A DNA stretch of 64,000 nucleotides from Verrucomicrobiia bacterium (GTDB lineage Bacteria; Verrucomicrobiota; Verrucomicrobiia; Limisphaerales; Fontisphaeraceae). The notes beneath the pieces were generated by a model. It ran no database searches and had not been told where the DNA came from. It saw only the letters and a program-made list of their open reading frames with translations. The stretch is from positions 62,001 through 126,000 of the forward strand of contig JAOAIT010000053.1 in assembly GCA_026414565.1 (NCBI GenBank), written 5' to 3'. The position numbers and the translations under genes were made by a program. This document shows positions 1 to 64,000 of the stretch, one piece after another (positions within the stretch are counted from its first letter, which is position 1; each line of letters begins with the position of its first letter).

Positions 1-1
1 C

Positions 2-1774
2 GTGCATAAACTGCTGACCGGGCGCAAACACCTTTTCCACACCATCCGCACCACGGGCGGACTCAACGGCTTTGCCCTGCGCAGTGAGAGTCCCCACGAT
101 TGTTATGGCGCGGGCCATGCAGGCACGGCGCTCTCGGCGGCGCTGGGCATGTGCGCGGCACGGGACCGGCGCGGGAGTGACGAGCATGTGGTCTGCATTT
201 TTGGAGACGCCGCGCTGACCAACGGCATTTCTTACGAGGCGCTCAACAACATAGCGCACACGACCAAGCGTTTTATTGGGATACTTAATGACAACGAGTG
301 GAGCATTGCCAAAAACGTTGGAGCCATTGCGAACTACCTGAGCCGGCTGATCACCAACCCGCGGTACAATCAATTCCAGCGGGATTTTGCTCAATGGGCC
401 AAGCGTTTCCTTAAAGGGGATCTGGGGGAGCGCCTGGGGCGGCGAGCGGAGGAGGCGATCAAAGGTTTCATCACGAAAATTTCGCTGGAGCAGCAACCGT
501 CAGACTCCCTGGAGAGCGACGGCCGCGGGGGTGGTTTTGGCAGCAGCTTGATTTTTGAGGAGTTTGGGTTGCGGTACCTGGGGCCGATTGACGGCCATGA
601 TCTGGGCATGCTCATCACCTGCCTGGAGTTTGCCAAGACGTGCGATCAGCCGGTGGTGCTGCATGTCCTGACCAAGAAGGGCAAGGGGTTTGAGGCGGCG
701 GTGAAGCATCCGGAGAAGTTTCATGGCACGGGGCCCTACGACGTGGTCACGGGGGACCCGCCGCCCCCCAAGCCGGGTGCGGCACCGGCCTATCAAGATG
801 TATTTGGACAGGCGCTGGTGCGGTTGTGCCAGCGGGACACCACGCTGGTGGGCATCACGGCGGCCATGCCCAGCGGCACGGGGTTGAAATATCTCGAGAA
901 GGCGATGCCCGATCGTTACTACGATGTGGGCATTGCAGAGGAGCATGCGGTCATCTTTGCGGCCGGGATGGCGACGATGGGCTTCAGGCCGGTGGTGGCG
1001 ATCTATTCGACTTTTTTGCAGCGGGCTTTTGATTGCATTCATCATGACGTGTGTCTGCAGGATTTGCCGGTGATTTTCTGCATGGACCGGGCGGGGCTTT
1101 CGTGCAACGACGGCCCCACTCATCATGGTTTGTTTGACATTGCCTACCTGCGGTGCCTGCCCAACGTCATCGCGATGGCCCCCAAGGATGAGGATGAACT
1201 GGTGGACATGATGTTCACGGCCACCCATCAGAAACATCCCTGCTTCATCCGTTACCCGCGCGGTGCGGCCGAGGGAGTGCCCATCAAAGACCAGCCGCGG
1301 ATGCTGGAGATTGGCAAGGCGGAGGTGGTGGAGCATTTTGCCAACAACGGCGGGCGGAAGGTGGCCTTGTTTGGCCTGGGCAACATGCTGTCGGTGGCCC
1401 GCCGCACGGCGGAATTGCTGGCCGCCGAGGGGTATGATTTTGCATTGATCAATCCGCGGTTTACCAAACCCCTGGACGCCGGCACCACTGAATATTTTGC
1501 GCGGGCGGCCGATGTGGTGGTGACCTTTGAAGACCACGTGTTGATGGGCGGGTATGGCTCGGCCGTGCTGGAGCTGCTGGCCGACCGGCAGATCACCACG
1601 CCGGTGGTGCGCATCGGCTGGCCGGATCAATTCATCGAGCACGCCACCACCGTGGACTACCTGCGTGAAAAATATGGCCTGACCCCGCAGCGTGCGGTGG
1701 AACAGGTGCGGGCCGTCCTGGCCCGGCGGGCTGCTGATGAAGAAAGCCCGCAAAAAAGCATTGCCTTGGCGTGA
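2..1774 (+). CDS. dxs: 1-deoxy-D-xylulose-5-phosphate synthase, 5' end outside window
   Basis: DXS condenses pyruvate and glyceraldehyde 3-phosphate to DXP, the first step of the MEP isoprenoid pathway, in the cytosol with thiamine diphosphate. The window opens inside the N-terminal domain at HKLLTGR, which in the family follows a conserved GHQ-Y motif, so roughly the first 60-80 residues are missing and the GTG at base 2 is an internal Val. Visible are the cofactor-binding GDAALTNG segment (family GDG-A-T), the C-terminal transketolase part with VGIAEEHAV, the DRAGLSCNDGPTHHG segment and the RYPRG motif. The gene ends 39 bases before icd on the same strand, so the two may be co-transcribed. 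Confidence 0.95.
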   Translation: MHKLLTGRKHLFHTIRTTGGLNGFALRSESPHDCYGAGHAGTALSAALGMCAARDRRGSDEHVVCIFGDAALTNGISYEALNNIAHTTKRFIGILNDNEWSIAKNVGAIANYLSRLITNPRYNQFQRDFAQWAKRFLKGDLGERLGRRAEEAIKGFITKISLEQQPSDSLESDGRGGGFGSSLIFEEFGLRYLGPIDGHDLGMLITCLEFAKTCDQPVVLHVLTKKGKGFEAAVKHPEKFHGTGPYDVVTGDPPPPKPGAAPAYQDVFGQALVRLCQRDTTLVGITAAMPSGTGLKYLEKAMPDRYYDVGIAEEHAVIFAAGMATMGFRPVVAIYSTFLQRAFDCIHHDVCLQDLPVIFCMDRAGLSCNDGPTHHGLFDIAYLRCLPNVIAMAPKDEDELVDMMFTATHQKHPCFIRYPRGAAEGVPIKDQPRMLEIGKAEVVEHFANNGGRKVALFGLGNMLSVARRTAELLAAEGYDFALINPRFTKPLDAGTTEYFARAADVVVTFEDHVLMGGYGSAVLELLADRQITTPVVRIGWPDQFIEHATTVDYLREKYGLTPQRAVEQVRAVLARRAADEESPQKSIALA

Positions 1775-1813
1775 GCCACAGGCTTCATTAGCCACGCTTT
1801 AGTTGATCATTTT

Positions 1814-3178
1814 ATGGCGTACAAAGACGTGACGCCGCCTGCGGGCGGCAAAATTTCCATTCACAACGGGGTGCTGGCGGTCCCGGACCAGCCAATTATT
1901 CCCTTCATCCGCGGCGATGGCACCGGTCCCGACATCTGGGCGGCCAGCCAGCGGGTTTTTGACGCGGCTGTGAACAAGGCTTATGGCGGACGGCGGCGGA
2001 TTGCCTGGTTTGAGGTGTTTGCCGGGGAGGAGGCGTTCAAGCGCTTCAACAACTGGCTCCCGGATGACACGGTGGAGGCCTTCAAGGAATTCTTGGTGGG
2101 CATCAAAGGCCCGCTCACCACGCCGGTGGGCGGCGGCATTCGCTCGCTCAACGTGGCGCTGCGGCAATTGCTGGACTTGTACGTCTGTCTGCGGCCCGTA
2201 CAGTATTTCAACGGGGTGCCTTCGCCGGTGAAGCATCCGGAAAAGGTGGACATGGTGATTTTCCGGGAGAACACGGAGGATATTTATGCCGGCATCGAGT
2301 ACGCCGGCGGGACGCCGGAGGCGCAGAAGGTGCTGGATTTTCTGGCGCGTGAATTTCCCAAAGATTTTGCCAAGATCCGGTTCGGCACTGCGGCCCGCGC
2401 CGAGCAATACCTGAAAACGGCGGGCGTCACCCCGTCGGCCGAAGAGACGCAGGTTTGTGTGGGGGTGGGCTTCAAGCCGGTTTCAAGGCTGGGCACCGAG
2501 CGTCTGGTGCGCGCTGCGATCGAGTATGCTCTGCGCCAGAAGCGGCGCAGCGTGACGCTCGTGCACAAGGGTAACATCATGAAATTCACCGAAGGCGCCT
2601 TCCGCGATTGGGGGTATGCGCTGGCGGAGCGTTGTTATGGCGATCGCGTGTACACGTGGTCACAGTGGGAGCGCACCAAGAAGGCTGCCGGCGAGGCCGC
2701 GGCCAATCAGGAGCAGAAGGAGGCCCTGGCGGCGGGAAAGATTCTCATCAAGGACGCCATTGCCGACATTACTCTGCAGCAGGTTTTGACCCGGCCGGAA
2801 GACTTCGACGTGATTGCCACGTTGAATCTTAATGGCGACTATTTAAGCGATGCCCTGGCGGCGCAGGTGGGCGGAATTGGCATCGCCCCGGGCGGCAATA
2901 TCAATTATGTGACGGGCCACGCCATTTTCGAGGCCACGCACGGCACCGCTCCCAAGTACGCGGGGAAGGACATGGTCAATCCCGGGTCGGTCATTCTCAG
3001 CGGGGAGATGATGTTCCGGCACCTGGGATGGAATGAGGCGGCGGACCTGATCATCAAAGGTTTGAATGGAGCCATCAGCAGTCGGCGGGTGACCTACGAT
3101 TTTGCCCGGCTGATGGACGGCGCCACGCAGATCAAGTGCTCGGAGTTTGGCGATAACATCATCGCCCACATGGCTTGA
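1814..3178 (+). CDS. icd: NADP-type isocitrate dehydrogenase
   Basis: Oxidative decarboxylation of isocitrate to 2-oxoglutarate in the TCA cycle. The 454-residue protein has the isocitrate-binding segment [13 protein letters not shown], including the Ser phosphorylated by AceK in E. coli, followed by [12 protein letters not shown], the [11 protein letters not shown] signature, and the late [21 protein letters not shown] nucleotide-binding region (all seen). It is some 35-40 residues longer than the E. coli enzyme, with extra sequence around residues 170-220 and 285-315. The ATG start is preceded by a weak ribosome-binding region. A strong terminator hairpin follows 30 bases after the stop, which closes the dxs-icd unit. 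Confidence 0.94.
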
Positions 3179-3207
3179 GCGGACGGCCGTTGCAGCAGAT
3201 GCCGCAG

Positions 3208-3236
3208 AGGGACGCCCATGACGGCGTCCCTTTTTT
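3208..3236 (+). terminator. Rho-independent terminator after icd
   Basis: Stem GGGACGCC (3209-3216) pairs with GGCGTCCC (3223-3230) around a six-base loop. A flanking A-T pair and six T residues follow. It lies 30 bases past the icd stop codon and before the separate DUF362 gene. Confidence 0.85.
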
Positions 3237-3304
3237 GTGGTGGCGTCCGGGCCATGAACATTTGGCGGTTTGCTTTTTGTTGGAGAGGCGCCTAATTTTG
3301 CGGC

Positions 3305-4507
3305 ATGAGCACCATCGGCTTTGGACATCTGCGCCTCAAACGGCGCCGCTTTTTGGGACTGAGCGCTGCGCTGGCGGGGACCTTGTCCTGCGGTGTATGG
3401 GCCGCTGCGCCGGTGTCGGGACGCCGCCCGTCCAAGGTGGCCTTGCTGGCCTGTAAAACCTACGACGTGGCCGCGCTGAAGGAGGTTTACCAACGGGGAT
3501 TTGATTTGTTGGGCGGCGTGGGCCGGCTGGTCAAGGGCAAGACGGTAACGATCAAACTCAACCTCACCGGCACCAGCAACCGGCCGGTGTTCAACCGCCA
3601 TCCCGGCTACAGCTACATGAGCCATCCGCAAACCGCGGCGGCGTTGGTGGCGGTGTTGTTCCGGGAGGGGGTGCGGCGGGTGCGGCTGGTGGAGTCCACC
3701 AACAGCCGGGCCACGTTGGAGCAAACCTTGAAGTTTCTGGATTGGGACCTGCAAGCCTTGTCCGCCTTGGGGCCGGTGGAGTACGAGAATACCCGAAATC
3801 TGGGGTTGGGACGTGACTATGCGACGTTGAAGGTGGCCGGTGGGGGCCATCTGTTTTCTGCGTTTCAGGTCAATCATTCGTACGCGGATACCGATGTGCT
3901 GGTATCCCTCTGCAAACTCAAGGATCACCTTACCACCGGTGTGACCTTGTCCATGAAAAATTTGTTCGGCATCACGCCCAACAGCTTGTATGGCGATCAG
4001 GCGGGCAGCGAAGAGGCCACTGCCGGGCGCGGACGCCTGCATGGGCCGGGCCTGCTGGAGGCGCAGACGGAGGTGGCAAAAATCCAACTACCCGGGATGA
4101 AAAAAGGTTACCTGGCTTATCCCCGTGACCCCGGCTACCGCGTGCCCCACACGATCGCCGATTTGTGTGCGGCCCGGCCCATTGATCTGGCCATCATTGA
4201 CGGCATCACCACCATGACCAAGGCCGAGGGGTACTGGGGCGGGGAGGTGGGTTATACCGAGCCCGGGGTAATGATTATGGGGTTGGACCCGGTGGCCACA
4301 GACGCGGTGGGGATGGCGGTCATGGGGTATCCCAATCCACGCGCCCCGCGGGGCGAGTTACCGTTTAACACCTGCGACAATCACCTGCTGCTTGCCGAGC
4401 AGAGCGGGTTGGGCACAGCCGATTTGACGAAGATTGAAGTGGTGGGCCGCACGATCCAGGAATCTGTGCATCCCTTCCCGCGCAGCCCCCTCAATAAAAA
4501 ATCCTAG
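3305..4507 (+). CDS. DUF362-family protein with Tat-type signal
   Basis: This 400-residue protein has the DUF362 fold signatures: an early VTIKLNLTG segment, the central VLVSLCKLKDHLTTGVTLSMKN stretch (given here in part) and a late IIDGITTMTKAEGYWGG. The N-terminus reads KRRRFLGLSAALAG, a twin-arginine type signal, so export of a folded protein, possibly with a cofactor, is likely (inference). I see no Cys-rich ferredoxin motif, unlike some DUF362 proteins. A GGAGAGG lies upstream of the start. Substrate and reaction are unknown for this family member. It is the last plus-strand gene before a convergent minus-strand gene. Confidence 0.8.
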   Translation: MSTIGFGHLRLKRRRFLGLSAALAGTLSCGVWAAAPVSGRRPSKVALLACKTYDVAALKEVYQRGFDLLGGVGRLVKGKTVTIKLNLTGTSNRPVFNRHPGYSYMSHPQTAAALVAVLFREGVRRVRLVESTNSRATLEQTLKFLDWDLQALSALGPVEYENTRNLGLGRDYATLKVAGGGHLFSAFQVNHSYADTDVLVSLCKLKDHLTTGVTLSMKNLFGITPNSLYGDQAGSEEATAGRGRLHGPGLLEAQTEVAKIQLPGMKKGYLAYPRDPGYRVPHTIADLCAARPIDLAIIDGITTMTKAEGYWGGEVGYTEPGVMIMGLDPVATDAVGMAVMGYPNPRAPRGELPFNTCDNHLLLAEQSGLGTADLTKIEVVGRTIQESVHPFPRSPLNKKS

Positions 4508-4527
4508 TCCGGCGCACCGGGCCAGAC

Positions 4528-5667
4528 TCAATACTTGGGCACCTTGGGGTCAATTTGTTCTGACCATGCCGCGATGCCGCCTTTGACGCTTTTCAGGTTC
4601 TTAAAGCCCTGCTGACGCAGAAATTGCAGGGCTTTCATCGAGCGCATGCCACTTTTGCAGTGCAGATAATAAGTGGCCTCGGGATCCAATTCCTGCACAC
4701 GTTGGGGCAACTGGCTCAGGGGGAGCAGCACGGTGCCGGGGATGCGGGCAATCTGATATTCCTCCGGCTCGCGCACGTCCAGAACCACCACGCCCGGGCG
4801 TGGATGCTCCAGGCATGCTTTCAGTTCTTGCACGGTGATTTCGTCAGCGGCCTTGTTTTGCGAGGCGGCCGCGCCACACACAGGTTGGTATTCCATAAGT
4901 TGCGTAATAGTGGGGGAATCGCCACATACCGGACAATGCGGGTCGCGTCGTACTTTGATTTCCTTGAAACGCATCCGCCAGGCATCCACCACCAGCAGAC
5001 GGCCCAGCAGGGGATCGCCCCCGCCCAGGATGAGTTTCAAGGCTTCGGTTGCCTGCAGACAGCCCACCAGTCCCGGAAGCACCCCCAGGACGCCAGCTTC
5101 TGCACAGTTGGGGGCGGCCTCAGGGGGCGGGGGCTCGGGATAAAGGCAGCGGTAGCAAGGGCCGCCCAGGTGCGGAGCAAACACGCCGGCCTGGCCTTCA
5201 AATCGGAAAATGGCGCCGTACACGTTGGGCTTGCGCAGCAGGACGCAGGCATCATTTGCCAGGTAGCGGGCGGGGAAATTGTCGGTGCAATCCACGACCA
5301 GGTCGTAGGCAGAAACAATTTCCCGCGCGTTGGCGGCTGTCAAACGCTCCGGGTGCGTGATGACCTGCACCTGCGGGTTGAGCCAATTTAAGGTTTCCCG
5401 CGCGGAGGCCACCTTGGGGCGTCCCACGTCGGAAGTGCCGTGCAAGGGCTGGCGGTGCAGATTGGTCAAGTCCACCACATCGAAATCCACCAGCCCCAGG
5501 GTGCCCACGCCCGCAGCCGCCAGGTAGATGGCCACGGGAGAGCCCAGCCCGCCCGCTCCGAGGATTAAAATGCGGGCGGCGCAGATTTTTTTTTGGCCTT
5601 CCACGCCCACCTCAGGCAAAATGAGGTGGCGAGCGTAGCGGCGCAGTTGTTCGGCGCTTAAGTCCAT
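4528..5667 (-). CDS. MoeB/ThiF-type adenylyltransferase fused to rhodanese (MoeZ/MOCS3-like)
   Basis: E1-like enzyme that adenylates the C-terminal Gly-Gly of a ubiquitin-like sulfur carrier (MoaD, ThiS or CysO type) and, in the fused form, also transfers sulfur to it. Residues 1-250 carry the nucleotide loop GAGGLGS, DFDVVDLTNLHRQ, and zinc-binding CYRC and CPVC pairs. Residues 275-379 form a rhodanese domain with the active-site loop CKSGMRS, so a catalytic Cys is present. Length (379 residues) fits MoeZ/Uba4-type fusions. No MoaD or ThiS gene is adjacent, so its partner cannot be told from here. It is convergent with the DUF362 gene. Confidence 0.9.
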   Translation of the reverse strand: MDLSAEQLRRYARHLILPEVGVEGQKKICAARILILGAGGLGSPVAIYLAAAGVGTLGLVDFDVVDLTNLHRQPLHGTSDVGRPKVASARETLNWLNPQVQVITHPERLTAANAREIVSAYDLVVDCTDNFPARYLANDACVLLRKPNVYGAIFRFEGQAGVFAPHLGGPCYRCLYPEPPPPEAAPNCAEAGVLGVLPGLVGCLQATEALKLILGGGDPLLGRLLVVDAWRMRFKEIKVRRDPHCPVCGDSPTITQLMEYQPVCGAAASQNKAADEITVQELKACLEHPRPGVVVLDVREPEEYQIARIPGTVLLPLSQLPQRVQELDPEATYYLHCKSGMRSMKALQFLRQQGFKNLKSVKGGIAAWSEQIDPKVPKY

Positions 5668-5733
5668 CGTTAACAGGACGGGGAAACCTTACGCCGGAAG
5701 GCCGCAATTGCAAGTGAGCAGCACAAACGCTTT

Positions 5734-6591
5734 ATGAATCGAGAAGTGCCACTCAGTTTCAAGAGCCGGGCCACCCCCACGGCGGCCGCGGAAGTGGCGG
5801 CCGGGATTTTGCGCCGCTCCAAATTGCGGCCGACTCTGGCCATTCAATTGGGCAGTGGTTTCCAGCATTTGCTGGCCAGTTGCACCGTCGTTTTGGAAGT
5901 GCCTTATGCCTCCCTGCCCGGTTTTGCCACACCTGACGTGCCCGGGCATGTGGGCAAACTGGTGCTGGGCAGCATCGAAAAAATCCCGGTGGTGCTCCTC
6001 TGCGGCCGCTCCCACTATTACGAGGGGAAATCCCTGGCCGAAATTACTTTTCCCATCCGCGTCCTGGCCGAGCTGGGCATCAAATCCATCCTGCTCACCA
6101 ACGCGGCAGGGGGTATTAACAGCAGCTATCGGCCGGGGGACTTCATGTGCGTGACCGACCACATCAATTTCATGGGCGAGAATCCTCTGCGGGGAGCCGT
6201 GGCTCCGGGGCGGCGGCGGTTTATTGACATGACGGATGCCTACAATCGTTCGCTACGGCGGCTGTTGCAGGAGGCTGCTGACCAGAACCAGATACGATTG
6301 CATCACGGCGTGTTCCTGGCGGTCAGCGGGCCCAGCTTTGAAACTCCAGCAGAAATCCGCGCTTTTGCCTTGTTGGGCGCGGATGCGGTGGGCATGAGCA
6401 CGGTGCCGGAGACGATTGTGGCCCGACAATGCGGGTTGAAGGTTGCCGCCCTGGCCTGCATCACCAACTTTGCCGCCGGCCGCAACAAGGAGCCGCTTTC
6501 GCATCACGAAGTCCTGGAGACCGGCAAACGCGTGGCCCCGCAGGCCACCGCCTTGATTGAGAACTTTGTCCGGCTCTACGCGAGCCGCTAA
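5734..6591 (+). CDS. Purine nucleoside phosphorylase (trimeric PNP/MTAP family)
   Basis: Phosphorolysis of purine (deoxy)nucleosides in purine salvage. The 285-residue length and motifs fit the trimeric PNP class: GRSHYYEG (phosphate and sugar contacts), LTNAAGGIN, a GPSFETPAEIRA segment, DAVGMSTVPE and a terminal CITNFAAG. In human PNP the last region provides the purine-binding Asn (family knowledge). The ATG start lies in a short AT-rich spacer 66 bases from the divergent MoeB-rhodanese gene. Whether it prefers inosine/guanosine or also xanthosine cannot be decided from sequence reading. Confidence 0.92.
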   Translation: MNREVPLSFKSRATPTAAAEVAAGILRRSKLRPTLAIQLGSGFQHLLASCTVVLEVPYASLPGFATPDVPGHVGKLVLGSIEKIPVVLLCGRSHYYEGKSLAEITFPIRVLAELGIKSILLTNAAGGINSSYRPGDFMCVTDHINFMGENPLRGAVAPGRRRFIDMTDAYNRSLRRLLQEAADQNQIRLHHGVFLAVSGPSFETPAEIRAFALLGADAVGMSTVPETIVARQCGLKVAALACITNFAAGRNKEPLSHHEVLETGKRVAPQATALIENFVRLYASR

Positions 6592-6675
6592 CTGTCAGGC
6601 ATTCAGCGGATTTGCCGGGCGGAGTTGGTTTTTCGTCAGCCCGCCCTCCTTACCACTCGCTGCTTTTGACGGAGG

Positions 6676-7968
6676 TTACCCGCGCCAGGGATGCTTCCAC
6701 GGGGCGCGATAATCGCGCTTCAGGAGTTTGGCGGCCTCGGGATCGCCCACGATCTGCTCGGTGGCGGCGTCCCAGGTGATTTTGCGGCCGGTGTCGTAGG
6801 CAATCATGGCCAGCTTGACCGCGGTGGTGGAGAGGTGCGCGTCGGCCACGGTGCAACTGGCGGGTTTGCGTTCGCGCACCGCATTGAGAAACTCGGCCAT
6901 GTGCAGCGTTCCGGCGTCGGCGCGGGCCTCATTCACCTGCCGCTCCCGGCCCTTGCCGCGGGGAATCACGATCCAGCGGTCGTCGGTGACAAAGACAGTC
7001 TGCGTCTCACCGTAGAAGAAAATGCCATTGTTCACCTCGGGCGCGAATTCCTCTGCGCCCCAGATGCGGTGCCGCCAGGTGACCGGACAGCGGGCGAATT
7101 CAAAATGAGCCGTGAGCGTATCCGGCGTGGTGATTTTGTCGCGGTAGTGGTAAATGCCGCCGGCGGCGGCGACGGTGCGCGGCGTGGTCTCACCCAAGAT
7201 CACGCGCACGGCGTCAATCAAGTGGATGCCCCAATCCACCAAATGGCCATGGCCGCTGGTTTTCTCCAGGCGCCAGGAAAAATGGCCCACCTGCGGACTG
7301 TAGGGAATCTTTGGCCCCGGGCCGCACCACAAATCCCAGTCGAGTGACGCGGGCGGGTCTTGCGGCGTGGCGTCCTTGGGGTTGGCATTGTAGTGAATCT
7401 GGGCTTCGACGTGCACAATGCGCCCGGCCTTGCCGTCGGCAATATGCTGGCGCACAGCTTGAAAGGCGGGGTTTTGGCGGCGCTGAAAGCCCACCTGCAC
7501 GATGCGCCCGCTTTGGCGGGCGGCTTCCACCATGGCTCGCCCCTCGCGCACGTCGTAGGCCAGCGGTTTCTCGCAATAAACGTCCAGCCCTTTTTCCACG
7601 GCAGCGATAAATTGCAGGGCGTGCCATTGCGGAGGGGTGGCGATGATGACGGCCTCCAGTCCCGGGGTGGCAAGCAATTCCTCGTAAAGCTTGAAGGTTT
7701 TGGGGCGTTCGCCCTGAAGCTTGGCGATTTCGTCGGCGGCCTTGGCCAGGTGGGCACTGTCCACGTCGCAGACAGCCGCCACTTCGACGCCACCGGCCTT
7801 GAAGGCGGCCCGCACGTTGACCAGGCCGTACCAGCCGCAGCCGATCAGGCCAAGCTTGATTTTCCGGCCGGCGGCGGGCTCTTCGGCGGCGCGGGTGGAA
7901 ACTTGGGCGGCCACGACCGTGCCGGCCGCGGCGAGACTGAGAAAATGACGGCGGTTGAGATTTTGCAT
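6676..7968 (-). CDS. Exported Gfo/Idh/MocA-family oxidoreductase
   Basis: NAD(P)-dependent sugar or polyol oxidoreductase family. The N-terminus, NRRHFLSLAAAGTVVAAQ, is a Tat-type signal (RRHFL), followed by the Rossmann motif GLIGCGWYG near residue 42 and the conserved EKPLAYD segment, whose Lys is the family's usual catalytic Lys. The C-terminal domain covers about residues 165-400 and includes HLVDWGIHLID. At 430 residues it has the usual length of the Tat-exported subfamily common in Verrucomicrobiota and Planctomycetota. The substrate is unknown. It is transcribed divergently from the giant gene at 8256. Confidence 0.87.
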   Translation of the reverse strand: MQNLNRRHFLSLAAAGTVVAAQVSTRAAEEPAAGRKIKLGLIGCGWYGLVNVRAAFKAGGVEVAAVCDVDSAHLAKAADEIAKLQGERPKTFKLYEELLATPGLEAVIIATPPQWHALQFIAAVEKGLDVYCEKPLAYDVREGRAMVEAARQSGRIVQVGFQRRQNPAFQAVRQHIADGKAGRIVHVEAQIHYNANPKDATPQDPPASLDWDLWCGPGPKIPYSPQVGHFSWRLEKTSGHGHLVDWGIHLIDAVRVILGETTPRTVAAAGGIYHYRDKITTPDTLTAHFEFARCPVTWRHRIWGAEEFAPEVNNGIFFYGETQTVFVTDDRWIVIPRGKGRERQVNEARADAGTLHMAEFLNAVRERKPASCTVADAHLSTTAVKLAMIAYDTGRKITWDAATEQIVGDPEAAKLLKRDYRAPWKHPWRG

Positions 7969-8139
7969 ATCAGAATTTTTCAGAAACAGCGGATTACGAA
8001 AAGAAAAAAAGAGGTTGTGAATTGCTCGCCGTGTTTTGCTTAACGGTGAGGAGGAAAGGCGGAGGAAACAACTTGAGACGCTCCAGATGGTGCGGGTGAT
8101 CCGCCGGGAGAGCTTAAGGGTTAAAGGCAGATTCTGCGC

Positions 8140-8166
8140 TAATCGCGCCGCGTTTTCACGCGATTA
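8140..8166. repeat. Perfect 8-bp inverted repeat in the 7969-8255 divergent region
   Basis: TAATCGCG (8140-8147) and CGCGATTA (8159-8166) are perfect inverted copies separated by 11 bases. They lie between the divergent oxidoreductase (start 7968) and the giant gene (start 8256). No T-run follows, so it is more likely a protein-binding site than a terminator (inference). The rest of this 287-base gap becomes AT-rich from 8200. A smaller repeat, AAGTTG/CAACTT (8230-8249), ends just before the giant gene's ATG and could fold in the mRNA. Confidence 0.4.
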
Positions 8167-8255
8167 CGGCGCCGCGGCTTCACCGCTGCTGCAGGTTGCT
8201 AATGATACATCAAATAAAATTAAAAATATAAGTTGTTCTTTTTCAACTTTGTGGT

Positions 8256-11200
8256 ATGTATGGTAATGCCCATCGCCAACATTCAAACGTGATTCCCATG
8301 AATGCTCGGCCAGAGCCTGGAGTGGAATCCGGTCGTATTAGGCCAATCGAGGTCAAGTACTGGATAATTTTTGTCTTGTTTGCCCTTTTACTGGGTTTGG
8401 CCGGACCGCCTTCCCACCAAAATGGGCCATTGGACACAGATGGGGATGGCCTGTCCGATGCCGATGAAATCAACCTTTACGGCACCAACCCCAATCTGGC
8501 GGATACCGACGGCGACGGGGCCGGGGACGGCGATGAAATCAAGGCCTCCACGAATCCGCTGGATCCGCGCAGTGTGTTCAGACTGGTCGCGCCGCCGCAA
8601 CGCACGCCCGAAGGCCATTGGCGGCTGACGTGGAATACTGTTAGCAATCAAATTTATCACCTGCAACGCGCCTGGGATGACAATCCGTCCGCCACCAACT
8701 GGCTGACCATTGCCTCCCTGACCAGCACTGGTGCGACCGCCAGTTTTGTGGATACCGTGAACCAGCCTCGCCGGTTTTATCGTGTGATGCTCAATCCGGT
8801 GGCACAAACCAATTTGATTGGCTCGGGCACCTATCAATTCCTGCCGCTGGACGCCAATCAACAGCCCATGGAGGGCAGGCAGATCAGCATTCAACCGGAC
8901 GGCACGATTCCGCCTTTTGAACTGCGTTTGTTGGGGCTGGTTGCCGGGGGGACGGATCACGGTTTTTATTTGCGTTTCCCCCAGGGTGGGCGGCTGGTCA
9001 GCGGACTGGCACAGACCTTACAGTTCAATACCGTGGTGGCGGCTTTCGGGCCGGATTCTGCTTATCAACTGGCGTACCCATTAGCCGTTACCAATGGGCC
9101 TTTGCGCAGCCTGCCAGTGGGTGAGGTGGATGTTTCCGTGCTGGTCACTTTGTTTGGCCTGCCGGAGACCAATGGCCTGGACGTGGTGCTGTTCCAGCGG
9201 TTTCCCCTGAAGATTTTGCGGGGCGTCTTTCGGGATGACGGACTGCACAACGCCGTGGTGGCATTGGAGGGACTGCAGTTGCCGTTGCCTGGTCTCAATC
9301 TGGCTTATCCGGGATTCAAGCTGGATATGTCGCCCAAGACGGGTTTACGTCTGGCGGTTGCTGGCAATTTCAAGCTGCCGGTCAACGCGGGTTACGTGCC
9401 GCAGGTAACGGTGCCCGCCAGCCGTCCGCTTTGGCTCGATCTCAAACCCAGCGGCGACCTGCGGCTGGGCGGACGCGCCGAGGTGGCATTTCCCCAAGGC
9501 CCGAAATTCATGGTGGATGTTGCGTTGGACGATCCCCACTACCACCTGTCCATGAGCGCGGGCAATTTGCATGCTGCGCTGTTGGGATCGCTGGCGGATC
9601 TGCTGCCCGCCGCGCCGGCGGGGCCGGCGTCCACTGATGCCGCCACCCTCAATGAGGCGCGCCGCCGGCTGGGGTGCTTTCAACAGGCCATCGGCCAGTT
9701 CAGCGCGGCTACGGTGGGCGTCGCGCCGCCGGGAGTGGACACGCGCCCCGACGCGCCCGATGAGGCTTTCGCCACGGCCGGCAGTGTGTTGCGCGCCTGG
9801 GGCTTCATGGGGGGGTGCGCTCAGAATCTCTCCGGCGCCGGACTCTCCACTGCGCTGACGCATGCAGCGCAACAGGCCGCGGCCCAGCGCGACTTGAAGG
9901 CAACGGTGGAGCAACACGGCGCGTTGATGCGGCTCAAAGCCGCCCAGGTCGCCGGCGGACTGCAACTGGACACGGCCCAGCAGCAGGAGTTGGACGCTGC
10001 GTTGGCGCAGGCTGCGGCCGCCGTCGCGGCGCGGGCGCGGGCAGGCGATGCAGTGGTTTCGTTGGATAACATGCTCATGGTCATGCAAGGCCTGGTGGAG
10101 ATGGAGCAGTCCCGCCAGGCCGCAGGTTTGGCGCCGAACCCGCAACTGCAGGTTGCCATGCAAGAGTTGCTGGGGCGTTTTGCGCTTTTCCACACCGCCC
10201 GTCTGGGAGTGTCCAACGGGGTGTTCTCGCCAGTGTCGGTGCCAATCCAAGCCCTGAACCGTTTTGCCGCCATGGAAGAACTGCGTTTATGGGTCAGCAC
10301 ACTGGCGCTGGCACAATCGCTGGGCCTCGACAGTCAAATCACCGCGCCAGTGAATGAGGCGATGGGCCAGTTGGGATTGCGTGTGTGGGCACTGCTGGAG
10401 GCCGCGCTCGCAGAAGCCGAGGCACGGGGCGATTACGCCGCGTTTACTGATGCGCTGGAGGATGCGCTTGAGTTTATCGCGCTCCAGCAAACAGGCATCT
10501 TCCCGGACCACCCCGCACTGGCGGGACTGCCTACCGCCGCCACACTCAACAGTTTCCCGGCACGACTGGAGACTGTGCTGGTGGCGGACATGAGCCGCCC
10601 GCCGCTGGAGCGGAGTTTGGGCAACTTGAAGCGCGACATGGCGCGGCTGACGGCGATTCTCCGGCAACTCCCGGCGGGTTTCACTTACTCACCCGCGCCC
10701 ATCCAACGGGCCCACGAGCGCTTGGACGCCAAAATTACGGCGAGCTTTAACCTTCTCAGCCTCTTGTCATTGGATGACTTGCAAGTGCTGCTGGAGGCAG
10801 GCATTGCCCTGGAGGAATACCGCGCGCGCTTCAACCTGACGGCCACGGTGCCCTGGGAAAGCACCCGGTTGCCGGAGTTGGTGGCGCGCTTGGGTGCCAA
10901 GGCAGCGCAGAGCAACGCCTGGCACGGGCTGGACAAGGCCATGGGCACTTTGCTGGCCGAGTCCGATCGCCTGGCCGCCAACAATCAGCTCATCAGCCGC
11001 CGGGTGTACTTGCAGCAGGCCGCCGCCCTGGCTGCGACGGCGCGCACGGTGGCGGTGGCTTTGTGGCAGCAGGAGAAATCGCGGCGGCAGACCAATCCTT
11101 TGATGTACGTGGCGGACATGCTGTTGCCCGGGGATATTTACGTGGACCGCGTGGCAGGATCAGTGCGCTATCATCGGCATGACAAATACCTCGAGGGCGC

Positions 11201-14200
11201 GTTCAGCGGACAGTTGCGCCTGCCCAAATATGACCTTTCGTTGACCGTGCAAAATGCTTCGCTCAACACCAGTGGCGCGTTTGATTTGAACCTGCACGGG
11301 CAGGTGGGGATTGGGGCGGGAGCAAATGCCTTCGGCACGATCTCCATATTACCGCGTCGCCCGCTGCATCTGGCGTTGACGGAAGACCGGCATTTGACCC
11401 TGGCGGGCAGCGGGCGGGTGGCATTGCGCAATGGCATGGCGTTTGAGGCCTTTCTCACGCTGGATGATCCCACGTACGAGTTTGGCTTGAGCGCCAGCGG
11501 TCTGCGGTTTGATTTGGCCACGAACATCATGGGATACATCCCCGTGATTGACCGTGCACGCCTGGCGCAACTGGGGCCGGAGGTGCGGCTGGCGCTCAAT
11601 CGCTACCAGGCCAGTCTCAGCGCTGCGGCGGAGGGGTTGTCCAGTCTTGCCGACCCGCCGGAATTCGCGCCCATGGGCACGCCGCCGGATTATAGCGAAA
11701 GTGTGTTCACCGTTTCCACCGATCCGTTGAACGCCGCGGCCAGTGGGGTGCTGATCGTGCTCGTGGCGCCGGCGGCGTTGGGGTACGTGGCGGCGGATGC
11801 GACGGTCACGCAAATCCGTGAGGCCACCACGCCGGTGGTGCAGGCACTGGTGCGCGATTTACAGAAAGCCCTCGTCAAGGCCGCGCAGGACTGCGACCGG
11901 GCGCGCGCGGAACTGGCCGGCGCCGCCGCGAACCAGCGGGCCGAAGCTCGTCGCACGCTCATCCGGGCCGCGCGTGAAACTGGCGAGGCACTGGTGCGCG
12001 TGGCCGAGGCGGGGGAGAAAGCGCGCGAGCGACAACAAGCCGGCGCACTTGGCACGGAGGGCACCAACCCGGCGCAGACACCGGAGGCTCAAGCAGCCCG
12101 CACCGCGCAGCGCCAGGCCTTGGAGGCGGCGGCGGCGGAACCTGTCATCACTGTGAACCCGGACACGGAAATTGCGCTGCTTTCCGGCATGGTGGACTAC
12201 CTGGCCACGGAGCAGGCTGTGGGCGGCAATCCTGGGGAGGTGGACGTGGCCATGCGCAACTACATAACCAACGTGCGCACCAAGATGTTCGCCGAACACG
12301 GCATGGATGCCCAGGGAGTGGTGACGAACGCGGCGTTGTTCAATCAACTGACCGATGAGCAACTGGAAAAGCTGCTCTCGGGCACCAGCAAGTTTGCGCA
12401 AGTTGGGTTGATGGCCAATGACCCCACGGCGTTGAATGTGATGCAGCAGGTGGCCCGCACCACGTTGGTGCGGCGGATGATGTTGAACAGTGACGCACTG
12501 AAAAAGGCCCGGCAGGCCCGCTACACCACGCCGTTTTCCGGGGGGCAGGATGTGGACGGCCTGCGCCAGGAGGCCGAGTGGCCCATCCTGAGCAAGTCCG
12601 CCACGCTCCTTGCCGAGATGCAGCTTTTGGGTGTGGATGATGCACCAATGCCGGCGGGTTACGACGGCACCCCTGGGGCCACCACCGCTGTTGCGGAGTT
12701 TCCGCGCCTATTGCAGGGCCTGAATGACAATACGGGCAAGCGAGCGGCTTACCTGACTCCCGAATCTCCGCAGGCGGACCGTAATTACATGTTGGCCGTG
12801 CGCCAGCGCAACATGGAGGAGCGGCTGCGGCAGTTGCGCGCGGCTGAGCAGGCCGCGCTGCTCAAGCAGGCCAAGACCAATGCCAATGTGCCGCCCGGTG
12901 TCCTGTCCGCGTGGCAAAGCAGCCTTAACACTGCCGCCAACCGCATGTTTGAGGATGTGCGCGCCTGGGCCAATGCCTCGCCCGTGCTGCAATTTCCGCT
13001 GAAATCCGCCCTGCGGCTGGGCCGCGAGCTGGCCGGTCTGGGCCGGTTGTTGGAGGAGACCGGCGAGCCTGCCGGAGCGGGCTTGCGGGGGCTGGCCCGT
13101 CAGCAGCAGGGTGGCGCGCCGCATCAGCTCAACGCCAATCGTGCCCAATTGGAGGCGTTTCGCCTGGAAATCTTCCCCAAGTACACCGCGCGCGTCACGG
13201 CGCTGGCCGACGCGCAAAAGGCGTGGTGGATATTGGCCCGGGTGAATGAGGTGCTGCTCGACGGCGTGGCGGGCAAGGCAGTGAACGACTTGAGTCTGTT
13301 GGAGCAGGCGGGGTATGCGGCCTCGGAAAGCACGCTGGGTATGGGGGGCGAGGTGCTTGTGGCGTTGCGGGAAAATGTGCGTTTGTTGAACCGGCCGTTG
13401 GAGCTGCGCCTGCCCGGGGATGTCGTGGTGGAGCGAGTCTCCGGTTCGGTCTATTACCGGCGCGACACGGGCTACCTGCGCGGCACGTTTGGCGGGCGGC
13501 TGGAGTTTCCCGATTTGCAAAACGCCTTTTTCGAGATTTCGCACGCCTCGCTGGACAATCAGTTAAACTTTTCCATCGCCGCCGCCACCGCCGGCCCGTT
13601 GCCGTTTGCGGGCGCGCGTGTGCGGGCCTCCATTCAGGCGACCGGCGCGGTGGGGCGGGCCTTGTCCCTCACCGGCACCGGCACGCTCACCTTGACCAAC
13701 GGCCCTGACTTTAATGTGGCGGTGGGCTTCAATTCCGAAACCCGCACCCTCTCCTTCGATACTTCGGCCACCGAGCTGCAATGGTGGCGGCTGACGGACA
13801 AGTTGGTGCTGTTTGACGCCGGTTTTGGGTTTACGGTGCGGCCCAGCGCGCAGTACGGCCAGTTGCGCGCCACCGGTTCGGCGGGCTTTTTTGCCCGAAC
13901 CGCCCTGGCCACCAACCGGCCGCCGCATGGCACCAACTTTTATTTGTTTGCGGAGCACGTTACCGCCAGCGCCGACTTCCAACCCGGCCAGATTGAGCTG
14001 ACGTTCAGCAACGGCACCCTGCGGCTGCCGGAATTCTTCAGCGCAGGATTGTGTCCCAACGTGCCCGCCCACGCCGGGCCGTCCGTGGAGCTGAATCCAC
14101 AGAATCCCATTCGTGTCACCTTCCTGCCCGAAGGCGCGGGCGGCGAGCCGGAATTGCGCTTCACTGGCGAGTTGGACTTCTACAACCTGGGGGTGCGCGT

Positions 14201-17200
14201 GCCGGATCTGCCCGGCCTGGCGGCCGAGCTGTGCAGTGCGCGGATGCTGTTTAGCAGCAGCGAGCTGCCGTGGTTCACCAACCTCAATGGCACGGTGCAG
14301 ATTCCTCTGCCGCGCGGGCAGACCTCCCGCGTGGACATCCTTAATGGCGCGTGGCGGTTGGACGGCTTCCCCAGCGGCAAAATCCGCCTGGCTACTGACG
14401 TGACGCTGCTGGACCTGGGCGGCACGGTGGTCAAACTGCTGGGGGCGGGCAGCGCGATATGTCCTGAAGGCAACGCTTTCACTGCATTTCCCGCCGCGCC
14501 GGGCACGCTGCCGCGCATCCGGTTGGATGGGGCGGTGGAGGTCACCCTGCCGGCGAACGTTTTGACCAGTGTAACCGGAGATGTGGCGCGGGCCACCGCT
14601 TGCGGCGCGCTGGATTGGGACTTGCGGGAGTTGCCGCAGTTGACGTTGGAGACCGTAGCCTTCGCGGGCAATTTTCACCTGGGCGGCGGCAATGGCCTGG
14701 TGCTGACCAATGGCAGTCTCACCTTGCGCAACCTGCACCGTTTGTTTGATGACCGCGCCAACCCTTCGGATCCGTTCTCCATTGAAATCGGCGGCACCAT
14801 CCTCGTGCCCAATGGGCCGGGGTTTGGCTTGCGGGACACCAAGTTTGTGTTCAATCATGCCAATCCCCAGTTCCCCGGTCAGCCACAGTTCATTCCCGGC
14901 ACCATGATATATGATCAGCACCAATGGGAGCTGGCCAACCTGATTCCGTTTCAAGTGCGCCACGCCGAGCTGACCTTCCGCAGGGGGGATCTGCCCCTTG
15001 AAGCGCTGCTGCACCCCACCAATATTATCGTGACCATCAGCGCGCGCCTGGCCATTCCGCCGGATGGGCCTGTATTCCAGGGCGAAGTGAATGACCTCAA
15101 GGTGACATATGAGCCGGACGGCACGCCCATCTTTGGCCTGCAATCGGTCCGGCTTTCCCTTGATCCCGGCCTTGCCCTTACACCCATTTCCGATGTGAAA
15201 GGGGACATTTTCATCGGCGCACTGGATCAGAATCCGCCGAACCCATTTTTTGCCGGGCGGGTCGGTGGCACTTATCAGACTTATAAATTAACCATGCTGC
15301 TGGCCTTTACACTGACCGGGCCGGTGGGCTTCTGCATTGATGTCAATTTTGGCGCGGCGGGTGTCCCGCTGGGGCAGACCGGTTTTCTCTGGACCGGGGC
15401 CAATGGCGGTTATCATTTCCTCAACGAGTTTGGCGATCCCTGTGAATTTACCGCCTATATGGATGCCGAGACCGGGCGGCCCAAGTCCGCTCCCGCGCCG
15501 CATCTGCCGCCGGTGCCCGCACCCAAGATGAACTGGTCGGCATTTCGCAATTTTCTGGAGCGCGCGCGGCAACAGGCGGAGCTGTTTGCGCAAAGCGTGC
15601 CCGGTGGCGGCAATCTCGTACGCACCGCCCTGGTGCCCGGCGGGACCGCGCCAGGCGTCAGCGGGCCGGTCAACGAGTTCAACATACCTTGCCCCGATGA
15701 TTGCCCGCCGCCGACAGTGAACATTCTCTGTATGCCCCACCCCAATCAGGAGAAATTCCCCGGTAAAATCATTCTGAAGTTCACTTCGATTGACGAGCCG
15801 ACCCTCAACAACGTCTTCGGGATTACCCAGCAGCGCATTCAAGACTTGAAAAACCAGGGGGTCAGCCTGGCTTCCAATCTGGCCAATGGCATCCGGTTGA
15901 AAGTGGCGGAGACGTTGCCCAGCGCGGATCCGGGCATTGTCGGGGTTGATGCCGCCCGGCGGCTCAACCAATTCCGGGAGGAATCGTTGAATCTGGTGGA
16001 GCAGAGTTTCCGCGAGGCATTTGCTGCGGCCATCAACGAACAGCAGGGGGCGGAGCTGATTTACACCGTCATCCGTGACGTGGTGGAGGCCGGCCTGCCC
16101 TGCCCGGATGTCACGTTCAAGGTGGGCGGCACCTTCAGTTATGCCGGCATTTCCGCGTTTGCCAACGTCACCGGCGAAGGCACTGTGGGCACCACCGGCT
16201 CGGGCGGCGTGGGTGGCAAGCTGAATGTGTTGGGGGTGCCGATGGCGCGCGCCAAACTCTTTGTCTCCGCCACCGATGCGCGTGGGCTGCCCAATCCCTC
16301 GGTCTGCGGGGATGTCAACGTGTCCCTCGGCCCGCTGGAGCTGGGCACCTTGCGCGCGGAATTGCGCTGCGACGGCTGCGTTTCGGAAATGCTAGCGGCG
16401 TTTGGCAACTTTGTGCTTGGCCTCAGCCGTGCCACGCTGGATCACCTATTACACAAAGTTGCCCCCCAATATGTGGGTTACGCCGCTACGGCCCTGCCGG
16501 CGCTGTTGAACGATCAGCAAAAGATTGCGCTGCTGGGGGAGATGATTCAATTGCCGCCCGAGCTCGCCCCGCCCGGCTTGAAACAAATGTTCATTAACGC
16601 TTTAGGGGAAGGCCTGGATCGCCTTAATCCCGAGCTGCGCCTCTGCGGGCAGGTGCAGCCGAAAATATTTGGAATCCCGCTGGGCTATAATTTGGGCGGG
16701 GCGGCCGCGTATGCCAACAAGACCAACATCATCGCCGTGGGCAGCGGTTCACCGGCGGCGATGATGGCGGAAGTGCTGGGGCGCACCTATGTCCTTATAT
16801 TGCCGGCTTATGCGCTGATGTTTTTCTCCATTTTTTCCAATGAGGAAATGATGTTTTCTTACAGTGTAAGCTGGCCGAATGCCAGCGATATGCTGTTGGC
16901 GGGCCTGGAGGGTCGTCTGCGCAGCCCGGAGGCCATCACCCGCTACCTCGATGAGTCTTTCGATTACGTCACCGAAAACGCGGTGTATTCGTTCAGCTAT
17001 GCTCTAAGTCCCATGGGACTAAAATCCTTCGATGCCCAGGCGCGCGTCATCATGCCCAACCTTACGGCGCATCCGGCCTATACGGGCACGTGGGTGCGAC
17101 CCGAGAACCGGCAGCCGCCGCTGCCGTCCCGCCTGGAGCTGCTGCTCTCCGCCCTCACCAATCATCTGCCGGGCACCACGGCTGGATTGATTGCCGATCC

Positions 17201-20200
17201 AAACTGGAAGGGGCGGCCCGAGGACCTGTTTCTGGCTTTTCCGGAAGGCTCCCCCCAGCGCGCCCAAGTCACCGGGCGCAGTTTTGCCAATGATTACTTC
17301 CCGCACGGCGGCATCCTGGGCGGGGCTTATTTGGGGGTGCCGCGGGCGCTCTATGAGGCGCCGCCGGAGGAGCTGCGCACCGCGATGAATCCCAACGCGC
17401 CACCGCTGGATCGCCTGCTTTCCGCCATCACCTATGTGCAGCAATACATCCTGGCCATGCAGCCGGCGGGTGCTCTGGGCTTTTATCTGCCGGCGCCCAA
17501 TCCGCCCAGCTTGACAGATACCAATGGCCGTCCGCTTTCGAAGCGCGCCCTGTTGGAGTCCATCAACCGCTTTAATTTCCGCGGCATCAATCCCGGCCCG
17601 CCATATCCAGTGGAGGAAGTGTTTGTGACGGGTTATTTGGAGGGCAAACTGCTGGGCGTGCCAATTGGACGGGCGCGGCTGGATGTCATGCCACCCGACT
17701 TCGACCAGGGACGGCCCGCCTATTTTCGCGCCCTGGCGCAGGTGCCGCCCAACCAATGGCTGAGTGAGTTCACCGACGGCGCCATACTGGAGTTTGAGAT
17801 GACGCAGTGCCCCACCATCAATATTGAACGCAACTTCACCCTGTACCTGGAGCGGCTGCTCAACCAGTTGGGCACCGCCACCAACGAAGCGCAGCTTGAT
17901 GCGACGGCCCAGCAGTTCATGCAGGAAATCGCAGCCAACCTGCCCAAGATCAAATTGGAGGCCACCCTTACCAATTTCCATTTCCCCGCGGCCTGGTCCA
18001 CCCTGCTGCAGGCCGATGGCTCCTTCTCCTTGGGTGCGTACTCGCCGCGATATGATCCCAATTACCAGCCGGCCAATCAATCGCCGGTGGCCAAGGCGCG
18101 GCGCGAAGGCGGGCTGGCATTTCAGGGCCGCGCCCGCTTCAAGGCCGGGCCGGTCACGCTGGTGGACATTGCCAACGCCGAGTTCTCCGTCTTGCCCAAG
18201 GCCAGCAGCCTGCCGGCGGTCAGCGCGCAGTTGAGCGCGCCCGTCATGCCGTATGAGCTGCTCACTTTCCGCAACGTGTTGATTGACTTCTCCACCGAAC
18301 CCGCCCCGCGTTTCAGTGCTATAGGCGATCTGGAGGTGTTTAATATCGGCAGCTTCCGATGCCTGCCCAACAGCGGGCCGCTCTTGAGCGGACGCCTGAG
18401 CGTTGCCTTGTCCAACAGCCAGCCGGCCATCAGCGTGTTGATCCATCCTGCACGGCTGGCGCTGCCTTCGCTGACCGGCGACACGCTATTATTGCACGGC
18501 GCCACCCGCCATGATCCCTTCACGTTCAGCACCACCGGGCCGTGGAATGCCACCGTCGAATTGACCAACGATTTGAACTTGTTGAACATGGTGCGGCTGG
18601 GTGCAGGCGGACTGTTGGGCACCGCAACACTCAGCGGCCAGGGCGTGTCCAGCGCCTCCTTCTCCCTACAGTTCGGTCCTTCAGCCTCGCTTACTTTATT
18701 CCCCGGGCGAGAGGGCCTGGAGCGGCAGGTTATGTTGCAGCCGGGCGTTCAAGGCTCGTTGCAGGCGCAGAGCGACGGGACGTTTTTGCTGACGGCCACG
18801 CTGGGCGGCCAGGGGATGGTTATCGGCGGTATATCCGTGCCTGCCGGCGCCACGCTGCAGGCCAGCCAAAACGGCGTGCTGTTCACGTGGTCGGCGGGCG
18901 GCGTGAATGGCTCATTGGGCCTATCCGCTGATGGCACGCCCACCTTCAATGGGGAGGCCGAGCTGCCGCCCTTAAATCTGGGCATCTTCCGGATTAGCGG
19001 GGCGGACGGCGGCAACCTGCGAGGCGCGTTCAATGAGCAAGGGTTTGCGGTCAACTCGGGCGCGAAACTCACCCTGTTGGCCGAGTGGCTGCAGAATCAA
19101 TCGCTCACCCTTCAGAGCTTTACGGCGAGCAACAACGGCGCGGTGGACATCCGTATCACTTCGCCGGGGCAGTCATTGTGGTTGTCGGGGTATCCGTTTG
19201 AGTTGACGGGATTCCATTTTCAACGCAATCCCACCAACGGCGGCGACGGTGTGGCCAGGCTGGCGTTGGAGGGCACCTTGCGCGCCGGGGCCACGTTCCC
19301 GGGACTGCCCACACTGAATTTCACCGGCACTGTTTCCAGCGCCGGGGAAGTTCACATGGGGACGTGGGCGCCTTCAGCCGTGTGGTTTTCATTCCCCACC
19401 CGCAACTTTAGCAGCGCGCTTGATTTCTCTGCCATTCAGCGCGTCGGCCGCCTCCGCGCCTCGTTCAGCCTGGGCAGTGGCGCCGGCTTGTGGGCCTTGT
19501 TTTCCACCAACTGGTTCACCGGGGAATTAAATGCCGATGGCGCTTTTAACTTTGCCGCGACAAATGCCTACACAAGCCTCCAGGGCTTTGGATTCACCAA
19601 CATTCAGTTTCGTTTTTCACGACAGGGATCGGCCCATATACCGCAGGTACGTTTGGAGGGCGATGTGCTTTTGCCCGGTTTCGATGGGTTTCGGCTGGGT
19701 GGTAATATTCAGAGTGACGGCGGCTGGGTCCTGTTTTGGACGCCCCCAATGCCGATGTTCCCGGTGCCGTATCCCGCCTTCAGCGGCAATGTTTCCCTGG
19801 TGTTTAATCAGAATGGCATGTTTGCCGGCGGCACCCTCGAAGTGCCGCCGCTGCCGGCGGTCAACGTCAACGGCAACATCACTAATAATGGCGGATTCCG
19901 TCTCACCGGCACGCTCGGCAGTTTTTCATTGCTGGGTTTTGCGGTTAATGGCGGCACGCTGGCGCTCGACCGTCCCGCGGGGGGCCAGGCCACAGTGACG
20001 CTCACTGGCAGCCAGTTGACCGTGCCCAATCTCGCCGGGACTCATACCGTCAACGGCGGATTCACCAACAACGGCACATTCCGGCTGACCGGCACGGTCA
20101 ACAATCCTTCCTTTGCAGGGCTGCCGGTGCCGGGTTTGAGCGGCGCGTCCACGCTTGAATTCACTCATGAACAATTGTCGCTCAGGGGTAATTTGCGGAC

Positions 20201-23093
20201 GGATAGCGGCGTACTTGCGACCGTGGTGCCGCAAGGCTCCTTGGAGGGAAGCATCCGCGTATCGCCGGGCGGCACGCTACAACTCTCCGCCAATCTAACC
20301 ATTCAGCCGTTCACCAACGACGTTATTCGGGTGATTCCTTATGTCGGGCCGGTGTTTGATGCAGTGCTCAACAATGCCGGCCTGCATCTGACGGGGGGTG
20401 CCCAATTCCAATTCGGCACCAACTTCGCCGCCCCATTGCCGCTGCCGGCCATCACGCTTGATGCCAATGGGAATTTCTCGGTGAGCGTGGGAGATGCTCC
20501 GCCGCTGTCGCTTACCTGGCGCGGGTTTGGACTTGCGGATGTCCGTTTCACCCTGGAGCGCGCCGGCCAAACCTTGCGGGTGCCGGCATTCAGCGGGCAG
20601 ATCAATGTGCCGCATCTGGGGCGGCTGATTCGGATTAGCGGCAGTTTAACCAATAATGGCACTTTTCTGCTTTCCGGGTCCATGGGCGGCCCTGTGAGTT
20701 TAACGGCGGTCTCCCCCCCGCTGCCCGTTTCGGTCCTTGCCGACGCTTCATTAAATTTCAGTCACAATGGGTTGGTGGCGTCGGGCAACTTAAGTGGCGG
20801 CGTCCTGAACCATTTCCCCATCAGCGGCGCGGCCAGTGGCACACTGACCATTACTCCCGGTGGCGTGACCTTGGGCGGCACAGTGACGCTGCAACCGATT
20901 CAACTCGGCGCTTTCCGCATTGAAAGTGGCGGGGGTGGCGGGGCCATCCCCGCCTCCTGGAGCGTGAATGAACTGCGCTGCCCGTCCAATCTGAGGTTGC
21001 TGTTCAATGGCGCCACATTGTTCAACGGCAATTTGAACGATTTTGTCCTCCAATCCAACGGAACCTTCAATATCAGCGGCACGTTGCCCGCCATCACCTT
21101 AAATGGCTTTAGTATGAGCGGAGGCAATTATCAGGTGGAACGCACCGCGTCCACCATGAGCCTGACCCTCTCCAAGGCCTCGCTGAGCATTCCGGGCTTT
21201 ACCACCGCGTTCAATGTGTTGATGGAGGGCAACCTGGAGAGCGATGGCACCTTCAGTTTGATCAATGCCAATGCGATCAGCGGCTCCTACACGCCCAACA
21301 GCACCTTGTCCATCAACTTCAGCGCCGCCAGCGCTGTGCGGTTTGATCAGCAATCATTGCGGGTCACCGGCACTTTTAGCGGCGGCGCTCTGGGCACCAT
21401 CAACTCTGGCATCAGCCTCACCGGCGAGTTGTGGGTGCAGAGCAACGGTGTCATCACTCCCTCGGCCACCTTCACGCTGCCCGAACTGTTGCTCGCTGAC
21501 AAGACCAGCGGTTTCCACCTGGCCCCCCTGGCCGGCGGCAATTTCCAACTGGTAGTGGACGGTACTGGGGTGCGCTGGCCCGCCGGGGCGCGACTCTATT
21601 ATCGCAACACGGCACTGGGCCAGTTCGCTCTGCCGGAATTCACCATACCCCGCAGCGGCAATTTCTCCTTCACCACCCCCGCGGTGGAGATATCCCTGGA
21701 TTTCTTTACGCTGACTGGTTCGCTCACCCTCGCGCGCGCCAGTGGCGTGACGACTTTGTCCATCAACAGCGGTACCGCGCTGCAGTTGCCGGGGCTGGGC
21801 ACATCGGTGAATGTTTCCGGCACCGTGACCAACAACGGCACCTATCGCGTGGCCGCCCCAAAAACCGCCGCTTTGGCCCTGCCGTCCACGTTCCCCGTCG
21901 CGCAATTTAATGCTGGTTCCGCCGTCATCCTGCAACGCACTGGTGGTGTCACCCGATTGTGGGTGGAGGGCGATGTCAGCGGCGGTTGTTTGGGCGGCTC
22001 CGGCAGTGACGATCTGCGTCCGGTCAACGCCACCGCCACACTGGACATCACCAGCAGCGGGGTGCTGAGCCTCGGAGGCACGCTCTCCATCCAGCCGGTG
22101 AGCGTGGGGGTCTTTCAAATTGAAGGTCCTTCAGCAGGCGCCCATATTGCGTTGCTGTTCACCAACAACACGCTGCGGGCCACCGGGGCGCGGCTGCGGA
22201 TGACGGTGGCCAACATCTTGGACCGCACCCTCGATCTGCCGGCGTTTGCCATACCCGCCGACGGCCAATTCACCATCCCTTTATCTCCCGGCAATCTGGG
22301 CGTGCGCAATTTCCCCTTCACCAATGTTACTTGCCAGTTGGTCCGCCATGCTCCGGACGGCGGCGGGTTGAACGATATGAGCCTGGGCAATTTTGCCGGT
22401 AACCTTGGATTCGCCAACTTTGGCCAGCGCTTTACCGGCGGCACACTCTTTTCCTCCGGCGCCCCCGCGTTTGACTGGGAGGGCAGCCTGACCCTGGCGG
22501 GCTTTACGGCGGGGCGGGGTTACTTGCGCCTGCGCAGTTCCGGAATGAGCGCGGGGGGTGAGTTCAACTTAACGGCCGCGGGACGCACGTTCCACGCCGG
22601 CATGGCTTTTGCCGGCCATGTTTTTACCGACGCCACTTTTAGTCTGACGGGCCGGGGCACTCTCTCCATCAACAACCTCGAAGTGTTGGAGGCTGACTAC
22701 ACGCTGAATGCCAAGGGTATCAGCGGCTCGCCCACCCTGCGTTACGGCGATCTGAACAAGTTGAGCTGGACGCCGTCCAATTTCACCTTGATCTCCTCCA
22801 TGGGGGTGGCTTTTTCCCATAGTTTGAGCTGGAATGAGAATCTAAGCATTTTCGGCAGCGGCAACCTTGCCAGCTTAAGCATTTCCGCCACCCTGCTGAG
22901 CACCAGCGGCAGCGGTGATTTTGAAGTGCGCTTGGGGGGCAACATCACCGTGCTGGGCAATCAGCAGAGTTTTAATGAGAGCTTGAGTCCCAGCCTGGAA
23001 TTTCGCCGCAATTTCCCGCCGCCCGCGGGGCCGTGCGTGGACTTTGACCTGGCGCCGCTGCGCGCCAAGGACTGCAACGTCAATTGGCCGTAA
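8256..23093 (+). CDS. Giant (4945-residue) secreted or surface beta-repeat protein with TSP3-type calcium repeat
   Basis: I do not recognise the whole protein. Seen: a hydrophobic signal or anchor (WIIFVLFALLLGLAG, about residues 37-51); two calcium-type repeats of the DTDGDGLSDADE kind (residues 58-106); an Y-L-Q...RFYRV module (about 122-182) like the C-termini of the other secreted proteins here. From residue 350 beta-rich modules alternate with long Ala/Gln/Arg-rich segments that look helical (about 465-945 and 1100-1710). Two beta modules are clear homologues, GDIYVDRVAGSVRYHR (near 959) and GDVVVERVSGSVYYRR (near 1720). The last 1600 residues are beta-strand repeats with recurring NNGTFRLTG phrases and a 200-residue superrepeat. 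No catalytic motif was seen. Roles as adhesin, surface layer or long lipid-channel-like groove are all only guesses. An alternative start is the ATG at 8298. One uninterrupted reading frame of 14.8 kb argues strongly that it is real. Confidence 0.85.
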   Translation: MYGNAHRQHSNVIPMNARPEPGVESGRIRPIEVKYWIIFVLFALLLGLAGPPSHQNGPLDTDGDGLSDADEINLYGTNPNLADTDGDGAGDGDEIKASTNPLDPRSVFRLVAPPQRTPEGHWRLTWNTVSNQIYHLQRAWDDNPSATNWLTIASLTSTGATASFVDTVNQPRRFYRVMLNPVAQTNLIGSGTYQFLPLDANQQPMEGRQISIQPDGTIPPFELRLLGLVAGGTDHGFYLRFPQGGRLVSGLAQTLQFNTVVAAFGPDSAYQLAYPLAVTNGPLRSLPVGEVDVSVLVTLFGLPETNGLDVVLFQRFPLKILRGVFRDDGLHNAVVALEGLQLPLPGLNLAYPGFKLDMSPKTGLRLAVAGNFKLPVNAGYVPQVTVPASRPLWLDLKPSGDLRLGGRAEVAFPQGPKFMVDVALDDPHYHLSMSAGNLHAALLGSLADLLPAAPAGPASTDAATLNEARRRLGCFQQAIGQFSAATVGVAPPGVDTRPDAPDEAFATAGSVLRAWGFMGGCAQNLSGAGLSTALTHAAQQAAAQRDLKATVEQHGALMRLKAAQVAGGLQLDTAQQQELDAALAQAAAAVAARARAGDAVVSLDNMLMVMQGLVEMEQSRQAAGLAPNPQLQVAMQELLGRFALFHTARLGVSNGVFSPVSVPIQALNRFAAMEELRLWVSTLALAQSLGLDSQITAPVNEAMGQLGLRVWALLEAALAEAEARGDYAAFTDALEDALEFIALQQTGIFPDHPALAGLPTAATLNSFPARLETVLVADMSRPPLERSLGNLKRDMARLTAILRQLPAGFTYSPAPIQRAHERLDAKITASFNLLSLLSLDDLQVLLEAGIALEEYRARFNLTATVPWESTRLPELVARLGAKAAQSNAWHGLDKAMGTLLAESDRLAANNQLISRRVYLQQAAALAATARTVAVALWQQEKSRRQTNPLMYVADMLLPGDIYVDRVAGSVRYHRHDKYLEGAFSGQLRLPKYDLSLTVQNASLNTSGAFDLNLHGQVGIGAGANAFGTISILPRRPLHLALTEDRHLTLAGSGRVALRNGMAFEAFLTLDDPTYEFGLSASGLRFDLATNIMGYIPVIDRARLAQLGPEVRLALNRYQASLSAAAEGLSSLADPPEFAPMGTPPDYSESVFTVSTDPLNAAASGVLIVLVAPAALGYVAADATVTQIREATTPVVQALVRDLQKALVKAAQDCDRARAELAGAAANQRAEARRTLIRAARETGEALVRVAEAGEKARERQQAGALGTEGTNPAQTPEAQAARTAQRQALEAAAAEPVITVNPDTEIALLSGMVDYLATEQAVGGNPGEVDVAMRNYITNVRTKMFAEHGMDAQGVVTNAALFNQLTDEQLEKLLSGTSKFAQVGLMANDPTALNVMQQVARTTLVRRMMLNSDALKKARQARYTTPFSGGQDVDGLRQEAEWPILSKSATLLAEMQLLGVDDAPMPAGYDGTPGATTAVAEFPRLLQGLNDNTGKRAAYLTPESPQADRNYMLAVRQRNMEERLRQLRAAEQAALLKQAKTNANVPPGVLSAWQSSLNTAANRMFEDVRAWANASPVLQFPLKSALRLGRELAGLGRLLEETGEPAGAGLRGLARQQQGGAPHQLNANRAQLEAFRLEIFPKYTARVTALADAQKAWWILARVNEVLLDGVAGKAVNDLSLLEQAGYAASESTLGMGGEVLVALRENVRLLNRPLELRLPGDVVVERVSGSVYYRRDTGYLRGTFGGRLEFPDLQNAFFEISHASLDNQLNFSIAAATAGPLPFAGARVRASIQATGAVGRALSLTGTGTLTLTNGPDFNVAVGFNSETRTLSFDTSATELQWWRLTDKLVLFDAGFGFTVRPSAQYGQLRATGSAGFFARTALATNRPPHGTNFYLFAEHVTASADFQPGQIELTFSNGTLRLPEFFSAGLCPNVPAHAGPSVELNPQNPIRVTFLPEGAGGEPELRFTGELDFYNLGVRVPDLPGLAAELCSARMLFSSSELPWFTNLNGTVQIPLPRGQTSRVDILNGAWRLDGFPSGKIRLATDVTLLDLGGTVVKLLGAGSAICPEGNAFTAFPAAPGTLPRIRLDGAVEVTLPANVLTSVTGDVARATACGALDWDLRELPQLTLETVAFAGNFHLGGGNGLVLTNGSLTLRNLHRLFDDRANPSDPFSIEIGGTILVPNGPGFGLRDTKFVFNHANPQFPGQPQFIPGTMIYDQHQWELANLIPFQVRHAELTFRRGDLPLEALLHPTNIIVTISARLAIPPDGPVFQGEVNDLKVTYEPDGTPIFGLQSVRLSLDPGLALTPISDVKGDIFIGALDQNPPNPFFAGRVGGTYQTYKLTMLLAFTLTGPVGFCIDVNFGAAGVPLGQTGFLWTGANGGYHFLNEFGDPCEFTAYMDAETGRPKSAPAPHLPPVPAPKMNWSAFRNFLERARQQAELFAQSVPGGGNLVRTALVPGGTAPGVSGPVNEFNIPCPDDCPPPTVNILCMPHPNQEKFPGKIILKFTSIDEPTLNNVFGITQQRIQDLKNQGVSLASNLANGIRLKVAETLPSADPGIVGVDAARRLNQFREESLNLVEQSFREAFAAAINEQQGAELIYTVIRDVVEAGLPCPDVTFKVGGTFSYAGISAFANVTGEGTVGTTGSGGVGGKLNVLGVPMARAKLFVSATDARGLPNPSVCGDVNVSLGPLELGTLRAELRCDGCVSEMLAAFGNFVLGLSRATLDHLLHKVAPQYVGYAATALPALLNDQQKIALLGEMIQLPPELAPPGLKQMFINALGEGLDRLNPELRLCGQVQPKIFGIPLGYNLGGAAAYANKTNIIAVGSGSPAAMMAEVLGRTYVLILPAYALMFFSIFSNEEMMFSYSVSWPNASDMLLAGLEGRLRSPEAITRYLDESFDYVTENAVYSFSYALSPMGLKSFDAQARVIMPNLTAHPAYTGTWVRPENRQPPLPSRLELLLSALTNHLPGTTAGLIADPNWKGRPEDLFLAFPEGSPQRAQVTGRSFANDYFPHGGILGGAYLGVPRALYEAPPEELRTAMNPNAPPLDRLLSAITYVQQYILAMQPAGALGFYLPAPNPPSLTDTNGRPLSKRALLESINRFNFRGINPGPPYPVEEVFVTGYLEGKLLGVPIGRARLDVMPPDFDQGRPAYFRALAQVPPNQWLSEFTDGAILEFEMTQCPTINIERNFTLYLERLLNQLGTATNEAQLDATAQQFMQEIAANLPKIKLEATLTNFHFPAAWSTLLQADGSFSLGAYSPRYDPNYQPANQSPVAKARREGGLAFQGRARFKAGPVTLVDIANAEFSVLPKASSLPAVSAQLSAPVMPYELLTFRNVLIDFSTEPAPRFSAIGDLEVFNIGSFRCLPNSGPLLSGRLSVALSNSQPAISVLIHPARLALPSLTGDTLLLHGATRHDPFTFSTTGPWNATVELTNDLNLLNMVRLGAGGLLGTATLSGQGVSSASFSLQFGPSASLTLFPGREGLERQVMLQPGVQGSLQAQSDGTFLLTATLGGQGMVIGGISVPAGATLQASQNGVLFTWSAGGVNGSLGLSADGTPTFNGEAELPPLNLGIFRISGADGGNLRGAFNEQGFAVNSGAKLTLLAEWLQNQSLTLQSFTASNNGAVDIRITSPGQSLWLSGYPFELTGFHFQRNPTNGGDGVARLALEGTLRAGATFPGLPTLNFTGTVSSAGEVHMGTWAPSAVWFSFPTRNFSSALDFSAIQRVGRLRASFSLGSGAGLWALFSTNWFTGELNADGAFNFAATNAYTSLQGFGFTNIQFRFSRQGSAHIPQVRLEGDVLLPGFDGFRLGGNIQSDGGWVLFWTPPMPMFPVPYPAFSGNVSLVFNQNGMFAGGTLEVPPLPAVNVNGNITNNGGFRLTGTLGSFSLLGFAVNGGTLALDRPAGGQATVTLTGSQLTVPNLAGTHTVNGGFTNNGTFRLTGTVNNPSFAGLPVPGLSGASTLEFTHEQLSLRGNLRTDSGVLATVVPQGSLEGSIRVSPGGTLQLSANLTIQPFTNDVIRVIPYVGPVFDAVLNNAGLHLTGGAQFQFGTNFAAPLPLPAITLDANGNFSVSVGDAPPLSLTWRGFGLADVRFTLERAGQTLRVPAFSGQINVPHLGRLIRISGSLTNNGTFLLSGSMGGPVSLTAVSPPLPVSVLADASLNFSHNGLVASGNLSGGVLNHFPISGAASGTLTITPGGVTLGGTVTLQPIQLGAFRIESGGGGGAIPASWSVNELRCPSNLRLLFNGATLFNGNLNDFVLQSNGTFNISGTLPAITLNGFSMSGGNYQVERTASTMSLTLSKASLSIPGFTTAFNVLMEGNLESDGTFSLINANAISGSYTPNSTLSINFSAASAVRFDQQSLRVTGTFSGGALGTINSGISLTGELWVQSNGVITPSATFTLPELLLADKTSGFHLAPLAGGNFQLVVDGTGVRWPAGARLYYRNTALGQFALPEFTIPRSGNFSFTTPAVEISLDFFTLTGSLTLARASGVTTLSINSGTALQLPGLGTSVNVSGTVTNNGTYRVAAPKTAALALPSTFPVAQFNAGSAVILQRTGGVTRLWVEGDVSGGCLGGSGSDDLRPVNATATLDITSSGVLSLGGTLSIQPVSVGVFQIEGPSAGAHIALLFTNNTLRATGARLRMTVANILDRTLDLPAFAIPADGQFTIPLSPGNLGVRNFPFTNVTCQLVRHAPDGGGLNDMSLGNFAGNLGFANFGQRFTGGTLFSSGAPAFDWEGSLTLAGFTAGRGYLRLRSSGMSAGGEFNLTAAGRTFHAGMAFAGHVFTDATFSLTGRGTLSINNLEVLEADYTLNAKGISGSPTLRYGDLNKLSWTPSNFTLISSMGVAFSHSLSWNENLSIFGSGNLASLSISATLLSTSGSGDFEVRLGGNITVLGNQQSFNESLSPSLEFRRNFPPPAGPCVDFDLAPLRAKDCNVNWP
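20187..22150 (+). repeat. Four tandem superrepeats of about 200 residues in the giant protein
   Basis: Anchor Gly codons of the homologous phrases GNLRTDSG, GNLSGGVL, GTFSGGAL and GDVSGGCL sit at 20187, 20784, 21369 and 21969, that is 199, 195 and 200 residues apart (residues 3978, 4177, 4372, 4572). In copies 1, 2 and 4 the anchor is followed by a T/R-x-x-I/V-x-P/S-x-G turn, a T-L-x-I/L-Q-P strand and a G-x-F-x-I-E/I strand. Copy 3 is more diverged. A related but irregular copy with LGIFRISG lies near 18975. Confidence 0.7.
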
Positions 23094-23196
23094 TGGCTTT
23101 GAAAACCAGCAGGACCTATGAATTCCTTTCAACAATTATCTCACTACAACCTCGCGTTACAGTGTGGCAGGCGCGTGAACAGCGACTAATACTGCT

Positions 23197-26100
23197 ATGA
23201 AAAACACCCAAACCCTCCTGGCCGCCGCCGGGCTGTGCCTGGTGCTGGCCGGCCCGATCCTGGCTCAAACCACCACCTTCTCTTATCAGGGCAGGCTGGT
23301 GGAGAACGGCTTGCCCGCTAACGGCACCTATGACCTGAGATTCACGCTGTACGACGGTCCCACCAATGCCACACCCCTGGCGCCACCGGTGCAGGCCGCG
23401 CCGGTGCTGGTGAATGCCGGACTTTTCCAGGTGCTGCTGGACTTTGGGCCGGGCTTGTTCACCGGCCCGGAACGCTGGCTGGAGATTGCCGTGCGCCCGC
23501 AGGGCAGCGCCGGCCCTTACACCACGTTGACACCGCGCCAGTGGATCACGCCCGTGCCATACGCCATGCACGCGCACACCGCCTCCAACCTGCTTGGCCG
23601 CGTGAGCGACGCCCAATTATCCACCAATATTGCCCGCCTGAACACCGCCGCCTCCTTTACCGGCAGCCTGACGTTCAATCCCTCCGCCGGCCCGCCCTTT
23701 GCGGTGGGCAACACCAGCCGGATTACCAACCTGAATGCCGATTTATTGGATGGTTTGGACAGTTCGGCCTTTGCCCGGCAGAGTCATCAACATTCCGCGG
23801 CGGACATTACCAGCGGTGTGCTCGTGGACGCCCGGCTTTCCGGCAACGTCCCGTTGTTGAATCGGGAGCAAACTTTTAGCGCCAGCAACAGTTTTCAAGG
23901 AGTGCTGATCGCCACCAATCTGACCAACCAGCTCGCGGGCACCTTCACCGGCAGCGGCGCGGGCCTGAGCAACCTGCCGGCGGCGCGGCTGACGGGTTTG
24001 CTGCCCGAGGCGGTGGTCCCCGCCAGCGTGGCGCGCTTAAGCTCCAATCAAACCTTCACCGGCGCGCTGACCTTTGAGCCGCCCACCGGTGCGCCCTTTG
24101 CGGTGACCCGCACCAACTTGGTGGCCAACCTGAATGCCGATTTGTTGGACGGCTTGAATTCGACGGCCTTCTGGCGCGTGGGTGGGAATACCAACGCCGG
24201 AAACCCAGCCCAATTGGGCACCTTGGACAACACGGCGTTGGAATTGCGGGTGAACAACAGCGCGGCTTTGCGGCTGGTGCCCAATAACACTGGTCCTTCG
24301 ATGATACTCAATCCCGGCGGGAATACGATTAATCCTGATGTTCCCGGCGCCACTATTGCCGGAGGCAGTTTTAACGTGATCACCAATAACTATGCCTTCA
24401 TCGGGGCAGGTTCCCTGAACCAGGCGGGAGGCATTGTTTCCGCCATCGCCGGCGGATACAACAACCAGGCCTCCGGTTTTGCGGCTGCTATCCCGGGAGG
24501 TGCCGGCAACGTGGCCGCGGGCGCGAATAGTTTAGCCGCCGGCTCAGGCGCGCAGGCGCTGCACTCAGGCGCCCTGGTGTGGGCGGACACCAGCAGTGGC
24601 ATGGCTTTCACTTCCTCTGCGCCCAACCAGGTGCTTTTTCGTGCCGCAGGCGGCGTGGGCATTGGCACCAACGCTCCACAAACCGCACTGCATGTGGCGG
24701 GCACCGTGCAAGCCGATGTCCTGAAACTGCCTTCCGGCGCAACGGTTGGCGCGGTGCTGGTTTCTGATGCCAGCGGGGTGGGCGGTTGGCAGCCCCCCGC
24801 CGTGCGCGCCCAAACTAATGTAACCAGCCCCAATCTCCTCGGTGGCCATGCGGCCAACTTTGTGGCTAATGGCGTGGTGGGGGCCACCATTGGGGGTGGG
24901 GGGAATGCCGTGAGCAGCAACCAGGTTACAGCCTCCTACGGGACGATTGGGGGTGGGCGGGGCAATGCAGTCAGCGGTGCCGAGGGCGCAGTAGCCGGCG
25001 GCTTCAGCAACGTGGCCTCCGGGGCCTGGGCTGCTCTTGGCGGCGGCTCGTTGAACACCGCAGCCGGGGTGTATGCCACTGTAAGCGGCGGAGAAACCAA
25101 CCGCGCCACCGCCAGTCACGCCACCGTGAGTGGTGGCCGGGCCAACCGCGCCTCCGAAGTGGGGGCAACGGTGGGCGGCGGCCAATTTAATCAAGCCAGC
25201 GGACTGTCTGCCACCGTGGCCGGTGGCACCAATAACCAGGCCATTAGTACCGGCAGCACGGCGGGGGGAGGGGGTGGCAACCAGGCCTCGGGCATTTACG
25301 GCACTGTGGGCGGTGGTCTGGCCAACTGGGCCAACGGCAGCTACGCCAGTGTGGCCGGCGGCCTGAGCAATCGCGCCATAAACGCTTACGCCACGATCCC
25401 GGGCGGCTGGAATAACTCCGCCGAGGGCCTGGCCAGTTTTGCCGCGGGCGCGCGGGCGCAGGCGCTGCATACCACGGCCTTTGTGTGGGCGGACAACTCC
25501 ACGCCCACACCTTTTGCCAGCACCGCTGATCATCAGTTTTTGATTCGCGCTTCCGGTGGCGTCGGTGTTGGGGCGGCACCCGTAGATGCCATGTTGGATG
25601 TGGAGGGGAATGTGAGGATCAATGACGCCGAATTGTTCTTGCGAGGCGGCAGCGACCGCAATCATGGCTTGGCCTGGTATGGCTCCGGCAAGCCTTTTGC
25701 GGGCGTGCAACCCGATGGCCCGGTGGCCTACGGCTGGTCGGGTGGGGCCTTGGGCACCCGGAGCGGCGGCGATAAAATCGCACTGGCTTGGAACAGCGCC
25801 CAACAAGTGGGTATTGGAACCAGCTCACCCGGCAATCCGTTGACGGTGGAAGGAGCGGGCACGACGTTGGGAGGAGTTGCGGGTTTCAATGAAGTGGTGG
25901 CCCGCTTCAAGCGCACCGGCAGCGGTCATACTGCCATTGCTGTGGATGCGCTGGCCGGGCAGGACGCGGTGCTGTACTTTGCGGAAAACGGCGAGGCCAG
26001 GTGGAACTTGCGACATGACCGCGACCCCGACGGCGCCTTTCAATTGCGTGCGCCGGATGGCTCGGTCCCTATCAATGTGCAAACCAATGGCCGCGTGGGT

Positions 26101-27207
26101 CTGGGGACCACCACGCCCGGCTCCCGGCTGGAGGTGTTTGGGCCGGATGTCACTCTGCGGCTGCGCAACGCCAACGACCCCGGCGGCGCCTTTGCGGCGA
26201 ATACCTGGAGCAGCCTGCAACTGGGAATTTACGCTCCGACCAACGCCGCCTTTGGCATCGTCCCGGCCGGCGAGCAGCGGACATTTTTCGCCATTGCCCA
26301 CTCCGGCGTGGTCGGTTCCATGCGCGGCGCCCCCGGCAGTGTCGTCTTTCGTAATATTCTTGATGATGCCAATGGCAGCCTGGTGGTGGATGCCCAGGGG
26401 TTGAACACGGGTTCCCTGGCGAATGGACTGCGCTTGGGCGGCACGGGCAGCGGTGAAGGCATGGCCTCCAAGCGTAACAGTGGCGGCAATCAAAACGGTC
26501 TGGACTTTTTCACCTCCTCGCAAGCCCGGCTGAGCATTGCCAACAACGGCAACGTGGGCATTGGCACCACCAATCCCGGAGAGCGATTTCGGGTGGAAGC
26601 GGCGGACCAGACGGTGGCCGTGGTGCGCGGTACCCACTCTGGCGGCACCTGGCTGGGCCTGGAAAACGGCTCCGCGGGCGGCCAGCGGTGGTCCATCATC
26701 AGCACCGGCAGTGGTAACGGCGAGGGCGCTGGCCGTCTGCTGTTTTTTACCAGCCAGACCGGCTCCACAAGGCTGCGGCTTGAACCCAACGGCGACCTGG
26801 TGGCTGCCGGGACGGTGACGGGCAGCTCGGATCGTGACCGCAAGGAAAATGTTGGCGCGGTCAATCCCCAGGAGGTGTTGCGCAAAGTGGCGGCGCTTCC
26901 ACTGGCCACCTGGAACTACAAGGATGATGAAGCCAAAACGCGGCATTTGGGGCCGATGGCCCAGGATTTCTACGCCGCCTTCCAACTGGGCGCGGATGAC
27001 AAGCACATCGCCATGGTGGACGCCGACGGTGTGGCGCTGGCGGCCATTCAGGGATTGCATCAACAAGTGGAGGAAAAAGATCGGCGGATTGCGGAATTGC
27101 AAAAGGAATTGGCTGCGTTGCGTGAGGAACTGGCCGGCCAAAAGGACGCCAGTCGGCGGTGGGAGGAGCGTCTGCAGGCCCTGGAAAAGCGCCTGGGAAC
27201 TCCCTAA
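23197..27207 (+). CDS. Tail-fibre-like surface protein with YadA-type head repeats and S74 intramolecular chaperone
   Basis: 1336 residues. A signal peptide (MKNTQTLLAAAGLCLVLAGP...) precedes a TFSYQGRL...NGTYDLRFTLYDG domain seen in many secreted fibre proteins. Two NLNADLLDGL phrases of phage-fibre type follow near residues 180 and 310, then two blocks of 15-residue GGG-x-x-N-x-A head repeats, each capped by AQALH-x-x-A-x-VWAD. The C-terminus is a chaperone-of-endosialidase (Peptidase S74) domain starting SSDRDRKENV. Ser1211 and Lys1216 keep the +5 spacing of the self-cleavage Ser-Lys dyad known from phage endosialidase. It ends in a coiled coil (about 1285-1330). Trimerisation followed by release of the last 126 residues is therefore expected (inference). 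The gene begins 103 bases after the giant gene on the same strand, and no phage gene is nearby. Confidence 0.88.
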   Translation: MKNTQTLLAAAGLCLVLAGPILAQTTTFSYQGRLVENGLPANGTYDLRFTLYDGPTNATPLAPPVQAAPVLVNAGLFQVLLDFGPGLFTGPERWLEIAVRPQGSAGPYTTLTPRQWITPVPYAMHAHTASNLLGRVSDAQLSTNIARLNTAASFTGSLTFNPSAGPPFAVGNTSRITNLNADLLDGLDSSAFARQSHQHSAADITSGVLVDARLSGNVPLLNREQTFSASNSFQGVLIATNLTNQLAGTFTGSGAGLSNLPAARLTGLLPEAVVPASVARLSSNQTFTGALTFEPPTGAPFAVTRTNLVANLNADLLDGLNSTAFWRVGGNTNAGNPAQLGTLDNTALELRVNNSAALRLVPNNTGPSMILNPGGNTINPDVPGATIAGGSFNVITNNYAFIGAGSLNQAGGIVSAIAGGYNNQASGFAAAIPGGAGNVAAGANSLAAGSGAQALHSGALVWADTSSGMAFTSSAPNQVLFRAAGGVGIGTNAPQTALHVAGTVQADVLKLPSGATVGAVLVSDASGVGGWQPPAVRAQTNVTSPNLLGGHAANFVANGVVGATIGGGGNAVSSNQVTASYGTIGGGRGNAVSGAEGAVAGGFSNVASGAWAALGGGSLNTAAGVYATVSGGETNRATASHATVSGGRANRASEVGATVGGGQFNQASGLSATVAGGTNNQAISTGSTAGGGGGNQASGIYGTVGGGLANWANGSYASVAGGLSNRAINAYATIPGGWNNSAEGLASFAAGARAQALHTTAFVWADNSTPTPFASTADHQFLIRASGGVGVGAAPVDAMLDVEGNVRINDAELFLRGGSDRNHGLAWYGSGKPFAGVQPDGPVAYGWSGGALGTRSGGDKIALAWNSAQQVGIGTSSPGNPLTVEGAGTTLGGVAGFNEVVARFKRTGSGHTAIAVDALAGQDAVLYFAENGEARWNLRHDRDPDGAFQLRAPDGSVPINVQTNGRVGLGTTTPGSRLEVFGPDVTLRLRNANDPGGAFAANTWSSLQLGIYAPTNAAFGIVPAGEQRTFFAIAHSGVVGSMRGAPGSVVFRNILDDANGSLVVDAQGLNTGSLANGLRLGGTGSGEGMASKRNSGGNQNGLDFFTSSQARLSIANNGNVGIGTTNPGERFRVEAADQTVAVVRGTHSGGTWLGLENGSAGGQRWSIISTGSGNGEGAGRLLFFTSQTGSTRLRLEPNGDLVAAGTVTGSSDRDRKENVGAVNPQEVLRKVAALPLATWNYKDDEAKTRHLGPMAQDFYAAFQLGADDKHIAMVDADGVALAAIQGLHQQVEEKDRRIAELQKELAALREELAGQKDASRRWEERLQALEKRLGTP
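24352..24531 (+). repeat. Four 15-residue head repeats, first block
   Basis: Four in-frame 45-base units begin at 24352: TIAGGSFNVITNNYA, FIGAGSLNQAGGIVS, AIAGGYNNQASGFAA and AIPGGAGNVAAGANS. They resemble the left-handed beta-roll head repeats of trimeric autotransporters. They run directly into the cap AQALHSGALVWAD. Confidence 0.75.
24943..25437 (+). repeat. Eleven perfect-length 15-residue head repeats, second block
   Basis: Eleven consecutive units of exactly 45 bases, all in frame, with consensus T-V-x-G-G-x-x-N-x-A-x-x-x-x-A. Examples are TVSGGRANRASEVGA and TVGGGQFNQASGLSA. The block is followed by the cap AQALHTTAFVWAD, which copies the cap after the first block. The strict spacing suggests growth by unit duplication, although the units have since diverged. 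Confidence 0.82.
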
Positions 27208-27233
27208 AGCTCAAGGTGGGGAGGGATAAGAAC

Positions 27234-27309
<76 letters not shown>

Positions 27310-27436
27310 ACCGGGGAGGGTGCGCGTCAGCGCGGGCATCAAAGTGCATGACGATTGGGGCTATTGCAAGCAGGAAAATGCTTGCCGAATTTTAAGGCGA
27401 CTTGCAAGGCGGCGGATCCCCGTGCCATAGGGCTGG

Positions 27437-28645
27437 CTAGAGGGTGATTCGTTCTGCGACCTGCGCCACGTCTTTGTCCCCACGGCCGGAGAGGTTGAGG
27501 AGGATGATTTGGTCATGGCCAAGGGTGGGGGCACGCTGAATGGCGGCGGCGATGGCGTGGGCGCTTTCCAAAGCGGGAATAATGCCTTCCAACCGGGCCA
27601 GGCGCAGGAAGGCGTCGAGTGCCTGTTCATCCGTGGCATAGCTGTATTCCACCCGGCCCTGATCGCGCAACCAGGCATGTTCAGGCCCCACGGCGGCATA
27701 GTCCAAGCCGGCGGAAACGCTGTGCGTCAGTTCAATCTGGCCATAGGGGTCTTGCAACACGTAAGAGCGGGTGCCCTGGAGCACGCCCAGGGAGCCGCCC
27801 TGAAAGCGGGCGGCATGTTTGCCGGGCTGGATGCCTTCGCCCCCGGCTTCCACGCCTAACATGCGCACGGAGGCGTCGCTTAGGAAGGGATAAAACAGGC
27901 CGATGGCATTGGAGCCACCGCCCACACAGGCGATCAGAAGGTCAGGCAGGCGTTCTTCTTTTTCCAAGATTTGGCGGCGAGCTTCATCCCCAATGACACG
28001 CTGAAAATTACGCACCATGACGGGGTAGGGGTGGGCGCCGTAGGCCGTACCGAGGATATAGTGGGTATGGCGGACATGGGTGACCCAGTCGCGCATGGCC
28101 TCGTTGATGGCTTCTTTGAGGGTGCGTTGGCCGGCGGTGACGGGTACGACCTGCGCGCCCAGCATTTTCATGCGAAAGACGTTCAGTTTCTGGCGCTCGC
28201 AGTCTGTTTCGCCCATGTACACCACGCATTCCAGGCCAAACATGGCGGCGACGGTGGCGGTGGCCACGCCGTGCTGGCCGGCGCCAGTTTCCGCAATGAC
28301 CCGGCGTTTGCCCATACGGCGGGCCAGGAGCACCTGGCCAAGGGCATTATTGATTTTGTGGGCGCCTGTGTGCAGCAAGTCCTCACGTTTCAGATAGATT
28401 TTAGCACCGCCCAGCTCGCGGGTGAGGCGCTCGGCAAAGTACAGGGGCGTGGGGCGTCCGCAAAATTCGCGCAGGTAATACTGCAACTCGTCCTGGAAGG
28501 TGGGATCTTGCTGGGCGCGAAAGTACTCTTCCTCCAATTCCCGCAACGGGTGCATCAGCGTTTCCGGGACAAACCGTCCGCCGTACGGCCCAAAATGGCC
28601 TTGGGCATCCGGTGCGGTGGCGGCCAGCATGGCATCACTGTTCAT
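27437..28645 (-). CDS. trpB: Tryptophan synthase beta chain
   Basis: The PLP enzyme joining indole and serine to make tryptophan, working in a complex with TrpA. The 402-residue protein opens with the family's [15 protein letters not shown], has the cofactor Lys in [27 protein letters not shown], the PLP phosphate loop GGGSNAIG, and [16 protein letters not shown] near the end. All are intact and the length is normal. trpA is not adjacent in this window, so the trp genes are at least partly dispersed. The MFS gene lies 63 bases upstream on the same strand. A 7-bp hairpin at 27366-27385 downstream has no T-run. Confidence 0.96.
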
Positions 28646-28708
28646 GGGTTCAATTTAGGCCAGAATCAGGGGGTTGGGAAATCCATTTGTAGTGCGGCAA
28701 GCACGGGG

Positions 28709-30031
28709 TTAGGCCGCTGAGGGGTCTTGCGGGGCGGCGGGGGTTGCCGGAGAAGTAACCGCTTTGGGGGAAGTACGGCGGCAGAGCCACCACCACGTCA
28801 CCACGCCGGTCAACAGAGAGATCCCGGCACCCACGAGATAGGGCAGGGCAGGGTGCAGCCCATAGTACACACCGGCAAACACGGGGCCGGCGATGCGCGC
28901 AAGGCTGCCCATGCTTTGGGCCACCCCCAGGGTGGCGCCCTGCTCGTGCGCATCGGTCATGGCGGAAATGAGGCCGAAGAGGGGAGGCCGGGTCAGGCTG
29001 GCTCCAATGGAAAGCGCGCCAATGGCCGCCAGCAACATCCACCAATCGCCTCCACCTGGGGCAAACAAACCTTTGAAACTCAGGACGGTGTGCCCCTGGA
29101 TAAAGGGGAGTGGGAGCAGGCTGAAACCCACGATAAAAAGACTCATGGCTATGATGCGCCCTTCGCCAAAGCGACGGACCAGCCGGCCGATGAGGCCGCC
29201 TTGCACGACGGCCCCAATCACCCCGCCAAAGGCAAAGAGGATGCTCACGACTTCGGCATCCCGGGCGGTTGCGGGATCAAGCCGGAAATTGCGGCTGACC
29301 AGCAATCCCAAGGTTGTTTCATAGCATGTAAAACAGAAGGTGGCGAAGAAGAACACCAGGACCAGGAGTCCAATTTGCGGGTGTTTCATGGTGTGCCGCC
29401 ATTGCTCCCAGCGGGGCCGGGGAGCGACGGCATCGGGCGCATGCCGGCTTTCCGGCAGCATGAAAAAGGCAAAGAGGAAGTTGGACAAACAAAGGGTGGC
29501 CGCCACCCATCCCGGTCCGGCATGGCCAAGGAGTTTCAGGCTGATGGCGCCTAAGGCCGGCCCGAAGATAAATCCCAGTCCAAAGGCCATACCAATAAGG
29601 CCCATGCGGCGGGAGCGTTCTGCTGGAGGGGTAATATCGGCGATGTAAGCCTGGGCAACGGCGATATTGGCGCCACAAATGCCGGCAATGACCCGTGATC
29701 CCAGCAGCAGGGCAATGGCGGCCGGTCCCTGCAGGGTGGAGGCCATGCCAAATGCTGCGTAGGACAGTGCGGCGCAGGCGGTGCTGCCCAACAGCACCGG
29801 CCGACGGCCAATCCGGTCGGATAATCTGCCCCAAACGGGCACAAAGAGGAACTGCATCAAGGAATAACTGGCCATGATCACGCCGATCATGACCTCGCTG
29901 GCCTGCAATTTTTGCCCATAAATGGGCAGCAAGGGCAGCACGATGCCGAAGCCCACCAGATCCAGGAAGACCGTCAAAAAAATGATCCCCATGCCGGGGG
30001 TGTTCCGGCGATTTCCGGATTGCCGTTCCAT
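28709..30031 (-). CDS. MFS exporter, TetA-like
   Basis: A drug:proton antiporter-type permease of the major facilitator superfamily in the inner membrane. About 440 residues with the hydrophobic pattern of 12 transmembrane helices. The first helix is GIIFLTVFLDLVGFGIVLPL, typical of the tetracycline/multidrug group, and loop 2-3 has motif A as GRLSDRIGRRPVLL. The chosen ATG at 30031 gives MERQSGNRR ahead of helix 1; the reading frame stays open upstream to 30067 without a better start. The substrate cannot be told. It may be co-transcribed with trpB, which would allow export of a tryptophan-pathway metabolite, but that is speculation. Confidence 0.86.
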   Translation of the reverse strand: MERQSGNRRNTPGMGIIFLTVFLDLVGFGIVLPLLPIYGQKLQASEVMIGVIMASYSLMQFLFVPVWGRLSDRIGRRPVLLGSTACAALSYAAFGMASTLQGPAAIALLLGSRVIAGICGANIAVAQAYIADITPPAERSRRMGLIGMAFGLGFIFGPALGAISLKLLGHAGPGWVAATLCLSNFLFAFFMLPESRHAPDAVAPRPRWEQWRHTMKHPQIGLLVLVFFFATFCFTCYETTLGLLVSRNFRLDPATARDAEVVSILFAFGGVIGAVVQGGLIGRLVRRFGEGRIIAMSLFIVGFSLLPLPFIQGHTVLSFKGLFAPGGGDWWMLLAAIGALSIGASLTRPPLFGLISAMTDAHEQGATLGVAQSMGSLARIAGPVFAGVYYGLHPALPYLVGAGISLLTGVVTWWWLCRRTSPKAVTSPATPAAPQDPSAA

Positions 30032-30238
30032 TATCTTGAAGTGTAGGCGCGCCCGGCCAAAGCGCAAGCATTGGGCTTTTCAAGCTGCTTCCCGCTCATG
30101 CCCAGCGATTTGGCCTCTTGATGAGTTGGGACCTGACCTCGGGTTGCAAGTGACCGGCCCAATATTAAACGGTCAACCGGGGGCGACAATGGATGATCAG
30201 TCTTGCTCATTGAAAAGAACGACATTTGCTGCGAGTTT

Positions 30239-32812
30239 ATGTCAAATATGCAACGCAATAGCGCAATGACGGGCTGGGGCGGGCTGCTTGCCGCAATGCT
30301 CGTGCTTGGTTCGCTTACCGGCATGCTATCCGCTCAAACCACCAATGGCCAACTGGTGGTGCAATGGGGCCAGCCAACGGCCGCGAGCAAGGTGTTGGTG
30401 GCGCACGATGAGCTTTGGCACTACCGCCTGGGGACCAATGCACCGCAGGCCATTTGGGCCGTGGCCGCTGACAGCCAGCTCGATGGGACGTGGGCCGTGG
30501 GCCAGGGTGGATTTGGCTTTGGAGATCCCGGCATCGCCGGCGAGAATACCACGGTCAACGTGGCCAACCTCAGTTCAACCTTGTACTTGCGGCGCACTTT
30601 TCGGGTCACGGAGCCATTAGATCCGGCGGCAGTGCTGCGGTTGGTGGTGGATTACGACGATGGTTTTGTGGCGTATCTGGACGGGGTGGAGATCGCCCGC
30701 GCCAACCTGACCAATGCCGTGGGGGCGCCGGTGTTGCACACGGCCACCACTGGCGGGCGCAGCCATGAGGCCTCGTGTTGCAATCCCCCCACCAATCCGC
30801 CGGAGACTTTCACTTTGGGGGCCGTGGGGAACCGGCTGCCACCGGGGGATCACGTTTTGGCCATCATTGCTGTCAATCAGAGCCTGAGCAGTTCCGATTT
30901 GCATTTGATTGCCGAATTGCGACTGGACCCGCCTCCCACGGGCGAGGTGCACGGAGATTTCTTCAGCATCGTGGGGACTCGCGGGCTGACGGTTTCTGGC
31001 CGGCAGCAGGTGGCTGGAGCCCGGTGGGTGCTTATAAACGGCAATGAAGTGGCCGGACCCCCCGCGCCGGAGCAATGGCAGGTGTCGGTTCCTCTGTCAC
31101 CTGGGGTTAATCGGCTGAGTGTTCAGGTAACGGACAGCACGGGGCATATCCTGTCTGAGACCAATCGCCTGGTTGTTCTACGCACGGCCGAAACCCTCGC
31201 GGGGGGCACCTTGGCCTCCAACACGCTCTGGCGTGCCGGCAGCGTGGTGCGGCTGACCAATTCCCTGGTTATTCCACGCGGGGGCAGTTTAATCATTGAG
31301 CCGGGGGTGGTGGTTCTGGCCGAGGCCAATGTCGTGGTGCGGGGCACCAATGTCACGGTGGCGGCTCAAGGCACGGAGGAACAACCCATTTTTTGGCTTC
31401 CTGCCGATGGGAGCAACACCAACTGGGGAGGACTGGTGCTGGTGGGCACCAACACCACCTTGGTTTTGCAGCAGGTGGAAATATTAGGTGGATATGTGGA
31501 TCTGCGGGACGGCGCGCAAGGGTTGCTGGAAGATTGCTATTTGCATGATTACCGCGGCTCCAGTCCGCCCATTGTGCAGACGGTGGGCACGCCCAATGAG
31601 GTGACCATTGTTTTGCGCCGGTGTCATGTGGCGCGTTATCACGAGCTGCTGTTGCGCCTAAGCCATGTCCGTATTGAGGACTGCCTGCTGGAATATCAGG
31701 ACTACAGCGGCGATGGGATTGATTTTGACGGGGCGCGGCCGGGTTCGCAGATCGTCCGCACGACGGTGCGGCGCGGCACGATATACAACACGGATGCCCT
31801 GGACATTGGTGAGTACTCCCCCACCGAGCCGTCGCGCGGGGTGCTGGTGGCCGATTGTTTGCTCCATGACTTCGTGGACAAGGGGGTGAGCATGGGGGCG
31901 TATGTGGAGGTGACGGTGAGCAATTGCGTGATTTACAACGTGGAGTCTGGCATTTCCGTCAAGGACAGCTCCCTGGCCGCCGTATATCAAAGCACGGTGG
32001 CGGCGGCCCAATATGGCATCCGCAATTATAACAAAGCCAATCCCAACGCGCCGGATGGGGGAGGGGCGGTGACCAGTTCATGGAACAACATATTTTGGAA
32101 TTTGGAGGTGGCGGCGGTTTCGCTTTTGAACGGGTCAACGCTGGCCGCCGAATACTCCAATTTTTACCACACCAACTGGCCGGGGGTGGGCAATCTGGCC
32201 GTGGACCCCTTGTTTGTGGATGCCGCCCGTCATGATTACCGGCTGGCCACCAATTCTCCCTTGCGGGCTGCAGGCCGCGAGGGTTGGCCAATGGGGGCAA
32301 TCTACCCGGTGGGCGGGATTCCTGCCGCTCCGGGGGCGCTGGAGGCCCTGCGCTTGACGCCGGGCACCTTGACGTTGCGATGGCTGGATGACGCGGACAA
32401 TGAGGAGGCGTTTGAGTTGCAGCGTTCCACCGATTGCAGAACCTGGCAGCCCTTGGGCAGCGTGCCGGCCGACGTGTGCGAATATGCCGATGCCAACCCG
32501 CCGTTAGACGTCCGCGTTTATTATCGCGTCCGGGCCCGTAATCGCTCCGGCGTTTCTCCCTGGTCCGCGCCGGCCGGAGCAACGGTCCTGGGTGCTCCGC
32601 ACCTGGGGGAGTTACGGCAGGTGATGTACGGGTCTTGGGGGGTGAGCCTTGATGTCCCCAGCGGCACGGAGGCGGTGTTGGAAGGCTCGGCGGATTTGCG
32701 CCATTGGCAAGCGTTGTGGATCACCAATGGTGTGGGCGGCAGATTGGAGCTGATGGATCCGGATCCCTTGCGTCCGGCATGGCGCTTTTACCGGGTGCGC
32801 CTCAACCGTTAA
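30239..32812 (+). CDS. Secreted right-handed parallel beta-helix protein
   Basis: 857 residues. A signal peptide (hydrophobic GGLLAAMLVLGSLTGMLSA) precedes a beta-sandwich-like domain with LRLVVDYDDGFVAYLDGVEIARANL (shown in part), a form common beside secreted proteins of this phylum. From about residue 320 to 680 short strands and turns repeat as in pectate-lyase-like beta helices (for example GGSLIIEPGVVVLAEANVVV and VSNCVIYNVESGISVKD). A fibronectin-III-like domain (about 695-785) follows, and then the shared C-terminal module ending WRFYRVRLNR. No carbohydrate-enzyme catalytic residues are recognisable, so structural, binding and enzymatic roles all remain possible. Alternative starts are TTG 30203 and ATG 30248. 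Confidence 0.8.
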   Translation: MSNMQRNSAMTGWGGLLAAMLVLGSLTGMLSAQTTNGQLVVQWGQPTAASKVLVAHDELWHYRLGTNAPQAIWAVAADSQLDGTWAVGQGGFGFGDPGIAGENTTVNVANLSSTLYLRRTFRVTEPLDPAAVLRLVVDYDDGFVAYLDGVEIARANLTNAVGAPVLHTATTGGRSHEASCCNPPTNPPETFTLGAVGNRLPPGDHVLAIIAVNQSLSSSDLHLIAELRLDPPPTGEVHGDFFSIVGTRGLTVSGRQQVAGARWVLINGNEVAGPPAPEQWQVSVPLSPGVNRLSVQVTDSTGHILSETNRLVVLRTAETLAGGTLASNTLWRAGSVVRLTNSLVIPRGGSLIIEPGVVVLAEANVVVRGTNVTVAAQGTEEQPIFWLPADGSNTNWGGLVLVGTNTTLVLQQVEILGGYVDLRDGAQGLLEDCYLHDYRGSSPPIVQTVGTPNEVTIVLRRCHVARYHELLLRLSHVRIEDCLLEYQDYSGDGIDFDGARPGSQIVRTTVRRGTIYNTDALDIGEYSPTEPSRGVLVADCLLHDFVDKGVSMGAYVEVTVSNCVIYNVESGISVKDSSLAAVYQSTVAAAQYGIRNYNKANPNAPDGGGAVTSSWNNIFWNLEVAAVSLLNGSTLAAEYSNFYHTNWPGVGNLAVDPLFVDAARHDYRLATNSPLRAAGREGWPMGAIYPVGGIPAAPGALEALRLTPGTLTLRWLDDADNEEAFELQRSTDCRTWQPLGSVPADVCEYADANPPLDVRVYYRVRARNRSGVSPWSAPAGATVLGAPHLGELRQVMYGSWGVSLDVPSGTEAVLEGSADLRHWQALWITNGVGGRLELMDPDPLRPAWRFYRVRLNR

Positions 32813-32900
32813 CCCTTCCCGGCACCTCGGCAGGCCGGAAGCGGGCAATGATTGCTTTTAGGCCGGGGGTGCTTTAATTTGGGCCTCGCGTTTTTCGGGC

Positions 32901-33476
32901 ATGGACCAGAGCGATGCGGAACTGATTGCCGCGGTGTTAAAGGGGGACACCGACAGTTTCGCGCCCCTGGTGGCCAAGTACAGTCCGCGTGTCTTTGCCA
33001 CGGCCCGCCGCTATGCGCGCAAGGAGAGCGAGGTGGAGGACATCGCCCAGGAGGTGTGGCTGCGCGCCTACCAAAAATTATCCAGTTACCGGGCGGAAGC
33101 GCCCTTTGAGCACTGGTTGATGCGGCTGACGGTGCGGGTCTGCTATGATTTTCTACGGGAACATCAGCGCAACCGGGAAACGGTGCTTGCCGAGCTGACC
33201 GAAGATCAGGAGGACTGGCTGGAACGGTTTAACCAGGACCCCGCCGGGGCCGATAGCGGCGCCCAGGCGGCCAAAGAGCTCATTGACAAGGTGCTGGAGC
33301 AACTGTCTCCCGAGGCGCGGCTGGTGATCACGTTGCTGGAGATTGAGGAGCGTTCAGTCAAGGAAATCTCCCGGCTTACCGGCTGGTCCATTTCCCTGGT
33401 GAAGGTGAGAGCTTTTCGGGCACGGCGGGAGATGCGGAAAGTGCTCGAGAAAATGGCGCGTGACAAATACTATTGA
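32901..33476 (+). CDS. ECF-type RNA polymerase sigma factor
   Basis: 191 residues, the usual size of group 4 sigma factors. Region 2 includes FAPLVAKYSPRVFATARRYA and the EDIAQEVWLRAYQKL helix that binds core polymerase and the -10. Region 4 includes LSPEARLVITLLEIEERSVKEISRLTG (in part) and the DNA-reading helix SISLVKVRAFRARREMRK. The two genes after it, a one-helix membrane protein and a periplasmic Spy-like protein, would be the anti-sigma and sensor components (inference from order, as in CnrYXH-type systems). A promoter matching ECF consensus lies directly after its stop codon. Confidence 0.93.
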   Translation: MDQSDAELIAAVLKGDTDSFAPLVAKYSPRVFATARRYARKESEVEDIAQEVWLRAYQKLSSYRAEAPFEHWLMRLTVRVCYDFLREHQRNRETVLAELTEDQEDWLERFNQDPAGADSGAQAAKELIDKVLEQLSPEARLVITLLEIEERSVKEISRLTGWSISLVKVRAFRARREMRKVLEKMARDKYY

Positions 33477-33493
33477 GACCACTAAAAATGCCC

Positions 33494-33523
33494 TGTAACT
33501 TTTGTCCGGGGCTTGCCGTCTAA
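33494..33523 (+). promoter_or_regulatory. ECF-type promoter inside the sigma operon
   Basis: TGTAAC (33494-33499), a spacer of 17 bases, then CGTCTAA (33517-33523). This matches the general -35 AAC and -10 CGTC/CGTCTAA preference of many ECF sigma factors (family knowledge). Transcription would begin near 33530, nine or so bases before the ATG at 33539, so it would drive the two downstream genes but not the sigma gene itself. Confidence 0.6.
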
Positions 33524-33538
33524 GTGGTTGGCAGGCTT

Positions 33539-33841
33539 ATGCAATACGAGGCACTCGAAAAGAAACTGCTCGCCGCCGCCCGGAGCCATCCGCCGGGCGA
33601 CCAGGTGCCGTACGCCTTTGAGCAACGCGTCCTGGCCCGCATCCGGCAGAAGCCGCAGGCGGATGCTCTGACGTGGTGGACGCAATGGCTCTGGCGGGCC
33701 GCCGTTTCCAGCCTGCTGGTCACTTTGCTGGCCGGGATCTGGGCCTTGACCCCCCCTTCGCAGAACTCAGCGGGGGCGTACGCGGATGATTTTGAAAGCC
33801 TTGTTTATGCCGGGCTGAATGAATTGAGCGACAGCCGGTGA
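33539..33841 (+). CDS. Small single-helix membrane protein, probable anti-sigma partner
   Basis: 100 residues: a charged cytosolic N-terminal half (QYEALEKKLLAAARSH and FEQRVLARIRQK), one transmembrane helix (about residues 47-69, WRAAVSSLLVTLLAGIWAL) and a short acidic outer tail. No zinc-binding HxxxCxxC motif of classical anti-sigma domains is present, so the assignment as anti-sigma rests on position after an ECF gene and on topology. A GTG at 33524 would also open the frame, but it lies next to the ECF-type -10 and is therefore unlikely. Its stop overlaps the next gene's GTG start as GTGA, which points to translational coupling. Confidence 0.75.
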   Translation: MQYEALEKKLLAAARSHPPGDQVPYAFEQRVLARIRQKPQADALTWWTQWLWRAAVSSLLVTLLAGIWALTPPSQNSAGAYADDFESLVYAGLNELSDSR

Positions 33842-34437
33842 AAACGTGGAAGGTCATTCTGGCGGCAGCGGTCATCTTCATAGCCGGAGTCCTGACAGGC
33901 GCGGTGGTGGTATGGAAGGCCCGCTCGGTGCCCACTTTGCCCACCGCCCGCAGCAACACCAACGCCCCCAGCCCATGGTTCATCCATCGCCCTGAATTCC
34001 TTGAGGTCATGAAAAAGGAACTGGCGTTGACCCCGGAACAGGCGGACAAAATTGCTGCCGCTGTCCGCACCAGCCGCCAGCGCACCGACTTTCTCTGGGA
34101 AATGCTCAAGGAGCCGCTGCAGGAGGAGTTGTACTTGCTCAAAGACAACATCCTGGCGGTGTTGGAGCCGGCGCAGCAAAAAAAGTTTGAAGAACTGATC
34201 AAGCCGCGTCCCCCGCGTTGGGATGGAGGCAAACGCTGGGGCGGAGACAAGGAAGGCGGCCGGCCGCCCGGTCCTCCAGGCCCTGGAGGCCCCGGCGGTC
34301 CACCTGACAATCAAAAACGCTCCGGTGGCCCCCCGCCCTGGGGGGGTGGACCCGGAGTAGGAGATAAACCTCCGGGCGGCCCACCTCCGGGCGGGCCGCC
34401 TCCCCTTCGACAACCAGGGGCACCTGGCGAGCGATAG
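33838..34437 (+). CDS. Spy/CpxP/CnrX-like periplasmic sensor with Gly-Pro-rich tail
   Basis: 199 residues starting at a GTG that overlaps the upstream stop. An N-terminal membrane anchor or signal (VILAAAVIFIAGVLTGAVVV) precedes a helical region (about 55-120) with LALTPEQADKIAAAV and LEPAQQKKFEELI. The latter recalls the LTxxQ-type repeats of Spy, CpxP and CnrX, which sense periplasmic stress or metals (family knowledge; similarity judged by eye). Residues 125-199 are almost only Gly, Pro, Arg, Lys and Asp in PPGGPPPGG runs. Together with the sigma factor and the small membrane protein it suggests a three-part envelope-stress or metal-response switch. The stimulus is unknown. Confidence 0.76.
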   Translation: MKTWKVILAAAVIFIAGVLTGAVVVWKARSVPTLPTARSNTNAPSPWFIHRPEFLEVMKKELALTPEQADKIAAAVRTSRQRTDFLWEMLKEPLQEELYLLKDNILAVLEPAQQKKFEELIKPRPPRWDGGKRWGGDKEGGRPPGPPGPGGPGGPPDNQKRSGGPPPWGGGPGVGDKPPGGPPPGGPPPLRQPGAPGER

Positions 34438-34438
34438 T

Positions 34439-35455
34439 TTAATCGCGTCCTGCGGCCGCCAGGAAGGGCTTGATTTCGCGCATCAGGCGGCTGAAGTGAT
34501 CAAACGTCAACTGCTGCGCCCCATCACTCCAAGCCTCAGCAGGATTGGGATGCACTTCCAAGAGCAGGCCATCGGCACCCATGGCCACGGCCCCCTTGCA
34601 CAGAGACATGACCAAATCCGCCCGGCCGCATCCCTGACTGGGGTCAATGACGATTGGGCAATGGGACTCGTTTTTGATGATCGGGATGGTGGACAGGTCC
34701 AGGGTATTGCGGGTGTAGGTTTCAAAGGTACGAATGCCGCGCTCGCAGAAGATCAGGTTGGGGTTTTCATTGGCCAGAACGTATTCCCCGGCCAGCAGCC
34801 ATTCTTCGATGCGCATGGATAAACCGCGCTTGAGCAACACGGGCTTGCCGGTCCGGGCGGCGGCAATGAGCAACTGGAAGTTTTGGGCGTTGCGCGTGCC
34901 GATTTGCAGGATGTCCGCATACTCGGCCACCAATTCCACGTGTTGCTCGCTGAGCAGCTCGGTGACGATGGGCAGCCCGGTTTCCTCCCGGGCCTTGGCG
35001 AGCAATTTAAGCCCCTTTTCGCCCAGGCCCTGAAATTCGTAAGGACTGGTCCTTGGCTTGAAAGCGCCGCCGCGCAGCACGGTGGCGCCCGCCTGCTTGA
35101 CCACCTTGGCGGTGGCCATGAGTTGTTTTTCGCTTTCCACCGAGCAAGGCCCGGCCATGACGTGAAACTTGCGCCCCCCCAGGGTTACATGGCGGCTCAC
35201 CTTGACGGTGGAGTTGTCTGGATGCGCCTCCCGGCTGACGAGTTTATATCGTTTTTGGACGGGCATGACACTCTCGACCTGCGGCCAGGCCGTGAGCGTT
35301 TCCAGCGAGGCATGCGTGCGTTCATCACCGATGGCGCCAATAACCGTCCGCGCCACCCCGCGCATGACATGGGGTTCGTACCCGAGCTTTTGGATTTCTT
35401 TGAGGACTGCATTTTCCTGCCGCCGGGTAATATTGGGCTTGAGAACGATGATCAT
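34439..35455 (-). CDS. aroF: 3-deoxy-7-phosphoheptulonate (DAHP) synthase with N-terminal ferredoxin-like domain
   Basis: First enzyme of the shikimate pathway: phosphoenolpyruvate plus erythrose 4-phosphate to DAHP. The 338-residue protein has a ferredoxin-like or ACT-like N-terminal domain (residues 1-70, MIIVLKPNITRRQ...), which in the Thermotoga-type enzymes mediates feedback by Tyr and Phe. The catalytic barrel follows with MAGPCSVES, GGAFKPRTSPYEFQG, a KRG loop (LLKRGLSM), NLIFCERGIRTFE and PIVIDPSQGCGR. It is preceded by an attenuator leader at 35479-35612, so expression is probably controlled by charging of aromatic tRNAs. The gene is convergent with the sigma operon. Confidence 0.95.
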   Translation of the reverse strand: MIIVLKPNITRRQENAVLKEIQKLGYEPHVMRGVARTVIGAIGDERTHASLETLTAWPQVESVMPVQKRYKLVSREAHPDNSTVKVSRHVTLGGRKFHVMAGPCSVESEKQLMATAKVVKQAGATVLRGGAFKPRTSPYEFQGLGEKGLKLLAKAREETGLPIVTELLSEQHVELVAEYADILQIGTRNAQNFQLLIAAARTGKPVLLKRGLSMRIEEWLLAGEYVLANENPNLIFCERGIRTFETYTRNTLDLSTIPIIKNESHCPIVIDPSQGCGRADLVMSLCKGAVAMGADGLLLEVHPNPAEAWSDGAQQLTFDHFSRLMREIKPFLAAAGRD

Positions 35456-35478
35456 AATGTTGTTGGTGCTTGCTGCTT

Positions 35479-35512
35479 AAAAAAACAAACCGCAGGAGGC
35501 ATTCCTGCGGTT
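35479..35512 (-). terminator. Attenuator terminator in the DAHP synthase leader
   Basis: On the minus strand AACCGCAGGA (35512-35503) pairs perfectly with TCCTGCGGTT around a five-base loop, followed by TGTTTTTTT ending at 35479. It ends 24 bases before the gene's start codon, so read-through is needed to express the gene. Its arm CGCAGG (35509-35504) is also complementary to CCTGCG at 35551-35546 inside the upstream leader frame. Pairing there would form an antiterminator. Confidence 0.88.
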
Positions 35513-35540
35513 GGCAAACTGACGGTGAAACGACGGCAGC

Positions 35541-35612
35541 TCAAACGCAGGTGCCCGGGTGGGCGTACCACCCGTACCACGCGCCATTAAATCGAAAGCT
35601 GCTCACGTTCAC
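35541..35612 (-). CDS. Aromatic-rich leader peptide (23 residues) of the DAHP synthase attenuator
   Basis: A GTG-initiated frame on the minus strand encodes 23 residues and stops with TGA. Its core is FRFNGAWYGWYAHPG, so 6 of 15 residues are Phe, Trp or Tyr, with two Trp-Tyr pairs at codons 12-13 and 15-16. The last codons (Thr-Cys-Val) contain CCTGCG, which can pair with the terminator's 5' arm. A ribosome waiting at codons 12-16 leaves CCTGCG free, whereas one that reaches the stop covers it. That logic is the classical attenuation scheme and fits control by Trp and Tyr (Phe possibly). No good Shine-Dalgarno is visible. GTG 35606 is an alternative start, and the promoter places the transcript start almost at the first GTG. 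Confidence 0.68.
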   Translation of the reverse strand: MNVSSFRFNGAWYGWYAHPGTCV

Positions 35613-35619
35613 GGGGACT

Positions 35620-35647
35620 AATCTAATGGAGGGCCTCGTGACGTCAA
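35620..35647 (-). promoter_or_regulatory. Predicted promoter for the DAHP synthase leader transcript
   Basis: On the minus strand TTGACG (35647-35642) is followed after 16 bases by TAGATT (35625-35620). That is 5 of 6 and 4 of 6 matches to the housekeeping -35 and -10. Transcription would start around 35612-35614, just before or at the leader peptide's GTG. Confidence 0.5.
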
Positions 35648-35698
35648 CAAAAAATTGAGGTGCACGGTAACCCACCCCGGGATACCGATTTAATGAGG

Positions 35699-36949
35699 TC
35701 AACTTTCCTTGGACAGGGCCTCGGCCAGGTCCTGCTCGTGCTTGACCCGCGCGGCCTCCACGTCGTAGTTCACATTGTCGGGATGATCGGGGTTGAGCGG
35801 CGAGATGTCGCGCAGTTTCTTGATGATGCCCGGCAGGTGCCGCAGCAGGTAATCTACATCCTCGTCGGTGTTGTAAATGCCCAGGCTGAAACGCACGCTG
35901 CCCCGGGCGCGCATGGGGGTCAGCCCCATGGCCATGAGGACGTGCGAGGGGTCCAACGAGCCGGTGGTGCAGGCCGAGCCGCTCGAGGCACAGATGTTGA
36001 CCTGGTCCAGAAGCAGCAGGACAGCTTCGGCCTCCACAAAATCAAAGGCGATGTTGCAGGTGTTGGGCAGGCGGGGTTCTTTGGCCCCGTTGCGGAAGGT
36101 GTGGGGGATGGTGGTGAGGATGGTGTTTTCCAGCCGGTCCCGCAACGCCCGCACCCGGGTGTTTTCCTCCTGCAGGCGCTCCATGGCCAGCTCGGCGGCG
36201 CGGCCAAAGCCGATGATGCTCGCCACGTTTTCGGTGCCACCGCGGCGACCGCGCTCCTGATGGCCGCCGATAATGTAAGGCTGGAATTTGGTGCGCCGCT
36301 TGATGTAGAGCATGCCGATCCCTTTGGGCGCGTGCAATTTGTGAGCGGAGAGGGAGAGGAAATCCACGCCCAAATCGCGCACGTCGAGTTTCAATTTACC
36401 GGGGACCTGCACGGCATCGGTATGGCACAGGACTCCTTTGGCTTTGCAGATGGCGGCGATTTCTTTGATGGGAAAGACCACGCCGGTTTCATTGTTGGCG
36501 TACATGACACTGACAATGGCCGTGTCGGGCCGGATGGCGCGCTCGACTTCTTTCAGGTCGAGCAGCCCTTCCGAGTCCACGGGCAGAAAAGTGACCTCGT
36601 ACCCCTGCTTTTGCAGGTATTCGCCGTAGTTGATGTTGGCGGAGTGTTCCACGGCCGTCGTGACGACATGTCGCTTGTTGGGCTGGGTGGCCAGGGCGCT
36701 GTGGAGGGCGGCGTTGTTGCTTTCGGTGCCGCAACTGGTGAAAACCACTTCTTTAGGATCGGCATTGATCAGCGCGGCCACCTTTTCGCGCGCCTGTTCC
36801 ACTCCCTTGTGGATTTCGTTGGCGAATTTGTAGGCACTGCTGGGATTGCCCCATAAATCCCGCAAATAAGGCACCATGGCCTCAATGACTTCCGGGGCCA
36901 CCTGGGTGGTCGCGTTATTGTCAAAATAATAAAATTTTTTCTCGCTCAT
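35699..36949 (-). CDS. nifS: Cysteine desulfurase, NifS type
   Basis: PLP enzyme that takes sulfur from cysteine to a persulfide for Fe-S cluster and other sulfur-using pathways. 416 residues from the ATG at 36949, chosen because MSEKKFYYFDNNATTQ is the normal family N-terminus. Visible are the TAVEHSANIN segment, the PLP Lys in SLSAHKLHAPKGIGMLYI, RGGTENVASIIGFG and the persulfide-carrying Cys in SSGSACTTGSLDPSHVL, which is the NifS rather than IscS form of that loop. No iscU or nifU lies beside it. A near-perfect palindrome at 36982-36996 sits in its probable promoter. Confidence 0.94.
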   Translation of the reverse strand: MSEKKFYYFDNNATTQVAPEVIEAMVPYLRDLWGNPSSAYKFANEIHKGVEQAREKVAALINADPKEVVFTSCGTESNNAALHSALATQPNKRHVVTTAVEHSANINYGEYLQKQGYEVTFLPVDSEGLLDLKEVERAIRPDTAIVSVMYANNETGVVFPIKEIAAICKAKGVLCHTDAVQVPGKLKLDVRDLGVDFLSLSAHKLHAPKGIGMLYIKRRTKFQPYIIGGHQERGRRGGTENVASIIGFGRAAELAMERLQEENTRVRALRDRLENTILTTIPHTFRNGAKEPRLPNTCNIAFDFVEAEAVLLLLDQVNICASSGSACTTGSLDPSHVLMAMGLTPMRARGSVRFSLGIYNTDEDVDYLLRHLPGIIKKLRDISPLNPDHPDNVNYDVEAARVKHEQDLAEALSKES

Positions 36950-36981
36950 ACTGCCGTTTCCTCGGTTCCCATCGCGTAACA

Positions 36982-36996
36982 AGACCAATTTAGTCT
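36982..36996. promoter_or_regulatory. 15-bp near-palindrome upstream of the cysteine desulfurase gene
   Basis: AGACCAATTTAGTCT (plus strand) differs from a perfect palindrome at one base pair beside the central base's flanks. It lies 33 bases before the nifS start and two bases downstream of a possible -10, TATAAA, on the minus strand (37004-36999). The position suits a repressor, and Rrf2/IscR-family regulators are the usual controllers of such genes, but the match to a specific one is inference. Confidence 0.45.
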
Positions 36997-37061
36997 GATT
37001 TATACTACATCTTTTGGGCCAAACCGCAAGCTGGCATTGTCAAAAATTCCACAGGACCGGT

Positions 37062-37265
37062 TCAGACTTTGCCTGCACCCACCAGGCGGGCGAAGTGCTC
37101 GAAGGAGCGGTCGTAGGTCTGTTCCGCGTCGTCAGGGAAGCAGCAGGCGGGCAGTTGCCGCTGGCTGAGGTGATAATGAAGGCACTCGCAGCAGATGCCT
37201 TTGCGGGAGCAGGGATGGTAGCTGCAGTTGCAGCGTTTGAGATTGAGCGCTTTTTTGCATTCCAT
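37062..37265 (-). CDS. Cys-rich small protein, DUF6485-like
   Basis: 67 residues with nine cysteines (3, 12, 14, 19, 25, 26, 28, 41 and 42): [32 protein letters not shown] and a terminal [13 protein letters not shown]. This pattern matches the small Cys-rich family I know as DUF6485. The start is ATG 37265, and the upstream in-frame extension does not look coding. The cysteines could bind zinc or an Fe-S cluster (inference). It lies 112 bases upstream of nifS on the same strand, so a link with sulfur or metal handling is possible. Function unknown. Confidence 0.8.
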
Positions 37266-37341
37266 AAGCCTGAAGTGATAGAGGGGATTTTGCCCCCGAT
37301 CACCCCCAGCCGGCAAGTCTGGTGACAGGCCTGCCTAAGAA

Positions 37342-38373
37342 TCAGGGGGTGGTGGGGATGCAGAGGACGTTGCGCCGAAGCAGCCCCACAAGCAGCCGGC
37401 ACACGACGAGGTCATTTTCCGGGTGATGGTCAATGATGGCCCGCACGGTGCCATGCAAACGCACCAGCCCCACAATGAACATCTCGGGCGGACTTAACTT
37501 GGCCAAAGCCCCACGGGGAAGGTTGCCCACCGAGAGTTTGGTTTCCGGCGGAGGCAGGGAGGCCAGCAACCCTTCGATGGCCTCACTTTCGGCCTCCGCT
37601 TCCGCCAGCATGGTCTGCAAGGACTGACCTTCCAGGCTCGGTTCAATGGGGTGGGGCTCGCCGGGCTGCCAGACGTAATCCCCTTGCTTCCAGCGGAAAA
37701 GGCGATAGAGGGCGCGCTTGGCACTCGGGGCGGGACTGGAGGCGATGAAGGCATCGGCGATCTGACCTTGATTGATTTGCACGGCCCCGATGTCCCCCTC
37801 AATCATGAGGCTCAGCACACCGCTTTGCCCGGAGGCGCAGAAGTAGCGCAGCAGCTCCCCGAGCGAGTGTTCCTGCAGGGTGCCCGCTTCGGGCAGCTCG
37901 TAGAGCGGTTTTTTCAAGGCCGATGTATCGCGCCGGGCGGGCGGCGGGGGAGCGGTCACCGGCGGGGGCGCAGGGGCCTTGGGGACGGGACGCGCGGCGG
38001 GCGAAGGTGCCGTGGGAGCCATTATTTTCTCGCCCTTGGCGGCGGCGCGGGCGCGGGCGGCCTTGGCTACGGGGCTGTACTTGATGACTTTGACCACCAT
38101 GAAGCGGGTTTTGCCGATGCGCACGGCATCGCCTTCTTTGAGCGGGGCTTCGGCGCACTTCTTGCGGTTGACAAAGACTCCGTCTGGGGCGCCCAGGTCT
38201 TTGAGGGAAATTTGGTCTTTGACGGCTTTAAGGATGGCCACCGGCTTGCCTGGCCCCTCATTGAAACACAATTCCTCACCGCCGGCGGAGCTGATGATGA
38301 ACTCGCCGTCTTCCGGCAGCAGATACTCCTGCCCTTTGGCCTTGCCCGTCAGGACATGAATTGCCAGTGCCAT
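37342..38373 (-). CDS. FHA-domain protein with DUF4388 (PATAN-like) C-terminus
   Basis: 343 residues from ATG 38373. The N-terminal 100 residues form an FHA domain (phosphothreonine binding): a GQEYLLPEDGEFIIS start, SLKDLGAPDGVFVNRKK, and the closing EGDAVRIGKTRFMVVKV. A Pro/Ala linker (about 115-170) follows. Then comes a DUF4388 domain (about 180-270: LGELLRYFCASGQSGVLSL, INQGQIADAF, ALYRLFRWKQGDYVW), a module known from gliding-motility and two-component signalling proteins. This points to a cytosolic signalling adaptor for Ser/Thr phosphorylation, but no kinase gene is nearby. The upstream in-frame extension to 38556 has a non-coding composition and was rejected. Confidence 0.85.
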   Translation of the reverse strand: MALAIHVLTGKAKGQEYLLPEDGEFIISSAGGEELCFNEGPGKPVAILKAVKDQISLKDLGAPDGVFVNRKKCAEAPLKEGDAVRIGKTRFMVVKVIKYSPVAKAARARAAAKGEKIMAPTAPSPAARPVPKAPAPPPVTAPPPPARRDTSALKKPLYELPEAGTLQEHSLGELLRYFCASGQSGVLSLMIEGDIGAVQINQGQIADAFIASSPAPSAKRALYRLFRWKQGDYVWQPGEPHPIEPSLEGQSLQTMLAEAEAESEAIEGLLASLPPPETKLSVGNLPRGALAKLSPPEMFIVGLVRLHGTVRAIIDHHPENDLVVCRLLVGLLRRNVLCIPTTP

Positions 38374-38417
38374 GCTGGTGCAAGTATGGCCTGACCGGGA
38401 GCGGGCTTCAAGCGGGA

Positions 38418-40460
38418 TTACCAGCCTTCGCGCACGCGATAGAAACGGCGCATGGGGCTCAGGTTCCAGTCTTCTATAAACAGCGTGCCGCTCTGGTTCC
38501 AGTCGGAGCGCAGGGGATACCATTGGCGGAAGTTCTCGGTGAATTCTACAGTGCAAGGAGTTTCGCGCTCGCCCTGAATTTCCAGACGGACGTAGTTCCC
38601 AAAATGCCGGATGGTGCGGAATGTCGTCCGGGCGGGCTGGCCGGTGGTGGCGAGGGGGAAGGTCGTGAAGGCACCAAAAGCGACCACGCCCACAGCGCCG
38701 GGGTAGCTGGTAATGTCGTAGGAAACGACTTTGATGAAGTTGATATAGGCGGTGAAGGTGCGGCCGGCGGGCAGGGTGCCGGCGGGGATTTGCAGGCTGG
38801 TGGCCAGGCCGTTAAGGGCATTGGGGCTGAGCGGGTCCGGCGAAGAAAAAACGGTGCGTTGCGTCCAGGGTGTTTCCAGATCAATCTCCACCTCGATGCG
38901 GTCATTGGTGGTGGCCCCGGCAAAAGGCTCCCATTGCAGAGTAAAGGGGGCGTTGGGGTCAATGGCCTGGGCGGCGTTGAAGTTGATCAGCCGCGGCGCA
39001 CTGGGCAAAGCGGTGGCCGGGAGGTTCAGCGCAACCTGCCTGAAGCCATCATGTACCGTCTGGATGCGAAAGGTGTAAGTTCCCGGTGGGTAGGCGGCAT
39101 CCACGTCGGCGAGCCGGGAAGCTTGGAATACGCCTCCCCAGTCGTCGCCGTTGAATCTCATTGCCATGGTATTCGGGCCAATCAAGATGACGTTGGTTAC
39201 GGTCGCGGGCGCATTCAGCATGACACCAGATTCAAAGCCAAAAGGAGGCTCAAAGGTGGCGGGAATGGGATTGGTGGGGCCGGTTTGTTGGTAACTGGCG
39301 TATTTGAAGAGGACATAGGCCTTCACGTCAAGCGAAACGGTTTGATTACCGGTGGTGAAGTAGCCCTGGATGGTAGGCAGGGCGTTGCCGGCCAGGTCGC
39401 GAAAACCAGTTTGCCCCGGTGGATTAAGGGTATAGTTGATGGTAGTGTTGGTGGGCAACAGGCCGCTGGCGGGGAAACAGAACAATACCGTACGGTTGGA
39501 GTTCCATTGGTAATTCAAGGACAATGCCGGGTTCCATTGGATGGAATAGGAGGCCTGCATTGGCTCGGAGAAGATAAAGGCGATGCCGGCATTGCGCGCG
39601 ACATTGGTTTCCCCATAACGCGGCGCCTGGTCCTCCAGCCACGGGGCTTGGTTGTCCAAGCCCGCTCCCGTGCTCAAGGTCAATTCTGTTTCCCGCAGGT
39701 AGCCGGACACGGCCATGACACCGGGGTAGGTGGTGACGTCCATGGTCACGGGCCGGAAAAACATGAGCAGAACATTGTAACTCCGGTTGGCGGAGCACGT
39801 GTTGGCGGGTATGGTCACCGAAGTGGCGGTGCCATTCAGTGCGCCTGGGCTGCTGGGGAGTGGCGTGCTGAACACCATGTCCCAAGTTTCGGAGTCTTCA
39901 ATTTGCACCAGAATAAGATCATTGGTAGTGCCGCCCGACCAGGGGAGCCACTGCAACGTTAGTGGCGAGGCAGGGTTTACGGCTTGGAGCGCCTGGTAAT
40001 TACTGACTTGCGGGATGGGGGGATAGGAGTTGCCGGAAAGATTTAATGTGAAGACCCGGTTCCCATCATTGCGGGTGGCGATGCCCAGCACGTAATTCCC
40101 GCTGCCGAAGGTGGCATCCATGGTGGCTTGGGAGTTGAAATCCATGCCGAATCGCAGCTCGTTCTCGTCCACGGCCAGCGAAAAAGTCTGGTTGGCCGGG
40201 GTACGCACCGTGCCGGATAATAGCGAGCCTGGTGCGGTCATTTGGGCAAAGGCTCTGAAACTGGCAAACTGGGTGCCGGCTTTGGGAGTGACGGTGTTTT
40301 GACCGGTTTGTTGATAGAAAAAGCCTTTGAAGACTACACACAGCCCGGCATCCGCTGCTCTCAGGCTTAAAAGGGGCAAACTGGCCAAGGCCAGGAGCAG
40401 GGCGGGAAACAATCTAAGATGAAGGTGGGCAAGAGCGGGTTGGCAGTGATATGGGCGCAT
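38418..40460 (-). CDS. Secreted protein with an internally duplicated domain and Big_5-like insert
   Basis: 680 residues from ATG 40460 with a signal peptide (FPALLLALASLPLLSLRAA). Two homologous halves of about 220 residues are visible: VVFKGFFYQQTGQN / VLFKYASYQQTGPT, PLTLQWLPWSGGTTND / PFTLQWEPFAGATTND, ALNGTATSVTIPA / ALNGLATSLQIPA, and TYPGVMAVSGY / SYPGAVGVVAF. Between them lies an SbsA/Big_5-type Ig domain (NVARNAGIAFIFSEPM). The C-terminus is the shared module ending RRFYRVREGW. No enzymatic motif is seen. It is probably cell-surface or periplasmic. It is divergent from the pseudouridine synthase gene. Confidence 0.8.
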   Translation of the reverse strand: MRPYHCQPALAHLHLRLFPALLLALASLPLLSLRAADAGLCVVFKGFFYQQTGQNTVTPKAGTQFASFRAFAQMTAPGSLLSGTVRTPANQTFSLAVDENELRFGMDFNSQATMDATFGSGNYVLGIATRNDGNRVFTLNLSGNSYPPIPQVSNYQALQAVNPASPLTLQWLPWSGGTTNDLILVQIEDSETWDMVFSTPLPSSPGALNGTATSVTIPANTCSANRSYNVLLMFFRPVTMDVTTYPGVMAVSGYLRETELTLSTGAGLDNQAPWLEDQAPRYGETNVARNAGIAFIFSEPMQASYSIQWNPALSLNYQWNSNRTVLFCFPASGLLPTNTTINYTLNPPGQTGFRDLAGNALPTIQGYFTTGNQTVSLDVKAYVLFKYASYQQTGPTNPIPATFEPPFGFESGVMLNAPATVTNVILIGPNTMAMRFNGDDWGGVFQASRLADVDAAYPPGTYTFRIQTVHDGFRQVALNLPATALPSAPRLINFNAAQAIDPNAPFTLQWEPFAGATTNDRIEVEIDLETPWTQRTVFSSPDPLSPNALNGLATSLQIPAGTLPAGRTFTAYINFIKVVSYDITSYPGAVGVVAFGAFTTFPLATTGQPARTTFRTIRHFGNYVRLEIQGERETPCTVEFTENFRQWYPLRSDWNQSGTLFIEDWNLSPMRRFYRVREGW

Positions 40461-40476
40461 AAACCAATCCAAGTTT

Positions 40477-40501
40477 GTGGTTCTGAAAATGACAGAACCA
40501 C
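40477..40501. repeat. Perfect 9-bp inverted repeat between divergent genes
   Basis: GTGGTTCTG (40477-40485) and CAGAACCAC (40493-40501) are separated by seven bases. The repeat overlaps the -35 of the predicted rluD-like promoter and lies 17 bases before the start of the divergent secreted protein gene, so one bound protein could affect both (inference). No T-run follows the hairpin directly. Confidence 0.5.
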
Positions 40502-40518
40502 GGCCCTTTTCTTATAAT
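40489..40518 (+). promoter_or_regulatory. Predicted promoter for the pseudouridine synthase gene
   Basis: ATGACA (40489-40494), 18 bases, then a perfect TATAAT (40513-40518). The transcript would start near 40525, leaving an AGGTGG ribosome-binding site at 40529-40534 and the TTG start at 40541. Confidence 0.6.
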
Positions 40519-40540
40519 CAAAATATCAGGTGGGTTCAAG

Positions 40541-41551
40541 TTGTTTCACGGACTCAGGCTTGGCAGGCCGTTGGGAGAAGAGCAGAATGGGGGGGTGGCC
40601 GAGCGGTCGGAAACTTTTGTGATTGAAACCTCCATACCCGGAGGAAGGCTGGATATTTTCCTGGCCGCGCGATATCCGGCGGTGTCCCGCGGCACTTTGC
40701 AAAAGCTGATGGAGGAGGGCCATATTCAGGTGAATGGCCAGCGGGTCAAGCCTTCGCATGCGCCGCGGGCGGGTGAGGTGGTGTCCGTGTATTTCCCCGA
40801 GCCGCGTCCCAGCCATGTCTATCCCGAGGCCCTGCCGTTGGATATCTTGTATGAGGATGAGCACCTGCTGGTGGTGAACAAGGCCCCCGGCATGGTGGTG
40901 CATCCGGGGCCGGGCAACGAAGAGCATACGCTGGTCAATGCCCTGTTGCATCATTGCGCGGGGCGGCTCAGCGGCATAGCCGGGGTGGCGCGGCCGGGGA
41001 TTGTGCATCGGTTGGACAAGGAAACCAGCGGCTGCCTGGTGGTGGCCAAGGACGACACCGCGCATTTGGGGTTATCGGCGCAATTCTCCGGGCGACAGGT
41101 GACCAAGATTTACCACGCCCTCGCCTGCGGACAAATTCCCCGGGAGGGGGGGACCCTGCGCACGGCCATTGCGCGTCATCCGGCGCACCGCAAACGGATG
41201 GCCGTGGTGGATGGAGACGCTGGCCGCGAAGCCGTGACCGAATATCGAGTTCTGGAGCGTCTGACGCAGGCCACGCTGGTGGAGGTGCGCATACACACCG
41301 GGCGCACGCATCAAATCCGCGTGCATTTTCAATACCTGGGCCATCCGTTGGCGGGGGACATTACTTATGGCAAGCGCCCCACCGCCCGCCTGGCGGAAGC
41401 CACGGGTTACACCCCGCCGCGTGTGATGTTGCATGCGTGGGAATTGACCTTTTGCCACCCGGTCACCGGGCGGCGGCATACCTTTCATGCTCCGTGGCCC
41501 TCCGACTTTGCCGAAGCGGTGGCGGCATTGGGGGGCAGGCAGAAGTTTTAG
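40541..41551 (+). CDS. RluA/RluD-family 23S rRNA pseudouridine synthase
   Basis: Isomerises specific uridines in large-subunit rRNA. 336 residues: an S4 RNA-binding domain (about 25-85, GRLDIFLAARYPAVSRGTLQ and HIQVNGQRVKPS) and the catalytic domain with GIVHRLDKETSGCLVVAK, which contains the catalytic Asp, followed by HTGRTHQIRVHFQYLGHPLAGD. These are the RluD-type signatures. The TTG start is supported by an AGGTGG seven bases upstream and a good promoter just before it; GTG 40595 is the alternative. It is convergent with the next gene. Confidence 0.91.
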   Translation: MFHGLRLGRPLGEEQNGGVAERSETFVIETSIPGGRLDIFLAARYPAVSRGTLQKLMEEGHIQVNGQRVKPSHAPRAGEVVSVYFPEPRPSHVYPEALPLDILYEDEHLLVVNKAPGMVVHPGPGNEEHTLVNALLHHCAGRLSGIAGVARPGIVHRLDKETSGCLVVAKDDTAHLGLSAQFSGRQVTKIYHALACGQIPREGGTLRTAIARHPAHRKRMAVVDGDAGREAVTEYRVLERLTQATLVEVRIHTGRTHQIRVHFQYLGHPLAGDITYGKRPTARLAEATGYTPPRVMLHAWELTFCHPVTGRRHTFHAPWPSDFAEAVAALGGRQKF

Positions 41552-41574
41552 CGCGGCAGGGGAGGGGGATTCGC

Positions 41575-42564
41575 TCAACCCGCTTCGTCCACGGTTTTGA
41601 AGAAGGCATCCAGGTTGGCCAACGGGGCGCGGGCTGGCACATCACAGCCGGAGGAGATGACAAAGTTTCTAAAGGTTTTTGTGGCGGAGAGGAGTTGGCG
41701 GGTTTTTTCGGCCACTTCGGATGGACTGGCCTGCACAAAGACGCCGGTAGGGTCCAAGTTGCCACAGAGCACCACGCCTTGCGGCGCTTGGGCGAGTGCC
41801 GCGGTGATGTCCATGGGGGCGCCGAAATGGAAGGTTTGGACTCCAGTCTCCCATAAAACGGGCAGATGCATAACTTTGGCGGCGCAATTATGGTAGATCA
41901 GCGCAAAAGCTGGGGAGGGCAGGGCCTCTACCAGTTGGCGGATATATGCGCAGGAAAACTCCTGCATCATGCGGGGGGAAAGAAGGCCGGCGGCTGGTTC
42001 GGCCATAATCACGCCGTCAGCGCCTTTCTCGTGGAAAGCCAGGAGGTAGCTACGCAAGAAGTCGGTGCTTTTTTGCAGCAAGGTGTGCATCAATTCGGGT
42101 TCGGTAACGATCAGCTCCATGGCCTCGCTGACGCCGGCCAGTCGCGCGGCCAGGGAGAAGGGCCCGATGCATCCGCCCAACACCAGGAATTGCGGGTAGT
42201 GACGCCGTAACCGGGCGACGGTCTCGAGGTAAACGGCGGTGCGCCGGGTGCCCGGTTGGGGGACTTCCAGGGCTTGCGCTTCTGCCAGCGTGGTGATTAA
42301 CCGGCCGGTAACTGAGGGCACTTCATCTTCGGATTCGTGCAAGGTGCAACCAAAGGCCTCGGCTTCTGCGCTCAAATCCATGGCCGAGAGGACAAAAGGC
42401 GTATGATACCGCAAGTGCAGGGCGGTCTGCGCTTGCAATTGAACCTCAGAATTGTGGGTTACTTCGCAGACCTTGTTCCGGGTCAGAGCCACGCCGGGGT
42501 AAACCGCGATGGGCATGGCCAACCGGCGGGGGGCGCTCAGGACGAATTGGTTGAAACAATGCAC
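41575..42564 (-). CDS. URO-D-family protein, probable cobamide-dependent methyltransferase-like
   Basis: 329 residues from a GTG start, with the uroporphyrinogen decarboxylase fold. Motifs include LGGCIGPFSLAARLAG, ADGVIMAEPAAGLLSP, IYHNCAAKVMH and FVISSGCDVPARAP. The His-Asn-Cys near residue 225 plus the late Cys near residue 306 match the His-x-Cys...Cys zinc site of MtaA/MtbA/CmuA-type methyltransferases, while true HemE enzymes lack it (family knowledge). So a methyl transfer to or from a corrinoid protein or thiol is more likely than haem synthesis. No corrinoid-binding partner is next to it. An alternative start is ATG 42516. Confidence 0.8.
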   Translation of the reverse strand: MHCFNQFVLSAPRRLAMPIAVYPGVALTRNKVCEVTHNSEVQLQAQTALHLRYHTPFVLSAMDLSAEAEAFGCTLHESEDEVPSVTGRLITTLAEAQALEVPQPGTRRTAVYLETVARLRRHYPQFLVLGGCIGPFSLAARLAGVSEAMELIVTEPELMHTLLQKSTDFLRSYLLAFHEKGADGVIMAEPAAGLLSPRMMQEFSCAYIRQLVEALPSPAFALIYHNCAAKVMHLPVLWETGVQTFHFGAPMDITAALAQAPQGVVLCGNLDPTGVFVQASPSEVAEKTRQLLSATKTFRNFVISSGCDVPARAPLANLDAFFKTVDEAG

Positions 42565-42660
42565 GGCGGGAAATTAAGGGAATGGGGCATGCGTGTCCAT
42601 CCTCCGGTGAATGGGCTGGGTCACAGCCCGGTAGGGAGTCCGAATTATGTCATGGTTTTG

Positions 42661-42693
42661 CGCAAAATGGTGAAATATATTCGCAAAATGGTG
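42661..42693. repeat. Two identical 12-bp direct repeats, 21 bp apart, before the LamG protein gene
   Basis: CGCAAAATGGTG occurs at 42661-42672 and again at 42682-42693. The 21-bp period equals two helix turns, so both copies face the same side of the DNA, as is common for paired binding sites. They lie 141 bases upstream of the start at 42834, in the 269-base gap 42565-42833, which is otherwise AT-rich from 42700 to 42745. Confidence 0.5.
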
Positions 42694-42749
42694 TTGATTT
42701 TTAACCGTTTTGAATTACTTAATTTTATTAACATATTACTTCCTACGCG

Positions 42750-42762
42750 CCTCGTCACGAGG
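42750..42762. repeat. 13-bp perfect palindrome upstream of the LamG protein gene
   Basis: CCTCGT, a central C, then ACGAGG. It follows an AT-rich tract in the same intergenic region and ends 71 bases before the start at 42834. It could be an operator; nothing else shows its use. Confidence 0.35.
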
Positions 42763-42833
42763 GCATTGTTTGCACACCAGGTGACAGGGTGGGCCGAGGA
42801 AGTGGGTGTTACAACCAATTGCGCTTGGTGTTT

Positions 42834-45800
42834 ATGAAAAGATTCGTTCTCAGCTTGGGCAGGTGGCACGGGTGGATGTTGTTGAGCGCGTTTCTCGCGT
42901 GGAGTCCGGCTCACGCCTATTACAACTTCCTGGTTAACCAGTACAACTTCGAGGAGGCCGTCAATGCCACGCTGGCCAATGACATTCTCAGCGGGGCCAA
43001 CGGTGAACTGCGCAATGGCGCGGCTTTTACCGGCAACGGCCAGTTGGTTTTCAACGACGGCATTGCCGTCACAGCGGCCCATGTGGCCTTGCCGGCGGGA
43101 TTGTTGAGCGGCTTAACCAATGTGACGGTGGAGGCCTGGGTGTATTGGACGGGCGGGGGCAACTGGCAGCGCATTTTCGACTTTGGGACGAGCACCGGCA
43201 CGGCGGGCAGGCATTATTTTCAGCTCACCCCCAATGCCAATGGCCAACGGCTGCGGTTTGTGGTGAGCACCAACGGCAACGCAAGCGGCGCCGAGCGCAT
43301 AGTGGAAGCCCCCAGCTTGCTGCCCATGAATCAGTGGGTGCATGTCGCGGTGAGCTACAACTACGAGGCGCGCGTGGCCACGTTGTACCTCAACGGCCAG
43401 CGGGTGGGTTATGGGGTGGCGGACATTCCTCTCAGCGCCATTGAACATACCAATGTCTGGCTGGGGCGCTCCCAGTATGCGGCGGATGCGTATTTCATGG
43501 GACGCATGGAAGAATTTCGGATTCACGCGGCGGCGTTGCGCGCGCCGGAGGTGGCGGCCAGCTACGCCAATGGCCCGGCCCTGGATGACGTGGATCCGGG
43601 CGCCTTGCAGGGGGTGCGCATCCAGGCTCCGCCGCTCTATGCCTGGAGCACGGCCCAACTGCGGGTGTTGGCGGATTTTGCGGCGGTGACCAATGTGGAC
43701 ATCACCGTGAACGAGGGCGTGCAATACGTCTCCAGTGATCCCACGGTCATAACCGTCAACAGCAACGGTGTGGTGCGGGCCTTGCGCGTCGGCTCGGCCA
43801 CCATTTCGGCCATCTATGGCACGATGACGGCGGCGGTGGTCCTGGAAGCCATGAATCCGGATCTGGCCGTGCTGCGGCATCGCTACAGCTTTAATGAGAA
43901 CGAGGGCACCACGGTGTTGGACTCCGTGGGCGGGGCGCATGGCATCGTAACCAATTACTTCAACAACAACGGGGGCGTCATCACCAATTTCTGGCGCGAG
44001 AGCGGCCGGTTGATTCTGGCGCAGGCGGGGACGAATGCTGCGTACGTGGATTTGCCCAACGGTTTGGTTTCACGCTATGCGGCTGTGACCTTGGAGATGT
44101 GGGTGGTGGCCAGCAACGCGCCAAGCTGGGCGCGGGTTTTTGATGTGGGCATGAGCACTGGCGGGGAGGGAGCGGGCGGGACGGGCACCAATTATCTATT
44201 TTTGGCGGCACAAAATCCGATTCGTTTCGAGAGCAAGCAGGTGGATGGCAACCCCAACATGGTGGTTTTGGGCGACAGCGCCTTTCCGGCCAACCGGCTG
44301 GTGCACGTCGTGTGCACTTATAACTACGCTCAAGGGGAGGCGCGTTTGTATGTGGACGGGCGGCTGGTGGGTTGGGGGGTGCCGGCCATGCCATTAAGCG
44401 CGCTGGCGGATTTGAATGTCTGGCTGGGGCGTTCCCAATATGCCGCCGATCCGGCTCTGCGTGGGGCGTTTGAGGAGTTCCGCATCTATGAGGGGACGCT
44501 ATCGCATGGTGATGTGGCGGCCAATTATGCCGCCGGCCCGGACACCCTCTCGAGCGGAGGCAACGAAGTGGCTTTGGCGCTGGTGGTCAACGAGACGATG
44601 TTTGATTTCCAGCAGGCGCGGGTTTTGATGACTTATGACAACGCGGCCAACGTGGACATTACCTTGGCACCGGGCGTGGTCTTCACCTCGGACAACCCAG
44701 CGGTGTTGCGTATTGGCGCCAATGGACAGCTTATTGGTATGCGCAACGGGACGGCCACGGTGACGGTGAGCTATCATGGTTTTACGGTGTCCCGCCCGGT
44801 GACGGTGCAGATGGGGTCTGCGCCGTTGGTGCATCGGTATGCGTTTAATGCGGCAAGCGGCAGCGTGGCGGAGGACTGCATTGGTGGAGCGCACGGTACG
44901 CTCCAGGGGGGAGCATCCTTTACTGGCAGCGGCGCGGTTACGCTGAACGGTTCCTCGGCTTATGTGGATTTGCCCAATGGCATCATTTCGCGTCTGAACG
45001 ATGCGACTTTTGAGGCGTGGATCATTTGGAATGGGGGCAGTGACTGGCAGCGGGTTTTCGACTTTGGCAGCAACAATAACGGCGAGGACAAACAGGCCAC
45101 TGGAGTTAACTACATTTTCTTTGCCCCACGGTCTGGATTGACGGGCAACCCCTCTGTGTTTGGCGGCCGCTGGCTGGGAGTGCCGGTGGACATGGCCATC
45201 CGCGGGCCGATTTTGCCCACGGGCACGCCGGTGCATGTGGCCTGCACCTTTGACTGGAGCCGCAAGGTGGCCCGCCTGTTCCTCAACGGGCAGTATGTGG
45301 GATTTGAAATCCCTGCCAGGCCGCTGGCGAGCATAGACGATTTCAATAACTGGCTGGGCCGTTCACAATTTGCCGATCCTTATTTCAACGGCCAGATTCT
45401 CGACTTTCGCATTTACAACACCAGCCTGCGGGCGCCGGAGATTGCCGCCAATGCGGCCGCCGGCCCCAATGTGGGCGTGTTGCAGAACCCGGGAGCCCTG
45501 ACGGCGCTGCGTTTGACGGTCAACACCAATCAGTTTGTGGCGTGGCAGGTGGGGCAGTTGACGGCGCGGGCGGACTTTGCCAATGCCCTGGATGTGAATG
45601 TAACGGTGGGGGATGGCGTGGTATATACCTCCAGCGATCCCGCGGTGGCGGTGGTGAGCGATCTGGGCCGCATTCAAACGCTGGCTCCGGGTACCACCAC
45701 CATCACGGCGCGTTATCCAGGCAGCGATCTTACGGCTTCGGTCGAAATTACGGTGATGGCTGCTCCGGCTCCGGTGGCTGCGGGCACTTTGTATGTGGAT

Positions 45801-48800
45801 TTGCGGGCCACCAATGTCTCCGCGGTGAGCACCACCTGGATCAATGAAGGCACGCTGGGGCATTTCACCCGCCAGGGCACGGCCACCATTGAAACTCCAC
45901 CGGGCACGGCATTCCCGGGGGTGTTCTTCAATGGTTCGCTGGCGTACGTGGGGCCGGCCGCGGGTGCGGACTTGGCCGGCAACAGCGATCGTTCCGTTGA
46001 AGTTTGGGTCTTGAATCCGGCCATCGCCACCGAGGAAACGCTGGTTTCCATGGGGGCCCGCAGCCTGGGTGACCGGCAGAACGCCTCATTCAACTATGGC
46101 AGCAGCACGGGAGCCAGCGGGTATGGGGCGATTGGTTTCTGGGGGGCGGCGAATGATGTGGGCTGGCCGGATTCGGCCAGCATACCTGCCGCGGGGCAGT
46201 GGCACCACATTGTGTATACTTACAACGGGGCCCGATTGGCCTCCGTTTATGTCAATGGACGGCTGGTGACATCCAAGACCATTGGCGGAGATCTAGCCAC
46301 GGATCCGAATCGGACCATCAACATTGGTGCGCAGCGCTCGGGCTCCTCCGTCAATCAGTTGTATTTCAGCGGCTACATCAATGCCGTACGGGTGCACGGG
46401 GGATTGCTAAGCCCCGAGCAGGTGCAGACCAATTATCTGGCCGGGCCGGTGCGCCCGGCGGTCAGCGTCCTGGCATTGGCGGCCTTCAACGTGCGGACCA
46501 ATGCCGCCGAGCTGCGCGGCCAGTTATTGGGCATGACTGCGCCCAGTGCGGTGTCGGTTTATTATGGCCGGACCGATGCCGGCGCGGCCAAACAGGGTTG
46601 GGAGGGCGTGGCTGAGCTTGGGTTTATTCCGTGGGGAAACTTTGTGGCTCCCGTCAGTGGTCTGCAGCCGGGCACGCGCTATTATTTCCGTGTTTATGGC
46701 AGCAACAGCGTGGGTGAGGCCTGGTCTGCGGCGGCTTCCTTTGTCACTTATGGCCCGGCGTGGGTGGAGAACGTGCGCCTAAAGACGTTGACTCCTGCCT
46801 ATGCTCATGTGGCCGGCCGGTTGGTGGCCACCAATGGCCTGCCCACCGAGGCGCGGCTCTATTGGGGCACTGCGGACGGGGGCACGGAGGCGACCGCCTG
46901 GCAAAATGTGGTCAATCTGGGGTTGCAGCCGGCGGGAGAGCTGGTGGCGAAAATTACCGGATTGCAGGCGGGCACCACGTATTACTATCGGTGGTCGGCG
47001 GTCAATGAAGGTGGGCAATCCTGGGCCCCGGAGACGCGCAGCTTTGTCCCACAGGCCTTCCAACCGCTGGGGTACGCTTACGTCATGCGCCATACTCTGG
47101 CAGGTTACACGCGCAGCACCACGCTGACCAACTTCCCGGTGCTCATCCGGCTCAATGAAAACATACCCGGGTTCCGATACAGCCAATTCCTCTCCGGCGC
47201 CGCCGATTTGCGGTTCACCGAGCCCAATGGCGCGGAGTTGAATTATGAAATCGAGAGTTGGAATCCGGCTGGGGATTCCTTTGTGTGGGTGCAGGTGCCG
47301 GAGTTGTCTGCCGGGGCTTATATTGACATGTACTGGGGCAAGGCGGGCATACCCACGCCGGCCTACACCACCAACGGGGCCACGTGGAACGATGGTTTTG
47401 CGGGGGTATGGCACATGACCAACGCGGTGGTCAAAGACTCCTCGCCCAACAGTTACCATGCCAACTACGTTAACAATCCGCAAAACATCACCAACGTGGC
47501 AGGCATCATCGGGCCGGCGCAGGAATATGCCGGCACGGCCAACAGTTACACGGCGGTGGGGGTGATCAATTTTACCAATCTCACCCTGTCGGCCTGGGTG
47601 TGGTGCACCGATGCCAGCCGGGACGGCATGTTTATGTGCAAGGACGGGACTCCAGCGTTGAACTATGGGGATCTTTATTTCTGGCAGCAGGGGGCCAACT
47701 TGCGTATGGAAGTGTACAACTGGGGGGGAGATGTGCAGATTCCGCTGGCCAACGCCGGCGGACCGGGGCGTTGGATTCATTTGGCGGCCACTATCAATGG
47801 CCTGCGGCATGAGTTTTACACCAACGGGGCCCTGGCGGGGGTGTGGTACAAGGCGGGGCCGGGGGTGAATAACAATCAATTCCAACTGGCCGGCTCCATG
47901 AAACAAACGGGACGTCATCACAAGGGCCGTCTTGATGAAATGCGGGCGGAATGGGTGGCGCGGCCGGCGGACTGGATCTGGGCTTGTTATCAAAACCAAA
48001 CCGCGCCGAATCAGTTTGTGCAGGCCGGCCAGGTGGTGCTGCGGCCGTTGCCGTTGGCCTTTGCGGCGCCCGCTGTGCAGGACATTACGCCCACCACGGC
48101 CAACGCCACCGTGCGGGTGCTGTCGGACGGCGGCAACGGAGCAACCGCCTGGGGGGTGGCATGGGGATTGACCCCTCAGCCTGCGGATAATTTCGCGGTG
48201 ACCGCTGGGTTTACCAACGCGCCTTTTGAGGCGGCGTTTACCCTCTCGAATTTGCTGCCGGGGACGCGGTATTACGTACGCGGCTTTGCCAGCAATGCCG
48301 TGGAGGGCGTGGTAGCCTCGGTGGACAGCGAATTCTACACGGAGCCGCTGCCGGCGACGGATGTAGCCTTCAGTCAGGTCCAAAATCGGGCCCTCACGGT
48401 GAGCTGGACGCCGGGGGTGGGCAGTAGCCGCTCGCTGGTGCTGATGCGCGAAGGGGCGCCGGTGACGGCGACGCCCGGCGATGGTCTCAGTTACGCCGCC
48501 CATGCCACCTTTGGACGGGGCGCCGTCATGCCGGATGGTTCGTATGTGGTTTATTCGGGTACGGGCAATTCGGTGACGGTGACGGATTTGAACAAGAACA
48601 CCCCTTATTACGTGGCGGTTTATGCCGCAGCGGGTGAGGGGACACTGGTCAATTACCAGGTCTTGACACCTGCCGAAGGCCGGCAGACCACGGCCAATGA
48701 GGCGCTGCTGGAAGTGGCGGGCGAGTTGTTGATTGACCTGAACGTCACCCGTGGATTGCAGGGCAATGCGTTGGGGCAGGTCACCAACTGGTTGAACTTT

Positions 48801-51149
48801 GGCACCGCCGGTGGCGGATTCAACCTGGATGGGGCCATCAGCACGGCGCCCATTTATGGCGTCACCGGCGGCCAGCCGGCGCTGAATTTCAATGGCTCGC
48901 AACATCTCAAGGCCACCATCCCCGCGCCGCCACAAATTACGGGCCGCCAAAACGGCATCGGCCGCAGTTTCAGCGTCGAGTATTGGGTGTTCAATCCGGC
49001 CGTAAGCGCGGAAGAATGGGTCTTTAGCTGGGCGCGGCGCGGGGGTCCGGATGGCACCTATGCAGCGGTCGGGTATGGCAGCCACGGCTCGTGGGGATTG
49101 GCCGCGCACTGGGGCGCGCCGGACCTGGCTTTTGGCGAGGGCCTTGGCCCGACGGGCGAACCCTCGATGCCGTCGGCCGGGCAATGGCACCATATTGTGG
49201 TGACCTATGACGGCACGTGGCAGCGGGCTTATGTGGACGGTGTGCTGAACGCCCAGGAAACCAAGAACCTGAATATATATTCGGGCGATCCGATGACGCT
49301 GGGACAGCCTTACGAGTCGAGTTATGCTTACAGCAGCTCAGGCATATCCTTCTCCGGCGCACTGGCTGCTTTACGGGTACACAGTCAGGCCCTGACGCCG
49401 GGACAGGTGCGCGACAATTACCAGTTGGGCATCAGCCTGGGCGCGGGAGTGCCGGTGGCCATACTAGGTCAACCGGAATCGCTGGTGGCGGCGGAGTTTT
49501 CTGCGGCCACGTTCAAGGTGTTTGCCGTGGGCACCGAACCGGTGACCTATCAATGGTATCGTAACGGCAGCGTGGTGGAGGGAGCCACCGCCCCCAATCT
49601 CCGCATTCCGGTGACGCGGATGAGTGACGACGGCGCGCAATTCTACTGCGTGGCGCAAAATGAGATCAATGGCCGGGTGTACACGGCCACCAGCGCCGTC
49701 GTGACGCTGACCGTTAAAACGGCGGCCGGGAGCCTGGTGCATCGCTACAGCTTCACCACCGGAGCGGAAGACTCGGTGGGCGGTGCGCATGGTGAGTTGA
49801 TGGGAGCGGCCACGGTAGCCAATGGCGCCGTGGCGCTGAATGGCACGGCGGGCACGTTTGTGAACCTGCCGGGGGGATTGATGAGCAATTACGCCGCGAT
49901 CACTTTTGAGTTCTGGGCCAGCTTTGGCCCCAATGGCAACTGGGCGCGGGTGTTTGACTTTGGTGACCAGAACCCCAGCAGCCTGGGCCGTTACTATGTG
50001 ATGTTCACGCCGCACAGCGGGGCGGGGGATACACGCATGAGTTATGGGGATGCGGATCCCGGTTACTTGCACGAGCTGTTGGTGACTCGAGCCGGGGTGT
50101 TGGATGGCCAGTCGAATGTGCATGTGGCGTGTGTCTATGATCCGCCCAACGGCGTCATGCGGATGCACATTAATGGCCAGTTGGTCGGCAGCACGGCGCT
50201 GGATTTCCCGCTTAGTTCCATCCGCAACGTCAAATCGTGGCTGGGCAAGGCCTTGTACGAGGGGGATGCGCCGCTGAATGGGTCCATTGACGAATTCCGC
50301 ATCTACAATACCGCGCTGCCGGCCGAGCGCATTCGCCAGAGCTACGAATTGGGGCCGGACGTGCTGCTGCCGGCGGAGGCGGTGACCATCCTTTCGCAAC
50401 CGGTCAGCCGCACCAATCTGGTGGGCGAATCGGTGGTTTTCGAGGTGACGGCCACCTCAATTTATCCCCTGGAGTATCAATGGTACTTTGGGAATGCGGC
50501 CATTGCAGGGGCCACGCAGCGGACCTTGAGCCTGGGCCCGGTGGGTTTGAACCACAGCGGGACCTATTATGTAGTGTTGAGCAATGCGGCCGGTGTGGTG
50601 ACCAGCGCGGTGGCCACCCTTGCGGTCATCAGCCCGGTGACGGCGGGCGATGATGGTCCCTATGCCGTGGTCAATCATCAGCCGAGCTTCTTCTCCTTCG
50701 GGCAATTGTTGGCCAATGACGCCGCCGGCCCGCAGGCCGTATTGACGGTGGTGGCGGTGGACGGCGTGAGCACCAACGGGGCCGTGATTAGCACCAACGC
50801 CGCGGGCGTGACTTACACGCCGGTGCCGGGTTATACTGGGGAAGATTTGTTCACCTACTCCGTGAGCGACGGCCAGGGAGGGCTGGCCTCCGCTCGAGTG
50901 CGTTTGTGGGTGGTTGCCGGGGAGATCCCGGCACAGGATCACGTCAGCTTGGCGGTGGCCCCTGGCCAGGTACAAATCCGGTTCAAGGGCACGCCAGGGG
51001 TGGTGTACGAAGTGCAGCGTGCCGAACAGATTCAGGGGCCGTGGCAGATGATGCGACAGATAATCTGTCCGGCCCACGGGTTGATCGAGTTTAGGGATGT
51101 TGAACCGCCTGCCTCGGCCGGCTTTTATCGAGTGGTAAGCCGGCCTTAA
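42834..51149 (+). CDS. Giant secreted LamG/Ig/FN3 protein (2771 residues)
   Basis: Signal peptide MKRFVLSLGRWHGWMLLSAF... ending SPAHA, which fixes the ATG at 42834. Domains by approximate residue: LamG 33-250; Big_2-type Ig 258-340; LamG 345-565; Ig 580-660; LamG 664-880; Ig 890-975; LamG-like 985-1203; two FN3-like domains 1210-1400; DUF2341 plus LamG 1415-1730 (TNFPVLIRLNENIPGF and SFVWVQVPELSAGAYIDMYW, a CBM-like pair); FN3-like 1740-1950; LamG 1962-2200; Ig 2205-2295 (EPVTYQWYRNG); LamG 2300-2510; Ig 2515-2600; cadherin-like 2603-2696; and the shared C-terminal module ending GFYRVVSRP. Each early LamG carries W-L-G-R-S-Q-Y/F. Probably a surface glycan-binding or adhesive protein (inference); no catalytic domain seen. 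A terminator follows. Confidence 0.9.
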   Translation: MKRFVLSLGRWHGWMLLSAFLAWSPAHAYYNFLVNQYNFEEAVNATLANDILSGANGELRNGAAFTGNGQLVFNDGIAVTAAHVALPAGLLSGLTNVTVEAWVYWTGGGNWQRIFDFGTSTGTAGRHYFQLTPNANGQRLRFVVSTNGNASGAERIVEAPSLLPMNQWVHVAVSYNYEARVATLYLNGQRVGYGVADIPLSAIEHTNVWLGRSQYAADAYFMGRMEEFRIHAAALRAPEVAASYANGPALDDVDPGALQGVRIQAPPLYAWSTAQLRVLADFAAVTNVDITVNEGVQYVSSDPTVITVNSNGVVRALRVGSATISAIYGTMTAAVVLEAMNPDLAVLRHRYSFNENEGTTVLDSVGGAHGIVTNYFNNNGGVITNFWRESGRLILAQAGTNAAYVDLPNGLVSRYAAVTLEMWVVASNAPSWARVFDVGMSTGGEGAGGTGTNYLFLAAQNPIRFESKQVDGNPNMVVLGDSAFPANRLVHVVCTYNYAQGEARLYVDGRLVGWGVPAMPLSALADLNVWLGRSQYAADPALRGAFEEFRIYEGTLSHGDVAANYAAGPDTLSSGGNEVALALVVNETMFDFQQARVLMTYDNAANVDITLAPGVVFTSDNPAVLRIGANGQLIGMRNGTATVTVSYHGFTVSRPVTVQMGSAPLVHRYAFNAASGSVAEDCIGGAHGTLQGGASFTGSGAVTLNGSSAYVDLPNGIISRLNDATFEAWIIWNGGSDWQRVFDFGSNNNGEDKQATGVNYIFFAPRSGLTGNPSVFGGRWLGVPVDMAIRGPILPTGTPVHVACTFDWSRKVARLFLNGQYVGFEIPARPLASIDDFNNWLGRSQFADPYFNGQILDFRIYNTSLRAPEIAANAAAGPNVGVLQNPGALTALRLTVNTNQFVAWQVGQLTARADFANALDVNVTVGDGVVYTSSDPAVAVVSDLGRIQTLAPGTTTITARYPGSDLTASVEITVMAAPAPVAAGTLYVDLRATNVSAVSTTWINEGTLGHFTRQGTATIETPPGTAFPGVFFNGSLAYVGPAAGADLAGNSDRSVEVWVLNPAIATEETLVSMGARSLGDRQNASFNYGSSTGASGYGAIGFWGAANDVGWPDSASIPAAGQWHHIVYTYNGARLASVYVNGRLVTSKTIGGDLATDPNRTINIGAQRSGSSVNQLYFSGYINAVRVHGGLLSPEQVQTNYLAGPVRPAVSVLALAAFNVRTNAAELRGQLLGMTAPSAVSVYYGRTDAGAAKQGWEGVAELGFIPWGNFVAPVSGLQPGTRYYFRVYGSNSVGEAWSAAASFVTYGPAWVENVRLKTLTPAYAHVAGRLVATNGLPTEARLYWGTADGGTEATAWQNVVNLGLQPAGELVAKITGLQAGTTYYYRWSAVNEGGQSWAPETRSFVPQAFQPLGYAYVMRHTLAGYTRSTTLTNFPVLIRLNENIPGFRYSQFLSGAADLRFTEPNGAELNYEIESWNPAGDSFVWVQVPELSAGAYIDMYWGKAGIPTPAYTTNGATWNDGFAGVWHMTNAVVKDSSPNSYHANYVNNPQNITNVAGIIGPAQEYAGTANSYTAVGVINFTNLTLSAWVWCTDASRDGMFMCKDGTPALNYGDLYFWQQGANLRMEVYNWGGDVQIPLANAGGPGRWIHLAATINGLRHEFYTNGALAGVWYKAGPGVNNNQFQLAGSMKQTGRHHKGRLDEMRAEWVARPADWIWACYQNQTAPNQFVQAGQVVLRPLPLAFAAPAVQDITPTTANATVRVLSDGGNGATAWGVAWGLTPQPADNFAVTAGFTNAPFEAAFTLSNLLPGTRYYVRGFASNAVEGVVASVDSEFYTEPLPATDVAFSQVQNRALTVSWTPGVGSSRSLVLMREGAPVTATPGDGLSYAAHATFGRGAVMPDGSYVVYSGTGNSVTVTDLNKNTPYYVAVYAAAGEGTLVNYQVLTPAEGRQTTANEALLEVAGELLIDLNVTRGLQGNALGQVTNWLNFGTAGGGFNLDGAISTAPIYGVTGGQPALNFNGSQHLKATIPAPPQITGRQNGIGRSFSVEYWVFNPAVSAEEWVFSWARRGGPDGTYAAVGYGSHGSWGLAAHWGAPDLAFGEGLGPTGEPSMPSAGQWHHIVVTYDGTWQRAYVDGVLNAQETKNLNIYSGDPMTLGQPYESSYAYSSSGISFSGALAALRVHSQALTPGQVRDNYQLGISLGAGVPVAILGQPESLVAAEFSAATFKVFAVGTEPVTYQWYRNGSVVEGATAPNLRIPVTRMSDDGAQFYCVAQNEINGRVYTATSAVVTLTVKTAAGSLVHRYSFTTGAEDSVGGAHGELMGAATVANGAVALNGTAGTFVNLPGGLMSNYAAITFEFWASFGPNGNWARVFDFGDQNPSSLGRYYVMFTPHSGAGDTRMSYGDADPGYLHELLVTRAGVLDGQSNVHVACVYDPPNGVMRMHINGQLVGSTALDFPLSSIRNVKSWLGKALYEGDAPLNGSIDEFRIYNTALPAERIRQSYELGPDVLLPAEAVTILSQPVSRTNLVGESVVFEVTATSIYPLEYQWYFGNAAIAGATQRTLSLGPVGLNHSGTYYVVLSNAAGVVTSAVATLAVISPVTAGDDGPYAVVNHQPSFFSFGQLLANDAAGPQAVLTVVAVDGVSTNGAVISTNAAGVTYTPVPGYTGEDLFTYSVSDGQGGLASARVRLWVVAGEIPAQDHVSLAVAPGQVQIRFKGTPGVVYEVQRAEQIQGPWQMMRQIICPAHGLIEFRDVEPPASAGFYRVVSRP

Positions 51150-51201
51150 GTTGCGGCGCGTGGGGTCAAGCACGTGGAGCTAAACATGCCACGGCTGGCG
51201 C

Positions 51202-51242
51202 GCGGGATGGTTGGCGTGGGTTGCCGACCATCCCGCCGTTTT
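51202..51242 (+). terminator. Rho-independent-type terminator between the two giant genes
   Basis: GCGGGATGGTTGGC (51202-51215) pairs with GCCGACCATCCCGC (51223-51236), fourteen pairs with one T-G wobble, around a seven-base loop. A short run of four T follows two bases later. It lies 52 bases after the LamG protein's stop and 22 bases before the next gene's start. Confidence 0.7.
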
Positions 51243-51264
51243 GGCCGGGGGCAAAAATGATGGT

Positions 51265-54200
51265 ATGCTAACAAGCAAAATGAAACCTCGCCTGTGGAAA
51301 TTGGGGCTGCTGGCTTGCTGGATGGTTTGTGCTGCAAGCCAGGTTACAGCCGCGTTAACGCATCGTTACACCTTTGAGACGGATGCCCGCGATTCAGTCG
51401 GGGATGCTCATGGCCAACTGGTCAATGGGGCCACGGTGAGCGGCGGGGCACTGGTTCTCAACGGTTCAAGTCAATACCTGAATCTTCCCAACGGACTGCT
51501 GAGCAACCATCACTCCATCACCATCGAAGTCTGGATTACCGACAACGGGAGCGGTACCTGGTCGCGCATTTATGATTTTGGCAGCAGCTCGGCGGGGGAG
51601 GATTTTCCCATTGGCACCTCGGGCACCACAGGTACGCGCTACATGTTTTTGACCCCGCGCAGCGGCAGTGGGACCTTGCGGGGCGCGCACACGGTGACGG
51701 GCGGTGGGGCGGGCGAGCAAATCGTGGAGTGGAGCGGGACAGCCCTGCCGTCGGGCGTCATGAAGCATGTGTTGTGGGTCTATGACGCAGCTACTTTGAC
51801 CGTCCGCTTGTATGTGGATGGACAGGTGGTGGGCATCAATGAGCTCGTGACCATCAAACCGTCCGATTGTGAGCCTACGGTGAACAATTGGATTGGCCGT
51901 TCCCAGTTTTCGGCGGATGCCTTTCTCAATGCCCGCATTCATGAGTTTCGCATCTACGATGAAGCGCTCAGTCCCTTCCAGGTTGCTCTGAATTACAATG
52001 TTGGGCCGGATGTGATCCTGACCAATGCGGGGTCGCCGCAGGCCCTGCGATTGAGCGGCCCTGCTCAACTGGTGTTGGGCGGCTCGGCTTCGCTGAATCT
52101 GCGCGCGGACTTTTCCTCGGTGACCAATGTCAACATCACCTCGGTGCCGGGGGTGGTTTATCGCTCGAGTGATACGAATGTGCTCGTGGTTTCGGCCGCC
52201 GGGCTGGTGACGGCGGTGGACAGTGGCGAGGCGGAACTCACCGCCCAATACCAGGGGCTGGTTTCGACGTGGCGCATCATGGTGCAGCAACCGCCGCAAA
52301 CGTTGCGGCATCGTTACAGCTTCACCACCGATGCCACGGATGCAGTGGGAGGGGCGAACGGGGTTTTGCTCGGCGGCCCGGTCATCTCCAATGGCGCGGT
52401 GCGGTTGAACGGGGTCAATCAGTATGTGGATTTGCCCAATAACATGTTCATGACTTTTACCAGCATCACGTTTGAGGCGTGGGCCACGGATTTTGGCAGC
52501 GGCGGGTGGGCGCGGTTGTGGGATTTTGGCAACAGCTCGGGGGGAGAGGGGAACCAGGGCGGGGGCACAAGCTATATGTTTCTGGCGTGGCCTTATGGGG
52601 GTGGGGGTGGCATTCGGGGTGCCTACAAAACGGCTGCCGGGGCGGAGCAGATCCTGAACATTACGCCCCAGCCCCCCATTGGTGTGCGCCAGCACATTGT
52701 GTGGACACAGGATGCGGCCAGCCAGACGGCGCGCTTGTATGTGAACGGCGTGCTCCGGGGGGTGAACTCATCCTTCACCTACACGCCGGCGGCCATTGGA
52801 GCGACGTTTAACAACTGGCTGGGCCGTTCGCAATACAATGATCCGTGGTTTAATGGCAGCATTGACGAGTTTCGCGTTTACGACGTGGCGATTACCGAGG
52901 CTGAAGTGCAGCAAAATTATTTGTTAGGCCCGGAGGTGTCCCCGCAAAGCGGGCCGGTGACCATCACGACAGCGCCATCTAACACCACGGTTAATGAGGG
53001 GCAACCGGTGACGTTCCGCGTGGCTTACGTGGGGCAGCGGCCGATTCGGGTGCAGTGGTATCGTGATGGCGTGGCCATTCCCGGAGCGACCAATCTGAGT
53101 TTGCGTCTGGCGCAGACCCGCCCGCAGGATGATGGCGCAGTCTTCTCGGTCGCCTTGACCAACGTGGTTTTGGGCACGACCTACGGGGTGGCAAGCAGCG
53201 GGGCCGTGCTCCGGGTGGTCACAGATACGGCACCGCCGCAGGTGGTGCGGGCATTTAACGTGGGCTCGAACGAGGTGCGGCTTGTCTTTTCTGAGCCCCT
53301 CGCGGCGGCCACAGCGACCAATGCAGCCAATTATGCCTTTACCAACGGCCTGGCGGTTCAATCTGCCCGGCTGAGTGAAGATGGCTTGACCGTCAGTCTG
53401 GGGACGGCCGGGTTGAACTATGGGGTAACTTACACGCTGACCCTGCAGGGGATTAGCGATCGGGCCAGCACTCCGAATGTATTGGCGAGCGGTACCACGG
53501 TGACCTTTTTGGCTTCGCCCTATGCCCCGTTGGACATTGGCGGGGCACAACCGGCTTCGTACCAGATTGCACAACCCTCGGGCTACCAGGTGTCTGGCGC
53601 TGGCGAAGGGGCCGGTGGCACGGCCGATCAGTTTGGTTTTCAATACCGGCTGGTCTCCGGTGACTTTGACGTGCGCGTCCAGGTGACGCGCCTGGAGGGG
53701 GGCGATTTGTGGGCACAGGCCGGCTTAATGGCGCGGGAATCACTCGAGGCCAACAGCGTCTTTGCCGCCACCTTCACCTCTCCTGGCGCTGTGGGACAGT
53801 ACTTCCAATATCGGCAGGGGATGGGGCTGCGCTCCGTATCCAGCGGCTCCGTGCCGCCCAATTATCCGCATGTGTGGCTGAGATTGCAGCGTGTGGGCAA
53901 TGAATTCCATGGTTATACGAGTGCCGATGGCCAGACGTGGAGCCGGCTCGGTTCAGTGACGCTGAATGTGGGGCCGGCCATGTACCTGGGCATGGCGGTG
54001 GCCAGCCATGTCAATGGGGCCTTGGCCACGGCTGAGTTCGCGGCTTTGGGTGACAACCCCAGCCAGCTCGTGGCCCCGCTGGTGCAACCAGGTGAGCCGC
54101 TGGGGCCGTCCTCACGCCGCACGGGCCTGGTGATTTCTGAAATTATGTACCGGCCTGCTCCCCGTGCAGATGGCAAAAACCTGGAATATGTTGAGATTTA

Positions 54201-57200
54201 CAATAGCAATCCATTCTTCCATGACCTGAGCGGTTACCGGCTCTCTGGGGACATCAGCTACACCTTCCCGGCAGGCACCAAATTGCCCGGAGGCGGTTTC
54301 TTGGTGGTGGCGGCCAACCCTGGTCAGGTCAGCGAAGTATATGGCCTGCCTCAGGTTTATGGGCCTTACACCAACACTTTGCGCACCAGCGGCACCCTGC
54401 GCCTGCGGGACGAGCAAGATGCCATCCTGCTGGAGATCCAATATCGCAATACCCATCCCTGGCCCATGGCGGCCGACGGCACGGGCCATTCCATTGTGCT
54501 GGCCCGGCCAAGTTATGGCGAGAATGATCCGCGGGCATGGGACATCAGTGACGTGATTGGCGGATCACCGGGCCGTCTGGAAACTTACCGCCCCAGTCCT
54601 TTGCGGGACGTGGTTATCAATGAAATCCTTGCCAATGCCGGGGCGGGGGAAGATTACGTGGAGCTGTACAATCATAGCCGGCAGACCAATGATCTTTCCG
54701 GGTGCATCCTGACGGATACGCCGGCCAACAACAAATTCCGCATTCCTCAGGGCACTTTAATACCGCCGGGCGGGAAATTGGTTTTCTACCAGAGTCAACT
54801 GGGCTTTGGTTTGAAGGCGGGCGGGGACACGATTTACTTCAAGAATCCACAGGCCACGCGGGTTTTGGATGCGGTGCGGTTTGAGGCGCAGGCTGAAGGC
54901 GTGGCATATGGCCGGTGGCCTGATGGGGCCAGGGAGTTTTATCTACTAGGCGAGAAGACGCCCGGCCAGGCCAACAGCGCACCGCGGCCCAGTCCGGTGG
55001 TGATCAACGAAATCATGTATCATCCCTTGAGTGAGAATGACGATGATCAGTATGTGGAGTTGCACAACCCGGGTCAGGCGGCGGTGAATCTGGGTGGGTG
55101 GCAGTTTGTGGATGGGATTCGCTATACTTTCCCGCCGGACACGCTAATCCCAGCGGGGGGTTACTTGGTGGTGGCCCGCAATCGCACCAATCTGCTGGCC
55201 AAATATCCGGGCCTCAGTGGCAGCGTGGTGGTGGGAGATTTTGAGGGCCGGTTGGCCCGCAACGGGGAGCGCCTGGCGCTGGCGCAACCCTGGGTAAATA
55301 TCACCACCAACAATCAGGGGCGTACGGAGACCAATCTGCTCATGGTGGTGGTGGAGGAGGTCACCTACGCGGATGGTGGCCGGTGGGGGCAGTGGTCGGA
55401 TGGCGGAGGCAGCAGCCTGGAATTGCGGGATCCGCGTGCCAATCGGCGGCTGGCCTTCAACTGGGCGGACAGTGACGAAACGCAAAAGGCGCCCTGGACC
55501 ACGATTGCGGTGGTGGACGGCATGTTGGACAACGGCTCCAGTTACAACAACGAGGCCATTGCCTTTTTCCAGGTGGGCCAGTTGGGGGCCGGGGAGTGTT
55601 TGGTGGACAATTTTGAAGTGCTGCGCACCGGCAGCACGCAGAACTTTGCCCTCAATCCCGACTTTGAAAGCGGGATGACAAACTGGGCTGTATATGGATG
55701 CTTTGTGCGATCGCATTTGGCGCCGGGACAGGGCGTGGGCGGTGGGAATGCCCTGCGGCTGCGCACGCATAACCGGTTTTTCACCCTGGCCAATCACGCG
55801 GAAGGGGCCATGACCAGCGGGGCGCTGGCCGCGGGAAATACTGCCACCTTGCGGTTTCAGGCCCGCTGGCTGCGTGGGTGTCCGGACATCATCATGCGCC
55901 TGCGGGGCAACTGGCTCGAGGCCGCTGGACGCATGATTGTCCCGTCCAACCTGGGCACTCCGGGCGCGCCGAACAGCCGCCTGACCACCAATGCGGCGCC
56001 GGCCATTTATGCCGTGACACATCAGCCGGCCTTGCCCGCGGCGGGAGAGCCGGTGCGGGTGATTGCGCGGCTGGAGGACCCGGACGGCGTGACGGGGGCG
56101 TTGCGTTACCGGCTGGACAATCAAAGCTCCTACACGGAGGTGCCACTGCGGGATGATGGTACGCAGGGCGATGAAGTTGCCGGGGACGGCATATACAGTG
56201 CCCTGATCCCGGGTCAAGCTGCGGGAGTGACGGTGGCTTTTGTGGTGGTGGCCCAGGACGGGGGCGGGGTACAAGGCCGTTTCCCGGAATTGTTGGACGA
56301 CAACAGCCCGGCGCGTGAGTGTGTGGTGCGTTGGGGCGAGCCGCAGCCGGCCAGCGCCTTTGGCACCTACCACTTGTGGCTGACCGCCTCCAACGTCACC
56401 CGGTGGGTGACACTGCCGGTGTTGAGCAACGAGGACATTGATGGCACTCTGGTGTACAACGGCCGCGTGATCTACAACATGGGCGCCCGCTATGCCGGCA
56501 GCCCATATCATCAGGCCTTTGACGGCCCCGCCGGCACGCGGGCGTGTCATTACACATGGCAGATGCCCAGCGATGACAAGCTGCTGGGCCATGCTTCGTT
56601 CAACAAGATTCACTGGATTGGCAATGACATTCAGGATGACAATGCCAACGCCAACATTAACGACAGCACCCTCCAGCGGGAGCAGGTGGCCAACGAATTA
56701 TTGCGCGGTCTGGGATTGCCGTGGGTTTATCGCCGTTATGTGATGGTGTATGTCAATGGCGTGCGCCGTGGCCAGTTGATGGAGGATGCCTTGCGCCCCA
56801 GTGTCAGTGTGCCTGACTCTTACTTCCCGGATGATGAAGGGGGTTATCTTTACAAGATTCAACCCTGGTTTGAAGGGGGCGCGCCCAGCACGGGGAACAA
56901 TGCCAACACCCCGTGGCAAAACAAGGAATGGGCCTCGCTGCGACCCTTCACGACGACGGGCGGCGCCTACAAACTGGCGCGTTACCGGTGGAATTACCAG
57001 GTGCGTGAGACGGCCGACAACAACAATAATTACACCAACGTCTTTAATCTCATCACGGCCGCCAATGCGTACAACAGCCCCACCTACGTCAGCAACATGA
57101 TGAAAGTGGCCAACATGGAAAACTGGCTGCGATTGGTGGCGGCCAACCATGCGGCCGGCAACTGGGATTGCTTCGGCATCCAGAATCAACAGAACGTGTA

Positions 57201-59946
57201 TGGTTACGTGAGCCCGAACGTCCCATGGACCTTGTTCATGTTTGACTTCAGCATCGTGCTGGGCAACCGCATCTCCTGGGGGCCGGCGCAGAATTTGGAG
57301 TACGTGGTGCCGGGCAGCGGTTCGTTTGCGGCGGACCCGGCTTGGCAGCGGATTTATTCGAATCCCACCGCCAACCCCAGCAACCCCGGCAATCCCACCT
57401 TCCGCCGTATGTACTGGCGGGCCTTGAAGGAGCTGGCCTTGCGGGTAATGCAGCCGCAGAACATCGAGGCCCTGATGGATGCCCGCTATGCGGCATTCCG
57501 CGCCAGCGGCCTGGCGGCGACCACCCCCCAGCCGATCAAGGACTGGATCGCGTCGGCCCGGGACGGCATTGCGGCCCAGGCGGCGGCGTTTGATACGACA
57601 CAATTTGGGCCGACGGCCACGACGCAGAGCTTCAGCACCAACTCGGTGGTGCTTAATGGCAAGGCGCCCCTGGAGGTGGCCACGATTGAAGTGAATGGCA
57701 TAGCTTATCCGGTGACGTGGACGACCATGACGGATTGGAGTCTGCGTTTGGCGTTGCCGCAGGGCACCAATACCATCCGGATCACGGGACGCGATTATTT
57801 CGGCAACGCCATAACCAGTGCGGTGAGCGAGGTCCGGCTGGTGGTTACCCAGCCCACTGAATCGCCCGAAGGCAAAGTGGTTTTCAGTGAGATCATGGCC
57901 AATCCAGCGGTGCCGGACGCGGAGTATGTGGAGCTGTTTAATACCTCCTCCAACACCACGTTTGATCTTTCCGGCTGGCGCATCAATGGATTGTCCTATG
58001 TTTTCCCGGGAGGATCACTGATTCCGCCGCGGGGGTATTTGGTGGTGGCCAAGAATCGCAATGCCTACTATGCCGCCTATGGCGCCAACGCGCCGTTGCA
58101 CGATGTGTTCAACGGCAATCTTCAGAGCGGGGGAGAGACGCTGACCCTCTTGCGGCCCGGTGTGGAAGCGGGATCGGAGGTGGTGGTCAACCGGGTGCGG
58201 TACGAAAGCGAGGCTCCTTGGGCGCCTGCCACCAATGGCATGGCCTTGCAGCTTTTGGATGTTCAGCAGGACAACCGGCGGGTCAGCAACTGGGGTGTTC
58301 CCTCGTCTGGGTGGCGTTACGTCAGTTATACCGGGACCAACTTGATCGGCACTGCCCAGTTGGTGATGTACCTAAATGGGCTGGGCGAGGTTTATCTCGA
58401 TGACGTGAAGCTGGTGGAGGGATTTGTGGCCGAGCAGGGCACCAACCTCCTGGTGAACGGCGACTTTGAGCTGCCCCTGACCAACGGTTGGACGCTGCCG
58501 CTCAGCAACCAGATCGCCGAGTTAAGCACCACGTTGGTTCGCTCCGGCCAGTACAGCGTGCGATTACGGGCCACCCATGCGCAGGTGGTGGTTAACAATA
58601 CCTCGCTCAAGCAGGCCTTCAGCCCGGGGTTGCCAACGGGCCGTCCATACACCTTGAGCTATTGGTATTACCCCCTGCCGGGCAACCCCAATTTCACCAC
58701 GCGCTTACAGCCAGGCACCATGAATTACACGCACAGCGCCGCGCCGCCGCCTGGTGCCACGCCGGGCACTTCTAATAGTGTGAGCGCCGTGATGCCGCCT
58801 TATCCGGAAATCTGGCTGAACGAGATTCAACCAGAGAATACGGCGGGGGCCGTGGACGGTGCCGGCCGCCGGGAGCCGTGGGTGGAAATTTATAATGGCG
58901 GCACCAACGCGGTGAGCCTGGCAGGCTGGATCCTGGCATCCAGTTATACGAATCTCACCGAGTGGCCCTTCCCGGCTGACGCATTCATCCAACCGGGCGA
59001 GTTTTTGGTGGTGTGGTTGGATGGTCAACCGGGGCGGACGACGGGCCGCGAGTATCATGCTTCGTTCCGTCCAACGCCTGGGACGGGCACCCTGGCGCTG
59101 GCACGGCTGGTTAATGCGGCGCCGCAGGTGGTGGATTATTTGAATTACCGTGGAGTTCCAGCTTCGTGCTCCTATGGTTCAGTGCCCGACGGCCAGCCTT
59201 TCTACCGGCAGGTCATGCAAATTGCCACAGCAGGCACCAATAACACCGGTGCCGCAGCTCCGCTGACGGTGTTTATCAACGAGTGGATGGCGGGCAATCA
59301 AAACTTCCTGGCTGAGCCTGTGACCGGCTTATACGACGATTGGTTTGAGTTGTACAATCCGGGGCCGGCTGCCGCCAATCTGGGCGGTTATTATTTAAGT
59401 GACCGGCTCACCAATCCCTTCATGTTCCGCATCCCCGAGGGATGGGTCATTCCGCCGGGCGGATTCCTTCTGGTTTGGGCGGACAACAACCCTGCGTTGA
59501 ACAGCAATCGCACGCATCTGCATGTGAACTTCCGATTGAATCTGGATGGCGAAGCCATTGGGTTGTTCACGCCGGAGGGTGCGCCGGTGGACACGGTGGT
59601 TTTTGGGCGCCAAACCAACGACGTCAGCGAAGGGCGATTCCCCGATGGCGCTGCCACACGTTATTTCATGGTCAGCCCCACGCCGGGCGCGCCCAACCGG
59701 CTGGGCGCGCCGTCGGCCCCGCCGCAGTTGGTGTCGCCCGTGGTCAATCCAGTTACCCGGACATTGAGCTTCCAGTTCCAGACAGTTCCGGGCCGCCAGT
59801 ATCGGCTGGAATACAAGGACAGTTTGGCGCCTGCGGTGCCGTGGCAGGTTCAGACCAATTATACCGGCTCCGGCCAGCCGGTGACCGTGACGGTGGGGAC
59901 CACCAACGCGCCGCAACGGTATTATCGGCTGGGGACAGGGCCGTAA
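51265..59946 (+). CDS. Giant secreted LamG/lamin-tail/CotH-like protein (about 2893 residues)
   Basis: A signal peptide (KLGLLACWMVCAASQVTA) follows ATG 51265 or 51280. Approximate domains: LamG 30-250; Big_2 257-340; LamG 345-555; Ig 565-650; SbsA-like 655-750 (VRLVFSEPLAAATATNAANY); DUF1349-like sandwich 765-930; lamin-tail domains starting near 953, 1115, 1245, 2204, 2515 and 2668, each opening with an I/V-x-E-I/W motif such as VVINEIMYHP; CotH-kinase-like 1700-2020 (HASFNKIHWIGND, LRLVAANHAAGNWDCFG, LFMFDFSIVLG); carbohydrate-binding-like LLVNGDFELP near 2395; C-terminal module ending QRYYRLGTGP. In the CotH-like part the usual D-x-D metal site appears as D-F-S, so kinase activity is doubtful (judged by eye). 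Such lamin-tail plus CotH proteins are typical of this phylum. A strong terminator follows. Confidence 0.9.
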   Translation: MLTSKMKPRLWKLGLLACWMVCAASQVTAALTHRYTFETDARDSVGDAHGQLVNGATVSGGALVLNGSSQYLNLPNGLLSNHHSITIEVWITDNGSGTWSRIYDFGSSSAGEDFPIGTSGTTGTRYMFLTPRSGSGTLRGAHTVTGGGAGEQIVEWSGTALPSGVMKHVLWVYDAATLTVRLYVDGQVVGINELVTIKPSDCEPTVNNWIGRSQFSADAFLNARIHEFRIYDEALSPFQVALNYNVGPDVILTNAGSPQALRLSGPAQLVLGGSASLNLRADFSSVTNVNITSVPGVVYRSSDTNVLVVSAAGLVTAVDSGEAELTAQYQGLVSTWRIMVQQPPQTLRHRYSFTTDATDAVGGANGVLLGGPVISNGAVRLNGVNQYVDLPNNMFMTFTSITFEAWATDFGSGGWARLWDFGNSSGGEGNQGGGTSYMFLAWPYGGGGGIRGAYKTAAGAEQILNITPQPPIGVRQHIVWTQDAASQTARLYVNGVLRGVNSSFTYTPAAIGATFNNWLGRSQYNDPWFNGSIDEFRVYDVAITEAEVQQNYLLGPEVSPQSGPVTITTAPSNTTVNEGQPVTFRVAYVGQRPIRVQWYRDGVAIPGATNLSLRLAQTRPQDDGAVFSVALTNVVLGTTYGVASSGAVLRVVTDTAPPQVVRAFNVGSNEVRLVFSEPLAAATATNAANYAFTNGLAVQSARLSEDGLTVSLGTAGLNYGVTYTLTLQGISDRASTPNVLASGTTVTFLASPYAPLDIGGAQPASYQIAQPSGYQVSGAGEGAGGTADQFGFQYRLVSGDFDVRVQVTRLEGGDLWAQAGLMARESLEANSVFAATFTSPGAVGQYFQYRQGMGLRSVSSGSVPPNYPHVWLRLQRVGNEFHGYTSADGQTWSRLGSVTLNVGPAMYLGMAVASHVNGALATAEFAALGDNPSQLVAPLVQPGEPLGPSSRRTGLVISEIMYRPAPRADGKNLEYVEIYNSNPFFHDLSGYRLSGDISYTFPAGTKLPGGGFLVVAANPGQVSEVYGLPQVYGPYTNTLRTSGTLRLRDEQDAILLEIQYRNTHPWPMAADGTGHSIVLARPSYGENDPRAWDISDVIGGSPGRLETYRPSPLRDVVINEILANAGAGEDYVELYNHSRQTNDLSGCILTDTPANNKFRIPQGTLIPPGGKLVFYQSQLGFGLKAGGDTIYFKNPQATRVLDAVRFEAQAEGVAYGRWPDGAREFYLLGEKTPGQANSAPRPSPVVINEIMYHPLSENDDDQYVELHNPGQAAVNLGGWQFVDGIRYTFPPDTLIPAGGYLVVARNRTNLLAKYPGLSGSVVVGDFEGRLARNGERLALAQPWVNITTNNQGRTETNLLMVVVEEVTYADGGRWGQWSDGGGSSLELRDPRANRRLAFNWADSDETQKAPWTTIAVVDGMLDNGSSYNNEAIAFFQVGQLGAGECLVDNFEVLRTGSTQNFALNPDFESGMTNWAVYGCFVRSHLAPGQGVGGGNALRLRTHNRFFTLANHAEGAMTSGALAAGNTATLRFQARWLRGCPDIIMRLRGNWLEAAGRMIVPSNLGTPGAPNSRLTTNAAPAIYAVTHQPALPAAGEPVRVIARLEDPDGVTGALRYRLDNQSSYTEVPLRDDGTQGDEVAGDGIYSALIPGQAAGVTVAFVVVAQDGGGVQGRFPELLDDNSPARECVVRWGEPQPASAFGTYHLWLTASNVTRWVTLPVLSNEDIDGTLVYNGRVIYNMGARYAGSPYHQAFDGPAGTRACHYTWQMPSDDKLLGHASFNKIHWIGNDIQDDNANANINDSTLQREQVANELLRGLGLPWVYRRYVMVYVNGVRRGQLMEDALRPSVSVPDSYFPDDEGGYLYKIQPWFEGGAPSTGNNANTPWQNKEWASLRPFTTTGGAYKLARYRWNYQVRETADNNNNYTNVFNLITAANAYNSPTYVSNMMKVANMENWLRLVAANHAAGNWDCFGIQNQQNVYGYVSPNVPWTLFMFDFSIVLGNRISWGPAQNLEYVVPGSGSFAADPAWQRIYSNPTANPSNPGNPTFRRMYWRALKELALRVMQPQNIEALMDARYAAFRASGLAATTPQPIKDWIASARDGIAAQAAAFDTTQFGPTATTQSFSTNSVVLNGKAPLEVATIEVNGIAYPVTWTTMTDWSLRLALPQGTNTIRITGRDYFGNAITSAVSEVRLVVTQPTESPEGKVVFSEIMANPAVPDAEYVELFNTSSNTTFDLSGWRINGLSYVFPGGSLIPPRGYLVVAKNRNAYYAAYGANAPLHDVFNGNLQSGGETLTLLRPGVEAGSEVVVNRVRYESEAPWAPATNGMALQLLDVQQDNRRVSNWGVPSSGWRYVSYTGTNLIGTAQLVMYLNGLGEVYLDDVKLVEGFVAEQGTNLLVNGDFELPLTNGWTLPLSNQIAELSTTLVRSGQYSVRLRATHAQVVVNNTSLKQAFSPGLPTGRPYTLSYWYYPLPGNPNFTTRLQPGTMNYTHSAAPPPGATPGTSNSVSAVMPPYPEIWLNEIQPENTAGAVDGAGRREPWVEIYNGGTNAVSLAGWILASSYTNLTEWPFPADAFIQPGEFLVVWLDGQPGRTTGREYHASFRPTPGTGTLALARLVNAAPQVVDYLNYRGVPASCSYGSVPDGQPFYRQVMQIATAGTNNTGAAAPLTVFINEWMAGNQNFLAEPVTGLYDDWFELYNPGPAAANLGGYYLSDRLTNPFMFRIPEGWVIPPGGFLLVWADNNPALNSNRTHLHVNFRLNLDGEAIGLFTPEGAPVDTVVFGRQTNDVSEGRFPDGAATRYFMVSPTPGAPNRLGAPSAPPQLVSPVVNPVTRTLSFQFQTVPGRQYRLEYKDSLAPAVPWQVQTNYTGSGQPVTVTVGTTNAPQRYYRLGTGP

Positions 59947-59988
59947 GCGATGGCCGCCTTCATTGAAGGCGGGGAGCGGATTCAAATC

Positions 59989-60024
59989 CAGGGGCTTCGG
60001 AGTTTTCCGAAGCCCCTGATTTTT
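59989..60024 (+). terminator. Strong terminator after the lamin-tail/CotH-like gene
   Basis: CAGGGGCTTCGGA (59989-60001) pairs perfectly with TCCGAAGCCCCTG (60006-60018) around a four-base loop, followed by ATTTTT. It lies between two convergent genes. The minus-strand reading has only a poor T-tail, so it mainly serves the plus strand. Confidence 0.88.
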
Positions 60025-60029
60025 AAGGG

Positions 60030-61340
60030 CTAATTCGCCCCCGCACCGCCCTTCACCTCATAGCACCACAACAGTTGGTGATCCCGCAGGAAAAGACGGC
60101 CGTTGGCCAGCGCAGGATAAGCCCAGGATTTTTCCATGGGTTGGCTGCGGGTGGGACGATCCGGTGGATTGAAGCGGCCTTTTTCACGATAGGCCTCGGG
60201 CGTTGCTTCCACCAAAGCCACCGCGCCATTCTCGCCGTGGAGATACAACAGGCCATCGGCATACAGCAGGGAGGCGGCCCCCAGGGAGGGATTTTCCCAT
60301 TTGACCTGGCCGGTGGCGAATTCCAGACACATTAAGCCTTGGGCGCTGGTGCCGTAGAGATAATCGCCCACCAGGACAGCGCCACCGATGGCGGTGGGTA
60401 GTTTGGGGCCAAAATAGACTTCTTCGACCTGCACACTGCCGGCGGCCATGCCCAGCTTGACCGTTCCTCCTCCCGTGCCGGCGCCGGCACTGAAGATCCA
60501 GGTGCCCCGGGCCACAGGGGAGGGGATGTTGGCCTTAAATTTACTGACGGTTTTGTCGTAGCGCCACAACAGCTTGCCGGTTTTGGCGTCCACGCCGACC
60601 AGGCCGCCGGAGATCATTTGCACGTATTGTTTGAGGCCGCCCGTTTCGATCACGATGGCCGAGGCATAGGCGGCTTCATTGGCGCCGCTGATGGGGCATT
60701 TCCAAAGGACGCTGCCGTTGTTCTTGTTCAAAGCTACCAGGGTGGCCTCATTGCCGCCGGGGGTGCAAACCACCACCTCACCATCCACCAGGGGGGACTC
60801 GGCATAGGCCCAGGTGCCGGGCTTGCCCCCAAAATCCTCGCGGAGGCTCTTTTGCCAGCGAATTTTGCCGGTGGCGCTTTCCAGACACGCCAGGTCACCA
60901 TCGGAACTCAGGGCGAACAGCATTTCACCATCCACCGTGGGCGTGGAGCGGGCCGCGGGAAAACGCGGTTGTTGATTGGGATTCCCCACCTTGCCCAGGC
61001 GGGTACGCCAAAGACGTTTGCCGTCCGCCACGTCGTGAGCTTGCACAAATTCGTCTTCCAGACCCTCGTTGGCGAGCACGTACAGACGATTACCTGCCAC
61101 CGCGGGGGCGGCATAACCCTGACCCAAATCCTTCACCTGCCACAAGAGGCGTGGACCTCCAGCAGGCCATTGTTTCAACAGGCCGGTCTCGGGGGAAAGG
61201 CCGTTCCGTTGGGGGCCGCGCCACTGCGGCCAGTCGGCGGCGGTGGCATGGGAAGCCATCCAGGCCAGGCCGGCCATGAGCGTGATGCATAAACCGCTCC
61301 AACGAGACATGAGGCGAGGTAATGTTTTCATAGGAGACAT
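60030..61340 (-). CDS. Exported PQQ-like beta-propeller protein
   Basis: 436 residues with a signal peptide (hydrophobic LCITLMAGLAWMASHATA) followed by ADWPQWRGPQRNGLSPETG, the standard opening of secreted WD40/PQQ-like proteins of Planctomycetota and Verrucomicrobiota. At least six blades are visible, for example LACLESATGKIRWQKSL, LVALNKNNGSVLWKCPI, LVGVDAKTGKLLWRYDK and LMCLEFATGQVKWENPS. The A-x-x-x-x-T/N-G-x-x-x-W pattern is that of BamB/quinoprotein-like propellers. No PQQ-ligand or dehydrogenase catalytic set is recognisable, so a binding or scaffold role is more likely. Alternative start 61331. Confidence 0.87.
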   Translation of the reverse strand: MSPMKTLPRLMSRWSGLCITLMAGLAWMASHATAADWPQWRGPQRNGLSPETGLLKQWPAGGPRLLWQVKDLGQGYAAPAVAGNRLYVLANEGLEDEFVQAHDVADGKRLWRTRLGKVGNPNQQPRFPAARSTPTVDGEMLFALSSDGDLACLESATGKIRWQKSLREDFGGKPGTWAYAESPLVDGEVVVCTPGGNEATLVALNKNNGSVLWKCPISGANEAAYASAIVIETGGLKQYVQMISGGLVGVDAKTGKLLWRYDKTVSKFKANIPSPVARGTWIFSAGAGTGGGTVKLGMAAGSVQVEEVYFGPKLPTAIGGAVLVGDYLYGTSAQGLMCLEFATGQVKWENPSLGAASLLYADGLLYLHGENGAVALVEATPEAYREKGRFNPPDRPTRSQPMEKSWAYPALANGRLFLRDHQLLWCYEVKGGAGAN

Positions 61341-61500
61341 GCGTTTGTTCTGAATTACCCGGCTACTCTAATCAATCTTGGCCCGGCTGGCGAACTTTTA
61401 ATGCAGGGCGCAGCCAGCCCGGCGATGGCGGCAGCGCCAGCGTGTTTGGTCGTTGCAGTTCTGGCTTGGCGCTGGGGCAGGCACGGAGGATAATGGCGGC

Positions 61501-62238
61501 ATGGATTCCACCCTGGATGACGGTCGCGAGGCTGTTGCCCCCATTTTAATGCGCGATTTTCCCCTCAGCGAGCGGCCGCGGGAGCACCTGGCGCGTTTTG
61601 GAGCGGAGCGCTGCTCGAATGCGCAGTTGCTGGCCATCCTGTTGCGCACCGGTACCAAAGGCCGCAATGTGATTCACGTGGCCGAGGACTTGCTGGCTCG
61701 ATTCGGCTCGCTGGAGGCCTTGAGCCGGGCGACCGTGGAGCAGTTATGCAAGATTTCCGGTGTGGGCCGGGACAAGGCGGTGACGTTGCTGGCGGCCTTT
61801 CAACTGGCAGTGCGCATGGCGCGGGAGAAGGCTCACGAGCAACCATTGTTAGATTCGCCTGACAAGGTGGCGGACTTGTTGCGCGAAGAGAATGCCCAGT
61901 ATCAAACGGAGCAGTTTCAACTGGTGCTCTTAAACACCCGCCGGCGACTGATTCGGGTGGAAAAACTGGCCCAGGGGACCCTGGACAGTGTGACGGTGCA
62001 TCCGCGCGATGTGTTCCGGCTGGCCATTGCGGCCAATGCCTCGGCCATCATTCTGGTGCACAACCATCCCAGCGGCGATCCCTCGCCTTCGGAGGCGGAT
62101 TTGCGCCTCACGCGCGATCTCATCCGGGCCGGTTATTTGCTCCGGATTGAGGTATTGGATCACGTCATCCTGGGACGGCCCGGCCCGGGACGCGAAAAAG
62201 ACTATGCCTCCCTGCGGGCCATGGGCGCCTGGGCATGA
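61501..62238 (+). CDS. radC: RadC-family JAMM-domain protein
   Basis: 245 residues from an ATG preceded by a GGAGG in CACGGAGGATAA. The N-terminal part has a helix-hairpin-helix-like stretch (LCKISGVGRDKAVTLLAAF). The C-terminal JAB/MPN domain has the metal-binding motif HNHPSGDPSPSEAD, preceded by a conserved Glu-containing segment. The family is widespread and named for an early link with recombination repair; its true biochemical role is unsettled. All key residues are intact. It lies divergent from the propeller gene and ends 10 bases before the convergent oxidoreductase. Confidence 0.93.
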   Translation: MDSTLDDGREAVAPILMRDFPLSERPREHLARFGAERCSNAQLLAILLRTGTKGRNVIHVAEDLLARFGSLEALSRATVEQLCKISGVGRDKAVTLLAAFQLAVRMAREKAHEQPLLDSPDKVADLLREENAQYQTEQFQLVLLNTRRRLIRVEKLAQGTLDSVTVHPRDVFRLAIAANASAIILVHNHPSGDPSPSEADLRLTRDLIRAGYLLRIEVLDHVILGRPGPGREKDYASLRAMGAWA

Positions 62239-62247
62239 CGCCCGGGG

Positions 62248-63399
62248 TTAACGGCTGAAGGACTTGGTAAAATCCTCGGCGGTGGTTTGCACCACTTTTT
62301 TCTCGAAACGGGATTCTGCGATGAGTTGATTGAGTTTGGCCTCGTAGGATGCGCCGTCCAGCGGCAGTTCGATGGTTTGCTGCGTCAAGGAGGAATACAA
62401 GATGGCGTTGGCCAGCTCCACACTATGCAGGCCCTCGGCGGCCGGTGCAATCAGCGGGGCACCGTCCAGGATGGCGTCCACAAAGTTTTGCGTGATTTCG
62501 TGGTGAGCGGCGCCGGTGTTGGGAGCTGGGATTTCCACGTTCCAGATGTCCGGCCGCGCGAAGCCGGCCTTGGAGGTCTTGCTGAACTCCAGCATGGACA
62601 CTTCATTGCGCGTGAAATTGATGCGCCCGCCTTCGAGCACCAAACGCCCGCGTTCGCCCACGATTTCCAGGCGGTTGGTGCCAGGGGCTTCTCCCGTGGA
62701 GGTGATGAAGACGCCGGTGCCGCCGTTGGGGTATTCAAAGTAGGCAGTGACGTTGTCCTCCACCTCGATGTTGTGATAACGCCCCAACTGGCAAAAACCG
62801 CGCACCCGGCAGGGGGCGCCCGCCAGCCAGATGAGCATGTCCAGATTGTGCGGGCACTGGTTGAGCAGCACGCCGCCGCCTTCGCCCTTCCAGGTGGCGC
62901 GCCAGCCGCCGCTGGCGTAATAGGCTTCGGTGCGATACCAGTCGGTGACAATCCAGTTGGTGCGGACGATTTGGCCCAACTCCCCCGAGGTAATCAAATG
63001 TTTGATACGCTTGTAGCGGGGGTCGGTGCGCTGTTGAAACATGGCCGCGAAGACCAGGCGTTTATCCGTGTGCACGGCCAGCAGGCGTTCGCAGTCAGCC
63101 TTGTGTACCGAGATGGGTTTTTCCACCAGCACATGCAGGCCGTTCTTCAAGGCATCCATGCCGATGGTGGTATGGAGGAAGTGCGGGGTGGCGATGATCA
63201 CGGCATCTACGGCGCCGGAGCGAATCAGCGCTTCGCTGCTGTCAAAGGTTTTAAGCTGGGAATAGGCGGCCAGGTTGGGGGTGTAGGCGTCGCTGACGGC
63301 GGTCAATTCCGCCCGGGCCACCTGTCCTTTGAGGAGGTAATCCGCGTGAAAACGTCCCATGTTCCCCATGCCGATGATGCCCAAACGCACTTTTTTCAT
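62248..63399 (-). CDS. Cytosolic Gfo/Idh/MocA-family oxidoreductase
   Basis: 383 residues from ATG 63399, giving MKKVRLGIIGMGNMGRFHAD with the NAD(P)-binding GxGxxG. The EKPISVHKADCERLL segment carries the usual catalytic Lys, and the C-terminal domain includes GGWRATWKGEGGGVLLNQCPHNLDMLIWL (shown only in part in the protein: GGGVLLNQCPHNLDML). No signal peptide, unlike the family member at 6676-7968. The Asn-Gln-Cys-Pro-His-Asn-x-Asp region and the length fit inositol- or sugar-dehydrogenase-like members; the substrate is unknown. It is divergent from a glycosyltransferase gene. Confidence 0.9.
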   Translation of the reverse strand: MKKVRLGIIGMGNMGRFHADYLLKGQVARAELTAVSDAYTPNLAAYSQLKTFDSSEALIRSGAVDAVIIATPHFLHTTIGMDALKNGLHVLVEKPISVHKADCERLLAVHTDKRLVFAAMFQQRTDPRYKRIKHLITSGELGQIVRTNWIVTDWYRTEAYYASGGWRATWKGEGGGVLLNQCPHNLDMLIWLAGAPCRVRGFCQLGRYHNIEVEDNVTAYFEYPNGGTGVFITSTGEAPGTNRLEIVGERGRLVLEGGRINFTRNEVSMLEFSKTSKAGFARPDIWNVEIPAPNTGAAHHEITQNFVDAILDGAPLIAPAAEGLHSVELANAILYSSLTQQTIELPLDGASYEAKLNQLIAESRFEKKVVQTTAEDFTKSFSR

Positions 63400-63524
63400 A
63401 AGCCGGTACTGTTTGCTGAGCGGCAACTATTCCAAGCCGCGCTGGAGCCCCGCAAGCTTTTTCGCGGGGCCAATGGGCGCTTGCTTTGGCCAGGGACGCC
63501 CGCCACAATCCGCCCTCGGGCAAC

Positions 63525-64000
63525 ATGCGGTTTCTGATGCTTAACTGGCGCGACCCCCTCAGCCCCAAGGCCGGCGGGGCCGAGCGCGTTTCCCTGGCCC
63601 ACCTGCGGGAACTGGTGCGCCGGGGGCATGAGGTTTTCTGGTTTTCTTATGCGTTTCCCGGAGGCGCACCGCAGGAGGTGTACGATGGCATCACCGTGGT
63701 GCGCGCCGGGCAGATGTTTCAGGCGGTGGCCGCGGCGCGGCGGTGGTGCCGGCAACAGCCCCGTTTTGACCTGGTGATTGATCAGCATCATGGCATCCCC
63801 TGGTATGCGCCCTGGTGGTGTCGCACTCACTGTATTGCGTACATTCACGAGGTGCTTGGCCCGATTTGGAACTCCTTTTACCCGGAGCCCACGGCCACGC
63901 TGGGCCGCTGGCAGGAGCGGTGGACCCACTGGCTTTATCGGAAAGTGCCTTTCTGGACGGTGTGCCAGGGCACGGCCGAGCAGTTGCGCCGCAGCGGTGT
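63525..64000 (+). CDS. Family 4-type glycosyltransferase, N-terminal part only
   Basis: The frame opens at ATG 63525 (MRFLMLNWRDPLSPKAGGAE) and runs off the window after 158 codons. The start has the GT-B pattern of GT4 enzymes: a strand, then the P-x-x-G-G-A-E loop, LAHLRELVRRGHEVFWFS, and later FDLVIDQHHGIPWYAP and CIAYIHEVLGPIWNSFYPEP. This corresponds to the acceptor-binding half; the donor-binding half with the E-x7-E motif lies outside. Likely role in polysaccharide or lipid glycan synthesis (inference). It is divergent from the oxidoreductase gene with a 125-base gap. Confidence 0.85.
   Translation, partial: MRFLMLNWRDPLSPKAGGAERVSLAHLRELVRRGHEVFWFSYAFPGGAPQEVYDGITVVRAGQMFQAVAAARRWCRQQPRFDLVIDQHHGIPWYAPWWCRTHCIAYIHEVLGPIWNSFYPEPTATLGRWQERWTHWLYRKVPFWTVCQGTAEQLRRSG

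Follow-up and report, generated by a model that had tools for sequence, protein, structure and literature searches.

How does a member of the Verrucomicrobiota control entry into the aromatic pathway, and could the DNA in front of its DAHP synthase gene be a switch that reads aromatic amino acids? In this work, we analyzed a single stretch of 64,000 nucleotides, hereafter the window, and compared this locus with those of its relatives. The gene in question lies on the reverse strand (34439-35455, ATG at 35455) and encodes a 3-deoxy-7-phosphoheptulonate (DAHP) synthase of 338 aa, which matches Pfam DAHP_synth_1 together with an N-terminal ferredoxin-like domain, the NCBIfam 3-deoxy-7-phosphoheptulonate synthase and solved DAHP synthases, e.g. 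1rzm. A convergent frame on the forward strand (33838-34437) leaves one base between its end and that of the gene (34437/34439). The initial annotation had proposed a promoter, a leader frame, a terminator and an alternative pairing within 35479-35647, and each of them was found where it had been placed, on the reverse strand. The promoter scan gave a -35 box TTGACG (35642-35647) and, after a spacer of 16 nt, a -10 box TAGATT (35620-35625) that ends 7 nt before the start codon of the leader frame. This frame, MNVSSFRFNGAWYGWYAHPGTCV, runs over 35541-35612 and comprises 23 codons plus TGA, with its GTG at 35612 and its stop at 35543-35541. The terminator downstream has a 10-bp stem and a 5-nt loop (35512-35488), built from a 5' arm AACCGCAGGA (strand 3, 35503-35512) and a 3' arm TCCTGCGGTT (strand 4, 35488-35497); the T-run TGTTTTTTT (35479-35487) follows the hairpin directly, and 23 nt separate it from the DAHP synthase ATG. 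The antiterminator arm CCTGCG (strand 2, 35551-35546) is complementary to CGCAGG (35509-35504) inside the terminator 5' arm and corresponds to nucleotides 62-67 of the leader frame, in agreement with the earlier statement that the competing arm begins at nucleotide 62.

Taken on its own, the window sequence gives evidence that is barely above chance. Within 1.4 kb, one promoter-like site was seen against 0.4 expected and three terminator-like sites against 1.8, and 22% of shuffles matched the 6-bp CCTGCG/CGCAGG pairing in complementarity. The whole leader folded better than 199 of 200 shuffles (-57.3 kcal/mol, z -3.31), and in the predicted fold of the free leader CCTGCG is buried in 5' structure while the terminator is formed. 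When the genome of origin was searched with a covariance model, 27 matches were obtained up to E 10, and only the DAHP synthase site was a strong one (E 1.6e-9, against 5.4e-4 for the best match elsewhere). That next full-length match (L085), considered as a second copy, was rejected as a plain terminator. It is the comparison with relatives, as far as sequence can tell, that puts the predicted attenuator beyond chance.

These relatives were the best 80 of 210 confirmed loci, from a scan of one genome per species; their DAHP synthases are 76-84% identical, and most of them carry the names Verrucomicrobia, Verrucomicrobiales, Limisphaerales or Pedosphaera. With the window they make 81 sites, 78 of them testable (L011, L018 and L051 have too little upstream DNA). 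The leader frame was defined by geometry, as an ATG or GTG placed 33-39 nt after TTGAC and opening 10-45 codons, and its composition was tested afterwards. Such a frame was present in 66 of the 78 testable sites, that is, the window and 77 relatives from the best 80 of 210. Counted by distance from TTGAC, start codons summed to 68 at 34-38 nt and never exceeded four at any of the remaining distances between 20 and 59 nt. Phe, Tyr and Trp made up 24.4% of the residues in the 66 geometric frames, which include two (L014, L021) that run into the terminator; reading the sites in the other two frames gave 7.6% and 10.2%. Among the 12 sites lacking a geometric frame, L058 and L068 have aromatic leaders, with the TTGAC spacing absent or slightly wider. 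As for the choice of start codon, one leader listing was made with a bonus for TTGAC and another without it. A second set, drawn from the strongest loci found with the covariance model (L092-L116, L251-L276), carried a DAHP synthase and a frame in 51 of 51 checked cases, the frame always starting 34-40 nt after TTGAC (51/51); in the 22 leaders new in this set the aromatic share was 26.0% in frame and 6.2% and 9.7% out of frame, a partly dependent result, as the model itself takes in part of the aromatic stretch. Both the conserved short frames rich in W, Y and F and the co-changing arms described below, which the initial annotation had suggested looking for upstream of homologues, are thereby found.

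The exceptions are of several kinds. Sixteen sites without a clear terminator or leader were left out of what follows (L007, L008, L009, L012, L013, L014, L015, L021, L022, L030, L042, L046, L061, L069, L075 and L076), and 62 remain. Five of the sixteen (L013, L046, L061, L075, L076) have the aromatic frame with a weak or missing terminator, two (L022, L069) have neither leader nor terminator, and six (L007-L009, L012, L015, L030) show no attenuator after the promoter. A terminator kept after loss of the leader, the pattern named beforehand as speaking against attenuation, does occur, in four of the 77 testable relatives (L014, L021, L040, L042 have a terminator without a clear leader), and forms no trend. 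In two of these, L014 and L021, the last ~100 nt before DAHP synthase keep promoter and terminator, the leader is gone, and the GTG found where a leader start would be expected opens a frame that enters the terminator.

At closer range, the same-genus relative L113, whose DAHP synthase is 97% identical to that of the window, has codons 1-16 of the leader identical in 47 of 48 bases, the sole difference being synonymous and in Tyr16. The -35 box is identical as well, and the 16-nt promoter spacer agrees in 6/16 positions. Outside the switch, conservation of the leader body is poor, which bears on whether the ~130-nt leader RNA or its peptide also acts in trans, in addition to the cis switch and not in its place. 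Such a role has a precedent in the Sinorhizobium trp leader peptide, as described in the cited part of PMC7298713, and that precedent is the one point in its favor; the poorly conserved body argues against it, and we regard a function in trans as very unlikely.

Concerning the amino acids that may be sensed, the window leader contains two Phe, two Trp and two Tyr codons, and the name "Trp-Tyr leader" given to it in the initial annotation proved too narrow for the family also: 75 dereplicated leaders hold 239 F, 124 Y and 77 W, an average of 5.9 aromatic residues. All three residues occur together in 55 of these 75 leaders, against 39.5 expected when their identities are shuffled (0/3000) and 41.7 when the shuffles keep the rank from the end (0/3000). 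The excess becomes weaker under stricter dereplication, with 41/59 against 31.7 (6/3000) and 20/30 against 16.5 (177/3000). A sensor of all three aromatics would fit the common first step of the pathway, and a shortage of Phe, Tyr or Trp would probably turn the gene on.

The position of these codons was examined with a model ribosome that was placed at every codon, the RNA being taken as free starting 13 nt past the first base of the A-site. For this analysis the antiterminator arm was defined solely by its complementarity to the terminator, and 54 of the 62 sites were used; eight with unclear arm assignment were dropped (L006, L040, L041, L050, L058, L059, L063, L083), a removal that favors the distance model. 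With the A-site 12-18, 18-24, 24-30 and 30-36 nt ahead of the arm, 65%, 61%, 49% and 42% of the codons are aromatic, respectively, and this share falls to 23% at 6-12 nt and 5% at 0-6 nt; altogether the aromatic codons spread over roughly 12-48 nt before the arm. The predicted antiterminator pairing over the same 54 sites is 0.83, 0.87 and 0.82 for stalls at 12-18, 18-24 and 24-30 nt, 0.17 at 6-12 nt and 0.00 at 0-6 nt. In the model, then, the aromatic codons would end about where a stalled ribosome would cease to free the arm. For the window, the distance to the arm is 19 nt from the beginning of the last Trp codon and 16 nt from that of the last Tyr codon, and predicted antitermination is 0.98-0.99 for stalls at codons 2-17, 0.38 at codon 18 and 0 from codon 19 to the stop, in line with the earlier claim that the arm is free with a ribosome at the second Trp-Tyr pair and covered with one at the stop codon. 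The fold model also predicts antitermination for early, non-aromatic stalls and does not by itself single out the aromatic codons; silence of the early codons would need a pause or kinetic competition.

The spread of the aromatic codons bears in turn on a different kind of stalling, in which the nascent peptide arrests the ribosome together with the free aromatic amino acid, as in TnaC, and uncharged tRNA plays no part. Some residues are indeed shared among the leaders, namely an MN or VN start and YYFSR in several relatives. Apart from the aromatics, however, the peptides vary greatly, and aromatic codons distributed over such a distance fit codon reading better than one arrest sequence; we give peptide arrest very little credence.

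The two alternative pairings change together across the relatives. The terminator consensus, from 56 of the 62 sites (L006, L025, L033, L040, L041 and L063 were left out), has nine pairs, six of them with changes on both sides. The commonest terminator arms are GCCGCAGG and CCTGCGGC, with a leader arm CCTGCG or CTTGCGGC inside the leader or at its end; depending on the relative, this arm is translated as LR, CA, AC or CV. Other arm types are matched in their own way: L031, L038, L055 and L065 combine a GCCGGC terminator with GGCCGGC-like leader arms, L043 pairs TGTCGG with CCGACG, family f26 has an arm CGGGCCTG with CAGGCCCG, and most of family f33 has GGCGGC with GCCGCC. In 58 dereplicated sites of the 62, antiterminator complementarity was 19.3, against 13.7 (sd 2.9) in shuffled leaders. 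Permuting the arms among 80 sites (61 of the 62, seven from f26 and f28, and 12 from f33) gave 1326 (sd 23) against 1506 observed, a value reached in 0 of 2000 permutations, kinship not being corrected for. For the 27 sites that do not have the commonest arms, and which represent a handful of arm types, 491 was observed against 429 (sd 15) on permutation (0/5000), again with kinship uncorrected. In family f28 the pairing of the own arms (14.3) hardly exceeds that of swapped arms (14.1). A particular arrangement was seen in L006 and L041, where the old GCCGCAGG arm still matches the leader arm and a new terminator stem lies just downstream without overlap. Altogether, these comparisons support leader and terminator arms that would be mutually exclusive and that change together, weakly so in f28 and with no overlap in L006 and L041.

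A simpler explanation is that the hairpin is the plain end-of-gene terminator of the upstream gene and that the short frame is due to chance. That gene, encoding a NifS-type cysteine desulfurase, does lie on the same strand, with its end at 35699, ~190 nt before the terminator, and the plain terminator L085 of the same genome weakly resembles the model. Nevertheless, (i) the promoter sits between the desulfurase gene and the terminator, (ii) in-frame aromatics, a distance rule and a co-changing leader arm are not expected of a plain terminator, and (iii) the same-genus relative L113 keeps the attenuator though only 12/25 of the nucleotides preceding its -35 box are identical to those of the window. 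We hold this explanation to be extremely improbable. Equally hard to credit is sensing without translation of the leader, whether by a riboswitch or by a leader that binds a protein or a tRNA (T-box-like or TRAP-like): the strongly structured free leader (see the z value above) would suit it, but nothing in the window except a tRNA gene elsewhere (27237-27309, reverse strand) matches Rfam at gathering level, the region 35400-35700 gave two chance-level matches (E 2.2 and 2.3) and no leader family (Trp_leader, T-box, others), conservation follows codons, enrichment is found in one frame only, and relatives translate one and the same RNA arm into different residues. Taken together, these results make it highly probable that the window element is a cis-acting, ribosome-mediated transcription attenuator on the DAHP synthase gene.

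The promoter position adds a further feature to this attenuator, one that the initial annotation had not mentioned. In 56 of the 66 sites a TANNNT motif ends 4-11 nt upstream of the leader start, compared with 1-2 of 66 for each of four control windows; in 53 of the 56 the end of the -10 box is 6-9 nt from the leader start, and in 47 the promoter spacer is 16 nt long. The distance from a -10 box to the transcription start is usually 6-8 nt, so that transcription would be expected to begin at the start codon of the leader. A Shine-Dalgarno-like 4-mer was seen in front of 4 of 66 leaders, and the starts of the DAHP synthase genes have one in 5 of 81 cases. The leader is thus probably leaderless, in the sense that its start codon coincides with the predicted transcription start and has no Shine-Dalgarno sequence before it. 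Some Verrucomicrobiota are poor in Shine-Dalgarno sites according to the cited part of PMC10783764. As a separate observation, the six sites with no attenuator after the promoter (L007, L008, L009, L012, L015, L030) carry TTGAC 38-41 nt upstream of the ATG of DAHP synthase itself, an arrangement that would let the promoter drive a near-leaderless DAHP synthase mRNA.

The mechanism that we propose from these parts would operate as follows. RNA polymerase would start at the leader GTG or within 1-2 nt of it, and a ribosome would load directly on the 5' end of the RNA by leaderless initiation and trail the polymerase. When charged Phe, Tyr or Trp tRNA is short, the ribosome would stall on one of codons 6-16, its footprint would end before nucleotide 62, and CCTGCG would be free to pair with CGCAGG in the terminator 5' arm; this pairing would block the terminator, and DAHP synthase would be transcribed. 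With all three tRNAs charged, the ribosome would reach the stop codon and cover CCTGCG, the terminator would form, and the RNA would end after ~130 nt. If no ribosome translates it, the free leader of the window would hide CCTGCG and the terminator would likewise form (predicted antiterminator pairing without a ribosome is 0 in the window); since the corresponding mean over the 54 sites is 0.36, termination without translation would not be general.

As to the distribution of the attenuator, a covariance model (R1) built from 56 sites gave matches with E <= 1e-5 in 116 of 245 genomes from the window's order; 102 of the 116 were below 1e-8, and the other 14 (best E >= 1e-8) are unsure, the best match of one of them (G006) being L118, which has no DAHP synthase. 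In the window's own family the attenuator was present in two of three genomes. The 160 of 286 genomes matched in the class at E <= 0.01 are not to be counted as attenuators; of the 30 class-search loci listed, 27 have a DAHP synthase and three (L117, L118, L120) do not. In the phylum-wide search 20 of 240 genomes matched at E <= 1e-5, and among 12 newly fetched loci (L181-L192) L186 alone precedes a DAHP synthase, so weak R1 matches are mostly something else. R1 could help to annotate such sites if weak matches are checked for the gene.

We also read 60 further upstream regions, chosen among the matches listed, seven of them from families f26 and f28, by a rule that designs lacking a TTGA[CT]- or TTG[CA]C-type box would escape. 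In 53 of these 60 regions among the matches listed, no attenuator was found by this rule; the 53 comprise 44 related DAHP synthases (60-72% identical, from other families of the class), two members of the order and seven second or remoter copies. The attenuator occurs in both genomes of f26, and leader plus terminator in six of the seven f28 genomes examined, with a terminator only in L166; the DAHP synthases of these two families are 57-59% identical to that of the window. In L125 (f45), a frame with eight aromatic residues follows TTGAT and has no terminator. A remote type of DAHP synthase (347 aa, 34% identical to that of the window; L186, L196-L230) is preceded by a leader and a terminator in 11 of 23 f33 genomes. 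There the design is an F/Y-rich leader, ranked with the TTGAC bonus and containing Trp in only 6 of 12 cases, followed by a GCCGCCC/GGGCGGC-like terminator; it was found in none of 12 genomes from four families other than f33. Within the genome of origin, the second DAHP synthase (L002) has no TTGA[CT]-placed frame and no attenuator, and no frame of 8-45 codons with at least three aromatics was found in the last 350 nt before the trpE-like gene (L193) or the prephenate dehydratase gene (L195). Four f28 genomes (G005, G021, G030, G055) have two DAHP synthases each, and the one second f28 copy read (L174) is without the attenuator.

In a gene tree of 37 proteins, the bearers of the attenuator (the order of the window, f26, f28 and f33) do not form one clade. 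L008, L012 and L015, which have no attenuator, group together at 100/99, which suggests one loss. Several backbone forks are weak and L186 sits on a very long branch, and the tree allows both ancestry and repeated gain of the attenuator. It is tempting to speculate that a leaderless attenuator reading F, Y and W at once, and selected for all three in one peptide, was fixed on at least two distant Verrucomicrobiota DAHP synthase genes, either through independent origins or through movement of the switch from gene to gene, and acts there as the chief transcriptional control on entry into the aromatic pathway; we put this wider scenario forward tentatively, as possible but on the whole doubtful.

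The candidate described here adds a widely conserved leader-peptide attenuator to the Verrucomicrobiota. E. coli uses isozymes for entry into the aromatic pathway; for the bacteria studied here, the likely answer to how this entry is controlled would be a single switch adding up the signals of Phe, Tyr and Trp. Should the leader prove to be leaderless, it would furthermore provide a natural system for a ribosome that loads at the 5' end and has to keep pace with RNA polymerase.

Among known systems, the trpL and pheL leaders of Proteobacteria combine a leader frame, alternative arms, a terminator and a set distance of the control codons to the arm. The present element resembles them in all four respects and differs in that its target is DAHP synthase and not trpE or pheA, in that it is probably leaderless, and in that several amino acids are read together, for which the ilv and thr leaders offer a parallel. 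The general logic of ribosome-mediated attenuation is stated in the cited part of PMC11802643. For the same gene, there are earlier proposals of aroF attenuation for E. coli and Shewanella (PMC2659441; PMC8632094, citing Camakaris et al. 1980); the cited passages give no aromatic leader peptide, and the likeness is one of description. Leader peptides without a 5' UTR are described in Actinobacteria, such as trpL1 and leuL of Streptomyces lividans, trpL1 being followed by a terminator (cited part of PMC8079986). Our leaders would share the missing 5' UTR, here deduced from promoter position alone, and differ in phylum and in target genes. In Acholeplasma, the passages cited from PMC8632094 describe uORFC-13-1, a computed short frame before aroF with Phe codons, a terminator and its own promoter, together with a ribosome binding site, at least one Phe codon and an extra paired element, in 24 representatives from one genus and environmental sequences. 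By comparison, the Verrucomicrobiota leaders have few Shine-Dalgarno-like sites, many F, Y and W codons and a wide distribution.

The initial annotation had named trp and phe leaders in Proteobacteria but no combined Trp-Tyr leader on DAHP synthase in the Verrucomicrobiota. For this phylum, we found no report of a leader-peptide attenuator in the open-access literature, subscription literature lying mostly outside the scope of the search; DAHP synthase as a target is not without precedent, aromatic leaders on this gene having been described for aroR and uORFC-13-1. What the comparison of sequences presents is a real, widely conserved predicted attenuator that is new for the phylum within the literature searched and would work by a known mechanism, that of the trp and phe leaders and of aroR. 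The closest tested case is aroR of C. glutamicum, which shares with our locus an aromatic leader peptide upstream of DAHP synthase and is likened to it by design only. It lies before aroF, and ribosome stalling at its Phe and Tyr codons raises transcription, as the cited part of PMC11802643 states (citing Neshat et al. 2014); the leader has been detected by RNA-seq (cited part of PMC4046766). Its motif is Phe-Tyr-Phe (cited parts of PMC4046766 and PMC11802643). Availability of Tyr is reported to be of no importance. Whereas aroR has Phe-Tyr-Phe only, the leaders described here belong to another phylum, carry on average almost six aromatic residues and usually include F, Y and W.
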